Made by a program: the position numbers and the translations under genes
Shown here: positions 1-54,985 of the stretch, piece by piece
How positions within the stretch are numbered: the stretch's first letter is position 1
How the letters are laid out: every line of letters begins with the position of its first letter
The notes under the pieces: generated by a model
Databases searched by the model: none
What the model saw: only the letters and a program-made list of their open reading frames with translations
What the model was told of the DNA's origin: nothing
Origin: Deltaproteobacteria bacterium
Lineage (GTDB): Bacteria; Desulfobacterota; Dissulfuribacteria; Dissulfuribacterales; UBA3076
NCBI GenBank assembly: GCA_003194485.1
Contig: PQXD01000001.1
Coordinates: 235,252-290,236 of the forward strand
Direction: 5' to 3'
DNA length: 54,985 nucleotides

Positions 1-124
1 CCTGGCTATGGTGGTATTTTTACCCATAGCTTGAGAAAAGACGATCACAGCTTGCCTCTGAAGGCTCAAAAGAGCCTCCTGTGCTGCGTCACAAAATTCG
101 CCTGCGCTTATATGAAATATCCAG
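1..124. repeat. Left arm of 124-bp inverted repeat shared by both window ends
   Basis: Positions 1-124 are an exact reverse complement of 54809-54932. The arm contains short internal palindromes: GCTATGG...CCATAGC near the outer end, and AGGCTC/GAGCCT around a four-base loop. The left arm starts at base 1, so it may continue beyond the window. No protein-coding potential was recognised. It may be a dispersed structured repeat that stopped the assembly, or a genuine inverted duplication. Confidence 0.9.
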
Positions 125-212
125 ATCTATAAGTAACGTTGTATGGCTACGAGATGGGCCAAGACAGACTGTTTGGATCTACGGTCGTTGGTGCGTATAT
201 TGATCCGCTATT

Positions 213-572
213 GTGGAGGAGAACGCACTTGATTATATTCCTGATGAAAAGATCGTAAAAGCTATGGAGAAGAAGATAAAGACGTGGTTCGATTATACCT
301 TTCAATTTAAGTTAATTATGGCTGGATTAGAAAAATTCACCTTACGCATTGCTCCTTCATCAGTATATTTTTTTCGTTTCATCCTTGAAGGATATGATAA
401 CATGTTCATGCTCAGCACTCTTGACCAACGTGCAGGACTGGTCGAGGTGCAGGCAGCAAGGGGCTCTGTAAAGGATCTTTTGCTTATCCTCAGATCTCTG
501 AGATCTGTCATAGGCCTTGATCGTATGGACTCAAGATGTAATGCCTGGATAATGGATCAATTGAGGGATTGA
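213..572 (+). CDS. DUF4911 domain-containing protein
   Basis: Small 119-aa protein whose central part (about residues 40-90, including FRFILEGYDNMFMLSTLD and GLVEVQAARG) resembles DUF4911, a short domain found mostly in Desulfobacterota. Its biochemical role is not known. The GTG at 213 gives the longest frame but has no clear ribosome-binding site; an ATG at 264 is possible and would still keep the domain. It lies 40 bp upstream of miaB on the same strand, an arrangement that fits co-transcription and perhaps a link to tRNA modification (inference). No signal peptide or membrane segment is visible. Confidence 0.75.
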   Translation: MEENALDYIPDEKIVKAMEKKIKTWFDYTFQFKLIMAGLEKFTLRIAPSSVYFFRFILEGYDNMFMLSTLDQRAGLVEVQAARGSVKDLLLILRSLRSVIGLDRMDSRCNAWIMDQLRD

Positions 573-611
573 ACGTGTCTTATTGCCTTTAATTCCTAAA
601 TTTATAGAAAA

Positions 612-1985
612 ATGAAGCTATTAGGTTTCAACAATGTACATGCCGCCAGTTCCTGGAACAGGGGGCGCAAAAAGCTCTACCTCGCCACCTTTGGCTGTCA
701 GATGAACGAGTATGATTCCCAAAGGATGGCGCAGATCCTCCATGAGAAATACGCACTGACATCAGAGCCTGATAATGCGGACCTGATCCTTGTAAACACT
801 TGCTCAATCAGGGAAAAGGCCGAAAACAAGCTCTACAGTCTTATTGGCCGTTTAAAAAAGTTCAAGAAACGAAAGCCTGATTTGATTATTGGTATAGCAG
901 GTTGTGTTGCCCAACAGGAAGGTGATCGTCTTTTAAAACGTCTGCCATTTATTGATCTGGTATTTGGACCACAGTGCATTTACGGTCTGCCCGAAATGTT
1001 GAGGGACTTGGAAAAAAGCAAGAAGACTGTATTGAATACTGAAATCAACAATGATTTTTTAATACCCAGGGTCACCGCCCCTCTGCCTGAGCCTAACCCT
1101 GTTCGGGCATTTGTAACCATAATGCAGGGTTGTGACAATTTCTGCACCTTTTGTGTGGTTCCCTATGTACGTGGTCGCGAGGTCAGCCGTCCACCTGAGG
1201 ACATCCTGGCTGAAATAAATCAAATAGTAGGTGAAGGGGTCAAGGAAGTTACGCTCCTGGGTCAGAATGTAAACTCATACGGCAAGAAAGCAGGCACTAG
1301 CCTTAATTTTCCCGGCCTTCTCCACAGGGTAGCCGAAATTTCTGGTCTGGAACGCCTGAGGTTTACAACGAGTCACCCGAAAGATCTTTCCCTCGATTTA
1401 ATAAAATGCTTCCGGGATATTGATAAACTGTGCGAACACCTGCATCTGCCAGTGCAATCAGGTTCCACCGCGGTCCTGAAACGCATGAACCGCCATTATA
1501 CCAGGGATCGATATCTGTCAACAGTGGATAATCTCAAGTCCTTCTGCCCGGACATCACCCTCACTACCGACTTGATCGTGGGTTTTCCAGGTGAGACTGA
1601 TAGAGATTTCGAGGATACTATATCTCTGCTCAAGACCGTGAAGTTCGATCAGGTTTTTGCCTTTAAATATTCACCCAGACCCCTTACACGGGCGGCCCGG
1701 TTCGATAACCATGTTCCGGAAGAAATCAAGAAGGAACGCCTTGAAGCAGTAATTGAACTCCAGAAAAAAATCGGGTTCGCGCGCTACAAGTCCCTGGAAG
1801 ACCGGGAAGAGGAAGTCCTTGTGGAAGGCGTCAGCAAAAAAAATCCAGAGGAACTCAGAGGTAGAACCAGAGGCAATCATGTGGTAAACTTTCCCGGATC
1901 TCAAGAGCTTATCGGGAAGTTTGTTACTGTAAAAATAAACAGGGCATGTTATCATTCTTTAAAGGGACAAATTTTGATTACTTGA
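612..1985 (+). CDS. miaB: tRNA-2-methylthio-N6-dimethylallyladenosine synthase
   Basis: Radical-SAM methylthiotransferase that adds the 2-methylthio group to i6A37 of tRNAs reading codons that begin with U. The N-terminal UPF0004 domain has three cluster-binding cysteines in FGCQMN, NTCSIR and AGCVAQ. The radical-SAM motif CDNFCTFC follows at about residues 174-181, then the typical GQNVNSYG segment and a C-terminal TRAM domain ending in KINRACYHSLKGQIL. At 457 aa it has normal family length. The RCMT-like VVPYVRGREVSR block favours MiaB over RimO or MtaB. The first ATG is used although its ribosome-binding site is weak. Confidence 0.96.
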   Translation: MKLLGFNNVHAASSWNRGRKKLYLATFGCQMNEYDSQRMAQILHEKYALTSEPDNADLILVNTCSIREKAENKLYSLIGRLKKFKKRKPDLIIGIAGCVAQQEGDRLLKRLPFIDLVFGPQCIYGLPEMLRDLEKSKKTVLNTEINNDFLIPRVTAPLPEPNPVRAFVTIMQGCDNFCTFCVVPYVRGREVSRPPEDILAEINQIVGEGVKEVTLLGQNVNSYGKKAGTSLNFPGLLHRVAEISGLERLRFTTSHPKDLSLDLIKCFRDIDKLCEHLHLPVQSGSTAVLKRMNRHYTRDRYLSTVDNLKSFCPDITLTTDLIVGFPGETDRDFEDTISLLKTVKFDQVFAFKYSPRPLTRAARFDNHVPEEIKKERLEAVIELQKKIGFARYKSLEDREEEVLVEGVSKKNPEELRGRTRGNHVVNFPGSQELIGKFVTVKINRACYHSLKGQILIT

Positions 1986-2064
1986 AAGATACTAAAGATA
2001 TTATAAAATTGTTTTTTACAGCTGATGACTATTTTTAAAAATTTTAGCACCTTTTGGAGAAGTT

Positions 2065-2565
2065 ATGGCGAATATTTCCATGTATGTACACGCAATAACC
2101 TTGGACACTGAGTCCAACTCACCTATACTTATTCTGAAAGAAGAGAAAGGAGAAAGGACTTTGCCAATCTGGATCGGTCTGCTGGAGGCTACTGCCATTG
2201 CCACAGAGATGGAAAAGATCGAGTTTGCGAGGCCAATGACCCATGATCTCTCAGTAAATCTCTTAAAAACAATGGAAATAAAGATACCCAGGATCGAGAT
2301 ATCCGATCTCAGGGATAACACTTACTATGCTCTCATAACCCTCAAGCAGGGAGACCGCGAGATAACTGTAGACGCAAGGCCAAGTGATGCGGTAGCCATC
2401 GCCTTGAGGGCTGAGGCCCGGATATTTGTCAACGAGTCCGTTCTCAAAAAGACTCAGCCTGCTAAAGAGACAATAATAAGCGGGGAAAGAACTCCTGAGG
2501 AAAAAGATAAGTGGGCAAAAATCCTGGAAGAGATGGATCCCAATGCATTTAAGTATAAGATATGA
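2065..2565 (+). CDS. Bifunctional nuclease family protein (DUF151/BFN)
   Basis: 166-aa cytosolic protein of the BFN (DUF151) family, whose plant founder has both RNase and DNase activity; the function of bacterial members is poorly defined. The domain spans about residues 5-135 with the signature LPIWIGLLEATAIATEMEKI, DLRDNTYYALI and the highly conserved DARPSDAVAIALRAEARIFV. A GGAGA ribosome-binding site lies just ahead of the ATG. It sits between miaB and a PHP phosphoesterase gene on the same strand with short gaps, so the three are probably one transcription unit. A charged tail after residue 140 is not part of the domain. Confidence 0.9.
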   Translation: MANISMYVHAITLDTESNSPILILKEEKGERTLPIWIGLLEATAIATEMEKIEFARPMTHDLSVNLLKTMEIKIPRIEISDLRDNTYYALITLKQGDREITVDARPSDAVAIALRAEARIFVNESVLKKTQPAKETIISGERTPEEKDKWAKILEEMDPNAFKYKI

Positions 2566-2574
2566 GTTGCTGAA

Positions 2575-3225
2575 ATGCTGATGTTTGACCTCCACTGTCA
2601 CAGTCTTTTCAGTGATGGGGAGCTCTTACCATCTGAACTGGTAAGGCGTGTGGAAATCCTGGGTTATAAGGCCATAGCAATTACCGATCATGTCGACTCA
2701 TCCAACTTTGATTTTGTAATTCCCCGTTTGATTAAGGTAGCAAAAGATATCAACCGTTACAGCTCCACAAAACTCATACCTGGTGTGGAGCTGACCCATG
2801 TTCACCCCAGTCTGATTGCCCCTTTGGCAAAAGAGGCCAGGCACCTGGGAGCCGATGTATTGATATGCCATGGAGAGACCATCGCAGAGCCTGTCTGCCC
2901 CGGGACTAATCGGGCCGCCATTGAGGCTGACATTGATATACTCGCTCACCCGGGGCTGATCTCTGAAGAAGAGGTGGAGATGGCAGTCCAAAGCGGCACT
3001 TTTCTTGAGATTTCCGGCCGGAAGGGTCACGGCCTCACAAATGGCCATGTAGCCAGGCTTTCCAAAGCTCACGGAGCAAAACTAATCATAAACTCGGATG
3101 CCCATGCCCCGGAAGATTTCATGAGCGCAGAAATGGCACGGAAAGTGGGTCTGGGCGCTGGGCTTAACTCAAAGGAAGTCGAGTCGATCTACGAAGTGGC
3201 CTGGAACTGGGTCCGCTCCTTGTAA
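2575..3225 (+). CDS. PHP domain histidinol-phosphatase-like phosphoesterase
   Basis: 216-aa metal-dependent phosphoesterase of the PHP superfamily. The metal-binding residues are visible in order: FDLHCHSLFSDG near the start, TDHVDSSN, CHGE, DILAHPG and NSDAHAP. These are the motifs of PHP hydrolases that include polymerase-associated and histidinol-phosphatase enzymes. The substrate cannot be told from sequence; its short length argues against full HisK histidinol phosphatase (about 260-270 aa). Start at 2575 or at the second ATG six bases later. It follows the BFN gene by 9 bp, so is likely co-translated. Confidence 0.85.
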   Translation: MLMFDLHCHSLFSDGELLPSELVRRVEILGYKAIAITDHVDSSNFDFVIPRLIKVAKDINRYSSTKLIPGVELTHVHPSLIAPLAKEARHLGADVLICHGETIAEPVCPGTNRAAIEADIDILAHPGLISEEEVEMAVQSGTFLEISGRKGHGLTNGHVARLSKAHGAKLIINSDAHAPEDFMSAEMARKVGLGAGLNSKEVESIYEVAWNWVRSL

Positions 3226-3239
3226 GCGTTCACAGGGCA

Positions 3240-3350
3240 CCGCATCTGCTTTGTTGCCTACCTGCCGGCAGCCAGGTCGGGCACCTGAAGTACAGGGAGT
3301 ACGTCTGCGTACCCGTACGCCTCGCATCTGCAGCACCCTGTAAACGCTCA
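3240..3350. repeat. Degenerate hairpin-rich repeat related to element C
   Basis: Contains GGCACCTGAAGTAC...GTACGTCTGCG followed by CGCCTCGCATCT. The same words occur in the right half of the two 256-bp C elements (45955-46210 and 51462-51717), with base differences. GCCTACCTGCCGGCAGCCAGG and GAAGTAC/GTAC are palindromic. Probably an old, partial relative of element C downstream of the PHP gene. Confidence 0.55.
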
Positions 3351-3411
3351 CAGTTCGGCGGGTTGCGGTAAAACGAACGGGCGTTGTAACCCGTGAACGG
3401 TTACCTTATTT

Positions 3412-3606
3412 GTAAATATCCGGTGAACCCGTGGTCCACTGTGGAAGTTGCCATCCGTGCCCTGCCGCAGGAGCGGTTTGCCTTTTGCAGGGTTTCGACC
3501 GCGGGCCGGATTGCACTGCCTCTCCGGTCCGCAATGAGTGAGCTTTGAAACCCGGAAAAAGGTAACCGCTTCAAGGCAGGATATAACGGGTTCACCGAAT
3601 ATTTAC
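3412..3606 (-). repeat. Palindromic repeat family A, copy 1 (195 bp, complete)
   Basis: Bounded by near-perfect 20-bp inverted termini: GTAAATATCCGGTGAACCCG at the left, and its complement with one change (TTCGG) at the right. The interior is an imperfect foldback: GAGCGGTTTGCCTTTTGC... on one side matches GAAGCGGTTACCTTTTTCC... on the other. A 60-70 codon open frame beginning MNPLYPALKRLPFSG runs through the minus strand in copies 1, 2, 3 and 6. It is frameshifted in copies 4 and 5, so coding is doubtful. Strand given is that of this frame. Confidence 0.85.
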
Positions 3607-3735
3607 CTTTTCCCTCGCTGAATTCGATCCTGATACGGATCTTGATGATTTGTTATATATGCAAGGACAGGGTAAGCTGTACACTCGGCCCAACAAACCA
3701 AGTGCAGGTCCAGGAGAATAAGGAGGATAGCTGCT

Positions 3736-3940
3736 ATGAAGAGACGGGAATTCTTAAAGGGCGCCGTGCTTAGCACGGCTTTGCTGGCCTCGGGTGATGC
3801 CCTGGCAACAGGAGGGTATTTCCGGCACTGGTAAAAAAATCTCCTGAGGCCAGAGAACAGGGAGAACCCCTGAGGCAATTGAAAACTGCAATCTCCACGG
3901 CAGATGGATCAGTGATCCTGTAACAGTAGCCATTATTTGA
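3736..3940 (+). pseudogene. Decayed Tat-exported superoxide reductase (class II-like)
   Basis: A good ribosome-binding site (AAGGAGG) precedes ATG 3736 and a twin-arginine signal peptide, MKRREFLKGAVLSTALLASG. The frame then stops at GYFRHW. Adding one base near 3823 would restore GYFPALVKKSPEAREQGEP, as expected for Tat-type desulfoferrodoxin-family proteins. The middle of the gene is missing. The end resumes as IENCNLHGRWISDPVTVAII with the canonical Cys-Asn-x-His iron-ligand motif. The last 43 bases are identical to the end of the degenerate copy at 12197-12427. This is a frameshifted, internally deleted pseudogene. Confidence 0.8.
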
Positions 3941-3961
3941 GAACCCGCAGGGGGTTGGGGA

Positions 3962-4022
3962 GTGGAGAGCGCCGTTGATGCAGCAAAAGAAAAGCACATA
4001 CCTGTGTAGTAGAGAAGGTGAA
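3962..4022 (+). pseudogene. Fragment of desulfoferrodoxin
   Basis: About 60 bases closely matching positions 12561-12620 inside the intact desulfoferrodoxin gene (codons for [20 protein letters not shown]). Several substitutions and a two-base insertion (CCTGTGTAGTAG against CCTGTAGTAG) break the frame. It follows the superoxide reductase remnant exactly as the intact gene follows the second reductase copy, so the order of an ancestral two-gene cassette is preserved in both places. The rest of the gene is absent. Confidence 0.8.
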
Positions 4023-4225
4023 CTTAAGAATAGCCAGCCGATGGAATCCTCCATAAATAAATTCAGAACCGATAGGGTTGAGACGGAAAAAATCGGCATC
4101 ATGGCTGGAGTGATAAATATCGCCCATTTTGTAATAATGGGTTGATTTTGGTAAATCGAGTGCTCACACGAGAACTTGAAGATGAAATCAGTTGACCGCA
4201 GCATTTAACAAGAGGAGGTATTGCC

Positions 4226-5509
4226 ATGAAGAAAACGCAGTTCATTGCATTGGGGTGCCTGATTGCCATTTTCTGTTTCACCGGCCTGGCAATCAGTGCT
4301 GAAGAGGCCTGTATCACCTGTCACAAGAAGATCTCTCCAGGGCAGGTAGCTGACTGGGAATCCAGCAGGCACAGCAAAGAAGACGTGACATGTTCGGTCT
4401 GTCATGGCGGGGAACACACAAACGCCAAGGATTTCAAGGAGGTCACCTTACCTGATGAACACGTCTGCGCCCAGTGCCACGAAGAACAGTTCGATCAGTT
4501 CGCAAAGGGCAAGCACAACTTTGGCTGGACATCCCTGAACGCCCTTCCCGTCACTCATGTCGAGCCTGATGAGTTGATGGAAGGCGGCAGGGGTTGCGGC
4601 GGCTGTCACAACATGGGGATCAAGTCCGAGGCACAGAAAAAGGATCAGAAGGACAAAGGCTACCATTACCAGAACAACTCGTGTGATGAATGCCATACCA
4701 GGCACAGCTTCTCAAAAAAGGAGGCTCAGGACCCCAGAGCATGCCAGCAGTGCCATATGGGTTACGATCATCCGCAGTGGGAGATGTGGAGCAGTGCCAA
4801 GCACGGCACCCGTCACTTTGTAAAGGAAAAGGGCAAGCTGCCTGAGAATGCCCAGGCGCCTACATGCCAGTTCTGTCATCTGCCGAACGGCACTCATACG
4901 AACAAGACCGCCTGGGGCTTCCTCGGAGTGAGACTGCCTCTTCCTGAAGACAGGCAGTGGGCCGCTGACAGGGTGACCATCCTCAAGGCCCTTGGTGTCT
5001 TGAACCCTGAGACAGGAGAGCCGACCGCGCGTCTGGATGCAGTGAAGTCCGTGGACATGGTCCGCTTGACCGAAGAGGCATGGCTCACTGAACGGGAGAA
5101 GATGATCAGGACCTGCAGCAAGTGCCACTCTGAGAAGTACGCAAGAGAGCAACTGGCTTACGGTGATTCCATGCTGCAGAAAGCGGATAGATTGTTGGCA
5201 GAGGGCATAGAAATTGTTGCAGGTCTTTATAAGGACGGCATCATCAAAAAGCCTGACAATTACGCCTTTGCCTATCCGGACTTTCTGTATTTTTTGAGGA
5301 CCGGCGGCGGGAATATGGACCAGATGTCTCATATAGACCAGGTCTTGTTCCGGATGTACATGAAGCACCGCATGCGGACCTACCAGGGCAATTTCCACCT
5401 CAATCCTGACTATGCTTACTGGTACGGCTGGGCCATGATGACCAAGGACCTCGGTGAGATCAAGGAACTTGCCATGACCATGAGAGCCGCGGCCAAGATG
5501 GAGAAATAA
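4226..5509 (+). CDS. Octaheme c-type cytochrome, hydroxylamine oxidoreductase-like
   Basis: 427-aa periplasmic cytochrome with an N-terminal signal peptide (cleavage probably after AISA) and eight CXXCH haem sites: CITCH, CSVCH, CAQCH, CGGCH, CDECH, CQQCH, CQFCH and CSKCH. The C-terminal helical part, ending in FRMYMKHRMRTYQGNFHLNPDYAYWYGW, resembles the HAO/octaheme family. HAO oxidises hydroxylamine; related reductive forms (epsilon-Hao) reduce nitrogen compounds. It is shorter than classical HAO, and whether the Tyr crosslink to the catalytic haem exists cannot be decided by eye. A strong GAGGAGG site precedes ATG 4226. No quinol-oxidising partner gene (such as a NapC/NrfH type) is adjacent. 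Confidence 0.85.
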   Translation: MKKTQFIALGCLIAIFCFTGLAISAEEACITCHKKISPGQVADWESSRHSKEDVTCSVCHGGEHTNAKDFKEVTLPDEHVCAQCHEEQFDQFAKGKHNFGWTSLNALPVTHVEPDELMEGGRGCGGCHNMGIKSEAQKKDQKDKGYHYQNNSCDECHTRHSFSKKEAQDPRACQQCHMGYDHPQWEMWSSAKHGTRHFVKEKGKLPENAQAPTCQFCHLPNGTHTNKTAWGFLGVRLPLPEDRQWAADRVTILKALGVLNPETGEPTARLDAVKSVDMVRLTEEAWLTEREKMIRTCSKCHSEKYAREQLAYGDSMLQKADRLLAEGIEIVAGLYKDGIIKKPDNYAFAYPDFLYFLRTGGGNMDQMSHIDQVLFRMYMKHRMRTYQGNFHLNPDYAYWYGWAMMTKDLGEIKELAMTMRAAAKMEK

Positions 5510-5520
5510 TCAATGCGAAC

Positions 5521-5540
5521 GGGGCGCCGAAAGGCGCCCC
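5521..5540 (+). terminator. GC-rich hairpin with GAAA tetraloop after the octaheme cytochrome
   Basis: GGGGCGCC-GAAA-GGCGCCCC forms a perfect 8-bp stem 11 bases after the cytochrome stop codon. A T-rich run follows only after about 15 bases, so it may act as a weak terminator or as an mRNA-protecting 3' hairpin. Confidence 0.65.
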
Positions 5541-5639
5541 CTGTATCAGACACTACTTTTTATGGCCACCCTTGATCTCTATTCTCATCTTTGCCACCTG
5601 GGGGAAGGGAGCAGGATTCTGGGGGCAGGTGCATGAAAT

Positions 5640-5976
5640 AAAATGGTACGGCCTGGCTTTCCCTGGTCCTGTTTATCACAGGCGGTGAAGCAAGGGAGTG
5701 GTTCGAGTCATCCTACATCCTGGCAAGGCAGCTTCTTCCAATCCTTCTCCTGGGGGGTCTTTTTTGCCGGTTTTTTCCTTGGAAGTCCTGGAGGGGCAGT
5801 CAGGGATGGGCATGGGGCCTGCCCTTGCCCTGCTTCTTGCAGGCCCGGCAATTTCCCTTCCCAACATGCTGGTCATAAGGAGCGTTATGGGCACAAGGAA
5901 GACTGTTGCATATGTGAGCCTTGTGGTGATCGTGGCAACCATCACCGTAATGATTTTCGGCAGTTTGGAGAGTTAA
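5640..5976 (+). pseudogene. Remnant of ArsP/DUF318-type permease (C-terminal part)
   Basis: One frame reads WLSLVLFITGG...REWFESSYILARQLLPILLLGGLF. It then shifts to a frame reading FAGFFLG, and later continues as MGPALALLLAGPAISLPNMLVIRSVMGTRKTVAYVSLVVIVATITVMIFGSLES. These segments match successive membrane helices at the C-terminus of ArsP-like permeases (PF03773), which export organoarsenicals or have unknown substrates. The N-terminal half is missing and the frame is interrupted, so it is nonfunctional. It ends 12 bp before the TolC-family gene of the efflux operon. Confidence 0.7.
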
Positions 5977-5988
5977 AAAGGATAGAAC

Positions 5989-7335
5989 ATGAAAACAGGG
6001 ATGGCGATCTTCCTGTCAATTTTATCTCTTATCACAGCCTGTCCATCCTATGCAGGGGCCCATACGGGAGAGATAGTAACCCTTGAAGAAGCCATAAAGA
6101 TAGCACTTAAGGAGAGCCCGGTCATACTCTCAAAGGCTAATGAATTAGGTGCTTCAAAGCAGGGAATAAAGGCCGCCAAGGGCTTACTTCTTCCAAGAAT
6201 AGACGCCTATTCTTCTTATTCGAGGCTCAGCGATCCCCAGGTAGTGGTCCCGATAAAGAGCTTTGGCGGCACTCCCCCCACATTCAGCAGAGACCAGTAC
6301 AGGACAGGGCTGAGCTTGAAGATTCCCATATATGAAGGCGGAAGGCTCAGAACGCAGATCGGCATGGCCGAGCTCTCAAAGAGGATTTCTGAAGAATCCC
6401 TGAAGATTACAAGGCAGGAGCTCATATATGCCATAACCAACGTATTCAACCAGGTACTTTTCCTTGAAGGCTTGGAAAATGCCCAAAAAGAGACCTTGAA
6501 TGCCTTGAAAAAGGTCCGGGCGGATGCGAGAACCAGGCTCGATGTAGGCAGGCTCGCTCCGGTGGAACTCATGAGAATAGACACCCAGGTCTCGGAACAG
6601 GAGCAGGCCCTTGTCCGGACCAGGGAAGAAAAGGCCAGGGCCCTTTATACCCTTTCCCAGCTCATGGGAAGGTCTCCAAGCATGATTAATGGTGTGGAAG
6701 GAAGGCTCAAGGAGCCATGGACTGCAGATAAAATAGATAGGCTGGAACCGTCGCCTTCCGAGATTGAAAAGATGATTGAAGCCCGCCCCGACATTAAAAA
6801 GGCAACAGAGGCTGTAACACTTGCGGAAAGGGCTGTCAGGCTTGAGAAGGGACTTCATCTTCCAAGCATAGACCTTGTTGGCGACTATGGGAGAAGGGCA
6901 GGCTCCGGCTTTGACAGGGATGAAGAGGTCTGGTCCGGCGGTGTGACCATAGGGCTGAACATCTTCAGCGGCGGTGTCATATCTGCCAGGGTCAAGGGGG
7001 CACAAGAGCGTCTTCTTGCAGCCAGGAACGATCTTAACAACCTCAGACTGGTGGCCTCCAGGGAGATAAAAGATGCCCTGTCCCGGATTAAAGAGGCAAG
7101 GCACAGGTTTGAGACCTCAAGGATTGCCCTGAACACCTCAAAGGAGTCATTTCGAATAGAGGAACTCAAATACGAGACCGGCGCCGGCACCATAACAGAC
7201 AGCCTTCTTGCCCAGGCTGCATGGCTGAGGACCAGGGCAAACATGCTGCAGGCCCTTTTTGATTTTCATGATGCTGTGGCCGATTACAGGCTGGCACTGG
7301 GAACGATAGACAGAGAATTCAGGAGGATTAATTGA
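5989..7335 (+). CDS. TolC-family outer membrane efflux protein
   Basis: 448-aa outer-membrane channel component of a tripartite efflux pump. An N-terminal signal peptide (MKTGMAIFLSILSLITACPSYA) is followed by two OEP repeats. The repeats are recognisable by LTLEEAIKIALKESP-type starts (VTLEEAIKIALKESPVILSK), long coiled-coil helices and the second-repeat GVTIGLNIFSGG segment. The AAGGA site precedes ATG 5989. It is first in an operon with a membrane fusion protein and an RND transporter and is separated from the next gene by one base. Confidence 0.93.
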   Translation: MKTGMAIFLSILSLITACPSYAGAHTGEIVTLEEAIKIALKESPVILSKANELGASKQGIKAAKGLLLPRIDAYSSYSRLSDPQVVVPIKSFGGTPPTFSRDQYRTGLSLKIPIYEGGRLRTQIGMAELSKRISEESLKITRQELIYAITNVFNQVLFLEGLENAQKETLNALKKVRADARTRLDVGRLAPVELMRIDTQVSEQEQALVRTREEKARALYTLSQLMGRSPSMINGVEGRLKEPWTADKIDRLEPSPSEIEKMIEARPDIKKATEAVTLAERAVRLEKGLHLPSIDLVGDYGRRAGSGFDRDEEVWSGGVTIGLNIFSGGVISARVKGAQERLLAARNDLNNLRLVASREIKDALSRIKEARHRFETSRIALNTSKESFRIEELKYETGAGTITDSLLAQAAWLRTRANMLQALFDFHDAVADYRLALGTIDREFRRIN

Positions 7336-7336
7336 A

Positions 7337-8479
7337 ATGATCCGGAAGATAGCAATCTTTTTCCTCTTGATAGTGCTGATTGCTGGCGGGGTCATGGTTG
7401 TAAAGAAGAAAAAAATGGCCCTTGAGAAGGTACCGCCTCCTGAAAAGAATCCCATCGTAGTAAATGCGTCCCGGATTGAATACGGGGAATTCCCTGAAAT
7501 TAGACGCTACCTCGGCACAATCAGGGCAAAGGTGGCCTCTGATATCTCGCCCAGGATCTCAGGGCACATCATCCAGGTCAGGGTAAGAGAAGGGGACATC
7601 GTAAAAAAGGGAGATCTCCTTACACTCATAGACGACCGTGAGCAAAGGGACAGGATAAATGAGTTCGAGGCAAGGCTTTCTGCTGCCAAAACGGCCTTTG
7701 CTGCCCAGGGCAGGATCTATTCAAGGGATAAGAAATTATTTGATGCAAAGGCCATAAGCCAGGAGGCCCTGGACAAATCAAAGGCAGCCAGGGATGCGGC
7801 ATGGGCAGAGGTCAAGACCCTTGAGGCTGCATTGGATACCGCCGAGACAGAGCTTTCTTATACCAGGCTTAAAGCACCCTTTGACGGGGTCATTACAGAA
7901 AGACTCCAGGACCCTGGGGATCTTTCCCTGCCGGGAAAGGCTGTGCTTTCTATGGAGGCCACAAAATCAGGTTATTATATAGAGGTAAAGGTGCCCCAGG
8001 ATGAATTCCCATTGTTGAAAAAGGGCTTAACCGTCTGGCTTTCCATGGAGAAAAGGAACGGCGCAACGGGAAATGAGGCAGGCAGGCTGAAACTTGCCTT
8101 AAGCAGGCTCCATCCATCAGTAAAGACAGGGACCCTTGCAACGTTAGAGGCAGATATAGACACCCGGCCCTTCGGCCTTCCTGCAGGCGCAACCGTTGAG
8201 ACCGGAATAGAGGCCGGCTTTCATAAGGGCTTCAAGGTCCCTGTAAGGGCCATTCTTGAAAATGTGGATGCGTCCTACTGCTTCTTGGTGGATCAGGAAT
8301 CAAGAATCCATGTAAAAGAGGTTTCCGTCCTTTATCAAGGTCCGGAATTTGCCGTAATTTCCGGAAAGGGGCTCAGGGCAGGAGCAAGGGTAGTTGTTGC
8401 CCAGGAAAGCGCCCTTTTGAGGCTGCATGAAGGGCAGCAGGTTAAGGTGCTGGAGGCTGTCAATGCAGACCGAGCTTGA
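7337..8479 (+). CDS. RND efflux periplasmic adaptor (membrane fusion protein, HlyD/AcrA type)
   Basis: 380-aa adaptor linking the inner-membrane RND pump to the outer-membrane channel. It has one N-terminal membrane anchor (residues about 4-21). A lipoyl/barrel-sandwich half-motif (GHIIQVRVREGDIVKKGDLLTLID) leads into an alpha-helical hairpin (EFEARLSAAKTAFAAQGRIY...), then the second half-motif (LKAPFDGVITERLQDPGDLSLPGKAV) and beta-barrel domains. AGGAGG lies just ahead of ATG 7337. The end overlaps the RND gene start by 17 bp, indicating translational coupling. Confidence 0.93.
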   Translation: MIRKIAIFFLLIVLIAGGVMVVKKKKMALEKVPPPEKNPIVVNASRIEYGEFPEIRRYLGTIRAKVASDISPRISGHIIQVRVREGDIVKKGDLLTLIDDREQRDRINEFEARLSAAKTAFAAQGRIYSRDKKLFDAKAISQEALDKSKAARDAAWAEVKTLEAALDTAETELSYTRLKAPFDGVITERLQDPGDLSLPGKAVLSMEATKSGYYIEVKVPQDEFPLLKKGLTVWLSMEKRNGATGNEAGRLKLALSRLHPSVKTGTLATLEADIDTRPFGLPAGATVETGIEAGFHKGFKVPVRAILENVDASYCFLVDQESRIHVKEVSVLYQGPEFAVISGKGLRAGARVVVAQESALLRLHEGQQVKVLEAVNADRA

Positions 8480-11400
8480 TCCTGGGAAAAGCTTTGTAGA
8501 ACGCTTCCTTGACCACCCCCATCTTATCATCTCGCTCATACTTCTTGCCGTGGCCCTGGGATTCATCGGTTTTAAATCAATGCCACTGAATCTCTTTCCG
8601 GATGCCAATTATCCTGTGGTCTCAGTCATCATTCCAATGCCAGGGGCGTCTGCCGAGGATGTTGAGGATAAGGTCACAAGGATAGTGGAAAAGGAACTTT
8701 CTACAGTTGATCTGGTAAGGAAAGTTCGCTCTGTAAGCCAGGATGAGATGGCAGCGGTATCAGTGGAATTTGAATACGAAAAGGGACTGGACGCCGCCTC
8801 TACAAATGTTGCAAACGCCATAAAGAGGATTGAGGCCAGGCTCCCCGGTGATATAAAGCCCCCTGAGATCTTCCGGGTAAGCGATGCAACAACCCCCGTC
8901 TTCACCCTGGCCCTTATTCCAAAACCAGGTAGTCACCTTGATCTGGAGAAGGTTCGCCAACTTGCAGACAACGAGATCAAAGAGGACTTTCTCCGTATCC
9001 CGGATGTTGCGAATGTTGAGGTGTTTGGAGGATATTCCCCTGAAGTCACAGTTGAAATAGACCCCAGAAAACTTCATGCCCACAATCTCTCCCTGGAGCA
9101 GGTTGTCCTCGCCATAAGAAACCAGAATATCAACATGCCTGACGGGCTTATAATAAGGAGTGAAGGCCAGTACCTCATAAAGACCAGTGGCGAGCGTCTT
9201 GAAAAATCAAAATTGAAGGACATCGTGGTTGCCCATGAGGAAAGGGGCGATGTCCACCTTGGAGACGTTGCAGACATCAAAACCGCTTACCAGGAACGCC
9301 AGTCCTTTTACAGGGGGAATGGAAGGGCTGCCATAGGGATAAATCTCCTTCGTCCTGAAAAAGGGCATGTAACGACTACAATAGAGGCAGTGGAAAAGGC
9401 ACTTCCATTAATACGGGGCAAATATCCTGAAATAAGCTTCGAGATAGCCGACACCCAGAAAAATATCATAGAGACCAGCGTATCTAACATGGTGGACGCC
9501 TTGAGAGATGCCATCATCATGACGGTTGGAGTAATTTTCCTCATCCTTGCAAATACAAGGATATCCCTTCTGGCTGCAATCTCCATCCCCTTTACCTATT
9601 TCCTGACCTTTGCCGCAATGTATCTATTCGGCTATGAGCTGAATATTGTCACTCTTACCGGGGTTATCGTGGCCGTTGGTCTTCTGCTGGATGATGCCAT
9701 CGTGGTCATAGAGAATATAGAGCGACACTATCACCAGCTAAAAAAGCCCATATTCAAGGCAGCGGTGGATGGCCTTAATGAGATACTGCTTGCAGACTGG
9801 TCAGGGACCTATACAACGGTGATAGTCCTTGTGCCCATCATGTTCATCGGGGGATATGTAGAAAAGATACTCCGCCAGTTCACCGTGGTCCTTTCCCTTG
9901 CTCTTTTGGCAAGCTATATCGTTTCTGTTACTGTAATTCCACTCCTTGCCCTGTATCTTGTAAGGTCAAATTCAACAAAGAACGGGTTTGAACGGGTAAT
10001 CGGGCTGTTTGGTCAATACGTCATCGATCCCGTAAGGGACTTTTTTGCAAACCTTATTCATTTTGCCCTCAGGCATAAGGCGTTTTTTATAATCCTGGGA
10101 ATAGCAGTTTTTATCGTAAGCATGAGGCTTGTAATGCCCATTGCGGGCAGAGATCTCATGCCGCCCATGGATACAGGCATTGTAAAAATCGCCTTTGAGG
10201 CGGAATCCGACACCTCTATCTCAAAAACGGAAGAGATAGCAAAAAGGATAGAAGCCGTCTTACAGAAGATGCCTGGAATTGAGAGGATCTCTACCATGGT
10301 CGGGTCTGAACCGGGTATTATAAGTTTTGGCACAGGGCGCATCCCGCAGCAGGGTCTCATAACAGCCCATTTCATAGACAGATTTCACCGAAAAGAGACC
10401 CTCTGGGATATAGAAGAAGATATAAGGAAACAGTGCGGAGACATACCAGGGCTTAAGAGCCTGGATGCCTATGACTTCGGGGCAACGCCCCTTTCAACCA
10501 TCTCTGCCCCTGTGGATATAATGATATCAGGGCCGGATCCAAAGGTCCTCGACCAAATTGCATATGATGTAGCCAGCCGCCTCATGAAGGTCGGAGGACT
10601 TACCACCGTGACCCGTTCCTGGACCATGGACAAGATAGAAATTCTTCTCGACGTTGACCTTGAAAAGGCCAGGCGTTATGGCCTTGGGCCAGTTGAGATG
10701 AGCCGTGAACTTACTTCTGCGGTAAGGGGAACCCCTGCATCAGTATTGAGGGTCCCGGGTGAGGACGGTTACACCATAAGGGTGAGATACCCTGAGTGGG
10801 CGCGGGATTCCGTACCTGATATCGGAGCGATCTATATCCCGTCAAGGCTTGGCCCTGTCCCCTTAAAAGAGCTTGCAGGCTTCAAGAGGGTCCGGACAAG
10901 GACAAAGTTCACCCGCCAGAACCTTGAACCCACTGTGGATGTTTACGGCTACAGGGCCACCACCTCTATAACCCATCTCCAGGCAAGGATAGAAAAGGCG
11001 CTTTCAGGTCTCTCGCTGCCGGCTGGCTACAAGATAAGCCATGAAGGTGAGGTCAAGAACATACACGAAGCAGGCGGGAGGCTCAAAAAGGCCCTTGGCC
11101 TTGCAATAATACTTCTTTTCTTTTCCCTTGTCCCCACCTTCCGCTCCTGGATTAACCCTGTGACTATCATGATGGCCATACCGCTTGCAATGATAGGGGC
11201 TGCCTGGGGCCTTGTATTGGTAGGCCGCCACGCATGCATGCCCGCCAACATGGGCATGATTCTCCTTGCAGGGATTGTGGTGAACAACTCTATCCTTCTC
11301 ATCGACTTTATAGAAAAGGCCAGGGCAAAGGGAGCCGAACTGAAAGACGCGATTGAGCAGGCAGTGAGGGTCAGGACAAGACCGATCCTCATGACCGCCT

Positions 11401-11654
11401 CAGGAACCATTGTGGGTATACTCCCCATAGCGGCCCAGAGGGCCCTTGGGCTTGAGAGGCTTTCCCCCCTGGCGGTTGTAGCCATATACGGGCTTTTTGT
11501 TGCCACCTTCTTGACCCTTGTTTATATCCCCATCTTTTATGACCTCTTTGATGGGGTGAGGCAAAAGGGCAAACAATGGATAGAAAGGCGCAGGGCCTTG
11601 GCAGAAGGAAGACATGCCGGGATTCTCCGTTCACTTCCGGCAGGGAAGAGGTGA
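8463..11654 (+). CDS. RND-family efflux transporter permease (AcrB/HAE1-like)
   Basis: 1063-aa proton-driven inner-membrane pump. One N-terminal helix (LIISLILLAVALGFIGF) is followed by the porter domain (PVVSVIIPMPGASAEDVEDKV), a first bundle of helices, a second porter domain and a second helix bundle. The proton-relay aspartate pair is present in TM4 as GLLLDDAIVVIENIERHY. The start at ATG 8463, with GGAGG six bases upstream, is preferred over the longer frame from 8427 because the protein then begins a short way before TM1. Substrates cannot be predicted; neighbouring ArsP debris does not prove a metalloid role. Confidence 0.93.
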   Translation: MQTELDPGKSFVERFLDHPHLIISLILLAVALGFIGFKSMPLNLFPDANYPVVSVIIPMPGASAEDVEDKVTRIVEKELSTVDLVRKVRSVSQDEMAAVSVEFEYEKGLDAASTNVANAIKRIEARLPGDIKPPEIFRVSDATTPVFTLALIPKPGSHLDLEKVRQLADNEIKEDFLRIPDVANVEVFGGYSPEVTVEIDPRKLHAHNLSLEQVVLAIRNQNINMPDGLIIRSEGQYLIKTSGERLEKSKLKDIVVAHEERGDVHLGDVADIKTAYQERQSFYRGNGRAAIGINLLRPEKGHVTTTIEAVEKALPLIRGKYPEISFEIADTQKNIIETSVSNMVDALRDAIIMTVGVIFLILANTRISLLAAISIPFTYFLTFAAMYLFGYELNIVTLTGVIVAVGLLLDDAIVVIENIERHYHQLKKPIFKAAVDGLNEILLADWSGTYTTVIVLVPIMFIGGYVEKILRQFTVVLSLALLASYIVSVTVIPLLALYLVRSNSTKNGFERVIGLFGQYVIDPVRDFFANLIHFALRHKAFFIILGIAVFIVSMRLVMPIAGRDLMPPMDTGIVKIAFEAESDTSISKTEEIAKRIEAVLQKMPGIERISTMVGSEPGIISFGTGRIPQQGLITAHFIDRFHRKETLWDIEEDIRKQCGDIPGLKSLDAYDFGATPLSTISAPVDIMISGPDPKVLDQIAYDVASRLMKVGGLTTVTRSWTMDKIEILLDVDLEKARRYGLGPVEMSRELTSAVRGTPASVLRVPGEDGYTIRVRYPEWARDSVPDIGAIYIPSRLGPVPLKELAGFKRVRTRTKFTRQNLEPTVDVYGYRATTSITHLQARIEKALSGLSLPAGYKISHEGEVKNIHEAGGRLKKALGLAIILLFFSLVPTFRSWINPVTIMMAIPLAMIGAAWGLVLVGRHACMPANMGMILLAGIVVNNSILLIDFIEKARAKGAELKDAIEQAVRVRTRPILMTASGTIVGILPIAAQRALGLERLSPLAVVAIYGLFVATFLTLVYIPIFYDLFDGVRQKGKQWIERRRALAEGRHAGILRSLPAGKR

Positions 11655-11712
11655 GCCTGTCTCTGACTGGCACCAGCATGCCTCATGATACGGTTATGTA
11701 TCAAGACTAAAT

Positions 11713-12207
11713 ATGAGACATTCTACGTTTCCTCAAGGACTTTATTTGCTTCCACATACACCAACCCGGCATTTTGCGGCAGGTATTTCACCTCACAGGG
11801 TGAAACAGGGACCAAGGGCAGATGCAAAGTCTCCTGCCCACGGGGTGAGATACTCGGAGTTTACCAGGAGTCCGGAACTCTGTGCCACATGCCATGACGA
11901 GCAGAGCCCTTACGGGGCCTGGGTCAAGACCACCTACAGGGAGTGGAAGGCCGGACCCTATGCCAAGAAAGGGACACGGTGTCAGGATTGCCATATGTAT
12001 CGTGCATCAGGGAAATCAGCCATAGGAGGAAAATTAAGGGTTGATGTGGCCCATCATGCCTTCCATGGTTCCCACTTCGCAAGCAAGCTGGCAGGTAGCC
12101 TTGACCTGGCCCTTTACACGAAAAAGACAGAGATTTCTCCTGGCTCCACGCTGAAATTGCGTGCAGCGCTTTTTAATGGTAAGGCAGGTCATTACATCTC
12201 CCGGTAG
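11713..12207 (+). pseudogene. Truncated multihaem cytochrome c remnant
   Basis: The frame contains ...SPELCATCHDEQSPYGAWVKTTYREWKAGPYAKKGTRCQDCHM..., typical of the middle of c554-like multihaem cytochromes, with two CXXCH sites. The later part (EISPGSTLKLRAALFNGKAGHYI) resembles their C-terminal beta domain, just before the usual PTG motif. There is no signal peptide, no ribosome-binding site and no upstream haem motifs, and the frame ends where superoxide-reductase sequence begins. I read it as a cytochrome gene truncated at both ends. Confidence 0.7.
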
Positions 12208-12427
12208 ATCTCATGACAACACTGTGGTTGACTACTGGATAGATGAAATAACGATACTGGTGGATGGGGTTGAGATTGCCAGAACGGATTTCAAAGTTGG
12301 AGGTGTGTCTGCTCCGAAGGCATCATTTAAGATCAGATTAAACAAGACCTCTACTATTGAGGCAATCGAGAACTGTAATCTTCGTGGTAGATGGATCAGT
12401 GATCCTGTAACAGTAGCCATTATTTGA
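12197..12427 (+). pseudogene. Degenerate superoxide reductase fragment lacking iron ligands
   Basis: The frame SPGRSHDNTVVDYWIDEITILVDGVEIARTDFKVGG...IENCNLRGRWISDPVTVAII aligns with the catalytic domain of class II superoxide reductases. There the expected pattern is HPNTVEHYI...CNLHG. The histidine before Tyr is replaced by Asp, and the ligand His of CNLHG is replaced by Arg. The N-terminal signal region is missing and replaced by the cytochrome remnant. The final 43 bases match the remnant at 3736-3940, which keeps CNLHG. It cannot form the usual Fe(His)4Cys site. Confidence 0.75.
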
Positions 12428-12449
12428 GAACTCATAGGAGGATTATGAA

Positions 12450-12824
12450 ATGACAAAAAGATTAGAGGTTTACAAATGTGAGGTCTGCGGCAATATGGTC
12501 GAGATGGTTCATACAGGTGTAGGAGAGTTGGTATGCTGCGGCCAGCCTATGAAACTCATGGTGGAAAACACCGTTGATGCGGCAAAAGAGAAGCACATAC
12601 CTGTAGTAGAGAAGGTGGACAGTGGCTTCAGGGTGAAGGTGGGAAGTGTGGCTCACCCAATGGAGGAGAAACACTATATCGAGTGGATAGAATTGATTGC
12701 CGATGGCAGGGCCTGCAGGCAGTTTTTGAATCCCGGAGATGCCCCGGACGCTGTTTTCTGCATTGAGGCCGACAAGGTCACTGCCAGGGCATACTGTAAC
12801 ATTCATGCCCTGTGGAAGGGGTAA
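12450..12824 (+). CDS. dfx: Desulfoferrodoxin (2Fe superoxide reductase)
   Basis: 124-aa cytosolic enzyme that reduces superoxide to hydrogen peroxide in anaerobes. The N-terminal desulforedoxin domain binds an Fe(Cys)4 centre with CEVCGN...VCCGQPM (residues about 10-30). The C-terminal domain has all the centre II ligands, in [20 protein letters not shown] and [11 protein letters not shown]. The length is normal. AGGAGG precedes ATG 12450. Just upstream lies the degenerate reductase copy, and a broken copy of the same gene is at 3962-4022. This is the only intact superoxide reductase in the window. Confidence 0.96.
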
Positions 12825-12864
12825 AGAGAAACTCTGATCTTCGTATTTTTCGTGGTGAAAAGAC

Positions 12865-13473
12865 ATGATCAGGAAATACGATATTGCCGGAGACAGGAAA
12901 AAGGAGAGTCCCCGGATACTTCTTCGCCGCAGGGTCCGCGAGCTCCTGGGGTCAGGTGATCTGGAACAGGTCATAAGGGAGATTGGAAAGATCCCTCCAC
13001 GCAAGGCCATCAGCCCGCTTATTTCAGTTTTTTATGATAGTGATCCCGAACTCAGATCGAAGGCAATCAGTGTCTTCGGAAGGATAGCGGCAGATCTGGC
13101 CAATGAAGACATGGAGGCGGCAAGGGTTGTTATGCGCCGTCTCATGTGGATGCTGAATGATGAATCCGGGGGAATCGGCTGGGGAGCCCCTGAGGCAATG
13201 GCAGAGGCAATGGCCTGCCATCCGCGTCTTGCCGAAGAATATGTCCGCATTCTGCTTTCTTACATCAGGGAAGATGGGAACTTCCTGGAATACGAGCCCC
13301 TCAGGAGAGGGGCATTGTGGGGCATAGGGCGTCTGGCCCGGGTATATCCCGAGATGTTGATTGAACTGGATGCAGCCAGGTACATCCGGCCTTATCTGGA
13401 GTCTGACGATCCGTTATCAAGGTCATTGTCTGCCCGGGCGTTGAGAATGCTCGGAGATAAAGCTGACTATTGA
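12865..13473 (+). CDS. HEAT-repeat protein (DVU0298-like)
   Basis: 202-aa cytosolic protein composed of helical repeats, for example KAISPLISVFYDSDPELRSKAISVFGRIAADLA, GAPEAMAEAMACHPRLAEEYVRIL and EPLRRGALWGIGRLARVYPEML. These resemble HEAT/PBS repeats; a similar protein, DVU0298, is conserved in Desulfovibrio and relatives. Such proteins are scaffolds, and no specific role can be assigned. It starts 40 bp after desulfoferrodoxin on the same strand, so co-transcription is possible. The glycine-rich GGIGWGAPEAMAEAM block is characteristic of this family. Confidence 0.8.
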   Translation: MIRKYDIAGDRKKESPRILLRRRVRELLGSGDLEQVIREIGKIPPRKAISPLISVFYDSDPELRSKAISVFGRIAADLANEDMEAARVVMRRLMWMLNDESGGIGWGAPEAMAEAMACHPRLAEEYVRILLSYIREDGNFLEYEPLRRGALWGIGRLARVYPEMLIELDAARYIRPYLESDDPLSRSLSARALRMLGDKADY

Positions 13474-13661
13474 AGGTATTCCTCATCATGAGGCGGAAAT
13501 CGTGCTCAAGGCCCACCGTTTCCCCCGGTTCGCAGAAGATACCGCCAGGGAGGTTGCAAAGGAGTCGGGGAAAAGATTCGGCAGGAAACCTCAGACTCCA
13601 TTTCTACCAATTCCTGTGACACAAACGTGTATCGCGCCTGGAATCGGGCTGTCGGATGAAC
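13474..13661 (+). other. Short unassigned open frame after the HEAT gene
   Basis: An open frame (about 13459-13665) overlaps the end of the HEAT gene in another phase and reads IEGIPHHEAEIVLKAHRFPRFAEDTAREVAKESGKRFGRKPQ, ending at TAG. It looks protein-like but has no ATG, GTG or TTG start and no ribosome-binding site. It could be a gene fragment, or a continuation lost by frameshift. Nothing else was seen in this gap. Confidence 0.3.
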
Positions 13662-14198
13662 CTAAATAGGCCTTGAATAACCACCTCCTGAAATAGAAAA
13701 CAGAATCGCAAAGATTATTGCCTGAATGACCCAGCCAATGACGCAGACACCTATAGCACGTAATGTGCTCTGATAATCAAGGGCTTGCCTAACAGCAACC
13801 ACCATAGCTATTAACATCCAAATTGAAGCGATCAAAAAAATGATTCCTGATATTCCAGGTATGATAGCCAATACTCGAATTAACCCCGGAGAGCTTGAAA
13901 ATCCGATTGTTCGCAATAGTTCACCATGGTCGGCTTTGGTTTGCGGCTCGGGAAGGATTTTGACGCCGATAAAATAAGTAATATAGGCCCAGACATACCA
14001 GGCAATAAGAGCTGTAATAGCCCCGATGAAGATCCCCTTTATTCCTACTTGTCCTATAATTCCTAATCCTGCTGCTATGCTGGAAAGCACAACAACTCCC
14101 ATGGCCTGACCCAGAGCTCCTTTATCAGCCTCAACTTCTTCATATAAGTTAACATCGAGCTTGGCAGCACGAACAATGCGATCTATATAACTTTGCAT
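13662..14198 (-). CDS. Yip1-domain membrane protein
   Basis: 178-aa integral membrane protein. After a short cytosolic start (MQSYIDRIVRAAKLDVNLYEEVEADKGALGQA) there are about five hydrophobic segments, including AIGVVVLSSIAAGLG-like, FIGAITALIAWYVWAYITYFIGVKIL, IIPGISGIIFLIASIWMLIAMVVAVRQAL and GVCVIGWVIQAIIFAILFSI. This pattern, with the amphipathic E-E-x-D start, fits the bacterial YIP1 family, whose role is unknown. It begins one base after the stop of the MscS gene, so the two are probably co-translated. Confidence 0.75.
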   Translation of the reverse strand: MQSYIDRIVRAAKLDVNLYEEVEADKGALGQAMGVVVLSSIAAGLGIIGQVGIKGIFIGAITALIAWYVWAYITYFIGVKILPEPQTKADHGELLRTIGFSSSPGLIRVLAIIPGISGIIFLIASIWMLIAMVVAVRQALDYQSTLRAIGVCVIGWVIQAIIFAILFSISGGGYSRPI

Positions 14199-15335
14199 TT
14201 AAACCTCCTGTCCCGGCGGGACAAATACTTCCGGCTTCTCACCGGCCAACGTCTCCATATAGATCGACCGGCTTGGGAAAGCAAAGGCCGCCCCGGCACC
14301 TTCCACTATTTCCTTTATTCCATATGCCAGTGTCTCCTTAATCTGAAGCCATTCTCCCCATTCCGTAGTTTTGGTGAAGCAATAAACCATGATATCAATA
14401 GAAGAATCGCTAAATTTATCAATCCGGACAAAGGTGGGAACTTTTGGCGGCTTGGCAAAGTCATCCGATTCCAATATATAATTTTCAATACCATCACGAA
14501 TAATCCGTAATTGATCCACAGTGGTACGATATTCCACACCGATCACCCAGTAAATCCGCCGAAAAGTCATAGAGCTGAAATTAATGACGGCATTATCTGA
14601 TAGTTTGGAATTGGGTACGAAAACCGGGGCTTTGTCGAATCGCCTGACCAGCGTGGACCGGAAATTGATAGTCTCCACAGTACCCTCCACTTCCCCATCT
14701 ACCCTGATCCAGTCCCCCGGATTAAAACGTTTTTCGGCAATTACCAGAATTCCGGAGATCAGATTCTTGAATAAATCCTGCGCTCCCAAGGCCACCGCCA
14801 CACCAAATAATCCCAGTCCTGCAAGGATAGGCCCGACCTTGATGCCCCAGACCTCCAGAATGGTTGCAGCACCGATGAAAATAAACGAAAGACGGATCGC
14901 CTTGACCAACCATTCCACCATTGGTTTGGTAAATACCGTTTCCAGTTTCTTAAATAAAAATGCAAAAGGTTCGATGGTGTTTACCAAACCCCAGAAGATG
15001 GTAAATACCACAAGGGACCGCACCAAATTATCTGCAAAAATTGCCAGATAACCACTCAATTGCAGATATTCGATGACAATAAACATACCCAGAACGATTG
15101 GAATAAATCGAAGGGGATTCTCCAGTGCTTTCATGATATTATCATCCAGTTCCGTCTTTGTTCGCCGCGTGAGCCGGTAAATGCTGCCAATGACGATTTT
15201 GGAGAACAAGCGTCTGAACAGGAAAAACACCATCAGGATGAGTATGGCTGCAACCAGCTGACCGATGTTAATCCCTAAAAATCCGTGCTGCCACACATCC
15301 TTAACCAGTATCCAAAATTCTTTCAATTGATTCAT
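14199..15335 (-). CDS. Small-conductance mechanosensitive channel (MscS family)
   Basis: Pressure-relief channel of the inner membrane. It has several N-terminal helices, then the pore helix and beta domain signature LAGLGLFGVAVALGAQDLFKNLISGILVIAEKRFNPGDWIRVDGEVEGTVETINFRSTLVRRFD, followed by the C-terminal cage domain. ATG 15335 (MNQLKEFW), with GAGAG a few bases upstream, is preferred over the longer frame starting at 15386 because the latter adds 17 residues without similarity. It lies downstream of trpA on the same strand, separated by a large inverted repeat. Confidence 0.9.
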   Translation of the reverse strand: MNQLKEFWILVKDVWQHGFLGINIGQLVAAILILMVFFLFRRLFSKIVIGSIYRLTRRTKTELDDNIMKALENPLRFIPIVLGMFIVIEYLQLSGYLAIFADNLVRSLVVFTIFWGLVNTIEPFAFLFKKLETVFTKPMVEWLVKAIRLSFIFIGAATILEVWGIKVGPILAGLGLFGVAVALGAQDLFKNLISGILVIAEKRFNPGDWIRVDGEVEGTVETINFRSTLVRRFDKAPVFVPNSKLSDNAVINFSSMTFRRIYWVIGVEYRTTVDQLRIIRDGIENYILESDDFAKPPKVPTFVRIDKFSDSSIDIMVYCFTKTTEWGEWLQIKETLAYGIKEIVEGAGAAFAFPSRSIYMETLAGEKPEVFVPPGQEV

Positions 15336-15433
15336 TTGACTCTCGGATGACAGGAAATATAAGTCGGGTAAACCGGTTTCTTCCAATGCTACAGGTGTCG
15401 AGGTTTGTTTTCTCTGTTTCCGCCGAAATAAAG

Positions 15434-15501
15434 TAACTTCTCAATAAATTGAGGCAGCATAGTCCCCTTACCCAAACTAGCCCTGGATTATTGAGAAGTT
15501 A
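15434..15501. repeat. 14-bp perfect inverted repeat between trpA and mscS
   Basis: TAACTTCTCAATAA at 15434-15447 is exactly complementary to TTATTGAGAAGTTA at 15488-15501, with a 40-bp spacer. It lies 12 bp downstream of the trpA stop codon and upstream of the MscS start. It could terminate the trp transcript or form the ends of a tiny insertion; no T-run typical of an intrinsic terminator follows. Confidence 0.8.
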
Positions 15502-15513
15502 TGAAATAAACTG

Positions 15514-16341
15514 TCAATATCCCGTTTTTGTAGCTTTTTTCAGTTCCTCAATGAATTCTCCCACCTTTTTGACCAGGTCGGGGCCGGCCTTAAGATCATC
15601 GCCCTGTTTGATCGTGTGTGCCTCAATCAGTTTTATAATGGCGCTTCCAACAATAATCCCGTCTGCTACGGCAGAGAGCATGGATACCTGGTCGGGTGTG
15701 GAGATCCCGAAGCCCACTGCCACCGGCTTGCTGGTGAGCTGTCTGATTCCGTTAAGGCCCTGAGACAGTTCCGCAGGAAGCCGAGCCCTTGCCCCGGTAA
15801 TACCGGTTACGGAGACATAGTACATGAAACCCTGAGTGGCCTTGGCAATTTTCCTGGCTCGATCTGCCGGGGTGTTCGGGGCCACGAGCAGGATATTGGC
15901 AAGCCCCTGGGGTTTTGCAACTGCCATCCAGGCTCCGGCCTCCTCCAGGGGCAGGTCGGGGATTATGGTACCGTCGAGACCGGAGTTAGCCGCGTCTTTT
16001 GCGAAAGCAGAAAGGCCGTACTGGAGTACGGGGTTATAGTAACCCATAAGGACCAGTGGGATACCGGTCCTTTTTCGGACCTTCTCAACCAGCCTGAATA
16101 AATCCTTTGCGTTTATTTTGCGGCGGAGTGCCCTCTGGCTTGAGGCCTGGATAGTCGGGCCGTCTGCCAGGGGATCCGAGAAAGGAAGGCCAAGCTCTAT
16201 AAGGTCTGCACCCTGGCGGTCCATCTCCAGTATCAAGGCCTCTGTAGTGGCAATGTCCGGATCTCCGGTGGTTATGAACGGGATGAGCGCTGCTTCTCTC
16301 CTTTTCCTGAGCCGTGAGAACATACTATCTATTCGGTTCAT
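15514..16341 (-). CDS. trpA: Tryptophan synthase alpha subunit
   Basis: 275-aa TIM barrel that cleaves indole-3-glycerol phosphate to indole and glyceraldehyde 3-phosphate, passing indole to TrpB. The catalytic Glu and Asp are in [21 protein letters not shown] (about residues 41-60), and the phosphate-binding GFGIS and GSAIIKLIE segments are present. Last gene of the trp operon. Its start overlaps the trpB stop by four bases, a typical sign of coupled synthesis of the two subunits. Confidence 0.98.
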
Positions 16342-17564
16342 TTGTGAGTCCTCCCCTTGAGCAATTCCGCTACCGTGGCAACGTCTTTGTCTCCCCTTCC
16401 GGAGAGGTTGATCACCACAATGCTACCTCTGGGAAGAGAAGGGGCGAGCTCCTTCAGGTAGGCGACGGCATGGGCGCTTTCCAGGGCAGGTATGATCCCA
16501 TCGGTCTCTGAAAGCAGCCTGAATGCCTGAAGGGCCTGTTCATCGTCAACCGCTGCGTACTCGACTCTGCCTGAGTCCTTAAAAACGCTGTGCTCCGGTC
16601 CCACACCCGGATAGTCAAGACCCGGGGCGAGTGAGTGGGCGCCTTTTATCTGGCCCCAGCGGTCCTGCAGCAGATAGCTCATAGCGCCGTGGAGCACGCC
16701 GGGGCTGCCAACGCTCAGGGTGGCGGAGTGATAGTCTGTTTCAAGACCTTTTCCTGCCGCCTCAACTCCTATCAGGCGTATTCCCCGTTCCTTCAGGAAT
16801 GGATAGAAGATCCCCATGGCGTTGCTCCCGCCGCCGACGCAGGCCATCACCACATCCGGCAGGCATCCGGCAAGCTGCCTGATCTGCCTTCGCGCCTCCT
16901 TCCCGATCACGCTCTGAAAATTCCGGACCATCATTGGATATGGATGGGGACCCACCACGGAGCCTATGACATAGTATGTGTCTCCGACATTTGTAACCCA
17001 GTCCCGTATCGTCTCATTTATTGCATCCTTGAGGGTCTGTGTCCCGGAGAGTACAGGAATGACCCTTGCCCCGGTCAGTTCCATGCGAAAGACGTTCATG
17101 GACTGGCGTACCATGTCCTTGCGGCCCATGTAGACTTCGCACTTCAGGCCCATCAGGGCGGCTGCAGTCGCAGTAGCCACACCGTGTTGCCCTGCGCCGG
17201 TCTCGGCTATGATCCTTGTTTTTCCCATGCGTTTTGCCAGGAGTACCTGGCCGATAGTGTTGTTGATCTTATGCGCCCCGGTGTGGGCGAGGTCTTCACG
17301 CTTGAGAAATACCCTTATTCCGCCGCCTACGGCCTCTCCAAGGCCTTTCGCCTCGAAGAGCGGGGTAGGGCGCCCCACGTAATTCTTGAGGATCTGATTG
17401 AGTTCCTTCTTAAATCCGGCATCCCGCTTGGCCTTCCGGTATGCTGAATCCAGCTCCGTAATGGCGGGCATAAGGGTCTCCGGCACAAAACGGCCTCCAT
17501 AGACACCAAAGTGACCCAGATTATCCGGTGACTGGTTGATCGGTTGATCGGTTGACTTGTTCAC
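16338..17564 (-). CDS. trpB: Tryptophan synthase beta subunit
   Basis: 408-aa PLP enzyme condensing indole with serine to make tryptophan. The PLP lysine is in [13 protein letters not shown] (about residues 95-107), the indole tunnel region in [19 protein letters not shown], and the phosphate-binding [10 protein letters not shown] loop follows. Typical TrpB1 length and start ([21 protein letters not shown]). Two PINQ/DQPI repeats precede the conserved N-terminus and are probably unstructured. Located between trpF and trpA in the operon. Confidence 0.98.
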
Positions 17565-17587
17565 TATTCTTTCCTTATGTATAAATT

Positions 17588-18208
17588 CTAATCCAACGTG
17601 GCCCTGCGTATAAATTCGGCTACCAGGCCAATATTCTTTTTCCCTGGAGCATTCTCTACACCCGAGCTTACATCCACTCCCCAGGGCCGGACCTGTTTTA
17701 CTGCCCCGGCAACGTTTTCCGGTCTCAGGCCGCCTGCAAGAATAATAGGCCTTGAGAGGACCTTTTTCGCCTCAATCGCTATGGACCAGTCAAAGGTCTC
17801 GCCCGTTCCGCCATGAGCTCCCGGGGACCAGGCATCAAGCAGGAATGCTTTCACAACCTCCTGATACGGCAAAAGGGCCTGAATATCGGCCTCTGTCCTT
17901 ATCCGCCATGCCTTTATGGCCCTTGGAGCAAGCTCTCTGCAAATTTCCGGGGTTTCCTCGCCATGCAATTGCACCAGGTCCAGGCCGCAATAATCTGTTA
18001 TCTGCCTTATTTTTTCAGGAGACTCATTTACAAAGACCCCAACTGTCTGGACCATTGGCGGCAGATTTTGAACAATCTCCCTGGCCCTGTCCGGATATAT
18101 CTGCCTGGGGCTCTTGGCAAAGACCAGTCCTATGGCGTTGGCTCCGGCCTCTGCCACTGCTTTCGCCTCTGACGGATCAGTAAGCCCGCAGACTTTTATT
18201 TTTACCAT
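17588..18208 (-). CDS. trpF: Phosphoribosylanthranilate isomerase
   Basis: 206-aa TIM barrel performing the Amadori rearrangement of phosphoribosylanthranilate to CdRP. The conserved start [27 protein letters not shown] contains the catalytic Cys. The general acid Asp is in [20 protein letters not shown], and the ending [14 protein letters not shown]...GVDVSSGVE binds phosphate. Normal length, third from the end of the operon, 6 bp after trpC. Confidence 0.97.
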
Positions 18209-18214
18209 AAATCC

Positions 18215-18991
18215 CTACATTCTTCCTGCATTAACCAGGGCGGATAGATATTTAATGCGATCTTCGGCCTTCATCAGGGCTTCTCCTATGAGTGCCGCGG
18301 TAATCCCTGCATCAAGGAGCCTCTTTATATCATCAGGTGTTGAGATACCGCTTTCACTTACCAGCGGTATTTCAGAGGGCAGGGCCTTTCTTATCCTGAA
18401 AGTAGCTTCAAGAGATATACTGAAGTCCTTAAGGTTACGGTTATTCACACCGATGAAATCAGCATCTGCGGCAAGCGCCCTTTCCATCTCGTTCTCGTCA
18501 TGGACTTCCACCAGAGGATCCAGCCCCCTTTCTCTTGCGTGGGCCATGAGCTCTGAAAGCATGCTGCCATCAAGCGCAGCCACAATGAGGAGGACTGCAT
18601 CCGCCCCCCAGAGCCCGGACTCTTCAACCTGAAAGTGGTCTATGATAAAGTCTTTTCTCAGGATTGGAAGGTCAATTTCATTTCGTATTTCAGGAATAAA
18701 CTCCAGTTTTCCCTGAAAGAACCTTTCGTCGGTCAGGACTGATACCGCTTTTGCCCCTCCTGACTGGTAATCTTTCGCAATGCTTACAGGGTCGAAATCT
18801 GGACACAGGAGCCCTTTTGAAGGAGATGCCTTCTTGATCTCTGCAATTATGGAGACCCCGGAATCAGAAGCCAGGGCCTTCCTGAATCCCCTCGGAGGGG
18901 CAACTTCATGTTCCGGAGGTATAAATCCCCTGCGACGCCTTTTTTTCAATTCCGCCTTTTTGTTGGCAATTATTGTGTTCAGGATGCTCAT
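18215..18991 (-). CDS. trpC: Indole-3-glycerol phosphate synthase
   Basis: 258-aa TIM barrel closing the indole ring from CdRP. Diagnostic segments are IIAEIKKASPSKG (catalytic Lys), LPILRKDFIIDHFQVEESGLWGADAVLLIVAAL, GVNNRNLKDFSISLE and the phosphate-binding SESGISTPDDIKRL. Not fused to trpF, as it is in enterobacteria. Its start overlaps trpD by four bases. Confidence 0.98.
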   Translation of the reverse strand: MSILNTIIANKKAELKKRRRRGFIPPEHEVAPPRGFRKALASDSGVSIIAEIKKASPSKGLLCPDFDPVSIAKDYQSGGAKAVSVLTDERFFQGKLEFIPEIRNEIDLPILRKDFIIDHFQVEESGLWGADAVLLIVAALDGSMLSELMAHARERGLDPLVEVHDENEMERALAADADFIGVNNRNLKDFSISLEATFRIRKALPSEIPLVSESGISTPDDIKRLLDAGITAALIGEALMKAEDRIKYLSALVNAGRM

Positions 18992-20016
18992 TTGGGCGCA
19001 CCAAAGGCCTTCAAGGCCTCAAGCCTCTTCATGGCCTCCATTGAATCTATGCTCTCGGCAGCTACGAGTACCCCTTCCCTCAGGGATTTTGCCCTGTCTG
19101 CAAGATATATGGCCGCCCCGGCGTTAAAGAGTACCATATCCCTCTTGGGTCCCCTTACACCTGAGATTATGTCTTTCAGTATCCGGGCGTTTTCTTCTAC
19201 ATCTCCGCCTTTCAGGTCTTCGGCCCTGCACGGCTTAAGCCCTGCATCTTCCGGTCTGATCACGAACTCCTTTACTTCACTTCTGTCCCACTGGGCCACA
19301 ATACTTTTACCCAAAAGGCTGAGTTCGTCCAGCCCTCCTTCTCCATGCACCACCCAGGCCCTTTTGCTGCCGAGTCGCCCCAGGACCTCTGCAAGAGGCC
19401 TTGTAAGCATGGGGTCGTAGACCCCGAGCACCTGCACATTTGCCCGGGCAGGGTTTGTAAGGGGTCCCAGGACATTGAATATCGTGCGGATGCCTATCTC
19501 CCGTCTCGGCCCTACGGCGTATTTCATGGCTGGATGAAGGGCGGGGGCGAACATAAAACCTATACCTATGGCCTCCACTGCCCTTGCCACATCCTCCGGC
19601 GACAGAACCAGGTTTACACCCAGGGCCTCAAGTACATCGGCACTCCCTGACCTGCTGGACACGGAACGGTTGCCGTGCTTTGCGACCTTGACGCCGGCCC
19701 CTGCAACCACAAAGGCGGCTGTTGTAGATACATTGAAGGTCCGGGTCCCGTCGCCTCCGGTCCCGCAGGTGTCAACAAGCGGCTCTTCCGGTGATATGTT
19801 TACATGGATACGCAGGGCCTTTCCCCTCATGACCTCGGCTGCGCCGGTTATTTCATCTACAGTCTCACCCTTCATCCTCAGGCCTGTAAGGAGGGCTCCG
19901 ATCTGGGCAGGTGTTGCCTCTCCATCCATAATTATTTCCATAACCGACGAAATCTCAGCCTGGCTGAGGTCTTTTCCGCTTACTATATCAGAGATGGCCT
20001 TTTTTAATGTATCCAT
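18988..20016 (-). CDS. trpD: Anthranilate phosphoribosyltransferase
   Basis: 342-aa enzyme transferring phosphoribose from PRPP to anthranilate. The signature DTCGTGGDGTRTFNVSTTAAFVVAGAGVKVAKHGNRSVSSRSGSADVLEALG and MFAPALHPAMKYAVGPRREIGIRTIFNVLGPLTNPA are intact. Separate from trpG, unlike the TrpGD fusion of E. coli. About 375 bp of repetitive DNA separates it from trpG, so the operon is split here into two blocks. Confidence 0.98.
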   Translation of the reverse strand: MDTLKKAISDIVSGKDLSQAEISSVMEIIMDGEATPAQIGALLTGLRMKGETVDEITGAAEVMRGKALRIHVNISPEEPLVDTCGTGGDGTRTFNVSTTAAFVVAGAGVKVAKHGNRSVSSRSGSADVLEALGVNLVLSPEDVARAVEAIGIGFMFAPALHPAMKYAVGPRREIGIRTIFNVLGPLTNPARANVQVLGVYDPMLTRPLAEVLGRLGSKRAWVVHGEGGLDELSLLGKSIVAQWDRSEVKEFVIRPEDAGLKPCRAEDLKGGDVEENARILKDIISGVRGPKRDMVLFNAGAAIYLADRAKSLREGVLVAAESIDSMEAMKRLEALKAFGAPK

Positions 20017-20047
20017 ATCCTTTTAATCCCCATAAGCGCTTTGAAAG

Positions 20048-20090
20048 ATGAACATCGAACATCGAACATCCAACATCCAACATCGAATGA
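20048..20090. repeat. Short tandem repeat of CATCGAACAT / CATCCAACAT units
   Basis: Four to five imperfect units of GAACATC/CAACATC run toward repeat A copy 2. An inverted relative (CATTCAACATTCGATGTTCAT, 20338-20357) lies on the other side, so the A element sits between two facing arrays in the trpG-trpD gap. Confidence 0.8.
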
Positions 20091-20113
20091 AAAAACAACC
20101 ACCCAATCTTCAA

Positions 20114-20297
20114 GTAAATATCCGGTGAACCCGCGGTCCACTGTGGAAGGTTGCCGTCCGTGCCCTGCCGCAGGAGCGGTTTGCCTTTTGCAGGGTTTCG
20201 ATCGCGGGCCGGATTGCACCGCCTCTCCGGTCTGCGATGAGTGAGCTTTGAAACCCGGAAAAAGGTAACCGCTTCAAGGCAGGATATAACGGGTTCA
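20114..20297 (-). repeat. Palindromic repeat family A, copy 2, inside the trp operon
   Basis: Starts with GTAAATATCCGGTGAACCCG and follows copy 1 closely through AACGGGTTCA, but lacks the last bases of the right terminus (the sequence turns into AACGAAAAAC). It lies between trpG (upstream) and trpD (downstream) on the trp transcript and should fold into a long stem there. The minus-strand open frame MNPLYPALKRLPFSG is intact. Confidence 0.85.
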
Positions 20298-20391
20298 AAC
20301 GAAAAACTTAATTAAGCCTGTTTCTTTATCTTTTCCCATTCAACATTCGATGTTCATTTTTTTGGGCGCTTATACCTCAAATTCTGCACTT

Positions 20392-20961
20392 CTATACCCT
20401 GGTTTCCAGAAAATTTCTCATGAGATCGATTCCCTCGGGAGTCATGATGGATTCCGGGTGGAACTGTACTCCCTCCACTGGGAACTCCCTGTGCCTGAAG
20501 CCCATAAGCTCGTCCTGCTCCGACAAGGCCGTGACCATGAGACATTCCGGAAGAGTCGCCTTATCCACAAGGAGAGAATGATACCTCATGGCCTCGAAGG
20601 GATTCGGCAGGCCGCGATATACGCCCCTTCCATCGTGTCTGATCATTGAGGTCTTGCCGTGCATAAGCCTTTCCGCCCTGATTATTTTGCCTCCAAAGGC
20701 AACACCTATGGACTGGTGGCCGAGGCATACGCCCAGGACCGGGATCTTCCCCGCAAAGTAACGTATGGCAGCTACTGATACGCCTGCCTCGCTGGGTGTG
20801 CAGGGACCGGGAGAGACAAGGAGTTGCCCTGGTTTCCAGGAGGCCATCTCTTCCACAGTGGCCTTGTCATTTCTTACGACCTTGATATCCGCCCCCAGCA
20901 TCCCCAGGGCCTGGACGAGATTGTAAGTAAAAGAATCGTAGTTGTCGATAATTAGAAGCAT
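20392..20961 (-). CDS. trpG: Anthranilate/aminodeoxychorismate synthase glutamine amidotransferase
   Basis: 189-aa class I glutamine amidotransferase supplying ammonia to TrpE. The catalytic Cys is in [15 protein letters not shown], the His-Glu pair in [14 protein letters not shown], and the N-terminal [15 protein letters not shown] and [11 protein letters not shown] motifs are intact. In organisms with one copy the same subunit often also serves PabB; this cannot be judged here. It follows trpE by 26 bp. Confidence 0.97.
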
Positions 20962-20987
20962 GGTTAAGGTCCTTCAGTGCAAGGTAC

Positions 20988-22472
20988 TCATTGTGACAGT
21001 TCCTTATGGGCGACGTGGATGGCCCGCATGAGGGCCTGTCCCTTGCTGATGGTCTCCTCCCACTCAAAAGCGGGATCTGAGTCAGCAACTATACCGGCTC
21101 CGGCCTGCAGGTAAAGCATATCCTTTTTTTGGCAGAGGGTACGAATAGTAATAGCAAGATCCATGTTGCCTGAAAAACCGAGGTATCCCACTGCACCTGC
21201 ATAGGGTCCCCGCCTGGCGTGTTCGAGTTCCTCTATTATCTCCATGGCCCTGATTTTTGGTGCGCCCGACACGGTACCAGCAGGGAAACAGGCCTGCAGT
21301 ACGTCAAACATATCCTTTCCGGGCATCAGTTCTCCTGTAACACCTGTAACAATGTGCATGACATGGGAATAACGTTCCACAGTCATAAGATCTTCAACCT
21401 TTACGCTCCCCATCCTGGCGACCCTGCCGGCATCATTTCTGCCGAGGTCGAGCAGCATCAGGTGTTCCGCCCTTTCCTTAGGGTCAGCAAGAAGCTCCTT
21501 TTCAAGGCGCATGTCCTCCTTTTTATTCTTACCCCTTGGCCTGGTGCCTGCAATAGGCCTCAATTCAATCTTATCGCCTGTCAGCCTGACCAAGATCTCG
21601 GGTGAAGAACCAATGAGCACCTCGTCATCCAGATGCAGGTAATAGAGATAAGGCGATGGATTTATCCTTCTAAGGGCACGGTACAGGTCAAAGGTGGGGA
21701 TAAGATTCTTGCCTGAGAAGCGTTGAGAAAGCACTACCTGGATTATATCTCCTGCCCGGATGTATTCCTTTGCCCTGCGTACAATGTCCTCAAACCGCTC
21801 TTGGGGGACCTCCGGGTTCAGGCTGGTGGCAGGAACGGGATTTTCATGCGGCGCGGGGTAATCCAATCCGTGTCGTATGCGACGGATTACGTCTTTTATA
21901 GCGCCTTTCCCTTTCAGATATACAGATTCCGCTTTGTCATCCTGTTCCACCCTGAGGCATGCAATGATCTTGAGCGTCTGCTTGATATTGTCATAAACAA
22001 GCAGGAGCTCGGGAAACATGAATACTGCATCATTGAACCCTGCAGTATCTGGAAGATTTTCCGGCAGACGTTCCATGAAACGAACCATGTCATATCCCAT
22101 GTATCCAACAGCCCCTCCATAGAATCGGGGGAGACCCCGGACCTCTGCCGGTGAGAATCGTGCCATTATTTCTCTCATGGCAGTGAGCGGATTGGCGGCG
22201 GATATGATTTTGCGCTTGCCTTCAATCTCCGTGAAGATATCATTCCCCTTGCAACCGAAGATCATAAAGGGTCTGAATCCGATAAAGCTGTACCTTCCCC
22301 ACTTCTCCCCGCCTTCAAGACTCTCCAGCAGGAACGAGTAACTATTCTCCCCGAGCTTTGCGAAGAGAGATACCGGAGTGTCAAAATCGACTGCTATCTC
22401 TTTCCATACCGGTATGATATTAGCGCCTTCAGCCACCAGCGATTTGAACAGGGTCAGATCCGGAGTGATCAT
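20988..22472 (-). CDS. trpE: Anthranilate synthase component I
   Basis: 494-aa chorismate-utilising enzyme producing anthranilate. The N-terminal domain has the feedback region LESLEGGEKWGRYSFIG (the LLES motif of tryptophan-sensitive enzymes). The C-terminal catalytic domain has PIAGTRPRGKNKKEDMRLEKELLADPKERAEHLMLLDLGRNDAGRV and the FPAGTVSGAPKIRAMEIIEELE signature. It is the first structural gene of the trp operon, preceded by a leader peptide and attenuator. AAGGAC lies ahead of the ATG. Confidence 0.98.
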   Translation of the reverse strand: MITPDLTLFKSLVAEGANIIPVWKEIAVDFDTPVSLFAKLGENSYSFLLESLEGGEKWGRYSFIGFRPFMIFGCKGNDIFTEIEGKRKIISAANPLTAMREIMARFSPAEVRGLPRFYGGAVGYMGYDMVRFMERLPENLPDTAGFNDAVFMFPELLLVYDNIKQTLKIIACLRVEQDDKAESVYLKGKGAIKDVIRRIRHGLDYPAPHENPVPATSLNPEVPQERFEDIVRRAKEYIRAGDIIQVVLSQRFSGKNLIPTFDLYRALRRINPSPYLYYLHLDDEVLIGSSPEILVRLTGDKIELRPIAGTRPRGKNKKEDMRLEKELLADPKERAEHLMLLDLGRNDAGRVARMGSVKVEDLMTVERYSHVMHIVTGVTGELMPGKDMFDVLQACFPAGTVSGAPKIRAMEIIEELEHARRGPYAGAVGYLGFSGNMDLAITIRTLCQKKDMLYLQAGAGIVADSDPAFEWEETISKGQALMRAIHVAHKELSQ

Positions 22473-22543
22473 GATATCTTGTCCTTGTATAGGTTCAAAA
22501 GTTCAAAGTTCACCGTTCAGGGTTTGATCCCAGGGGCCAAAAT

Positions 22544-22582
22544 AAAAAGGCCGTGAACATCTTTGCGTGTCCACGGCCTTTT
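22544..22582 (-). terminator. trp attenuator terminator hairpin
   Basis: On the minus strand AAAAGGCCGTG...CACGGCCTTTTTATTTT forms an 11-bp stem with a 16-base loop and a T-rich tail. It lies between the leader peptide stop and trpE. Its 5' arm (22564-22582) can pair instead with 22608-22625, just after the Trp codons, giving the alternative antiterminator. Confidence 0.9.
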
Positions 22583-22605
22583 GCCCTTGCCCTTAAGGTA
22601 TAAGC

Positions 22606-22698
22606 CTAAAAGGAGCAGACGCGCACTCTCCCTATGTGCCACTGCCACCACCACAGGACTAAATCGGCAATCTGTTTTCCGGCAAAAGGGTGATACAT
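22606..22698 (-). CDS. trpL: trp operon leader peptide (30 aa, four Trp codons)
   Basis: Reads MYHPFAGKQIADLVLWWWQW followed by HIGRVRVCSF and a TAG stop. The Trp-Trp-Trp-Gln-Trp run at residues 16-20 is the control region. An AAGGA site lies ten bases before the ATG. The stop codon lies at the edge of the sequence that pairs with the 5' arm of the terminator. A ribosome stalled on the Trp codons would therefore leave that segment free to form the antiterminator, whereas a ribosome reaching the stop would cover it. This is the classical transcription-attenuation layout. The reading is direct; the regulation follows from the known trp mechanism. Confidence 0.9.
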   Translation of the reverse strand: MYHPFAGKQIADLVLWWWQWHIGRVRVCSF

Positions 22699-22770
22699 CT
22701 GTCGTTTTTCCTTCAGGTAAATACGTTTAAAAAAGTTCGATTAAGGTTATGTAAACTATAGATATATATC

Positions 22771-22799
22771 TTTATGACCTGCTTCTTGGTGATTGTCAA
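22771..22799 (-). promoter_or_regulatory. Probable sigma-70 promoter of the trp operon
   Basis: On the minus strand TTGACA (22794-22799) is followed after 17 bases by CATAAA (22771-22776). It starts about 70-80 bases ahead of the trpL start codon. An AT-rich TATATATCTATAG tract follows the -10 element. No TrpR-type operator was recognised. Confidence 0.7.
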
Positions 22800-22880
22800 G
22801 ATCCGTTTATCTGCTGCTCGGAAACTTTGAACTTCCGGCTGCTGAGGTACGGCTCGTTCCAGTACAGGATCCAGGCCCGG

Positions 22881-23531
22881 TCACTTCTCCGGGGAATCAG
22901 ACCCTTGTTCCTCTTCATCGGCGGATTTCTCCAGACTATCAGCCGGGAAAGACCTGTCTTCCCCGGTCGCCCCTTCTGCACTACTGGTAACGGTATTCAT
23001 CCCTTCAGACAGGTCATCCGGAATCTCCTGAACGGCTCTCATTTCAGATGATGCAAGGTTTATTGCCTGATCGATCTCCTCGGGTGGCAGGGCCTCTTCG
23101 TCTATAATCCTCAGATAGCTCTCGAGAACAGAGCGTATTTTATACGTGGCTTCCCTCTGGATTCGCCTGAGCCCTAATATTCGTTCCTCCAATTGAACTG
23201 CCTCCTGATGGGCATCAGCGACTATGCGCTCTGCCTCCAGTTTTGCCTTCTCAAGCACCAGCTCAGCGTCTTTTTCGGCCTGCGACTTCATTTTCTCTGA
23301 TAACTTATGGGCCGAGGTCAGGGCCTCTCTGAATTCTTCTTCTCTCTTTTTCAGGTCCGCTAACTGGGCCTCATAGCCGACCAACTGGTCCTTCATGGCA
23401 TTTTTCTCCCTGATCAGGGAGGTCATGATCTCACTTATTTCCTCAAGAAAAGAGTCTACTTCATCAGGGTCGTAACCCCGGAACCTGGCACGGAATTCCT
23501 TTTCAAGTATTTCGTTCGGAGAGATACTCAT
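22881..23531 (-). CDS. DivIVA-domain cell-division/septum-site protein
   Basis: 216-aa coiled-coil protein. The N-terminus ISPNEILEKEFRARFRGYDPDEVDSFLEEISEIMTSLIREK is the membrane-curvature-binding DivIVA domain. It is followed by a long heptad-rich segment (residues about 40-150) and a low-complexity acidic tail. DivIVA proteins localise to negatively curved membrane, at poles and septa, in Gram-positives; the homologues of Desulfobacterota are less studied. It lies 9 bp after the YggT gene, a pairing also common in Gram-positive division clusters, which supports a division-related role. Confidence 0.88.
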   Translation of the reverse strand: MSISPNEILEKEFRARFRGYDPDEVDSFLEEISEIMTSLIREKNAMKDQLVGYEAQLADLKKREEEFREALTSAHKLSEKMKSQAEKDAELVLEKAKLEAERIVADAHQEAVQLEERILGLRRIQREATYKIRSVLESYLRIIDEEALPPEEIDQAINLASSEMRAVQEIPDDLSEGMNTVTSSAEGATGEDRSFPADSLEKSADEEEQGSDSPEK

Positions 23532-23540
23532 ATAACACCT

Positions 23541-23840
23541 CTAAGAAATCTGATAGGCCAACTGATGGAGCGTTGATACAAGAAAACTGCGCAAAAAGAT
23601 TATTGCGATAATGATCGCCATAGGGGTTAAATCTATACCCCCAAACTGTAAAGGCAGTATACGCTGGACACGGTACATTAAGGGTTCGGTTATACTATAC
23701 AGAAATCTTACTATGGGATTATAGGGATCAGGGTTGACCCAGGACAAGATGGCTCTGGCAATCAATATCCACATATAAAGATTAAGAACGATATCAATAA
23801 CAGTAGCAAGGGAATGCATAAAATTGCTTAGTATAATCAT
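23541..23840 (-). CDS. YggT family membrane protein
   Basis: 99-aa protein with two hydrophobic segments (about residues 10-30 and 65-90) separated by the family motif ARAILSWVNPDPYNPIVRFLYSITEPLMYRVQRILP. YggT proteins are inner-membrane proteins linked genetically to osmotic tolerance and, by gene neighbourhood, to cell division. Situated between the molybdopterin-binding protein gene and divIVA on the same strand, with only 19 and 9 bp gaps. Confidence 0.92.
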   Translation of the reverse strand: MIILSNFMHSLATVIDIVLNLYMWILIARAILSWVNPDPYNPIVRFLYSITEPLMYRVQRILPLQFGGIDLTPMAIIIAIIFLRSFLVSTLHQLAYQIS

Positions 23841-23859
23841 GATTCAGATCCTCAATTTT

Positions 23860-24891
23860 TCAGCCTTTGCCAAAGGGGCACAGCGGATAACTACACCTCT
23901 TACAGTTAAGACACAGTCCGCCGTGGCCCAAAGCCGCAATCTTTCCCCGGTCTATGCGTTCTCCGGCCAATACCCTGGGAAGCACCAGATCCAATACGGT
24001 GGTGCGGAAATACATGGCACAGGCCGGAATCCCCAGGACGGGCACATCCCCGATACGGCTCACCAGAAACATGGCCCCGGGTAAAACCGGACTTCCATAC
24101 ACTATGTCCGTTGCGCCGGCCTTCTCGATTGCCTTACGGGTCACGTCATCCGGGTCAACTGACATCCCGCCTGTGCATAAAATCAATTCGGTCCCCATGC
24201 CAAGGACCTTTTTTATCTCTTCCAGGATCATTCCGGCATCGTCCGGGACCAGAGAATATGATAACACATCGACGCCGTAGTCCTTGAGTTTTTCCTTCAT
24301 TATTGGGCCGAAGGCGTCTTTTATTCGACCTTCAAATACCTCTTGACCGGTAACTAAAACGGCACCCCTCCTGATCTTCCAGGGAAGGACCCGGATGAGC
24401 CCGCCGGCATTTGATGCGATTGATACCGCCTCATCCACTACCTGCCTCGGCACCACAAGCGGTATCGCCCTTCCTGCGGCCACAAGATCTCCCTTTTTGA
24501 CCACCGTGTTGTCATGCCAGGTGGTAAGCATTACCTCTCCAAGGAGGTTAAGGGCCAGCAAGCGCCGGCGGTCTACCCGCAACAGGCCTTCTGCCTCTGC
24601 GCGGAAACCCACCTTGCCTTCAGACGGCTGGCTGTCATATTCAATGCCAGGGCCGGCTATGGCCTGTGCCATGGCGAGCGCTGCTTCATCTTCATGCAGT
24701 TCATCCCCTGAAAGCTCCAGCACGTAAATGTGATTTTTCCCCATGCGCTGCAAATGGGGTATGTCGCTGTCCTTGATCACATGACCTTTCTTGAAGGTGG
24801 GACCCTTTTTCTCCCCAGGGATTATCTCGGTCATGTCATGGGGAAGGACCATCCCCGCTGCCTCTGTCACAGGAACCGTTTTTAGGGCCAT
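23860..24891 (-). CDS. Molybdopterin-binding protein (MoeA/MogA-type domain)
   Basis: 343-aa protein. The N-terminal part (VTEAAGMVLPHDMTEIIPGEKKGPTFKKGHVI) resembles the MoeA start. The C-terminal half is a MoCF-biosynthesis fold with the molybdopterin-binding LILCTGGMSVDPDDVTRKAI and GSPVLPGAMFLV. MoeA and MogA insert molybdenum into molybdopterin, but this shorter form is usually annotated only as molybdopterin-binding. It ends with a cysteine cluster, CLNCKRCSYPLC, that could bind a metal or Fe-S centre. It lies 9 bp after the FmdE gene, fitting a role with molybdenum or tungsten enzymes. Confidence 0.85.
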   Translation of the reverse strand: MALKTVPVTEAAGMVLPHDMTEIIPGEKKGPTFKKGHVIKDSDIPHLQRMGKNHIYVLELSGDELHEDEAALAMAQAIAGPGIEYDSQPSEGKVGFRAEAEGLLRVDRRRLLALNLLGEVMLTTWHDNTVVKKGDLVAAGRAIPLVVPRQVVDEAVSIASNAGGLIRVLPWKIRRGAVLVTGQEVFEGRIKDAFGPIMKEKLKDYGVDVLSYSLVPDDAGMILEEIKKVLGMGTELILCTGGMSVDPDDVTRKAIEKAGATDIVYGSPVLPGAMFLVSRIGDVPVLGIPACAMYFRTTVLDLVLPRVLAGERIDRGKIAALGHGGLCLNCKRCSYPLCPFGKG

Positions 24892-24900
24892 GAACTACCT

Positions 24901-25521
24901 TTAAACTGCCTGCAAAACTTTATAGTAGGCACCGTGCGCGCAGGCTCGACATAATATTTTGCCGTCTTTCTCTACTTCCCTGCAGTCCTGCACGTAGTCA
25001 CCACAGGACTCACAGCGCACCCTTCTGATAGGTCTTCCCGGCAGGTCAGAGGCAGGCACTTCTACTTCGACCTCCTGAACCTTGAAGAGCTCATCATCAT
25101 TCATCAGCTTATAGGCCTGTAATTGACGCCTGTACTTGTCTTCTATTTCCGGGCAGTACTTCCGCGAAAGCTCTCTTGACTCTTCTCTCGCAATTATCCT
25201 GTAGGCCTTACCGGTCTTCAGGTGCACAAAAGTCGCTGCCATTATCCCATAGTCCACCCATCTCAAAGAGCGTTTGCCAAGGGAGCATCCGGTAACAGAT
25301 TGTATGGCATCGCTGGCACACCGGTCAATTTCCACATAGACCATGAAAGATCTGCGGTCCTGCCCCCTTGGATCATCTATACCCAGGAGGCGCAATCCAA
25401 GGACGGCGAGGCGCACGCCAAGGACCTGGCCGGCGCACAAATGCCCATGCAGCCGGACCGATTCATCCAGGAGATCCTCAAAGGACCTTTCAGAAATTCT
25501 GGTCGTCGATTTCATCTTCAT
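24901..25521 (-). CDS. FmdE family protein with C-terminal zinc ribbon
   Basis: 206-aa protein. The FmdE domain (about residues 10-140) contains LHGHLCAGQVLGVRLAVLGLRLLG and CASDAIQSVTGCSLGKR. The C-terminus has a zinc-ribbon-like RCESCGDYV...ILCRACAHGAYY. FmdE was first described beside formylmethanofuran dehydrogenase, a molybdenum/tungsten enzyme, but many bacteria carry it without that enzyme and its activity is unknown. Pairing with a molybdopterin-binding protein supports a role in molybdenum-enzyme maturation. ATG 25521 or 25515 could be the start. Confidence 0.88.
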   Translation of the reverse strand: MKMKSTTRISERSFEDLLDESVRLHGHLCAGQVLGVRLAVLGLRLLGIDDPRGQDRRSFMVYVEIDRCASDAIQSVTGCSLGKRSLRWVDYGIMAATFVHLKTGKAYRIIAREESRELSRKYCPEIEDKYRRQLQAYKLMNDDELFKVQEVEVEVPASDLPGRPIRRVRCESCGDYVQDCREVEKDGKILCRACAHGAYYKVLQAV

Positions 25522-25704
25522 CTTTTATGCCTTGTTTGTGTCTGCATGTGATACAGAGGTTAGCTTTTAAAAAGCGGTTGTGTCAATAATGTTTTGGCCC
25601 GATATTGCCGTATTCCTCTATTTTTTATATACAGGGGAGGCTTCGGCGTATCAAGTATTACCGATCTACATGAGGTGATTATCCGCAAATATATTCAACT
25701 CTTC

Positions 25705-25733
25705 TTGACATAGCTATCCCTGACCATTAAAAA
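25705..25733 (+). promoter_or_regulatory. Promoter-like sequence directly ahead of hisI
   Basis: TTGACA (25705-25710), a 17-base gap and TAAAAA (25728-25733). The hisI ATG lies only eight bases after the -10 hexamer, so a transcript from here would have almost no leader. No ribosome-binding site precedes that ATG. Confidence 0.5.
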
Positions 25734-25741
25734 TCCGCTTC

Positions 25742-26128
25742 ATGGCAAATGCAAAAGATCTCTGCTTTGACAAGGGAAATGGCCTGCTCCCGGTGATAGC
25801 CCAGGACCATGAGACGGGTGAAGTGCTCATGCTGGCCTATATGAACAGGCAGGCATGGGAAAAGACTCTGGAGACAGGCAAGGTCCATTACTGGAGCCGT
25901 ACAAGGGACAAATTGTGGCTCAAGGGCGAGTCCTCCGGCCATGTTCAGTTACTGAAGGCCGCCTATGCGGACTGTGATCTGGATACAATACTTGTAAAGG
26001 TGGAACAATTGGGTGGTGCGGCCTGCCATAAAGGTTACAGGAGCTGCTTTTACCGGGAAGTCCGCGGAGAATCCCTGGTCATTATCGGAGAACCTGTTTT
26101 TGATCCCAAGGAGATTTACAAAAAGTGA
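25742..26128 (+). CDS. hisI: Phosphoribosyl-AMP cyclohydrolase
   Basis: 128-aa enzyme of histidine synthesis that opens the adenine ring of PR-AMP. The active-site segments [33 protein letters not shown], the metal-binding [15 protein letters not shown] and the [14 protein letters not shown] cysteines are all present. It is a stand-alone HisI without the HisE domain. Its stop overlaps the GTG start of hisG. The ATG at 25742 has no Shine-Dalgarno match, and a leaderless transcript is possible. Confidence 0.97.
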
Positions 26129-26997
26129 ACCAACTTAAGCTGGGTATCCCGAAAGGAAGTCTTGAAAAGGCAACAATTGAGCTCTTTGCAAAATCAGGGT
26201 GGCGTATAGATGTCCACCACAGGAGCTATTTTCCCAGTATAGATGATCCCGGTATCGCCTGCAGCATCTGCAGGGCCCAGGAGATGTCCCGTTATGTTGA
26301 GCAGGAAATCCTGGATGTCGGCATTACAGGCCGCGATTGGATCCTGGAGAATGACTCGGATGTAATAGTTGTAGCAGACCTGATATACTCCAAGGTAAGC
26401 AGACGCCGTGCCCGATGGGTCCTGGCAGTACCGGCGGATTCTCCTTATCGTTCTGTCAAGGACCTTGAGGGCAAGAAGATAGCCACAGAGCTTGTCAACT
26501 TCTCGAAGCGTTATTTTTCAGAACGGGGAGTAGACGTAAGTGTTGAGTTCTCATGGGGGGCCACAGAGGGCAAGATTGCCTCCGGGCTTGCAGATGCCAT
26601 TGTTGAGGTAACAGAGACCGGGAGCACCATCAAGGCCCACGGCCTGGTGATTATAGAAGAGCTGATGCAGTCGAATCCCCAGTTGATAGCCAACAAGCCG
26701 GCCTGGGAAGATCCCTGGAAAAGGAAGAAGATCGAACAGATATCCATGCTCCTGCAGAGTGCGTTGCGGGCGGATCGTCTCGTGGTGCTCAAGATGAATG
26801 TTCCCAAGGAAAAGCTGCAGCCGGTAGTGGATATACTGCCCAGCCTCAATGCCCCAACGGTTTCTACGCTGTATAAGCAGGAGTGGTGCTCCGTGGAGAC
26901 TGTAATAAACGAAGCCGAGGTCAGGGAGCTTATTCCACGGCTTATGGCTGCAGGTGCCCAGGGAATCATAGAACATTCCCTCAACAAAGTCCTTTAG
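26125..26997 (+). CDS. hisG: ATP phosphoribosyltransferase (long form)
   Basis: 290-aa first enzyme of histidine synthesis, joining ATP and PRPP. The catalytic part shows [21 protein letters not shown] and the PRPP loop region [17 protein letters not shown]. The C-terminal ACT-like regulatory domain (about residues 215-290, [25 protein letters not shown]) marks the long, histidine-inhibited form that does not need HisZ. GTG start within a GTGA overlap with hisI. The engB gene follows immediately. Confidence 0.97.
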
Positions 26998-27002
26998 ATC
27001 CG

Positions 27003-27596
27003 GTGACGGCCAGAATTACCAAGGCTGCTTTTGTTACGAGCGTTTTCAAGCCTTCACAATTTCCATTAACCGGTTTGCCGGAAGTGGCCTTTGCAGGCCG
27101 ATCCAATGCAGGGAAGTCATCTCTCCTGAATCGTATCCTGGGGAGGCACAATCTTGTAAAGGTCAGCTCGAGGCCCGGTTTCACCCGGTCCCTGAACTTC
27201 TTTCTTGTCAATGATTCCGTCTACTTCGTCGACCTGCCGGGCTACGGGTACGCAAAGGCCCCGAAACACGTACAGAGTAAGTGGCACAGGCTGGTAGAGG
27301 GCTATATCGAGACCAGAAAGCCTCTCAGCGGAGTGGTGTGCATATTTGACATGAGGCGGGTACCGGATCAGCTGGACCTGGACCTCTTGGACTATCTGCA
27401 TGCCCTGGGAAGGCATGTCTGGTTAGTCCTGAACAAGGCGGATAAGATCTCTCAACCCAAAAGACAGGGGCAGATACAGGCTATCCGCCGCCGGCTTCCC
27501 GGATTTATTGACAAACCCCTGATTATTTCCGCCCGCACAGGAGAGGGTGTTCAACTCCTGCTTGAAGCAATCTGGCTGTGGCTTGGTCTGGCGTAA
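27003..27596 (+). CDS. engB: Ribosome biogenesis GTPase YsxC/EngB
   Basis: 197-aa GTPase required for large-subunit ribosome assembly. G1 is GRSNAGKSS, the G2 Thr region is SRPGFTRSLNFF, G3 is DLPGYGYA, G4 is NKAD and G5 is ISARTGEG. The GTG at 27003 (VTARITKAAFVTS), five bases after the hisG stop, is chosen. The longer frame that starts at 26883 lies inside hisG and lacks family similarity. With hisI and hisG it forms a three-gene unit. Confidence 0.96.
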   Translation: MTARITKAAFVTSVFKPSQFPLTGLPEVAFAGRSNAGKSSLLNRILGRHNLVKVSSRPGFTRSLNFFLVNDSVYFVDLPGYGYAKAPKHVQSKWHRLVEGYIETRKPLSGVVCIFDMRRVPDQLDLDLLDYLHALGRHVWLVLNKADKISQPKRQGQIQAIRRRLPGFIDKPLIISARTGEGVQLLLEAIWLWLGLA

Positions 27597-27613
27597 TTTG
27601 AAATTTGAAATTG

Positions 27614-27677
27614 GAAATTAGAAATTTGGGAAAGATGAAACAAAAGCATGAAGGCCGGATTTCCAATTTCTAATTTC
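27614..27677. repeat. AT-rich inverted repeat between convergent engB and acpS
   Basis: GAAATTAGAAATT (27614-27626) pairs with AATTTCTAATTTC (27665-27677) across 38 bases. The left side has extra related units (GAAATTTGAAATTGG). Situated between two convergent genes, it may serve as a terminator region in both directions. Confidence 0.65.
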
Positions 27678-27703
27678 AACGTTCCGTGAACGCTTACACT
27701 AAT

Positions 27704-28081
27704 TTAAGCAGTAAGTATCACCACCGCAGTGGCATATTCTCCTTCATGCGAAAGGCTGACATGCCATGCGCCGGCTCCCATGTCCGTTGCCTTTTTTAAT
27801 GTCGGGCCGGAAAGGCGCAGTACGGGCCTCCCGGAAGGCTCATGGGTAACAGCTATCTGACGCCAGGTCACCCCGGATCTCATACCTGTGCCCAGGGCCT
27901 TGGAGCAGGCCTCTTTTGCGGCAAAACGGAGTGCGAGGTTCTGGGCCGGTTTTTTGTGCCTCAGACAGTAGGAGCATTCTTCACTGGTAAATACCCTGGA
28001 TAGAAATCTCTCGCCCCAACGGTTAACAGCCCTTTCGACCCTTGGGATATGAACCAGGTCTATTCCTAAGCCTATGATCAT
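27704..28081 (-). CDS. acpS: Holo-[acyl-carrier-protein] synthase
   Basis: 125-aa phosphopantetheinyl transferase that activates acyl carrier protein. The Mg-binding motifs GLGIDLVHIPRVERAV at the start and FAAKEACSKALGTGM (about residues 55-70) are intact, as is WHVSLSHEGEYATAVVIL at the end. It follows pdxJ by four bases, the same neighbourhood as pdxJ-acpS in many proteobacteria. Confidence 0.97.
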   Translation of the reverse strand: MIIGLGIDLVHIPRVERAVNRWGERFLSRVFTSEECSYCLRHKKPAQNLALRFAAKEACSKALGTGMRSGVTWRQIAVTHEPSGRPVLRLSGPTLKKATDMGAGAWHVSLSHEGEYATAVVILTA

Positions 28082-28085
28082 TAAA

Positions 28086-29255
28086 TCACTCTAAATAACC
28101 TTTTTTGACCAGAGAAAGCATCTCCCTTACAGCCCTTTCCATTCCCACAAAAACGGCACGTGATATTACGGCGTGCCCTATACTGAACTCCTGTATCTCA
28201 CTCACTGCCGCAAGCCTTGCGGTATTGCGATAGTTAAGCCCGTGACCTGCGTGGACACGAAGACCCAGGTCGCCGGCTGCTCTTGCCATAGTTACTATTT
28301 GTCCGAATTCCCTGTCTTCAGTCTCCGAGGAAGGGGCATCCGCGTATCGTCCGGTATGGATTTCTATGCAATCCGCTCCTGTCTGTTTTGCCGCCTCAAT
28401 CTGCTTTTGCTCCGGATCAACAAAAAGGCTAACCGGTATGCCTGCATCGTGCAGCCGGGTTACAGCTTTGTCCAGGTGTTTTTCAAGATTTACTACATCC
28501 AGTCCTCCCTCTGTCGTGATCTCTTCACGATTTTCCGGCACGAGGGTGACTATGTCGGGCTTAATATCAACGGCTATTCCTATCATTTCATCTGTCGCGG
28601 CCATTTCCAAAGTAAGCCTTGTCTTTACGGTCTGCCTGAGTAACCTGACATCCCTGTCCTGGATATGACGGCGATCTTCCCGCAGGTGGACGACGATACC
28701 GTCGGCGCCTGCGATCTCAACTATTCCGGCGGCAGTAACCGGGTCCGGTTCCGTGATTCCTCTTGCCTGCCTGATTGTAGCTACGTGGTCAACATTGATA
28801 CAGAGATCCGCCATTGTTTTCTCCTTATACAAAGTGTCTGATAATGCCTGCTCCATACGTGTCATGCGTTCTGCCTCAGCCTGGCCCAATTCGTGATCTT
28901 CTCCCAGGAGATGAAGAAGGCCGTGTATCAATAACGCCTCAAGTCTCTGCTCCAGGTTAATGCCCGCATTCGCGGCCTCGCGCCTTGCAGTATCTATTGA
29001 TATTACTATATCGCCAAGCAGGTCATTCCCGGGCTGCGGGAGATCTGCTCCCTGCTGCCCGAATGAAATGACATTGGTAGGGCAGGGCCTTTTCAACCAT
29101 AGCTTATTGAGGCGCGCCATCTCGGCATCATCTACAAGAAGGATGCTGAGCTCTGCGTCAGGTCGTTCGATGGACCTCAAGAGTATTTCAGCCGCACGCC
29201 TGAAGCGGATCAGGGGCAGTAATTTTGAATATGTTTGCCTGATCAGGACTGTCAC
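28086..29255 (-). CDS. ybeY-pdxJ: In-frame fusion of endoribonuclease YbeY and pyridoxine 5'-phosphate synthase PdxJ
   Basis: 389 aa. Residues 1-147 are YbeY, which acts in 16S rRNA 3' maturation and ribosome quality control, with the zinc motif [14 protein letters not shown]. Residues 148-389 are PdxJ, which condenses amino-acetone phosphate with DXP to pyridoxine phosphate: [40 protein letters not shown] and GHGLNYRNT. Both halves have full family length. The PdxJ half begins at an internal ATG (28814) preceded by AAGGAG at good distance, so free PdxJ is probably also made. A TAA lies in another phase at the junction, so loss of one base could have joined two genes. The start overlaps phoH by four bases. 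Confidence 0.85.
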
Positions 29256-30226
29256 TCAACTCTTTGCCCTTCTTCTTCATAGGCCTGGATAATCCGTCGC
29301 ACAAGCCTATGTCTTACTACGTCCTGTTTGGAGAAATTAATAAAAGCTATGCCATCTATGCCTTGCAGGATATCCCTTGCCTCCAGGAGACCGGATCCGC
29401 GCTTTTCCGGGAGGTCAATCTGCGTGATATCCCCGGTAATTACAGCCTTTGAGTCGTAACCCAACCTGGTGAGAAACATCTTCATCTGTTCAGACGTGGT
29501 GTTTTGGGCCTCATCCAGGATAGTAAAGGCATCGTTCAATGTCCTGCCCCGCATGAAGGCAAGCGGAGCGATCTCGATGACCCCGCGGTCCAGAAGCCGC
29601 GAGACCTTTTCAAAGGAGAGCATATCGTACAGGGCATCATAAAGCGGCCTCAGGTAAGGATTCACCTTTTCCGCAAGGTCGCCTGGCAGAAAGCCGAGCT
29701 TCTCTCCGGCTTCAACGGCCGGCCTTGCCAGTATAATTCTGGCCACCTTTTCCTTGATAAGGGCCGAGACGGCCATGGCCATGGCCAGATAAGTCTTGCC
29801 GGTCCCGGCGGGGCCGATTCCAAAGACTATGTCGTTTGTCCGCATGGCCTCAACGTAAAGCTTTTGTGCCAGGCTCTTCGGCGTGACGAGTCTCTTTCCG
29901 GAATTTACGCACAGGTTGTCCAGAAAAATATCTCTGAGGTGAGCCCTTGGATCTGAGCTGAGGATTCGGATAGCAAACTCCACGTCATTTGAATGGAGCG
30001 GGTAGCCCTGTTTGATGAGTTCATAAAGCTGGGAGCAGGTACGGTTCGCAAGGTCCGCTCCTATAGGATCACCCGTGATGGTGATCTGGTTTCCTTTGAC
30101 ATGTATGGTGACCTTTAAGAGATCTTCGATGATCTTGAGATTTCTCCCCTGTTCTCCATAAAGGCTTAAAGCCAGTGAATTATCATCAAAGTATAGCTGC
30201 CGTGGGTGATGGGAAACCTTTTTCAT
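29252..30226 (-). CDS. PhoH-like ATPase
   Basis: 324-aa cytosolic ATPase. The N-terminal KH-like part ([23 protein letters not shown]) is followed by Walker [16 protein letters not shown], Walker [24 protein letters not shown] and the [10 protein letters not shown] motif. PhoH proteins are putative RNA helicase/nuclease-linked ATPases, and in many genomes the gene precedes ybeY, as here. Stops and starts overlap with both neighbours, indicating a tight operon with the 582-aa gene and ybeY-pdxJ. Confidence 0.94.
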
Positions 30227-31971
30227 ATATCTCCGAGGGCCCTGTCATATAATTTTCCTACACCATATTCCTTTCTCCTCAGGAACTTCTCCCATGGCGG
30301 GCCGATAATCTGCATCTCAGGGTGTTCCTTTTGGACCTCAAGGGCTATCTTCATCTCCATCGTACAGCCGGTGCTGTAAGTAGCGTCTTTCCCTATCCAC
30401 TCGGGCGGTATCTTTTCATCCATGAGCTCAAAGGCCTTTTCAATGTCGTCTACGGTCTGGAACCTCCATGTGTCTATCAGCCCGCTCCTCTGCACAATCT
30501 CCCACATATACATAATATCATCGGCGTCCATGCCTGGCTCAAAGTGTTCAGCCGGGTTTATCACTACCACCCCTTCCTGCCTCTCGCGAAGGTAATCCAC
30601 AAACACTTTAAGTATCTTTTTTGCAGTCTCCAGCTGGTGCGGTATGCTTCCAACAATAGCGCTGTAGAATACTATGGTCTTGCCCAGGCGCTTTTTTGTC
30701 CTCAGATCGTTGATCATGGCTGCGGCCTTGGTCCTCAGATCCGCCTCTGAAAAACGTATGATCTTTGGATGACGCAGTTTTTCCCTGAGCACGAGTTTGC
30801 CGGGTTTTTTACAAACCATGGACAGTGCGTCTCTGGTGAACCGGAAGCGTGACCTGACAAAGCACTCGGCATCTTCCGCACTGCGGCTGATTACTATATC
30901 AGCTTCTTTGAATGCCCTGGCAAATGTTACCGATGTAAGAAGTGGATTAAAGTGTTCTTGCGTCCCATCTGAGATAACGTATAATGTTTTATCGCTTTTA
31001 AGTTTTTCCAGCAGTTCCTTCTTTGATATGTTTGGATCAGCAATAATCTCCGCCCCTGACAGCATCTCTTGAAGATAGGGATCTTCCGCTACGTCATTTA
31101 ATGTGATCAGGTCGTAGCAGAAGGCCTTTTTGACAGACAGTATCACATTGATTCCCATACGTATCAGGATTTGTATCATGGCAAGATCAAGCAGTATCTC
31201 TCCTGCAGAGACTCCCATCCATAGCATATACCGTCTTTCTCCGGAACGGCCCCATTCTTTGAATATGTTTTTCAGCCATATCCAGCCCGAACCTTCTATT
31301 GGAGCCTTCATCATGGAGCGGAGTGCATCTGATGTTACCCGTTTTTCACTGGTCCAGAGTTCCGGATAGCCGGACAGGGCCATGAGACGGCGAAATTGCA
31401 GGAGGTGTATTCCAAAGCTTACCTCATCCAGCGGGGTATCTTCCTGCAGTTCCAGTCCACTGGGATCATTGAAGGCCTCCTTAAAGCTCTTTGACTTCAG
31501 GAGCTGGCATATTCTGCGATTTTTGGTCTCCTTGATTTTGGCCAGCGGGCGGTCAATCTCGCTGACCCTGATGAATATCTGGAGCAGCCTTTTTTCGAGT
31601 CTTGACGGGAGCATCACCAGCGAGGCGGTCTCGCGCCTGAACTTCATTCCCAGAAGGCTGAGCAGAAACTTTTGCTTGTAGGTGTCTTTCACCACCGAAC
31701 GTACCAGGGGCTCAAGTCGTTCCCACACCTTTATATAGGCAAAGGTAAGCGGATCTCCTCCTTTTTTTTCAATAATAGTCTTGAAGATTTTGTCGGAACA
31801 CGGGTAATAGTAGGGCTCTTCATCCAGCAGCACCATAAATCTCAACTGTTCCGGTGAAGCGACCTCTCTGGGGAATGCCTCATAGGCAAGATGGTTTTCA
31901 GTATAGAAGTTCGCAATCCAGGCATCTTTTTCAGGATCTAAACCAGAGAAGGACGCTGATGTCCGGTCCAT
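30223..31971 (-). CDS. Unknown 582-aa protein, possibly with ARMT1/DUF89-like fold
   Basis: Not confidently recognised. The first 200 residues are helical with no clear motif. The C-terminal part (about 290-460) has features reminiscent of the DUF89/ARMT1 metal-dependent phosphatase family: a [23 protein letters not shown] segment, [20 protein letters not shown] and alternating beta-alpha pattern. The family's usual SDNAGE signature is not exact. No signal peptide or membrane helix is visible. Its stop overlaps the phoH start by four bases, so it is co-translated with phoH and ybeY-pdxJ. Function unknown. Confidence 0.6.
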
Positions 31972-31992
31972 GGGTCAGTCTGAAGCGCCTCC

Positions 31993-32925
31993 TTAAAACA
32001 TCCTTTTCTTGATAAAGATATATACTGTTGTCCCGGATAACAGGAAGGACAGCCCCATTGTCAGGGCAAAGGCAAAAGGTGAGTCTTGAAAAGGAAGGGC
32101 GATGTTCATGCCGTAGATACTTGCAACCAGTGTGGGTAACATGAGAACGATGGTAACAGCGGTCAAGAATTTCATTACTATATTGAGATTGTTAGAGATT
32201 ATGGAGGCAAATGCATCCATCATCCCGCTCAGGATGTCACTGAAGATCTTGGCCATTTCTATGGCCTGCCGGTTTTCGATCTGGGCATCTTCCAGTATGT
32301 CTTCGTTTTCCTCGTCTACACGTAAGTAACGACCGCTCTGAAGCCGGGCCATTACTAAGTCATTGGCCCTAAGACTCGTGTTGAAGTAAACCAAACTCTT
32401 TTCAAGGTTTAAGAGTTTTAGGAGTTCTTTGTTACGGACTGACCGGTGAAGCTCTTCCTCGTATTCATTGGTCAGTCTGTCTATGAGCCTGAGATGTCTT
32501 AAATAGGCATTTGCCACCCTGAGAAATATATTAAATACAAACCGGACGTGATCTTCGAGCAGACGTTTGGCCCATCTGGATTCCATGAGCCCTTCAAAAA
32601 TCGGGGTCTCCTTGAGACAGATCGTTATTATGATCCGGCCTGTAACAATGATGCCCAATGGAATGGTCTCGTAGCGGACCATGTCCCCTTCGTGGCGCGG
32701 GTCCGGGATCTTTATGATGATCAAGAAATGATCTTCCTCCCGCTCTATCCGGGATGTCTCTTCCTCATCGAGCGGATATCTCAGGAACTCCGGGAGTATG
32801 CCCAGTTCATTCTGGATCCTGTCCAGTTCCTCAGGGGTAGGAGCCACCAGATTTATCCAGCTGCCCTGTTTGATATCAGAGCAACGCTCTACACCTTCAT
32901 TATTTGGCCGAAAAACAGTAATCAC
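31993..32925 (-). CDS. CorA-family magnesium/divalent cation transporter
   Basis: About 310-aa inner-membrane channel. A large cytoplasmic alpha/beta domain and a long stalk helix (LLNLEKSLVYFNTSLRANDLVMARLQ) precede two C-terminal helices, with the family signature YGMN in SIYGMNIALPF between them. The GTG at 32925 (VITVFRPNNEG) is chosen because the upstream extension to 33129 is unrelated to CorA and would make the protein too long. Related to the CorA subgroup of Firmicutes and Desulfobacterota. It is the first gene of the minus-strand block and is divergent from the ABC permeases. Confidence 0.9.
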   Translation of the reverse strand: MITVFRPNNEGVERCSDIKQGSWINLVAPTPEELDRIQNELGILPEFLRYPLDEEETSRIEREEDHFLIIIKIPDPRHEGDMVRYETIPLGIIVTGRIIITICLKETPIFEGLMESRWAKRLLEDHVRFVFNIFLRVANAYLRHLRLIDRLTNEYEEELHRSVRNKELLKLLNLEKSLVYFNTSLRANDLVMARLQSGRYLRVDEENEDILEDAQIENRQAIEMAKIFSDILSGMMDAFASIISNNLNIVMKFLTAVTIVLMLPTLVASIYGMNIALPFQDSPFAFALTMGLSFLLSGTTVYIFIKKRMF

Positions 32926-33202
32926 CTGAAAAAGCTCTTTCTCAAAAGCGAATAAAAGAAGACCCTGATTCCGCTGAAAATACCCCGTCTGCCGCGTTGC
33001 TTCGATTTCTTCGTCCGCTTCTGCATTGCGCGCAGAACAGATTATTGCAAGGAAAATAACCATCTGGTTATCGGTTATCTTTGAAATGAGAGCCGGTCGC
33101 TTTTTACCAATAGATGCAGAGACAGTCAAGAGTCATCGACTTTGCGCACAACATTTTATTGAGCCACCTGTTGCGGTGCAATCAACGGCTGTACCGGAAA
33201 AA

Positions 33203-33232
33203 TTGACGATATTGCAACAAATAAATTATAAA
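33203..33232 (+). promoter_or_regulatory. Probable sigma-70 promoter for the dppBC-like genes
   Basis: TTGACG (33203-33208), 18-base spacing and TATAAA (33227-33232). The leader of about 115 bases contains a perfect 8-bp hairpin, CGGCCAGG (33252-33259) with CCTGGCCG (33277-33284). It is the only good promoter found between corA and the first permease gene. Confidence 0.6.
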
Positions 33233-33352
33233 GATGGATCAGCAGAACAGTCGGCCAGGGAACTCGACAGGTTATTCCTGGCCGGAAGGAGTCGGACCGC
33301 CATCGTGTCTATTAATGGATTATCCGGATGTTTAATATGATCGTTTTCTGAT

Positions 33353-34351
33353 ATGGCAATGTTCTCGTATTTACTCAAAAAAATCATTATCCTTGTGCCC
33401 ACCTTTCTGGGCATAACCCTCATATCTTTTATGGTGATGCACCTGGCCCCTGGAGAGCCCATGAGCCTGCAGGCCGACTTTAATCCCAAGATGACCCCTG
33501 AGATGAGGGAGCGTCTGAGGGCCCAGTACGGCCTGGACCGGCCTTTGCACATACAGTACTGGCAATGGCTTAAGGGACTTGCCGTGCTGGATCTGGGGCG
33601 GTCCTTTGCCCCGGACAGGAGACCCGTTTGGGACAAAATCAAGGAACGGCTACCGGTTACGCTGCTCATAAACGTCCTGGCAATAGGCTTGATACTTGTA
33701 GTTGCTGTCCCCCTGGGTGTGGCTGCTGCCGTGCGCCATAACAGCATGTTTGACCAGGTCAGCGCGGTCTTTGTCTTTATTGCCTATGCCGCCCCGGCTT
33801 TCTGGGTGGCCCTGCTCCTTATGCTCTACTTTGGAGTGCATCTGGGGTGGCTGCCCATCTCAGGTCTTCACAGCCTTATGGGGTATGAACAGATGCCGGT
33901 TTGGGAAAAGCTGCTGGACTGGTGCCGTCACCTAATACTGCCGGTGCTGGTATCTGCTCTGGGTGGACTTGCAGGACTGTCACGCTATACCAGATCCTCA
34001 ATGCTTGAGGTCTTAAGGCAGGACTATATCACTACTGCAAGGGCAAAGGGTCTGCCGGAGAGAAAGGTGATCTACCGGCATGCCCTGAGAAACGCCCTCC
34101 TGCCCTTAATAACCATCCTGGGTCTTTCTATCCCGGGCCTCATCGGTGGCAGCGTGATCTTTGAATCCATCTTTGCAATACCGGGAGTAGGTCAGCTCAT
34201 GTGGACCAGCGTTATGGCCAGGGACTATCCCCTGCTCATGGGGAACCTGGTCATAGTATCCATACTGACATTACTCGGAAACCAGTTGGCCGATATCGGC
34301 TATGCCCTGGCAGACCCGAGAATCCGTACAGGCATTCATATGGAGGATTGA
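33353..34351 (+). CDS. ABC transporter permease, peptide/nickel type (DppB-like)
   Basis: 332-aa inner-membrane permease. TM1 lies in LLKKIIILVPTFLGITLISFMVMHLAPGEP, typical of DppB/OppB. Further helices follow, and the ATPase-contact EAA loop is RQDYITTARAKGLPERKVIYRHALRNALLPLITILGL. The end, GQLMWTSVMARDYPLLMGNLVIVSILTLLGNQLADIGYALADPRIR, is also family-typical. Substrate (oligopeptide, dipeptide or nickel) cannot be told. It is followed by a DppC-type partner, but no solute-binding protein or ATPase gene lies nearby. Confidence 0.94.
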   Translation: MAMFSYLLKKIIILVPTFLGITLISFMVMHLAPGEPMSLQADFNPKMTPEMRERLRAQYGLDRPLHIQYWQWLKGLAVLDLGRSFAPDRRPVWDKIKERLPVTLLINVLAIGLILVVAVPLGVAAAVRHNSMFDQVSAVFVFIAYAAPAFWVALLLMLYFGVHLGWLPISGLHSLMGYEQMPVWEKLLDWCRHLILPVLVSALGGLAGLSRYTRSSMLEVLRQDYITTARAKGLPERKVIYRHALRNALLPLITILGLSIPGLIGGSVIFESIFAIPGVGQLMWTSVMARDYPLLMGNLVIVSILTLLGNQLADIGYALADPRIRTGIHMED

Positions 34352-34358
34352 GGGATTG

Positions 34359-35177
34359 ATGGGCCGGCTGGCAAAAAATCCTTTGGCAGTGGCAGGACTT
34401 CTAATAGTCGGGCTTCTCTGTCTCGTTGCCCTTTCCGCCCCCTGGCTTGCCCCCTATGACCCGCAGGCAATAGATACCTGGCACATTCTTGAGTCACCTT
34501 CAAAGTCCCATCCATTTGGTACGGACTCACTCGGCAGGGACTGTCTTTCAAGGCTTATCTATGGAGCGAGAATATCGCTGCTGGTTGGGATTGTAGCTGT
34601 CGGGATTTCAACAGTCATTGGCACTATCCTCGGGTCCTTGGCCGGATTTTACGGCAAGTGGATAGACGGGCTGATAATGCGTTTTGTGGACATAGTACTC
34701 TGCTTTCCCACTATTTTTCTCATAATGGCCGTTATCGCCTTTCTTGAGCCATCAATTTTGAACATCATGGTGGTGATAGGTCTCACAAGCTGGATGGGGG
34801 TGGCCCGGCTCGTAAGGGCGGAATTCCTGAGCCTCAGGCAGCGCGATTTCGTGTTGGCAGCCAGGATATCAGGTGCCTCCAATACAAGGATAGTTTTTTC
34901 ACATATCTTACCGAATGCAGTGGCTCCGATCCTTGTGGCAGCCACGCTTGGAGTCGGCGGGGCAATTCTCACCGAGAGCGCCCTTAGTTTTCTCGGAATC
35001 GGAGTGCAGCCTCCTACACCAAGCTGGGGCAATATGCTTACTGAAGGCAAGGACAACCTGGAGATAGCCTGGTGGCTTTCGATGTTCCCGGGCCTGGCAA
35101 TCCTCGTGACCGTACTCGGGTACAATCTGTTGGGAGAAGGGCTGAGAGATGCCCTGGATCCAAGGATGAGGGACTGA
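34359..35177 (+). CDS. ABC transporter permease, peptide/nickel type (DppC-like)
   Basis: 272-aa partner permease. It begins with TM1 in NPLAVAGLLIVGLLCLVALSAPWLAPYDP and has HPFGTDSLGRDCLSRLIYGARISLLVGI. The EAA loop is RQRDFVLAARISGASNTRIVFSHILPNAVAPI, and it ends GEGLRDALDPRMRD as usual for DppC. ATG 34359, seven bases after the DppB-like stop, is preferred over an overlapping upstream start at 34302, which adds sequence with no similarity. Confidence 0.94.
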   Translation: MGRLAKNPLAVAGLLIVGLLCLVALSAPWLAPYDPQAIDTWHILESPSKSHPFGTDSLGRDCLSRLIYGARISLLVGIVAVGISTVIGTILGSLAGFYGKWIDGLIMRFVDIVLCFPTIFLIMAVIAFLEPSILNIMVVIGLTSWMGVARLVRAEFLSLRQRDFVLAARISGASNTRIVFSHILPNAVAPILVAATLGVGGAILTESALSFLGIGVQPPTPSWGNMLTEGKDNLEIAWWLSMFPGLAILVTVLGYNLLGEGLRDALDPRMRD

Positions 35178-35676
35178 AGTTGATTTATGTCAAAAAACCT
35201 GATTTTTTCAGCGGGCCTGAATGCATAACAACTGATTTTACCTCCCTGCGGAATGCGCTGAACCTGCTATATTTTTCATTATGGTATTCATGGAGTATTT
35301 CTATTTAAGATATATATGAAGAAAAAGGAGCCTTTTAATCCGGAATTACAAAAGATAAAAAATAGAGCTATTCGGCGAGAGAGCCCGAGCAACTATGTTG
35401 AGGCCGCTCAAGGACCTCGTGGGGGAGAATCATGGGCCTCTCACTGAATTCTGGAATCCGGATAAGGCCTGTCTGCGTGCGTTCACGCACAGGCAGGGAT
35501 GATAGGCGGCTTGAAACAAAGCACGCCGGATACTGATAACGGTTAGGTCCAGGATTCGCTATAGGTGAGAGTTCCGCCGGACCTTTTGCAGGGGCTGTTA
35601 CAGGCCCAACAGGAAACTTGCGCTTGTTAGACATCCAAATGTTTAACTAGCTGTTTTTAAAAAAGAAATATTTTAG
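35178..35676. other. Intergenic region with no recognised gene
   Basis: A minus-strand frame (35368-35634, MSNKRKFPVGPVTAPAKGPAELSPIANPG...) is open but matches no family I know. The sequence includes a hairpin, TGCGTG-CGTT-CACGCA, around 35477. Low-complexity composition and strong secondary structure suggest a structured or mobile-element remnant rather than a gene. The region marks the beginning of the accessory island. Confidence 0.4.
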
Positions 35677-35985
35677 CTTGACTTAGCTAATGAGGATTCG
35701 CCTTTTCATCTTAGATCTGCGGAAAATTTTAAGGAGGTGGCAGGTAAAAGTGAATTATGGATTTCAAGGCAGGTATTGAGGGAATATGCGGTTGTTATGA
35801 CAAGAACCGGAATTGTAGAAAAACCGCTCTCTCCAGATGAAGTGGCCGCAGGCATAGAACAATGGGAAAGTATCTTTAAGATTGCAGATGAAACAGAGGA
35901 GGTTACAGCAATTCTTGTGGAAATGATTAAAGAATATGCTATAGAAGGTAAAAGTATCCATTCATTTACAGGCACCAAAGCTTGA
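35677..35985 (+). pseudogene. 5'-truncated PIN-domain (VapC-like) toxin remnant
   Basis: The frame LDLANEDSPFHLRSAENFKEVAGKSELWISRQVLREYAVVMTRTGIVEKPLSPDEVAAGIEQWESIFKIADETEEVTAILVEMIKEYAIEGKSIHSFTGTKA aligns with PIN-domain RNase toxins of the type that contain ELWISRQVLREYL. The initial VFVDTNVLVYA strand with its catalytic Asp is missing, and the C-terminal DANI block after IH is replaced. A GTG at 35737 could start translation, but the product would lack catalytic residues. No antitoxin frame lies next to it. Confidence 0.75.
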
Positions 35986-36076
35986 GCTGAAAAAAGGGAA
36001 TCCGTATGTTCATTCCGAAACAGCGTTCTATAGATCACATGTACCGAGTACGCTCTTCTGGGACAGAAAAAGGAGT

Positions 36077-36121
36077 GTCAGGTGGACGGCTAATTTCTAT
36101 TTTCGAGGGCTGACCCCTTTG
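36077..36121. repeat. 45-bp direct repeat, left copy (flanks vapBC)
   Basis: Starts GTCAGGTGGACGGCTAATTT and ends GACCCCTTTG; the copy at 37053-37097 differs at one base (GGGCT against GGGCC). The two copies flank the toxin-antitoxin pair at a distance of 976 bp. It resembles REP-like sequences with GGGGTCAG-type heads, seen here on the complementary strand as CAAAGGGGTCAG. Confidence 0.85.
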
Positions 36122-36135
36122 CTTTTGCTTTCCTT

Positions 36136-36549
36136 TTATGGAATTAGTGTGAAGCCTGCTGTCACAAAATGTTTGTCAAAGGAGAAGGCCTCTGTAATTC
36201 CATATTGTTTCATGACAACAAAGCTCACCGCATCTGTATAACTGAAATCTTGATCTTGATATTGCCGTAATATTGATTCCGCTTTTTCTTCAAGCATATT
36301 GTCAGAATAGATTTTGACAACCCGTGGACTCGATGCGATGTTTTCCAGAAAGGCGATGGCCGCCTGATATCCAATACAGCGACGTATCAAGATATGTGTT
36401 TCAGCGACGATAAGGTTTGTTGTTTTTAGAGGGTGATAGTTGCCAAGCAGCTCGGGATAGATCTTGACAGCCTTATCGTGGTGTTGATCAGAACTGTCTG
36501 CCAAAGCATACCAGGCGCCTGTATCAACAAATAACGTATTATGGTCCAT
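36136..36549 (-). CDS. PIN-domain toxin, VapC-like
   Basis: 137-aa PIN-fold RNase. The acidic residues expected in the active site are seen in LFVDTGAWYALADSSDQHHD at the start, IVAETHILIRR in the middle, and FSYTDAVSFVVMKQYGITEAFSFDKHF near the end. It is the toxin of a type II toxin-antitoxin pair; VapC toxins usually cleave tRNA or rRNA. It starts eight bases after the stop of a ribbon-helix-helix antitoxin gene. Confidence 0.9.
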   Translation of the reverse strand: MDHNTLFVDTGAWYALADSSDQHHDKAVKIYPELLGNYHPLKTTNLIVAETHILIRRCIGYQAAIAFLENIASSPRVVKIYSDNMLEEKAESILRQYQDQDFSYTDAVSFVVMKQYGITEAFSFDKHFVTAGFTLIP

Positions 36550-36557
36550 GTAATACT

Positions 36558-36803
36558 CTATTTTTCCAATGAAACCAAATAGTCATCATGCTTTTCAGCG
36601 ATGTCTTTTTTCCCAGAGGCTCCAAGATTTATGATGTTGAGGGCCGGATCTTTTTCCAGCGGAAGTCCGGCGATAAAATTAGAGATACATGAGCGGATAA
36701 TGGCAGCCTTGGACTTTCCGCTGGTCTTGGACAAAAAACCAATAATTTTTTGCTGTTCCGGATCCAAATAGACCTGAACAGGTATTTTTTTGAGTTTTTT
36801 CAT
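36558..36803 (-). CDS. Ribbon-helix-helix antitoxin (CopG-like)
   Basis: 81-aa DNA-binding antitoxin. The N-terminal segment KIPVQVYLDPEQQKIIGFLSKTSGKSKAAIIRSCISNFIAG is a typical ribbon-helix-helix fold. The C-terminal region (ALNIINLGASGKKDIAEKHDDYLV) would wrap the PIN toxin. An 18-bp perfect palindrome lies just upstream, as expected for autoregulation by the toxin-antitoxin complex. Confidence 0.88.
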   Translation of the reverse strand: MKKLKKIPVQVYLDPEQQKIIGFLSKTSGKSKAAIIRSCISNFIAGLPLEKDPALNIINLGASGKKDIAEKHDDYLVSLEK

Positions 36804-36821
36804 TGTACAAACTCCAGGTGT

Positions 36822-36870
36822 TATATATTATAATATATATAATAATGATATATAAAAAAGTGATTGTCAA
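36822..36870 (-). promoter_or_regulatory. Promoter and palindromic operator of the PIN/RHH module
   Basis: On the minus strand TTGACA (36865-36870) is followed after 17 bases by CATTAT. The perfect 18-bp palindrome TATATATTA/TAATATATA (36822-36839) lies between the -10 element and the antitoxin start, a suitable place for repression by the antitoxin. Confidence 0.65.
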
Positions 36871-37052
36871 ACAGAAAAAATAAGCGAAAAAAGGAGAGTT
36901 GGCCGCAGACTCACGCATACCGACACAGATAGCAGATTCTCGTGGGCCTGGATGACTCAAGTTCGAGGGAATATGGCAAAAGGGCTTTAGTTACTTCTGC
37001 CACCTCCAGATCCAGTACGACCCCCATTAGCCCCCGAACAGGAAGATAGGGA

Positions 37053-37097
37053 GTCAGGTGGACGGCTAATTTCTATTTTCGAGGGCCGACCCCTTTG
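37053..37097. repeat. 45-bp direct repeat, right copy
   Basis: Second copy of the repeat at 36077-36121, lying just after the stop codon of the DUF4143 ATPase gene. The pair brackets the toxin-antitoxin module and could mark an insertion or a recombination unit. Confidence 0.85.
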
Positions 37098-37099
37098 TT

Positions 37100-38419
37100 T
37101 TATTGAAAAGTACCGGCAAGCCACTGCGATAATCCGCACGGTGTTATGAAACGTACGTCCATACCTGCAAGCTCAACTGTCTGTTCCAGAGCCATATTCA
37201 ACACGCTGAATTCCTTCGGCACATATGCTTCGATAAAGCTTCGGGCAGACCTATTAAGCTTGGCCTGCTTAAGTGAGGAATATTTGACTTCCAGACCATA
37301 GATTTCTCCGGCGTGTTCTATTACGAAGTCAACCTCAGCTCCGGCCTTACTCCGCCAGAACTTTAACGAACTTTGTAGCGGGAGCGCCTTGTAGATTTCC
37401 GTAAGGGCCCAGTTTTCAAGCAGTTGACCTCTGTCTGTTCTCAACTCTAATTCGCGTGAGAAATTATTCAGTAATTGGTTTCGAATACCATTGTCTATAA
37501 AAAACAGCTTTGGCGCTCCGGTAATTTCACGGCGCTTCCCGCCGGCAAACGGGTAGGCTTTTTTTACTATGTGGCTCTCCTCCAAAATCTCGATGTAGGC
37601 ATTGATGGTACCCACGTCCACGTTGCAGATGGAAGCCAACTCTGAGAAATTTACCAGGTTGCCGATTTGTCCGGCTAACAGAGCTAACAATTTCCGGAAG
37701 GCGTCCACTCGCTTAATTTTGAACAAATCAGAGGCGTCCCGGAGTATGAGCGCTTCTACAAGATCGTTCAGCAGCATCACTTTTTCAGCATAGTCTGCCG
37801 CGAGATAAACGGCAGGATAACTTCCCAATACAAGTTGATGGGCAACAATTTGTTCACAAATATGCCTTGCGGCCACAGGATTTGGCGGATTGGTATGGGT
37901 CACTAACTCTCGCATGCTGAACGGCAATAGTTGTCGCCGGGTGGCTCTTCCGGCCAGTGATTCTCTGGTTCTGCTTGTCAGATGAAACGAGGATGATCCA
38001 GTGACCAGGATGGGAATATTCAGTTTACTGTCTACGAGGCCTTTGATAAAAAGTCCCGCCTCTTCCATGTGCTGGATTTCATCCACAAAGATCACTCTGA
38101 TAAATGGATAGTCTTCCCGCAGATGTTCTGCAAAATCAACATGAGAAGTACACCCCATCCGCAGTAGTGGATCTTCCATGTTGAGAAACAGAATATCCGG
38201 GGCGAACTGGCGGAGGAGATGCCAAGCCAGTGTCGATTTTCCCGACTGCCGAGGGCCGACAACCAACAATGTCCGATTACTCCGGACAACAGTATGTTCC
38301 ATATCCCGCTGTACATATTCAAGCGGAAGAAATCTATCAATGATTTCCGCGGCCTTCTTGGGATTGGTTACCCAAGGATTCATTTGTCTTATCCTGTTCT
38401 TTACCTCGATACTGAGCAT
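37100..38419 (-). CDS. AAA ATPase with DUF4143 domain
   Basis: 439-aa ATPase of a large, poorly understood family common in accessory regions. The N-terminal AAA_14-type domain has Walker A VGPRQSGKSTLAWH and Walker B VIFVDEIQHMEEAGLFIKGL, followed by TGSSSFHLTSRTRESLAGRATR. The C-terminal DUF4143 domain contains a nuclease-like region (FWRSKAGAEVDFVIEH...YGLEVKYSS), with D and EVK in the pattern of restriction-fold nucleases. It is monocistronic here and surrounded by toxin-antitoxin remnants. Biological role unknown. Confidence 0.9.
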   Translation of the reverse strand: MLSIEVKNRIRQMNPWVTNPKKAAEIIDRFLPLEYVQRDMEHTVVRSNRTLLVVGPRQSGKSTLAWHLLRQFAPDILFLNMEDPLLRMGCTSHVDFAEHLREDYPFIRVIFVDEIQHMEEAGLFIKGLVDSKLNIPILVTGSSSFHLTSRTRESLAGRATRRQLLPFSMRELVTHTNPPNPVAARHICEQIVAHQLVLGSYPAVYLAADYAEKVMLLNDLVEALILRDASDLFKIKRVDAFRKLLALLAGQIGNLVNFSELASICNVDVGTINAYIEILEESHIVKKAYPFAGGKRREITGAPKLFFIDNGIRNQLLNNFSRELELRTDRGQLLENWALTEIYKALPLQSSLKFWRSKAGAEVDFVIEHAGEIYGLEVKYSSLKQAKLNRSARSFIEAYVPKEFSVLNMALEQTVELAGMDVRFITPCGLSQWLAGTFQ

Positions 38420-38562
38420 GTCTTCTCTCGTCTCCTAAAAAACGGTGGTCTTATAATCAATATAAGCAGGGCTAAACAAGATTGTCAATCGAAATTAGCC
38501 TGTATTTGACGTGGGGGGCGTTGGCAATTTAAATTAGCCACAGACAAGGCGGGGCTGTGGCC

Positions 38563-38760
38563 TTATTGAGATTCCCCGTCAAGAATATCGTGAGTTCCGA
38601 TTGCTCGAAAAATCAATCCGTTTTCAAGAAATTGAAAAGTGAAACGATATTTCATGGCAATTGATCCCTCCCGCCGATTCTTTGTTCCCTGGATTCGCTT
38701 AACTCTGAGCGAGGGGTGTGACGTTTCGGAACTTGTCGGAAAGGGGGACGTCGTGCAGAG
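38563..38760 (-). pseudogene. C-terminal fragment of a RelE/ParE-type toxin
   Basis: The minus-strand frame ...HPSLRVKRIQGTKNRREGSIAMKYRFTFQFLENGLIFRAIGTHDILDGESQ ends at TAA 38563. The HPSLRVK...YRFTFQF...IGTHDIL pattern is that of ParE/RelE-fold toxins. The usual N-terminal helices are absent (the frame upstream reads SDNLSGTLCTTSPFPTSSETS, without similarity). No antitoxin gene remains next to it. Confidence 0.7.
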
Positions 38761-38827
38761 CGTGCCTGACAGGTTATCTGAACCGGGCAGAATCTTTCAA
38801 ATCTTCATATAAGATAAAGGATTGAAT

Positions 38828-38905
38828 AATTCTCGCTCAAAGACGCCAAGGCGCAAAGGGAAAGAGGAATAATCTTGGCGTTTTTGCGTCTTTGCGCGAG
38901 AAATT
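38828..38905. repeat. Imperfect palindromic repeat (CTCGC.CAAAGACGC type)
   Basis: AATTCTCGCTCAAAGACGCC on the left faces the complement of CTTTGCGCGAGAAATT on the right, with CTTGGCG/CGCCAAG between. The element is about 78 bp and folds into one long imperfect stem. This kind of CGC-AAAGACGC palindrome is dispersed in many bacterial genomes. It lies between the RelE fragment and the second PIN toxin gene. Confidence 0.75.
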
Positions 38906-38993
38906 ATGCGGAATTTAGGGGACCGAGTTAGTTTAATGAGCTGGGGACCTATTGGTTTGGAGAAGACACGGAGGGCATTCTTACGGTTCATTC

Positions 38994-39386
38994 TTACCAG
39001 ACAGCTTGTACATGTGGATATTCTATAATTTTTCTATCCTTTGTCAAAAGCGTTAAATTATGAGTTCTTGCAGTGGCTACAATGATTCGATCTGCCGGGT
39101 CTTTATGGAAACTGCCAGGAAGATTGCATGACTCCATCGCTATTTCAGGCGTTAACTCAATTACCCGTAAACCGCTGTTCCCAATAGCATCGTTTAGCCA
39201 GCGCTTCGGATCAATTTTTACATTTATGTGCCCTTTGGTCACCATCATTGCAAATTCCCATATGGAAATCGAGGCAATGGCGCGTTGATCGGTTTGCGTC
39301 TTTTTAATCAATCTTTTGACATTATCGGACAGCAGCTTCGTTGCGCTATGCGCCCATATCCAGGTGTGCGTATCCAGTAGAATCAT
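38994..39386 (-). CDS. PIN-domain toxin, VapC-like (second module)
   Basis: 130-aa PIN-fold RNase. Acidic active-site residues are in MILLDTHTWIWAHS, SISIWEFAMM and FHKDPADRIIVATARTHNLTLLTKDRKI, the classical VapC pattern of the subfamily paired with Phd-type antitoxins. Its start lies three bases after the antitoxin stop, so the pair is co-translated. Confidence 0.93.
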   Translation of the reverse strand: MILLDTHTWIWAHSATKLLSDNVKRLIKKTQTDQRAIASISIWEFAMMVTKGHINVKIDPKRWLNDAIGNSGLRVIELTPEIAMESCNLPGSFHKDPADRIIVATARTHNLTLLTKDRKIIEYPHVQAVW

Positions 39387-39389
39387 AAC

Positions 39390-39623
39390 TTAATCAAGTT
39401 CCCATGCGTCAGGATCAATGACCGGTTCGGTTAAATCTCCAATAGTTTCAACAAGACCTTCCATGCTTCCGAGGAGAGGATCTTTTTCGTTCTGCCGCGC
39501 AAAGTGCACCAGCTTCGCAATCGGCTTGCCTCGTTTGGTAATAACCACCTCTTTATGTGTTACCTTGACCTGGTCAAGGATCTTAAAACAATTTGTCCGG
39601 AATTTTGCGGCATTGATTTCCAT
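39390..39623 (-). CDS. Phd/YefM-family antitoxin
   Basis: 77-aa antitoxin. The N-terminal fold MEINAAKFRTNCFKILDQVKVTHKEVVITKRGKPIAKLVHF is typical Phd/YefM. The acidic C-terminus (LTEPVIDPDAWELD) is the part that neutralises the toxin. It is followed directly by the PIN toxin gene. An AT-rich region upstream (39630-39685) probably holds its promoter. Confidence 0.93.
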   Translation of the reverse strand: MEINAAKFRTNCFKILDQVKVTHKEVVITKRGKPIAKLVHFARQNEKDPLLGSMEGLVETIGDLTEPVIDPDAWELD

Positions 39624-39686
39624 TTATTGATCACCCCCCTATATGATTGTGTACATTTTAATATGTACTAATAGTAAAGTCAATCT

Positions 39687-40034
39687 TTGGACATCGTTCG
39701 TGGTTTCCTGATGGTGGCCGAATCGGACAGATCATTAGGTGAAGTCATAAATATAGGAAGCAACTTCGAAATATCCATCGGGGATACGGTGAATTTGATC
39801 GCTGAAATCATGAATACCCAAATAGAGATCCAAACTGATGATCAACGTATTCGCCCGGACAAAAGTGAGGTGGAAAGACTCTGGGCGGATAACACCAAAG
39901 CCAGGGAACTTACGGACTGGGAACCTCTCTATGCCATGCGGGAAGGATTCAAAAAGGGCCTTGCAGAGTCAGTTGAGTGGTTCACCAATCCTGATAATCT
40001 GAGATTATATAAGGCAGATATCTATAACCTGTAA
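39687..40034 (+). pseudogene. C-terminal fragment of an NAD-dependent sugar epimerase/dehydratase
   Basis: The frame LDIVRGFLMVAESDRSLGEVINIGSNFEISIGDTVNLIAEIM...RIRPDKSEVERLWADNTKARELTDWEPLYAMREGFKKGLAESVEWF corresponds to the last third of extended short-chain sugar-nucleotide epimerases and dehydratases. The Rossmann domain and catalytic Tyr-x-x-x-Lys are missing. The start is a TTG with no ribosome-binding site. It is a leftover of a larger gene. Confidence 0.8.
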
Positions 40035-40081
40035 TTCCTCCAGATTGAGGAGATATCCCAGCTTGTGGCCTGTCCCCCATT

Positions 40082-40360
40082 TCACCTCCACCCTTCTAAG
40101 GCTACAGCAACTTCGGGTCTAAGGAGTCTTGATTTAGCCGGTTTGAGGCCCTTTACTTTCACATAAACGACCCTTTGATCTGGCTCTCTTTGCCTCTCGG
40201 CTAATTGCATGCTCCACTCGTTATATTGTTCATCTCCTTCAACCTGAAGGACAATCTGGGCATTTCGCGGTATGTTGACCGCAAATTCAGGATGCTCCAC
40301 CACATAACGGTCAAACTCTGTGACTAATATGGCATGCTTTCTCTCTAAGATAGAGATCAT
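40082..40360 (-). CDS. DUF5647 family protein
   Basis: 92-aa cytosolic protein beginning MISILERKHAILVTEFDRYVVEHPEFAVNIPRNAQIVLQVEGDEQYNEWSMQLAERQ, which matches the small DUF5647 family. No function is known. These genes often lie in toxin-antitoxin-rich accessory DNA. It is the last recognisable gene on the left side of a 66-bp perfect hairpin. Confidence 0.75.
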   Translation of the reverse strand: MISILERKHAILVTEFDRYVVEHPEFAVNIPRNAQIVLQVEGDEQYNEWSMQLAERQREPDQRVVYVKVKGLKPAKSRLLRPEVAVALEGWR

Positions 40361-40385
40361 CTATTTACCCTCCAGAAAAGTTTTT

Positions 40386-40451
40386 GGGTCCTCGACGTTT
40401 TCTGTGATTTGATATATGGCTATATCAAATCACAGAAAACGTCGAGGACCC
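40386..40451. repeat. Perfect 31-bp inverted repeat with 4-base loop
   Basis: GGGTCCTCGACGTTTTCTGT... (40386-40416) and its exact complement (40421-40451) are separated only by TGGC. It lies in the 296-bp gap between DUF5647 (minus) and glgA (plus), close to the start of the minus-strand gene. The remainder of that gap shows no gene. A stem this long and perfect is unusual. It could be a recent template-switch duplication, an extruding recombination site, or a fold-back artefact. Confidence 0.95.
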
Positions 40452-40656
40452 TTTATGATGTGGGGCGTGACAGTCAAGTTATTCTGGTCTATAGTCTTTG
40501 ACTTTGCTATCTGAAGAAGGGAAATCTCAATTTCCCGAGCAGTGGTTAACGCATCTCCAGTAACTTATGTGGAGCTAACTCAACAGTCATACAGGCTGTT
40601 GGCTGAAGACTGTCAGGTCAGATTGTGCTTTTCGGCCTATTGCCGATAGGGATATT

Positions 40657-42258
40657 ATGGAGATATTGAGAGACAAAAAAAGGCGGAGCCGCCTGAAATC
40701 CATCTGGATAGTGACCCGTGAATACAGAGGGATAGCCGGTGCAGGCGGAGTCAAGGATGTGAGCCGGGAGCTTGCTGAATCACTGGTGCGTGCCGGTTAT
40801 GAGGTTTCGCTTATCATGCCTCGTTACGGCTTTGTAAAGCCGGAAGAGACGGGTTTCAGGACTCTCGGCCCTCAATTCGAGGTGGACGCAAACTATGCCC
40901 ATGAGGAACGCAGGGAACGTGTAGGCTTTTGGCACCGGAAAACGAAGGGTGTTGACATAATACTTGTGGAGGCAGGCCGCTTTAGTGAAAAGCTGGGTGT
41001 TTACACATACACCGAGGCAGAAGAGTCTCTTGATCCAACTCGTAAAAAAGGGGAGGGGCACTTCGACTATTTTGCCATGAATATCCTGCTTCAGAAGGCG
41101 GCACTGGATTTTGCAATTTTCACAGGTGCCAGGCCGGACGTGTTCCATTGCCAGGATGGTCATACGAGTGTGCTTCCGGCCATGATGAGAGAAATCGAGG
41201 GCTTCCGGCACTATTTCAAGGGCAGCAGCGCCTTGATTACCATCCATAACGCAGGCTTAGGCTATCATCAGGGTGTGGCCGATCTGATATTCGCCGCGGC
41301 TATTACCGGGCTTCCCAGGAGGGTGATCTACAGATCTCTTCTCAACGGATATTTTAATCCGTTTCTTGCCGGTGCTGCTTATGTGCCTATAAATACGGTA
41401 AGTGAAAACTACGCGAGAGAGCTTCAGGAAACGGAGCTCGATGCCCTTACAGGCTGGCTGGGTCATGCCCTTAAAGACAGGGGCGTATTTATCGAAGGAA
41501 TTACTAACGGCATAAATCCTGATGAGTTCAGCCCCAACCATCCGGAGAAATTAGGGCTTCCCGCGGCCTTTGATCCGGTCAGGGGTGATCTGGCCGGGAA
41601 GGCAATCTGCAAAAAGGAACTTATTATCAGACTGTTGTTTGGCGAGACTGACAAAGTCCAAATATATGGCTCTATTGAATACAATCCAAGCCAGCCGCTC
41701 TTGACTGCCGTGAGCCGGTTCACCGAGCAAAAAGGCCTGGATATTCTTGGTCAGGCCCTGGAAGGCCTGCTGACACTGGACAAGGAGGTTCAGGCAGTAA
41801 TTCTTGGCAGTGGCAGCAGGGACATAGAGAATAATCTCACATCTTTGGCAGGGCACCCTGCCTATAAGGAACGGCTTGCGATAATCATCGGATATGATCC
41901 AGGGCTTGCAGACCTGATTTATGCTGCAGGTGATTTTTTTATAATTCCATCCCGATATGAGCCCTGCGGACTCACCGACTTTATGGCCCAGCTCATGGGA
42001 AATCTGCCCATTGTCCATGCCACCGGCGGCCTGGTCAAGGTAAGGGATGGTTTCAATGGTTTCTCTTATAAGGATCACACGCCTGATGCCCTCGTTCAGG
42101 CTGTGAGGAGGGCCTTAAAGACCTACAGGGATTCACCTGACACAATCAAGGAGATGCAGGTAAACGCGGTGCGTAACATTTATGAAAATTACACCTGGGA
42201 TAAGGCAAGGAAGAAGTATATAAGACTCTATCGAAAGGCTGTGGAGTCGATAAGGTAA
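40657..42258 (+). CDS. glgA: Glycogen/starch synthase (GT5)
   Basis: 533-aa glucosyltransferase extending alpha-1,4-glucan from ADP-glucose. The N-terminal Rossmann domain has the donor loop in GAGGVKDVSRELAESL (corresponding to KxGGLgDV). The middle includes the acceptor region VFHCQDGHTSVLPAMM and NTVSENYARELQ. The C-terminal domain contains the signature IIPSRYEPCGLTDFMAQLMGNLPIVHATGGLVKV with the catalytic Glu. The divergent KxGGL loop places it in a subgroup away from E. coli GlgA. Single-gene unit with an AT-poor, high-GC body typical of the host. Confidence 0.92.
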   Translation: MEILRDKKRRSRLKSIWIVTREYRGIAGAGGVKDVSRELAESLVRAGYEVSLIMPRYGFVKPEETGFRTLGPQFEVDANYAHEERRERVGFWHRKTKGVDIILVEAGRFSEKLGVYTYTEAEESLDPTRKKGEGHFDYFAMNILLQKAALDFAIFTGARPDVFHCQDGHTSVLPAMMREIEGFRHYFKGSSALITIHNAGLGYHQGVADLIFAAAITGLPRRVIYRSLLNGYFNPFLAGAAYVPINTVSENYARELQETELDALTGWLGHALKDRGVFIEGITNGINPDEFSPNHPEKLGLPAAFDPVRGDLAGKAICKKELIIRLLFGETDKVQIYGSIEYNPSQPLLTAVSRFTEQKGLDILGQALEGLLTLDKEVQAVILGSGSRDIENNLTSLAGHPAYKERLAIIIGYDPGLADLIYAAGDFFIIPSRYEPCGLTDFMAQLMGNLPIVHATGGLVKVRDGFNGFSYKDHTPDALVQAVRRALKTYRDSPDTIKEMQVNAVRNIYENYTWDKARKKYIRLYRKAVESIR

Positions 42259-42467
42259 CCTTGAACGGTGAGTTCTGAGACATCTCTTGATCAATAAACA
42301 ATCAGAGCCTTCTGTCTCTTCCACACATTGCCGGTGCCTGTATCCCGTGACTGGTTATTTGGTCATTTATAATTATAATAGCAATGGCAAGGGCAGAAAT
42401 AAAAATAACGTTGTTGCAAATACTTCCTAAGACGATAACCGGCAGCTATATAAGGTAAGGTAATATT

Positions 42468-43523
42468 TTGAAAACCTTGGTTTGCTATTCAAGAGAGAAT
42501 ATTAAAATAAAGGATACAGATATACCTGTTGTCGGAAGAGATGAAGTTTTAATCAGGACAATATTATGCGGGCTTTGTGGTTCTGATATTGTAAAAATAA
42601 TAAGTCCTGATGTTAAGAAACCAGTTAGGCTTGGTCATGAAGTGGCAGGGGTAGTAGAAAAGATAGGTCCGGAAGTGAATAAAACAGGAAATGTTATAAA
42701 GAAAAATGATATAGTAGTAGTATCTCATCATATTCCATGCTACAGTTGTATTTATTGTGATCATGGAAATTATTCCATGTGTAGACATTTTAAGGAAACA
42801 AATTTAGATCCTCAAGGTTTTTCTGAGTATATAAGGCTTTCAGGAGAGCATATAAGATATAATACTTTTGTAGTTGAGGATAATAAGAATATAAAAAATG
42901 TTATTTTTACAGAACCTACTGCTTGCTGCCTCAGGGCAGTAAACAGAATAGATATAAAAGAGAATGATAATATTATGGTGGTTGGATGTGGAACAATTGG
43001 AATTATATTTATTTCTCTATTTAAGCTATTATATAATACAAAAGTCATAGCAATAGATATTAATTCAAATAAGTTAAAATATGCTAAAAAATTTGGAGCA
43101 GATCTAACCATTAATTCTAAAAGAGAAAATATAAAGGAAAAAATTTCTGAGTTCAGCAGCTCTGGGGCAGATGTAGTAGAACTTACAGTAACAACTCCAC
43201 AAACTATTGGAATCGCTATGGATAGCGTAAGGCCTGGCGGGTATATACAGATTTTTGCTGGTCCTTCGACTCAGCAGGAGATTTCTATTAATTTCGAACA
43301 TTTGTATAAAAAAGAATTAACTATTTTTTCATCGTATTCTGCAACACCTGAAGCCTTAAAAGAAAGCTTTTATTTTTTAAAAGATTACAGTCTGGATTTT
43401 AGTTCTTTAATATCTGAAATACTTCCAATTGAGCAGTTTAAAAAGGGATTGGATCTGGCTCTGTCTCAAAAGGCTTTCAAGATTTTATATTATTTTGATA
43501 AAAGCTTGATTAAATATATTTAA
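42468..43523 (+). CDS. Zinc-dependent medium-chain dehydrogenase (AT-rich, first of pair)
   Basis: 351-aa MDR-family alcohol/polyol dehydrogenase. Catalytic zinc ligands are in GLCGSD and LGHEVAG, structural zinc cysteines in CYSCIYCDHGNYSMC, and the Rossmann glycine motif in VVGCGTIGIIFIS. The substrate is unknown; similarity is to sorbitol/threonine-dehydrogenase types. TTG start at 42468 with AAGG ahead. Base composition and codon use are strikingly AT-rich (AAA, ATA, AAT, TTA) compared with the GC-rich genes around, suggesting recent transfer from a low-GC anaerobe. Confidence 0.9.
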   Translation: MKTLVCYSRENIKIKDTDIPVVGRDEVLIRTILCGLCGSDIVKIISPDVKKPVRLGHEVAGVVEKIGPEVNKTGNVIKKNDIVVVSHHIPCYSCIYCDHGNYSMCRHFKETNLDPQGFSEYIRLSGEHIRYNTFVVEDNKNIKNVIFTEPTACCLRAVNRIDIKENDNIMVVGCGTIGIIFISLFKLLYNTKVIAIDINSNKLKYAKKFGADLTINSKRENIKEKISEFSSSGADVVELTVTTPQTIGIAMDSVRPGGYIQIFAGPSTQQEISINFEHLYKKELTIFSSYSATPEALKESFYFLKDYSLDFSSLISEILPIEQFKKGLDLALSQKAFKILYYFDKSLIKYI

Positions 43524-43549
43524 AAATAAAGAAAATTTAGACTAACAGA

Positions 43550-43712
43550 GTAAATATTCTTATGAACCCGTTATATCCTGCCTTGAACCGGTTACCTTTT
43601 TCCGGGTTTCAAAGCTCACTCATTGCGGACCGGAGAGCCAGTGCAATCCGGCCCGCGATCGAAACCCTGCAAAAGGCAAACCGCTCCTGCGGCAGGGGGC
43701 ACGGATGGCAAC
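43550..43712 (+). repeat. Palindromic repeat family A, copy 3 (interrupted by element B)
   Basis: Begins GTAAATATTCTTATGAACCCG and matches the other A copies to ACGGATGGCAAC, where element B starts. The right terminus is not found after B; B is followed directly by sequence leading to the second dehydrogenase. The frame MNPLYPALNRLPFSG is present. Confidence 0.85.
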
Positions 43713-43914
43713 CGTTCACTGGCAGGGGATATTTCTTTGAACAGTTTAACGGAAGCCCCCGTAGTTTTCTTGGCTTTTGCTGTGGGGGAAACCCCGGCTC
43801 CTGAGCGCAGCGAAGGAGAACGGGGAGGGGGCAAGACTCCCCCATGTCAAAAGCCTTAAGAAAACAAGGGGCTGAAGTGTTAAGTGAAAAGAAATATCCC
43901 CTGCCAGTGAACGT
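43713..43914 (+). repeat. Palindromic repeat family B, copy 1 (about 202 bp)
   Basis: Terminal inverted repeats of about 26 bp are perfect: CGTTCACTGGCAGGGGATAT... at the left and its complement at the right. Subterminal arms GTTTTCTTGGCTTTTGC and GCAAGACTC...AAAAGCCTTAAGAAAAC also pair, making the element a foldback. It replaces the right part of A copy 3. Confidence 0.85.
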
Positions 43915-43937
43915 TTTGCGAATTAAGGATAGCTAAT

Positions 43938-44999
43938 ATGTCTAAAATGAAATGCGCTATTTTTTACGGGCCCATGGATGTAAGAATAGAGAAAGTGGAA
44001 ATACCTGTTCCAACTGATGATGAGATATTAGTAAAAGTAAAAGCAGCTCTTACATGTGGAAGTGATTTAAAAACTTACAGACGCGGTCATCCAACCATGA
44101 TTAAGCCTCCTTCACCATTTGGACATGAATTTTCCGGAGAGGTGGTGAAAATCGGCAGGAATATTAAAAGTAAAATTAAGGTCGGGGATAGAATAGTATG
44201 TGCCAATACTGCTCCCTGTGGTTATTGCTTTTATTGTAGATTGGGTAGGGAATCTATGTGTGAGGATTTGATTTATTTAAATGGAGCATATAGCCAGTAT
44301 ATAACTGTTCAAAAGAGAATTGTAGAGAAGAATACATTTATAATACCCGATGATATTTCTTTTGAGGAAGCTGCCCTGATGGAACCACTTGCATGTGTTG
44401 TTCATGGCATAGAGGAATCCGGAATTATGATGGGGGATAAAGTAGCAATAAATGGGGCAGGTCCTATCGGTCTTATGTTTGTAAAATTAGCATGTCTTAA
44501 GGGTGCTCATGTTATTGTTTCTGATTTAAGCAAAGATAGACTTAAAGCTGCGAAGAAAATGGGTGCCGGAGAGACCATTCAAATAAAAAAAGGTATTAAT
44601 CAGGTGGAAGAAGTTAAATGTAGAACCGAAGGCGGCAGAGGTGTCGATGTAGCTATAGAGGCTACAGGAATTCCTGATGTTTGGGAAAAAACGTTGAAGA
44701 TGGTAAGAAAAGGCGGTACAGCTAATTTGTTTGGGGGTTGCAGTCCGGGGACAACTGTTTCCATTGATACTGCACTTATTCATTATAATGAAATAACTAT
44801 AAAAGGGATTTATCACCATACACCTCTTTATGTAAAGAAAGCTTTTGAACTTATTACAAATCGTACAGTAGATGCAAGGCACTTTATAACCGATACCGTA
44901 CCTTTGGATGAACTTATTCCAACACTTGAGAAGGTGGGAAGGCAGGAAGGAATAAAATACAAAATAGATCTTGATTACACTTCAAAAAATCTGAGTTAG
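43938..44999 (+). CDS. Zinc-dependent medium-chain dehydrogenase (AT-rich, second of pair)
   Basis: 353-aa MDR-family dehydrogenase. Catalytic zinc site in LTCGSDLKTYRRGHP and FGHEFSGEVV, structural zinc in CGYCFYCRLGRESMC, nucleotide fold INGAGPIGLMFVKLACLKGAHVIVSDLSKDRLKAAKKMGA. It resembles L-threonine/sorbitol dehydrogenases, but substrate cannot be set. Like the gene at 42468 it is unusually AT-rich. The pair, separated by repeats A and B, was probably acquired together and then split by repeat insertion. AAGGATAG precedes ATG 43938. Confidence 0.9.
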   Translation: MSKMKCAIFYGPMDVRIEKVEIPVPTDDEILVKVKAALTCGSDLKTYRRGHPTMIKPPSPFGHEFSGEVVKIGRNIKSKIKVGDRIVCANTAPCGYCFYCRLGRESMCEDLIYLNGAYSQYITVQKRIVEKNTFIIPDDISFEEAALMEPLACVVHGIEESGIMMGDKVAINGAGPIGLMFVKLACLKGAHVIVSDLSKDRLKAAKKMGAGETIQIKKGINQVEEVKCRTEGGRGVDVAIEATGIPDVWEKTLKMVRKGGTANLFGGCSPGTTVSIDTALIHYNEITIKGIYHHTPLYVKKAFELITNRTVDARHFITDTVPLDELIPTLEKVGRQEGIKYKIDLDYTSKNLS

Positions 45000-45000
45000 T

Positions 45001-45243
45001 GCGGTTTCCCCCACAGCAAAAGCCGGGAAAACTGCGGGGGCTTCCGTTAAACTGTTCAAAGAAATATCCCCTTCCAGTGAACGGTTGCCGTCCGTGCCCT
45101 GCCGCAGGAGCGGTTTGCCTTTTGCAGGGTTTTGGGTAGCGGGCCGGATTGCACTGCCTCTTTCGGTCTTGCGATGAGCGAGCTTTGAAACCCGGAAAAA
45201 GGTAACCGCTCCAAGGCAGATAACGGGTTCACCGGATATTTAC
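45001..45243 (-). repeat. Partial element B joined to family A copy 4
   Basis: 45001-45083 is one arm of element B (GCGGTTTCCCCCACAGCAAAAGCC...CCAGTGAACG). It joins at GTTGCCG to an A element that runs to GGATATTTAC (45243) with the CGGTGAACC-type terminus. A small insertion near 45140-45170 shifts the open frame seen in other A copies. The B segment begins one base after the dehydrogenase stop codon. The rest up to 45367 shows nothing recognisable. Confidence 0.8.
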
Positions 45244-45367
45244 CCGGAAGGAAGAGATAAACAGACCGAATGGGTTTGGCTGAAGCAAGAAAAAACGAGC
45301 AAACAAGTAGTAAGGTCGCCCCGCAATCTGTATGGATGCAAACATCAAGAAATAGGTATTGTATCTC

Positions 45368-45658
45368 CTAATGCCTCTTTGAAGCCCGCTTTGCCGCCCT
45401 GAGGGGATTGATCTTCCTGCCGGCAGCGTCTTTTAGGACTTCCTTCTTCACATGGGTCGCAAAGTTGCAGATTCCCTTTTGCCATTTCATTGCCGGATGC
45501 GGGTAAACTGAACAAAAATTGCCAGAGTCATAGTTTACGACCCTTGCACATCCCTCACACTGCTCAACTATTTCAAGGCAGGCCCCGCCCAAATACCTGC
45601 AACCATTTTTACTCATGAACTTGCACTGGGTTCCCGGCTTATTTGTAGTACATTCCAT
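45368..45658 (-). CDS. PxxKW family cysteine-rich protein
   Basis: 96-aa protein with nine to ten cysteines, including CTTNKPGTQCKF, CRYLGGACLEIVEQCEGCARV and NFCSVYPHPAMKWQKGICNFATH, the last with the defining P-x-x-K-W motif. The family is restricted mostly to sulfate reducers and relatives and probably binds a metal or Fe-S centre; its role is unknown. Lone gene between repeat clusters, with the same cytosolic profile (no signal peptide) as family members. Confidence 0.9.
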   Translation of the reverse strand: MECTTNKPGTQCKFMSKNGCRYLGGACLEIVEQCEGCARVVNYDSGNFCSVYPHPAMKWQKGICNFATHVKKEVLKDAAGRKINPLRAAKRASKRH

Positions 45659-45774
45659 AACTCACTTCCCCTAATACACCAATATCTTGATTATTCCGCT
45701 ATTCAAAAAAGGCTGTTTACTCCAAATTCAGCAAGTTGGCAAGATACAGAAAGAGGAGAGCCGCGGATGGCAAA

Positions 45775-46232
45775 CGTTAACGGGCAGGGGATATTTCTTT
45801 TCACTTAACACTTCAGCCCCTTGTTTTCTAAGGCTTTTGACATGGGGGATGTCCTGCCCCCTCCGCATTCGCCTTACGCTGCGCTTGCGGCGATGCGGTT
45901 TCCCCCACAGCAAAAGCCAAGAAAACTACGGGAGCTTTCCGTTAAACTGTTCAACCCAAATTATGCACTTCAAACACCGAACAATAAGGAACAAATAGAA
46001 AAATTAGTAAGTTATGGTGTATTGTCCAGTTTGGAATGTTCACCCAAAAGGTGCATTCCACCGGAGTTAAAAATTGTTCGGTATTTGAAGCCACAAGGGG
46101 CAGCCAATTTTACCAAATCTGCTTTGTTGTCAGGCACTTGAAGTACAAAAGTACGTCTGCGTGCCTTCCGCCTCGCATCTTTGGCAAACTTGGCTGTTGC
46201 ATAATTCGGGTTCAAAGAAATATCCCCTGCCC
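45775..46232 (-). repeat. Element B copy interrupted by element C
   Basis: 45775-45954 reads as an inverted B element (CGTTAACGGGCAGGGGATATTTC... to CGTTAAACTGTTCAA). After C (45955-46210) the missing B end continues as TTCAAAGAAATATCCCCTGCC. Removing C and one TTCAA restores the B sequence seen at 45050-45080. This shows that C inserted into an existing B. Confidence 0.85.
45955..46210. mobile_element. MITE-like element C, copy 1 (256 bp, TTCAA target duplication)
   Basis: Ends CCCAAATTATGCA and (complement) CCCGAATTATGCA, 12 of 13 bases identical, flanked directly by TTCAA on both sides. The copy at 51462-51717 has the same length and is almost identical. It carries no transposase frame, so it would need a protein supplied elsewhere. 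Target duplication length could be five or six bases. Confidence 0.88.
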
Positions 46233-46246
46233 GTGGACGGTTTGTG

Positions 46247-46480
46247 CAGTGGACTTAAACTGATCACAGGATGCTTCTTCTGGAAACGATTTGCGTTAGC
46301 CCTGTAGTTTTCTTGGCCTTTGCCGCAAGGGAAACCCCGGCTCCGGAGCGCAGCGAAGGAGAACGGGGAGGGTCCCATACTGCAAAGGCTTCAGAAAACA
46401 AGGGGCGAGAGCATGTTGGAAGAAGAAGCACCCTGTGATCAGTTACCAGTGGACCACGGACGGGTTCACCGAATATTTAC
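46247..46480. repeat. Element D copy 1 with the terminal piece of an A element
   Basis: D (about 46247-46450) has facing ends CAGTGGACTTAAACTGATCACAGG and a complementary right end (CCTGTGATCAGTTACCAGTGG), with a foldback interior. It is followed by GGACCACGGACGGGTTCACCGAATATTTAC, one end of an A element, which finishes at 46480 inside the 3' end of hemB. Confidence 0.8.
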
Positions 46481-47446
46481 GAGAATCCTTGCCATGTCCT
46501 TGGCAAAATAGGTAATTATGACATCGGCCCCTGCACGGCGTATGCTGAGAACAGACTCCTCCATGACACTGGCCTCATCCAGCCATCCTCTGGAAGATGC
46601 GGCCTTTATCATTGAGTACTCACCGCTCACCTGATATGCGGCAATCGGAAGGGTGAACTCCTGCCGCAGCAGATGGATTATATCGAGATACGGCATGGCC
46701 GGCTTCACCATGAGGATATCGGCCCCTTCCTCAAGGTCCAGCATGGCCTCCCGCATGGCCTCCCTGGCATTTGCAGGATCCATCTGGTATGAGCGGCGAT
46801 CTCCGGATTTGGGGGCGCACTCCGCTGCTTCACGGAAGGGCCCGTAGAATGATGAGGCATACTTTACGGCATAGGAAAGAATGGGGATCTGATCAAAGCC
46901 GTGTTCGTCAAGGGTCTCCCTTATCGCCCCCACACGGCCGTCCATCATATCGGAAGGTGCCACAATGTCCGCCCCCGCCCTGGCGTGGGAGAGTGCGACC
47001 TTTGCCAGCAGCTCCAGGGTTGCGTCATTGTCTATCCGGCCGTTTGAGAGTACTCCGCAGTGCCCGTGAGAGGTATACTCGCAAAGGCATACATCTGTCA
47101 CAACAAGGAGATCGGGTACTGAATTTTTTATGGCGGATACGGCCCTTTGCACCACACCGCTTTTTATCCAGGCATGGGAGCCCCTTGGGTCCTTTTTTTC
47201 AGGAAGACCGAATAGAATGACCGCATTGATTCCCAGATCAAAGACCTCTTCGGCCTCTTTTACTACCGCATCCACAGAAAACTGGTAGCATCCGGGCATG
47301 GCTTCTATAGGATTTTTAATGCCTTTGCCATGTACAATGAAAAGGGGATAGACAAGGTGTTTCGGGCTTAGGGCAGTCTCACGGATCAGTGCGCGCAGAG
47401 ATTCCGTGCGGCGCAGTCTCCGGGGACGATATTCAGGGTACATCAT
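46466..47446 (-). CDS. hemB: Delta-aminolevulinic acid dehydratase (porphobilinogen synthase)
   Basis: 326-aa enzyme condensing two aminolevulinates to porphobilinogen in haem, sirohaem and corrinoid synthesis. The catalytic lysines lie in [15 protein letters not shown] and [10 protein letters not shown]. The metal site [16 protein letters not shown] has the three cysteines of the zinc type. The last codons (GTA AAT ATT CGG TGA) and the stop are provided by the terminus of a repeat A element, so the protein ends in a repeat-derived VNIR. The start overlaps the upstream receiver-like gene by four bases. Confidence 0.97.
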
Positions 47447-47814
47447 GGCAGCCAGTCCTCCAGCTTTCGAAGCAGATCATTTGCAGTAAAAGGCTCCTCG
47501 ATAAAATCGATGCAGCCCGCATCACGGAAGCGTTCGCGCTCCGAAGGGGAGGCCTCTGCACATATGACTGCTACCGGTATGTCCCGGGTCTCAGGAGATT
47601 GCTTGAGAAGCACGCTTATGGACAAGGCATCAAGTATGGGGACATCCTTACGTATAATCACCAGGTCAGGCAACTCGGCCTTTACCAGATCAAGGCCTTC
47701 CTGACCGTTTTCCGCAAGGATCAGCCTGAGCCCGGTTTGGTTTACCAGTTTACGGACCGTATCAATCACTGACTGGTCATAATCTACAAGGAGTATGGTC
47801 TGGCCTTCTTTCAC
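47443..47814 (-). CDS. Degenerate receiver-domain protein (pseudo-receiver)
   Basis: About 123-aa CheY-like fold. The acidic pair remains in ILLVDYDQS, but the phosphoacceptor Asp position in [16 protein letters not shown] is occupied by Arg. The conserved Lys before Pro near the end is Glu ([10 protein letters not shown]), so phosphorylation is not expected. GTG 47814 ([13 protein letters not shown]) gives the normal domain length; an earlier GTG at 47847 would overlap the ClpX-like gene by ten bases. It sits between that gene and hemB in an apparent operon. Confidence 0.8.
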
Positions 47815-47837
47815 CTGGCTGCTCTCTGCAAAGAGGA

Positions 47838-49655
47838 TTAATAGCACGTACGAATAAGTCGGTTGATGTACAGCTCCGGATTGTCCACTGCTTCAGCCGA
47901 AATATTGAAGACATTCTGTGCGGTCTTTTCCCTTATGAGAGTGAGACCGTATTCAAGAATATTACACAATCTCTCACACTGGGTATATAGATTGGAAGAA
48001 TCGTCCAGACAACTATACAGCAAGCTGTCCACCGCGTCTTCTTCTAAGTTAATCCTCAGGCCGCAACGTCTAAAGAAAGAGGCCTCATAACTCTTTATCT
48101 GTTCTATCCATATTTGTACCTTCTCACTGGCCTCTTTAAAGTCCAAATCTTCTTTCAGGGAGAGATGGGCTACCAGGTCTAACCTCTTAGGTGTGAGCTT
48201 AAGCTTGGAGTCTTTCCAATTGGGCAACTCCTCTTGCTCAATACGGGAAATCAGGATCTGTTTTTCCTCGGCAAGCATGGCCTGATACCTTCTCAGCCTT
48301 GCCTCGTCATTTAGATTCCCCAAAAGCCTTTGAAGCTCTTCTTCCGGATTATTAACCATACTGCCGGTCACAACCAGGAAAGATATGCTGATTGAGGGCA
48401 GCTTCTTTTCAAAGGGCAGCAGTACCCTTTCCACCACGCTTACAAGGGCCCTTGCCCCTGTATGTTCCTGATAGGCCTGACGGGCAAGGAGCCTCAGGGC
48501 ATCTTCTTCGAATTTGAGGTCTATTCCATAGGCCCTGAAGTCCTGTCTCTTGCTCATGATAACAGGGTTGTTCGGATTACACAGTATTTCAAAGAGATCC
48601 TGCTCCGAGAGTTCTTCCAAAATGGCAATAACAGGGAGTCTCCCAACGAACTCGGACTCAAAGCCGTATTCGACAAGGTCCTGTGGCTTTACGTGCCGCA
48701 GCCATTCTATCTCATCCTGTGTATCGATCTCTGCTCCAAAGCCTATACCCTTCTTTCTGAGCCTGTTTCTTATTATTTCGCTGAGTCCCTCAAAGGCGCC
48801 GCTCACTATGAATAATATACCGCGCGTATTGAGGCTGTGCTTCTCTCTCTTTCCGGTCCTGCGATATCTTTCTATGGCCTCTATCTGGGAAATAGGATCA
48901 TGAGGGGTACGGATATCCACCTCGGTCTCCTCAAGAGGTTTTAATAAGGCCCTCTGGACCCCGGCCCTGGAGACATCCGGACCGATTATGTGGTGAGAAG
49001 ACGCAATCTTGTCAATTTCATCTATATAGACAATCCCGTACTGTGCCCTTTCAAGGTCACCATCCGCTTCCTGGACCAGGTCACGGACCAGATCCTCTAC
49101 GTCTCCCCCCACATAACCTGTCTCACTGAACTTTGTGGCATCGCCCTTTACGAAAGGTATGCCCAGTTTTGCGGCTATCAGCTTGATAAGATATGTCTTT
49201 CCAACCCCGGTAGGACCTATGAGGATTATATTATTTTTTATGTTTCCGATCGAATGGGGATCTTTCCCCTTTTCTTGAAGATATGTGATCCTGTTAAAAT
49301 GAGTACATATCTTTGTTGCCAGGATGGCCTTTGCCATGTCCTGCTTTACTACATATCTGTTCAGGTAGGCCTCGAGCTCCTCCGGCTTGAGATTAAATCT
49401 TATTTTCGGGCCCTTCCCGGAATCAGTCCCCTCTTTCCTGTCGGTGCCGTCAGGCTTTGTCTGCCAGGGAAAGACCATCTGTGACACTACCCGTATTCTG
49501 CCTCCATACTTTTCGGAAAGATAGTCACTTATCTCCTTTTCCAGGTCCTTTTGTGATGGCAGATCCCCGGTCTTGTCAGACCTCTCGCCGGCGATATAAG
49601 GAAGTCCCGTGCCCGGATCATTCAGAGAGCTTTTCTTATTATTTTTCTTTTGCAT
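47838..49655 (-). CDS. ClpX-like AAA+ ATPase with extended C-terminus
   Basis: 605-aa AAA+ protein. After a variable N-terminus without the ClpX zinc domain come Walker A LIGPTGVGKTYL, pore loop SETGYVGGDVED, Walker B IVYIDEIDKIA, VSGAF and the sensor-2 region TGARALVSVVERVL. The IGF loop needed for ClpP docking is present in KKGIGFGAEI. The small domain (GIDLKFEEDALRLLARQAY...) is followed by a coiled segment. A second weakly similar module (GLRINLEEDAVDSLLYS...) then follows, making it about 170 residues longer than ClpX. First gene of an operon with the pseudo-receiver and hemB. Confidence 0.88.
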   Translation of the reverse strand: MQKKNNKKSSLNDPGTGLPYIAGERSDKTGDLPSQKDLEKEISDYLSEKYGGRIRVVSQMVFPWQTKPDGTDRKEGTDSGKGPKIRFNLKPEELEAYLNRYVVKQDMAKAILATKICTHFNRITYLQEKGKDPHSIGNIKNNIILIGPTGVGKTYLIKLIAAKLGIPFVKGDATKFSETGYVGGDVEDLVRDLVQEADGDLERAQYGIVYIDEIDKIASSHHIIGPDVSRAGVQRALLKPLEETEVDIRTPHDPISQIEAIERYRRTGKREKHSLNTRGILFIVSGAFEGLSEIIRNRLRKKGIGFGAEIDTQDEIEWLRHVKPQDLVEYGFESEFVGRLPVIAILEELSEQDLFEILCNPNNPVIMSKRQDFRAYGIDLKFEEDALRLLARQAYQEHTGARALVSVVERVLLPFEKKLPSISISFLVVTGSMVNNPEEELQRLLGNLNDEARLRRYQAMLAEEKQILISRIEQEELPNWKDSKLKLTPKRLDLVAHLSLKEDLDFKEASEKVQIWIEQIKSYEASFFRRCGLRINLEEDAVDSLLYSCLDDSSNLYTQCERLCNILEYGLTLIREKTAQNVFNISAEAVDNPELYINRLIRTCY

Positions 49656-49807
49656 ATCTGTACTTTATACCAGAAACCGGTTATAAGCTCAATCCCGGCC
49701 CGTCAAATCCATATTTTTGCATGTAACCGGCCCATGTGATAGCCTTAAAAAATTATGGGATAAGATTAATATATTTTTAATTTAATACAACATTCATCGC
49801 TTAACAC

Positions 49808-50407
49808 GTAAATATTCTTATGAACCCTTTATATCCTGCCTTGGAGCGGTTGCCTTTTTCCGGGTTTCAAAGCTCACTCATTGCAGACCGAAAGGGGCAG
49901 TGCAATTTGGCCCGCGATCGAAACCCTGCAAAAGGCAAACTGCTCCTGCGGCAGGGGGCACGGATGGCAACCGTTCACGGGAAGGGGATATTTCTTTGAA
50001 CAGTTTAACGGAAGCCCCCGTAGTTTTCCTGGCTTTTGCTGTGGGGGAAACCCCGGCTCCTGAGCGCAGCGAAGGAGAACGGGGAGGGGGCAAGACTCCC
50101 CCATGTCAAAAGCCTTAAGAAAACAAGGGGCTGAAGTGTTAAGTGAAAAGAAATATCCCCTGCCAGTGAACGGTCTGCACAGTGGACTTAAACTGATCAC
50201 AGGGTGCTTCTTCTGGAAACGATTTGCGTCAGCCCTGTAGTTTTGCCTTTGCCGCAAGGGAAACCCCGGCTCCGGAGCGCAGCGAAGGAGAACGGGGAGG
50301 GTCCCATGCTGCAAAGGCCTTAAGAAAACAAGGGGCGGGAGCATGTTGAAAGAAGAAGTACCCTGTGATCAGTTACCAGTGGACCACGGGTTCATAAGAA
50401 TATTTAC
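49808..50407 (+). repeat. Composite: A element containing nested B and D elements
   Basis: The outer ends are GTAAATATTCTTATGAACCC at 49808 and its complement ending at 50407. A sequence runs to 49971, B occupies 49972-50172 (ends CGTTCACGGGAAGGG and CCAGTGAACG), D about 50180-50380, and the last A bases follow. The same A-B join is seen at 43712/43713 and the same D-A join at 46450. No gene is present, and no transposase frame exists. The flanks 49656-49807 and 50408-50522 hold only the promoter regions of neighbouring genes. Confidence 0.85.
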
Positions 50408-50522
50408 CTTAACACCATTTCATAATCCTGTTTAATCAAATAACATAATCATTGCTTTCATGATTGAACAACAACCGGTGACCTTATTTATCAATTTTAA
50501 ACATTAGTAAGGAGAACTAAAA

Positions 50523-51299
50523 ATGTCCATTCTCAACCATCTCATTTTGTTATTTACGCCCCTCTTTTTTCTGGTCCAGGTCCAGGGATGCCTTGCAGCT
50601 GACTGTCCATCCGGGGAGATCATACAACAGGAGTTGAAAGATATCTTCAAGAAAGACATCAGGGTCATAAAGATCCAGCCCAGCCCTGTCTCGGGACTTT
50701 GCGAGGTCCAACTGATGTTTAGGGGCCAGAACAGCATCTTATACACTGACTCAAAAGGGGAATTCCTGATAACCGGCCAGATCTTTAAGGCCTCAGACAG
50801 GACCAATATCACCAAAGAGGCGATTGCCGGCCTCAATCGTTTTACCGGTTCCGACCTCAGGCGTCTCGAAGACCTGACTGCCTTTAGCGTGGGTTCAAAA
50901 GGTGAAGTCGTTTACTTCGTCACTGATCCCCAATGCCCGTACTGTAAAAAAGCGGAAAAAATTGTCACTCATATGGCAGAAGCAGAGGAGTTGCAGTTAA
51001 AGGTCCTGCTGTTTCCGCTCAGCTTTCATAAGGGTGCAAAAGAGCAATGCATATCCATTGTTTGCGACAAAAAGGGACTGGAAGGGCTTGAAAGCGGATA
51101 CCAATCGAAAAATCAGTGCCAGGAGGGAAAAAACAGGATTGAAGATACCCTTCGCTTCCTGAAACAAAAGGGCATAACAGGCGTTCCGACCTATATTTTT
51201 AGAGACGGGCGGTATCATTCAGGAGTGCTTGCAGAGCAGGCCATAAAAAAGAGATTAGGGCTTTCAAGGGATGAAGCTGTTCAGAAAGAGGCAAAATAG
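50523..51299 (+). CDS. DsbC-like periplasmic thiol:disulfide isomerase
   Basis: 258-aa exported protein. A signal peptide (MSILNHLILLFTPLFFLVQVQGCLA) leads to an N-terminal dimerisation domain and a thioredoxin fold. The active site is DPQCPYCKKAEK and the cis-proline loop is GVPTYIFRDGR. DsbC shuffles wrong disulfides in the periplasm, and CPYC differs from the usual CGYC. Two further cysteines (EQCISIVC) fit the second structural disulfide. AAGGAG precedes ATG 50523. Monocistronic. A multihaem cytochrome-rich cell would need such a factor (inference). Confidence 0.88.
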   Translation: MSILNHLILLFTPLFFLVQVQGCLAADCPSGEIIQQELKDIFKKDIRVIKIQPSPVSGLCEVQLMFRGQNSILYTDSKGEFLITGQIFKASDRTNITKEAIAGLNRFTGSDLRRLEDLTAFSVGSKGEVVYFVTDPQCPYCKKAEKIVTHMAEAEELQLKVLLFPLSFHKGAKEQCISIVCDKKGLEGLESGYQSKNQCQEGKNRIEDTLRFLKQKGITGVPTYIFRDGRYHSGVLAEQAIKKRLGLSRDEAVQKEAK

Positions 51300-51390
51300 T
51301 CAGGACCTGCCCCCAAGGCTATGTCATGGTGGCACCTGCGGCCCTGTCCGTCATCGAGGCCTTTCATTAACATGCTGTCCATTTGTTCCA

Positions 51391-51418
51391 TTGACGTATT
51401 ATGGACCCGGGCTATATT
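51391..51418 (+). promoter_or_regulatory. Promoter-like sequence upstream of purH
   Basis: TTGACG (51391-51396), a 16-base gap and TATATT (51413-51418). The nearest gene on this strand is purH at 51861, and the 256-bp element C lies between them, so its transcript would contain the whole element. Confidence 0.5.
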
Positions 51419-51461
51419 GTCCTTCTATGAATTGTGTCCGTTCACAGGTTCAATGGTTCAA

Positions 51462-51717
51462 CCCAAATTATGCACTTCAAACACCGAACAATAAGGAACA
51501 AATAGAAAAATTAGTAAGTTATGGTGTATTGTCCAGTTTGGAATGTTCACCCAAAAGGTGCATTCCACCGGAGTTAAAAATTGTTCGGTATTTGAAGCCA
51601 CAAGGGGCAGCCAATTTTACCAAATCTGCTTTGTTGTCAGGCACTTGAAGTACAAAAGTACGTCTGCGTGCCTTCCGCCTCGCATCTTTGGCAAACTTGG
51701 CTGCTGCATAATTCGGG
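51462..51717. mobile_element. MITE-like element C, copy 2
   Basis: 256 bp, ends CCCAAATTATGCA/CCCGAATTATGCA, flanked by TTCAA on both sides (51457-51461 and 51718-51722). Almost identical to copy 1 (for example CTGCTGCATAATT against CTGTTGCATAATT). The insertion point is within a run of GGTTCAA words. It lies between a possible promoter and purH. Confidence 0.88.
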
Positions 51718-51860
51718 TTCAAAGGTTCAGATACTGCCGGAGAGTGCCCGGACAGCGAACGATCCCCTGAAAGGTGAACCCAGAACCTCGAATCTCGAAC
51801 CCGTGAATGCCTACTGTTAATTAATGTCCAGTGCCTAATAACAAGGGGAGGAAACCACTG

Positions 51861-53153
51861 ATGAAAGACCTGAAACAGATGTATAAGACAATACTTGGGG
51901 ACCAGTTTCCTCTGGAACTCCGCATATCCTTCGGGGATCAAACATTGGTCTATCGCAAGCGGACCTGGAAGATAAGGAACGATAAGACCGGAGAGATGGA
52001 AGAAAGAGGTATCCGCTACGGGGAAAACCCTGACCAGGAGGCAGCACTTTACGAACTCGTAAATGGAAACCTTGTTCTGGGTGGCTGCTCTTATATTGAG
52101 CCTGGAAACGGGCTGGTAAGCTCAATAGACGAAGCGGATATGATTCAGGCAGGCAAGCACCCCGGTAAGATCAATCTCACCGACGTGGATAACTCTCTTA
52201 ATGTGCTGAAATTCCTTGCCAAAAGCCCTGCCGCCGTCATAGTAAAGCACAACAACCCCTGCGGAGTGGCCTGCAGCAACACCCTTGAGGATGCCTTTTT
52301 GAAGGCATTAAGGGCGGACCGGGTGGCTGCATTTGGTGGCTGTGTTTCTCTCAACAGGCCTATAGACAAGTCAACAGCCGAGGCCCTCAGCAACCAGTAT
52401 CTTGAGGTCGTGTGCGCGCCTGATTATGAAGAGGGCGCAGTAGATATACTGTCCCGGAAGAAAAACCTGAGAATCATCCGGATCAAACGGATTGACCAAT
52501 TGGAGACCTATTGGGACAGGCGTTTTATAGACTTCAAGAGCCTGATAGACGGAGGAATCATAGTTCAGCAATCCCCCGTGAACAAAATCCGTACCAGGGA
52601 GGACTTGAGACCTGCTGAATGTGAATACCAGGGTAAGACATACAAGGTTAAGCGCCTGCCGGATGATAGGGAATACGAAGATATACTGTTCGGCTGGGCA
52701 GTTGAGCAAGGAGTTACTTCCAACTCCGTAATCTATGTCAAAAATGGAGTTACCACCGGGATAGGCACAGGGGAACAGGACAGGGTAGGGGTGGCGGAAA
52801 TCGCTGTCCACAAGGCCTATACAAAGTATGCGGACATTCTCTGCTATGACAGGCTCGGAATACCGTATAAGGAACTTGAGCTGCTGGTAAGCAAAGGAGA
52901 GCGTGACGTTGCAGAAAAAGACGAAATCGATCAACAGGTGAAGGCGGACCGGGGCGGGCTCCCAGGCAGTGTTATGGTCTCTGACGCCTTCTTCCCGTTC
53001 AGGGACGGGGTGGATGTAGGTATCAGGCAGGGTATTTCGGCCGTTGTACACCCGGGTGGCTCCCTGAGAGATTGGGAATCCATCGAGGCATGTAATGAGG
53101 CCGATCCCCCTGTAACCATGGTATTTACAGGTCAGAGGGCCTTTAAACATTAG
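51861..53153 (+). CDS. PurH-type AICAR transformylase without IMP cyclohydrolase domain
   Basis: About 430-aa enzyme for formyl transfer to AICAR, the penultimate step of IMP synthesis. Family motifs include RYGENPDQEAALYE, AAVIVKHNNPCGVAC, AAFGGCVSLNRPIDKSTAEAL and the C-terminal SDAFFPFRDGVDVGIRQGISAVVHPGGSLRDWESIEACNE with VFTGQRAFKH. The N-terminal MGS-like IMP cyclohydrolase domain of ordinary PurH (about 150-190 residues) is absent, so cyclisation must come from another gene. ATG 51861 with GGGGAGGA ahead is chosen over the GTG at 51831. Confidence 0.88.
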   Translation: MKDLKQMYKTILGDQFPLELRISFGDQTLVYRKRTWKIRNDKTGEMEERGIRYGENPDQEAALYELVNGNLVLGGCSYIEPGNGLVSSIDEADMIQAGKHPGKINLTDVDNSLNVLKFLAKSPAAVIVKHNNPCGVACSNTLEDAFLKALRADRVAAFGGCVSLNRPIDKSTAEALSNQYLEVVCAPDYEEGAVDILSRKKNLRIIRIKRIDQLETYWDRRFIDFKSLIDGGIIVQQSPVNKIRTREDLRPAECEYQGKTYKVKRLPDDREYEDILFGWAVEQGVTSNSVIYVKNGVTTGIGTGEQDRVGVAEIAVHKAYTKYADILCYDRLGIPYKELELLVSKGERDVAEKDEIDQQVKADRGGLPGSVMVSDAFFPFRDGVDVGIRQGISAVVHPGGSLRDWESIEACNEADPPVTMVFTGQRAFKH

Positions 53154-53160
53154 GTAATTG

Positions 53161-53230
53161 TTCAAGGGTTCAAAGGTTCAGGGTTCAAGGGTTCAAAGGT
53201 TCAGGGTTCAAGGGTTCAAGGGTTCAAGGT
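53161..53230. repeat. Tandem repeat of GGTTCAAGGGTTCAAA units
   Basis: Seven to eight imperfect GGTTCA-type units follow the purH stop. Similar GTTCAAAG words appear near 22497-22520 and at both borders of element C copy 2, so these arrays may be preferred landing sites for C. Confidence 0.85.
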
Positions 53231-53309
53231 TTACCGAAAATCTAACCAGTTGATTTTCGGGTTCTGAAAAGAAAAGCAACCCAGAACGGTGAACTCTGAA
53301 CCCGTGAAC

Positions 53310-53506
53310 GTAAATATCCTTATGAACCCGTGGTCCGCTGTGGAAGTTGCCATCCGCGCCATGCCGCAGGAGCGGTTTGCCTTTTGCAGGGTTTCGATCG
53401 CGGGCCGGATTGCACTGCCTCTCCGGTCCGCGATGAGTGAGCTTTGAAACCCGGAAAAAGGTAACCGCTCCAAGGCGGAATATAACGGGTTCATAAGAAT
53501 ATTTAC
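53310..53506 (-). repeat. Palindromic repeat family A, copy 6 (complete)
   Basis: Ends GTAAATATCCTTATGAACCCG and its near-complement finishing at 53506. Both ends carry the CTTATGAACC subtype, in contrast to CGGTGAACC at both ends of copy 1. The minus-strand frame MNPLYSALERLPFSG is open. The outer flanks CCGTGAAC and CCGTGGAC are similar and could be an eroded target duplication. Confidence 0.85.
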
Positions 53507-53548
53507 CCGTGGACGGTCACAATACTGAACAGTAAAGAGTATGGTACC

Positions 53549-53950
53549 TTGAAGATACCCTTTCTCAAGCTTGTTGAAAAAATAGATCTTCCGAATAATC
53601 TCGTTCTGGAGTTCTATGACTACTCCCGTGTTGTAGCCGGAGACAGGTGGTTTGTGGGACTACTTGCCAGGATTCCGATAGAAATCAGTGAAGAAGATTT
53701 TGCCGGCAGACCCCGGGAACTTTGCGAAGACTTCTTAAAAGAACACGGAACTGTAATATATTTCGAGCTGAAAAAGGAGAGGAACTTCATAGACGAAAGG
53801 GAGAAAGACCGGATACTGAACCAGCTGTTGAATGATCTGAAAGAATATGCATTATCTTACATGGGGCACAAATCCTTTGCTAAGGGATTCATAAGGCGGC
53901 AGATTCAAGACTTCGAGGAAAGATGGAAATGGCAAAAAGCGATCACCTGA
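53549..53950 (+). CDS. Conserved hypothetical protein
   Basis: 133-aa soluble, charged protein starting MKIPFLKLVEKIDLPNNLVLEFYDYSRVVAGDRWFVGLLARIPIEI (TTG start, GAG nine bases ahead) and ending in a helical part. No catalytic motif or membrane segment is visible. I do not recognise the family by name, though similar short proteins seem to occur in Desulfobacterota. It overlaps the alpha/beta hydrolase gene by 28 bp, so the two are translationally linked. Confidence 0.7.
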   Translation: MKIPFLKLVEKIDLPNNLVLEFYDYSRVVAGDRWFVGLLARIPIEISEEDFAGRPRELCEDFLKEHGTVIYFELKKERNFIDEREKDRILNQLLNDLKEYALSYMGHKSFAKGFIRRQIQDFEERWKWQKAIT

Positions 53951-54783
53951 GTCAGTTGGACCTTCCCGAGATAATCGACTTCCTGTTCAAAAACAGAAAG
54001 GATTCGTACAGGACGGCAAAAGAATCTGACTCAACCATCAGGCCAGAGATACTGACAGCAAGATCCCGGGACGGCACTGAGATCCATTGCGGGGTCTTTT
54101 CTGGATTACCGGAAGAGCCTCACATCCTGTTTTTCCCGGCCGAGTATGACAGTGAAGCAGATATCATTGATCTGGCAACCGGGTTTGTGCATTTAGGCAT
54201 TACCCTGATAGCAATGGATTATCGCGAATGCCGGGCGGGTGCCGGAAGACCATCCATCAGCGCCCTGCTCCAGGATGCCGGGGCATTTTATCAGGTTGTT
54301 AAAGACTGGTATGCCACAGAACAAAGGACCGGTCCGGTGGTATTCATGGGCCGCTCTCTCGGGTCTGCCATTGCGCTGGACCTTGCCTGCCACTACTGCG
54401 ATGATTCCCTGGCCCTTATTATGGAAAGCGCCTTTGATTCGACAGAGGACTTTCTTTCAGGCAAAGGGATTCGAATAAATGAATCATGGCCTTCCGGAGA
54501 GGATCCTTTTTCAAACCGCTCCAAGATGAGCAATTACAGCAAAGCAGTCCTGTTTCTGCACAGCCACCGAGACGAGGTCGTATCCCTGAACCAGATTGAG
54601 TGGCTGGTGGCCGAGAGCCGCTCAAAGGCAACCCAGCTCCAGATCGTCCCCAGCGAAAGCAGAGAGGACATCGCAGAAAAGGCAGGGGATCTCTATTTTA
54701 TTGTCATAAAAGACTTCCTCAACAGGCGTATGGGTCGAAGGCCGCGCAGAAGGCGGAGAAGTAAAAAAGCTGAGGGCGTATAG
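53923..54783 (+). CDS. Alpha/beta hydrolase family protein
   Basis: 286-aa hydrolase. The nucleophile elbow is VVFMGRSLGSAIALDL (Ser of GRSLG, about residues 143-147). An acidic residue follows in FLHSHRDEVVSLNQIEWL. The N-terminal strand region PHILFFPAEYDSEADIIDLATGF and MDYRECRAGAG fit the fold. The catalytic His at the end (usually HNDL-like) is not obvious: near VPSESREDIAEKAGD no His is seen, so activity is uncertain. It ends with an arginine-rich tail (RRMGRRPRRRRRSKK), unusual for this family and possibly nucleic-acid or membrane binding. GAGGA precedes ATG 53923. Confidence 0.85.
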   Translation: MEMAKSDHLSQLDLPEIIDFLFKNRKDSYRTAKESDSTIRPEILTARSRDGTEIHCGVFSGLPEEPHILFFPAEYDSEADIIDLATGFVHLGITLIAMDYRECRAGAGRPSISALLQDAGAFYQVVKDWYATEQRTGPVVFMGRSLGSAIALDLACHYCDDSLALIMESAFDSTEDFLSGKGIRINESWPSGEDPFSNRSKMSNYSKAVLFLHSHRDEVVSLNQIEWLVAESRSKATQLQIVPSESREDIAEKAGDLYFIVIKDFLNRRMGRRPRRRRRSKKAEGV

Positions 54784-54808
54784 CCGCGTCAGCGGATGAT
54801 CTTCTACA

Positions 54809-54932
54809 CTGGATATTTCATATAAGCGCAGGCGAATTTTGTGACGCAGCACAGGAGGCTCTTTTGAGCCTTCAGAGGCAAGCTGTGATCGTCTTTTCTC
54901 AAGCTATGGGTAAAAATACCACCATAGCCAGG
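54809..54932. repeat. Right arm of the 124-bp inverted repeat
   Basis: Exact reverse complement of positions 1-124. It starts 26 bp after the hydrolase stop codon. The remaining 53 bases to the window end have no partner in the window. In this orientation the CACAG...CTGTG and AGGCTC-TTTT-GAGCCT pairings make a compact hairpin. Confidence 0.9.
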
Positions 54933-54985
54933 ATTGAGACGGCAACAGCGCAGATTATTTATGGGGTATAAAATTCGAACAACGA

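Follow-up and report, generated by a model that had tools for sequence, protein, structure and literature searches.

How is the trpEGDCFBA operon at this locus regulated? Its genes lie on the minus strand of the window (the whole stretch of 54,985 nucleotides analyzed here) and were assigned by comparison with protein family models, except for the last, an open reading frame (ORF) that we take to be trpA from its sequence:

20988 to 22472, minus strand: trpE, the first structural gene (TIGR00564 trpE_most, 554.5 bits, cut-off 517.7)
20392 to 20961, minus strand: trpG (TIGR00566, above cut-off)
18988 to 20016, minus strand: trpD (TIGR01245, above cut-off)
18215 to 18991, minus strand: trpC (NF001377, above cut-off)
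17588 to 18208, minus strand: trpF (NF002298, above cut-off; PF00697)
16338 to 17564, minus strand: trpB (TIGR00263, above cut-off)
15514 to 16341, minus strand: predicted trpA

The upstream gene on the same strand belongs to the DivIVA family and ends at 22881. A leader and terminator sit between a conserved predicted promoter and trpE, all on the minus strand:

22794 to 22799, minus strand: predicted -35 hexamer TTGACA, read from the sequence and kept in 5/5 genus members shown
22771 to 22776, minus strand: predicted -10-like hexamer CATAAA after a 17-nt spacer (CATAAA or CATATA in the genus)
22709 to 22713, minus strand: Shine-Dalgarno sequence AAGGA of the leader, AAGGA(A) in L001, L002, L003, L005 and L006
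22606 to 22698, minus strand: leader peptide ORF of 30 codons plus TAG (93 nt, free of indels in 5/5 genus members)
22639 to 22653, minus strand: control codons Trp-Trp-Trp-Gln-Trp (W16 W17 W18 Q19 W20), with Trp clusters also in relatives
22612 to 22649, minus strand: predicted 1:2 hairpin of segments 1 and 2 across the Trp codons (-14.3 kcal/mol)
22608 to 22625, minus strand: segment 2, the predicted 5' arm of the antiterminator, lying within the reading frame of the leader, with 16 pairs to 22582-22564
22564 to 22582, minus strand: segment 3, the terminator 5' arm, common to the antiterminator, with core GCCGTGGACA, near-invariant in the order
22545 to 22582, minus strand: intrinsic terminator 3:4, 15 pairs plus TATTTT, with a T-rich tail to about 22538

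The leader ORF and the terminator are separated by a 23-nt spacer. The initial annotation had called this a complete trp attenuator with a 30-codon WWWQW leader, and the ORF, its codons 16-20, the terminator with its T tail and the competing 1:2 and 2:3 pairings were all found. The pairing that it had put at about 16 base pairs between 22608-22625 and the terminator 5' arm likewise holds: once the Trp-codon arm is removed, 22625-22608 and 22582-22564 form 4+6+6 = 16 pairs. The AAGGA site is present as well, but it lies outside the interval 22544-22698 to which the attenuator had been assigned. Reading of the sequence before the his genes of the window (25742 onward) revealed no leader there.

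A consensus promoter scan did not list the predicted TTGACA-N17-CATAAA pair, since it demanded a T at position 6 of the -10 hexamer. Genus members also share the sequence of the 17-nt promoter spacer: it reads AATCACC-N4-ARCAGGT at 22799-22771 on the minus strand and in L002, L003, L005 and L006, and might act as the operator of some regulator.

Do the predicted structures stand out from chance? Folded alone, the terminator reaches -28.2 kcal/mol (z -5.5), and 0/200 shuffles were equally good. The leader sequence folded without the Trp-codon arm, corresponding to the 2:3 state, has an MFE of -23.1 and by itself is no stabler than shuffles (z -0.85); the same is true of the 1:2 hairpin at 22649-22612 (-14.3 kcal/mol, z -0.02) and of the 92-nt stretch that holds both 1:2 and 2:3 (z +1.1). 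The 2:3 duplex test on this one leader gave p = 0.03. Because the 1:2 and 2:3 folds and the 92-nt stretch are about level with shuffles, it is the terminator, the Trp run and conservation that carry the case.

How would such a leader work? The hairpins 1:2, 2:3 and 3:4 of the E. coli trp attenuator are mutually exclusive, and E. coli trpL (the Rfam family RF00513) resembles the window locus in having a Trp-rich leader ORF and an intrinsic terminator before trpE. At the window locus, RNA polymerase would start about 65 nt upstream of the leader, with a ribosome following. When Trp-tRNA is ample, the ribosome would clear the WWWQW run and cover segment 2 during the last ten codons and termination; with segment 2 covered, segment 3 would pair with segment 4, and transcription would end before trpE. 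When Trp-tRNA is scarce, the ribosome would stall on the Trp codons and leave segment 2, about 12 nt further on, free to pair with segment 3, and the polymerase would continue into trpE. If the leader were left untranslated, hairpin 1:2 would form, making the terminator the default. Transcription start, leader translation, stalling and the change in read-through are steps that we infer.

How far is this arrangement conserved? The nearest named TrpE (L031, 91% identical) comes from record JAJSZR, which PMC10553843 gives as Seep-SRB2 sp. 2 strain FWG174 (Desulfobacterota; Dissulfuribacterales; UBA3076). The nearest named relatives are accordingly Seep-SRB2 (Dissulfuribacterales), sulfate-reducing partners of methane-oxidising archaea. 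Among 60 relatives searched, 56 had a TrpE match; upstream DNA came from 30 loci and 16 further stretches, 9 of the latter from the order, and the order sample comprises 36 trpE upstream stretches of at least 300 nt. An ORF with a Trp run, followed by a terminator, is present in 5/5 same-genus genomes that have trpE and at least 300 nt upstream, the ORF being constant at 93 nt and the spacing from leader stop to terminator ranging from 22 to 28 nt (n = 5). Most pairwise codon differences between genus members (102 of the 125) alter the amino acid, so that conservation of the leader peptide is not in itself proof of translation. What is conserved at the C-terminus is the stretch whose codons make up segment 2; the remainder varies freely.

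In 16/36 upstream regions of the order, trpE is preceded by a leader in which at least two Trp codons cluster, and behind this leader comes a terminator with a GCCGTGGAC-type core. The scan found no such leader in 19/36, and the leader is therefore not essential for the operon; L010 and L014 lack a Trp leader in the scan, yet have a terminator-like hairpin. A short ORF in which three Trp codons cluster is present in 11/36 regions of the order, where shuffles averaged 0.47 (maximum 2); a looser Trp-ORF criterion gives 17/36 against 5.3. Could the arrangement at the window locus simply be the ordinary terminator of the upstream divIVA-type gene, joined to a Trp-rich ORF by chance? The DivIVA family gene does end upstream on the same strand; however, a promoter-like pair lies between it and the leader, and the whole set recurs in relatives far above shuffles, which leaves this explanation with next to no credibility.

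Some leaders in the order have few Trp codons. In L024 a single Trp is left, as against two in its close relative L023, and L144 also has a single-Trp leader; to judge by their sequences, the control regions of L023/L024 and L144 look as if decaying. Such cases show that decay occurs in the order, and the window locus might likewise be an attenuator of which the parts remain and the response to tryptophan has been lost. This is very unlikely, however, given its four Trp codons, strong terminator, 16-pair antiterminator and conserved promoter, and the retention of leader and promoter in 5/5 genus members.

Beyond the order, the 62 upstream regions from other Desulfobacterota in the TrpE scan (L046-L110) contained three-Trp ORFs in 0/62 cases (shuffle mean 0.23), and by the looser criterion 5/62 qualified where shuffles averaged 6.8, so that neither count rises above its shuffles. 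Many of these sequences are titled Desulfobulbaceae or Thermodesulfobacteria, and they show no surplus of Trp-rich leaders before trpE. L121-L124, TrpE relatives from other families, have Trp-rich leaders independent of any covariance model (judged plausible; 4 of the 7 outside-order stretches among the 16 further ones).

A covariance model (R1) was built from the leaders of the order, with 17 model members. Within the order it matched 27/46 genomes at E <= 0.1, and at trpE, with E <= 3e-5, 19/46, 17 of the 19 being the model members. The phylum sample gave matches at E <= 0.1, many of them weak, in 152/395 genomes. The outside-order loci examined were the 24 top matches and 20 further ones (E about 9e-6 to 2e-4), 44 altogether, and Trp-rich leaders were found at 43 of them (24/24 and 19/20, respectively); since R1 itself begins with Trp codons, Trp codons in the matches are partly expected, but a start codon, an open frame and the downstream genes are not. 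Behind the matches at these 44 loci lie trpE in 24 cases (including the TrpE(G) type), trpD in 5, trpB-like genes in 6, DAHP-synthase-like genes in 2 and iorA-like genes in 5; 2 were left unassigned (L158, at a contig end, and L175). Thus, all 42 loci with an assigned downstream gene precede genes of the Trp or aromatic pathways. The family names of the downstream genes were checked against NCBIfam for L157, L172, L180 and L160 (in L157 and L160 a truncated protein scores below cut-off), and the others were named from BLAST to the Trp proteins of the window or from visible likeness to the checked ones (L162, L163, L165, L178, L195). R1 matches on the antisense strand at the same sites are due to the palindromic terminator. 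Two matches, L146 and L149, have a terminator but no Trp leader in the scan, before a gene that is presumably acetate-kinase-like, and were taken as false positives.

The genes behind these leaders vary. WWW or WWWW leaders precede the alpha gene of indolepyruvate ferredoxin oxidoreductase (iorA-like) in L157, L162, L163, L165 and L178, hinting, from their sequence, at a role of the enzyme in tryptophan synthesis; all five belong to family f30 and may represent one event. Six Trp leaders (L172, L174, L196, L197, L198, L203) precede TrpB-like genes unlike the trpB of the window, of which L172 matches PRK12391. In L180 and L195 the leader precedes a DAHP synthase gene, with trpE next in L180.

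Conserved Trp codons and hairpins in relatives had been proposed as a check on the prediction, and they are indeed kept in 5/5 genus members, in 16/36 regions of the order and, phylum-wide, before Trp-pathway genes. The claim that the locus indicates attenuation "in this lineage" is supported, but it was at once too narrow, since the leaders occur phylum-wide, and too broad, since many genomes of the same order have none.

Is the alternative pairing conserved along with the terminator? In an alignment of 17 sequences from the order, the terminator 5' arm is almost invariant, and the consensus folds as the terminator, in which two pairs are backed by changes on both sides. The conserved triple is built on GTCCAC / GTGGAC / GTCCAC. 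The 2:3 duplex was better than with shuffles of the intervening sequence (p <= 0.05) in 10/17 leaders of the order and 21/24 outside it. A partner-permutation test of 2:3 took 26 of the 41 leaders. Outside the order, 0/20000 permutations were as good as the native pairs; within the order, permuted partners were as good in 7960/20000 (n = 11) and no co-variation was detected, because the core hardly varies there. Antiterminator and terminator thus co-vary outside the order, and not detectably within it. In 35/41 leaders, half or more of core segment 2 can fold back onto the Trp region. Core segment 2 starts a median of 18 nt beyond the last control Trp codon (10-90% range 12-22; 41 leaders), and the stop comes a median of 10 codons after that Trp (range 4-15, n = 41), so that the reading frame of the leader enters segment 2 or passes through it. 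The alignment of leaders also shows the pairing register of segment 2 shifting between families.

In sum, a short ORF with a ribosome-binding site and clustered Trp codons precedes the trp genes; an intrinsic terminator lies ahead of the first structural gene; and an antiterminator that would exclude the terminator is found about one ribosome length past the Trp codons, with co-variation support outside the order only. The trpEGDCFBA operon is thus very probably controlled by a transcription attenuator of the classical, ribosome-mediated kind, a reading based on sequence and comparison: the ORF, the Trp codons, the terminator, complementarity, spacing and recurrence before Trp genes.

Might the hairpin instead serve another control system, such as a T-box, a TRAP-like protein or TrpR? 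The genus-conserved promoter spacer could be an operator, which would suit such a regulator. However, neither the T-box (RF00230) nor any other Rfam family matched the window at gathering score, and TrpR (PF01371) was absent from genome G000 and over cut-off in 0/46 genomes of the order, with one weak sub-threshold match. Neither a T-box nor TrpR accounts for the Trp codons, and control of this kind is extremely improbable.

The attenuator reading also has to be set beside a trans role, in which the terminated leader RNA or the peptide acts elsewhere, besides or instead of attenuation in cis. A trans role of the trp leader peptide peTrpL has been reported in Sinorhizobium meliloti (PMC7298713). 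At the window locus, however, the conserved C-terminal residues encode segment 2 and the remainder is free to change in the genus, and the recurrence of leaders before trpE, trpD, trpB-like and DAHP synthase genes points to action in cis. A trans role is accordingly unlikely.

How do these leaders relate to known trp attenuators? The Rfam model Trp_leader (RF00513, gathering threshold 41 bits), which gives 93.1 bits with E. coli, was absent from the window and its own genome, exceeded the cut-off in 0/395 genomes of the phylum (38/395 at E <= 0.01) and found no match up to E = 1 on 7 Desulfobacterota loci. Conversely, R1 gives no match in E. coli at E values up to 10, and none of the places listed for RF00513 coincide, by eye, with those listed for R1. 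In E. coli trpL, 3 codons follow the last Trp, compared with a median of 10 in the Desulfobacterota leaders, where most of segment 2 is coding. In alpha-proteobacteria, leader peptide attenuators precede trpE(G) of the fused type, and some Desulfobacterota matches likewise lie before a gene of the TrpE(G) type; in L160 its truncated protein comes closest to PRK13566 and TIGR01815, below cut-off. PMC1262725 cites a comparative study of attenuation in proteobacteria by Vitreschak and co-workers (2004).

The trp attenuators of Corynebacterium and Streptomyces, as described in PMC1262725, have double or triple UGG codons and terminators, share a conserved complementary triple between antiterminator and terminator, and also occur before trpB2A and trpS. 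Read motif against motif, their triple, gGCC-rGCy-GGCC, differs from the GTCCAC / GTGGAC / GTCCAC of the order. Leader-peptide systems had been shown in Proteobacteria and Actinobacteria before the Firmicutes case of PMC2965389, according to that paper. PMC3766115 regards amino-acid attenuators as perhaps of gamma-proteobacterial origin with few transfers, judged with Rfam motifs; our results suggest that this view partly reflects the Rfam models used. A literature search with partial coverage (open-licence papers) found no report of trp attenuation in Desulfobacterota.

The mechanism itself is textbook, but the Desulfobacterota-wide set of trp attenuators is apparently uncatalogued and, judged from its sequences, seems to differ somewhat in geometry and to have a sequence core peculiar to it. 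It is tempting, though a shade less than evenly balanced, to go further: Desulfobacterota could have an attenuator family of their own, perhaps with an origin separate from that in gamma-proteobacteria; its ORF would extend across segment 2, the ribosome itself would cover the antiterminator arm, and a dispersed regulon would take in trpE, trpD, trpB-like, DAHP synthase and (in one family) iorA genes.

What does this mean for the organisms? Trp leader attenuation would be widespread in a phylum in which the Rfam family does not pick it up, and a covariance model made from these leaders could join annotation. For uncultured bacteria akin to the partners of methane-oxidising archaea, the window locus offers a sequence-only prediction of how tryptophan may be sensed. 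The regulon also gives functional hints for the iorA and trpB-like genes: if the iorA leaders are what they appear to be, indolepyruvate ferredoxin oxidoreductase would serve tryptophan synthesis (indoleacetate to indolepyruvate) rather than breakdown.

Follow-up and report, generated by a model that had tools for sequence, protein, structure and literature searches.

The usual view of bacterial MITEs is that each is simply what a deletion left of a single insertion sequence (IS), and IS66-family elements, as catalogued in ISfinder, generate 8-bp target-site duplications and have ends in GTAA. The repeats described here resemble prokaryotic MITEs in being short and noncoding, with terminal inverted repeats, target duplications, the termini of an autonomous IS, and high copy number, but depart from them in two respects: one MITE holds up to two others, the composite multiplying as a unit, and several families carry one palindromic core under different ends. 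A review that treats prokaryotic MITEs as non-autonomous derivatives of insertion sequences (PMC10969869) makes no mention of nesting, and a literature search for nested IS66 MITEs in bacteria, which mostly did not extend to subscription journals, found nothing direct. The outermost repeat of our set, A, has the ends and the 8-bp duplication of an IS66 element present in three related genomes, but is noncoding and has no more than about 20 terminal bases in common with that element, which in these relatives carries a DruA-domain (PF14236) gene beside its transposase. ERIC and Correia/NEMIS elements (PMC2229807) likewise form hundreds of palindromic, intergenic copies per genome; the present elements differ from them in their 8-bp outer duplications and modular, composite makeup. 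REP/BIME sequences with their RAYTs are also palindromic, intergenic, and capable of being grouped, but A differs in size, ends, and duplication and has no associated Y1 gene in the 11 loci examined. The nested MITEs described here are real and well resolved, and an IS66-type source for them is identified in relatives.

The window (the whole stretch of DNA analyzed, 54,985 nucleotides) derives from an incomplete deltaproteobacterial assembly of 2.55 Mb in 87 contigs, hereafter the home genome. The composite, 600 bp long, lies within an 867-bp gap separating two divergent genes, one encoding a ClpX-like AAA protein (47838-49655, minus strand) and the other a DsbC-like protein (from 50523, plus strand). 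Here, an A element (49808-50407) encloses two palindromic MITEs, B (49967-50178) and D (50188-50376), both on the plus strand, and each of the three has its own facing termini: perfect 20-nt inverted repeats for A (20/20; GTAAATATTCTTATGAACCC at 49808-49827 on the plus strand and its counterpart at 50388-50407 on the minus strand), a 28-nt inverted repeat of 93% for B (49970-49997 and 50147-50174), and a 24-nt inverted repeat of 96% for D (50191-50214 and 50351-50374). Between the left terminus and B is A's own interior (49828-49966, plus strand), which forms a hairpin arm in the predicted fold and is common to plain A elements (e.g., that at 53310-53506). Matches to the terminal patterns occur five (A), seven (B), and four (D) times in the window, versus zero for each in shuffled sequence. 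The initial annotation had proposed this nested arrangement, and its coordinates proved exact on the inverted-repeat check; what it had overlooked are the outer duplications of CTTAACAC, identical at 49800-49807 and 50408-50415, and the pair of CAGTGGAC copies that surrounds D (50180-50187 and 50377-50384).

Genome-wide, about 330 A termini are present in the home genome, with 73 matches to the TTAT form (GTAAATATTCTTATGAACCC) and 260 to a GG variant at ≤3 mismatches. Our census is confined to stretches around copies (about 63 paired elements plus the terminus counts) and is thus not an enumeration of every copy. Among the 63 A-ended elements whose facing termini could be paired in the fetched stretches, 30 have an exact 8-bp duplication at their edges, and 38 have one with at most a single mismatch; when the flanks were re-paired at random (2,000 shuffles), duplications at this latter stringency averaged 0.71, with a maximum of 4. 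There is no peak at any length other than 8 bp (the longest exact repeat is 9 bp, in one pair), and about 40% of pairs display no recognizable duplication. Element lengths cluster at about 195 bp (A), 395 to 405 bp (A+B or A+D), and 600 to 620 bp (A+B+D). Exact 8-bp duplications are distributed over all three size classes: plain A of about 195 bp (10 of 22), A+B or A+D of 370 to 410 bp (14 of 29), and A+B+D of 550 to 660 bp (4 of 8).

We then have, for each form, the state of the corresponding sites in related genomes, for which the joined flanks of an element served as the query for contiguous orthologous sites. The site of an A+B+D copy (L065, 608 bp) is empty in G003, where its target CTTTTTCT is present in single copy as CTTTTTTT, and that of an A+B copy (L066, 398 bp) is empty in G007, where its target AATTTGCT is single and exact. 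Further empty orthologous sites correspond to L051, L095, L009, and L118. The window's own site is without an element in G006 and G007, although the noncoding flanks there are too diverged to reveal the target. Every one of the three forms (plain A, A+B, and A+B+D) has both 8-bp duplications and empty orthologous sites and has thus transposed as a unit. The initial annotation, which had called for such a comparison of filled and empty sites, had offered movement of the composite as one unit as one of two alternatives, and the outer duplications together with the empty sites bear it out.

By these observations, A is short, is bounded by terminal inverted repeats, contains no transposase gene, is flanked by a target-site duplication of fixed length (8 bp), and is absent from orthologous sites of relatives; A, B, and D are non-autonomous DNA transposons (MITEs). 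At one mismatch, A termini number 223 in the home genome, versus 0 to 2 in each of seven congeners, a copy-number burst that is specific to the home species. One A copy (L128) has the same flanking context in G002 (L216), and therefore a few A copies predate the species split. A single genome thus displays the steps by which a composite is built, in that elements with no, one, or two inserts coexist, all three kinds with target duplications of their own, while sister species retain the empty sites.

The manner in which the inner elements came into A can be read from the joints. In plain A, the joint region is CACGGATGGCAACTTCCACAGTGGACCACGGG, and CAGTGGAC occurs once; in filled copies CAGTGGAC is on both sides of D, which in A+D and A+B+D elements sits exactly between two copies of CARTGGAC (50180-50187 and 50377-50384 in the composite). 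Bracketed in this way by an 8-bp duplication within A, D entered A by transposition: it is a MITE with its own termini that inserted at one site, duplicating CAGTGGAC. Standalone D elements exist elsewhere in the home genome. Among standalone copies, the 8-bp duplication is exact in L146 (AAATGATC) and has one mismatch in L160, L142, and L213; overall, 8 of 17 D pairs have an 8-bp duplication with at most one mismatch, some of these being the copies within A. In sister species B is a MITE in its own right: standalone copies with GTAACCG termini are flanked by exact duplications in G003 and G007 (GGTTTTTT in L209 and TTAATTCT in L212). Inside A, B replaces GCAACTTCC of plain A, and the 8-bp duplication sought around it there was not found (the best candidate had 3 mismatches of 8); B may have lost its duplication, or recombination may have made the join. 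The other alternative of the initial annotation, nesting at fixed sites, consequently stands for D, with its duplication at one site in A, whereas no 8-bp duplication marks a clean insertion of B within A; and since the composite has duplications of its own, both alternatives hold.

These joints also bear on how often nesting happened. B and D could have entered a preferred site in A repeatedly and independently, instead of nesting once with the composite then spreading, and several arrangements agree with this: there are copies with D but no B and copies with B but no D, and in L061, L137, L138, and L141 D is inserted at another joint of A, GCTCCTGCGGCAACC. We nevertheless regard repeated nesting as unlikely. 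Dozens of copies, with outer duplications of their own, have the same A+B and A+B+D joins, and the spread of a composite is enough to account for this. With a composite that spreads, D's duplication and the A-B join would have formed once, or a few times, and would then have been multiplied with each movement of A, because a transposase recognizing only the outermost A ends would carry everything between them.

A quite different account would take the 600 bp as one structured RNA, or one regulatory element, of intergenic origin that was duplicated by recombination and not transposed. As a single strand, the composite is indeed predicted to adopt a very stable multi-arm structure, with a 20-bp closing stem and three long arms (A's own, B, and D; z = −14.3). 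Furthermore, the arms of B covary: among 14 copies from three genomes, 13 pairs changed on both sides and 98.3% of cells are paired, as against 44 to 51% after the partner strand has been shifted by 1 to 3 columns, although a good part of this signal comes from the apical hairpin, which changed as one block. Such covariation is expected if the two arms of the palindrome undergo conversion, and equally if the hairpin is under selection; the former requires no RNA function. A search of Rfam 15 returned 0 matches, and insertion is evident from the target duplications, the empty orthologous sites, and the occurrence of B and D apart from A; the empty sites refute an RNA as the whole explanation, which leaves it very improbable. 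Of the two outcomes that the initial annotation had named as contrary to nesting, irreproducible boundaries and a single RNA without empty sites, neither was encountered.

As to the enzyme responsible, the initial annotation had reported that no transposase is in the window, which holds for the 38 main open reading frames tested, and it had suggested that the families may rely on a REP-type (RAYT) or an unknown recombinase. Mobilization of the palindromes by a Y1 (HUH) transposase would be in keeping with their palindromic nature and with the Y1 genes of the home genome, which comprise ten copies of one 153-aa frame, all with the same profile score, and three further genes. HUH transposition, however, is not known to create target duplications, and the combination of 8-bp target duplications and perfect terminal inverted repeats is the mark of a DDE transposase. 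Duplications of 8 bp are frequent among A elements, which at 195 to 600 bp with long perfect ends are unlike 20- to 40-nt REPs, and none of the Y1 genes in the 11 loci examined, out of 13, is flanked by A termini. Taken with the IS66-type ends of A, these results contradict a REP/RAYT-type system, which we consider extremely improbable. The 153-aa frame (IS200-like; L031 to L038 and two further places) appears to belong to a second, recently active element.

A genus-wide search for IS66 transposases recovered an element with A-type ends. In G003 (Deltaproteobacteria bacterium UBA3076), it is 2,737 bp long (L229:343-3079), has the ends GTAAATATTCGGTRAACC, and encodes an IS66 transposase (PF03050, E = 2.6e-58; split frame) and a DruA-domain protein (PF14236, E = 3.2e-46); its inverted ends (21 nt, 95%) match those of A, and this copy has no target duplication. 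In G001, an IS end, GTAAATATTCGGTGAACCC, is identical to an A variant (19/19), and the sequence flanking it is 93% identical to the IS; indeed, the A-like termini of G001, G003, and G007 are mostly ends of this IS66-plus-DruA element. A more distant member of the phylum (G290) contains an intact copy of 2,701 bp (L235:540-3240) with ends GTAAATATTCGGTAAAC and an exact 8-bp duplication, AAATAATT, on both sides, whose transposase (551 aa, 65% identical; NCBIfam IS66 transposase, E = 8e-85) is accompanied by a DruA protein of 286 aa. A thus shares the ends of the IS in three genomes (G001, G003, and G290) and has a duplication of equal length, as befits an IS66-derived MITE, although the shared termini extend for only about 20 bp. 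The DruA domain is known from the Druantia defense system; its presence beside the transposase in both L229 and L235 makes it seem a regular part of the IS.

In the home genome, IS66 is represented only by a relic, 69% identical over 800 bp, whose split transposase frame lies on two contigs, and movement of A by an IS66 transposase is therefore something that we infer there. No intact or closely related IS66 copy was found in this incomplete assembly, and plasmid records yielded no close relative of the transposase. The relic's transposase frame (L099 and L100, on contigs C34 and C59) ends in a repeat of roughly 130 bp (TATACACAGCGTCATAAG...GTCGTGTATA), at which both contigs break and which also adjoins an element of another family, E, in L144.

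From the termini that it shares with the IS, A would be a MITE moved in trans by an IS66-type transposase, supplied by an element with A's ends (IS66 transposase plus DruA-domain protein) that has probably since decayed, been lost, or gone unassembled in the home genome. That intact IS66 copies were not found there would also suit a different enzyme, a non-IS66 transposase used by the IS and the MITEs alike, but this seems quite unlikely: the transposase that acts on the ends of an IS66 element is normally the one that the element itself encodes, the ends of A match such an element in three genomes, and the 8-bp duplication was measured for an intact copy. Considered as a whole, nested MITEs with a composite that spread as a unit, and with A moved in trans by an IS66-type transposase, are very probably the correct explanation. 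The burst of copies in one species would then stand beside a source element that is intact elsewhere. The ends of B and D start with GTAA and their duplications are 8 bp; a transposase with GTAACCGNTCACNGGG ends would be their expected source, and searches returned none with GTAACCG ends.

Beneath their different ends, B, D, and two additional families, E and F, share a palindromic core, CTTTTGC...GGGAAACCCCGGCTCC.GAGCGCAGCGAAGGAGAACGGGGAGGG...GCAAAAG, or a variant of it. Family E (L143, L145, L146, L155, L158, L159, and others) comprises MITEs of about 268 bp with ends TATGACTATTGAGTTAGCTCCG, of which 9 of 11 are flanked by an exact 8-bp duplication, and family F has the ends GTATTTGATCACGGG. 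Three loci (L005 to L007) are chimeras with a D arm at the start and a B arm at the end, as would be expected if elements had recombined within the core that they share; such recombination could likewise have produced mixed arrangements such as A+D without B. It is conceivable, if somewhat doubtful, that these families form one modular superfamily, in which a single core is reassorted under several end sets (B and D nested in A, free D, E, and F) and composites can switch transposase. On this same tentative reading, new mobile composites might arise through nesting combined with exchange by recombination between cores. The system opens direct questions as to the way in which one MITE captures another, the time for which a composite remains mobile, and whether a common core lets a family change its mobilizing transposase.

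The window includes several other copies. Three are plain A elements on the minus strand: one without an exact duplication (3412-3606), one with a degraded far end (20114-20303), and one of 197 bp (53310-53506). An A+B copy on the plus strand lacks A's right end (43550-43919), a truncated A+B copy has the opposite orientation (45003-45243, minus strand), and a further plus-strand copy (45764-46480) consists of B, D, and A's right end, without A's left end. The joins are reproducible, as the initial annotation had held: A-B recurs at 43711 and D-A near 46450, and both occur at many places in the genome.

Between the two inverted A+B copies is a zinc-dehydrogenase-like gene (43938-44999), an arrangement reminiscent of a compound transposon; the outer ends of the interval (43550-45243) have no 8-bp duplication, and we therefore do not count it as one. 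Another candidate, facing A ends 2.9 kb apart on contig C12 (31920-34850), was likewise rejected, as it resolves into an ordinary gene with a distinct composite on either side and gaps in the assembly.

A 277-bp repeat, "C," with ends CCCAAATTATGCA and TGCATAATTCGGG, is present at 45941-46217 and 51448-51724, with 99% identity between the two places. The first of these lies beside TTCAA and interrupts the B element in the second A+B+D copy (45764-46480), to produce a four-family nest, and the second is located in a GGTTCA repeat; pieces related to "C" are common in all seven congeners. A 124-nt inverted repeat, 100% identical, links positions 1-124 and 54809-54932 of the window, the latter copy being at the end of contig C1 (an assembly break). 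Short tandem repeats of GGTTCAAG/GGTTCAAA occupy 53160-53236, and similar GGTTCA tracts adjoin several MITE copies.
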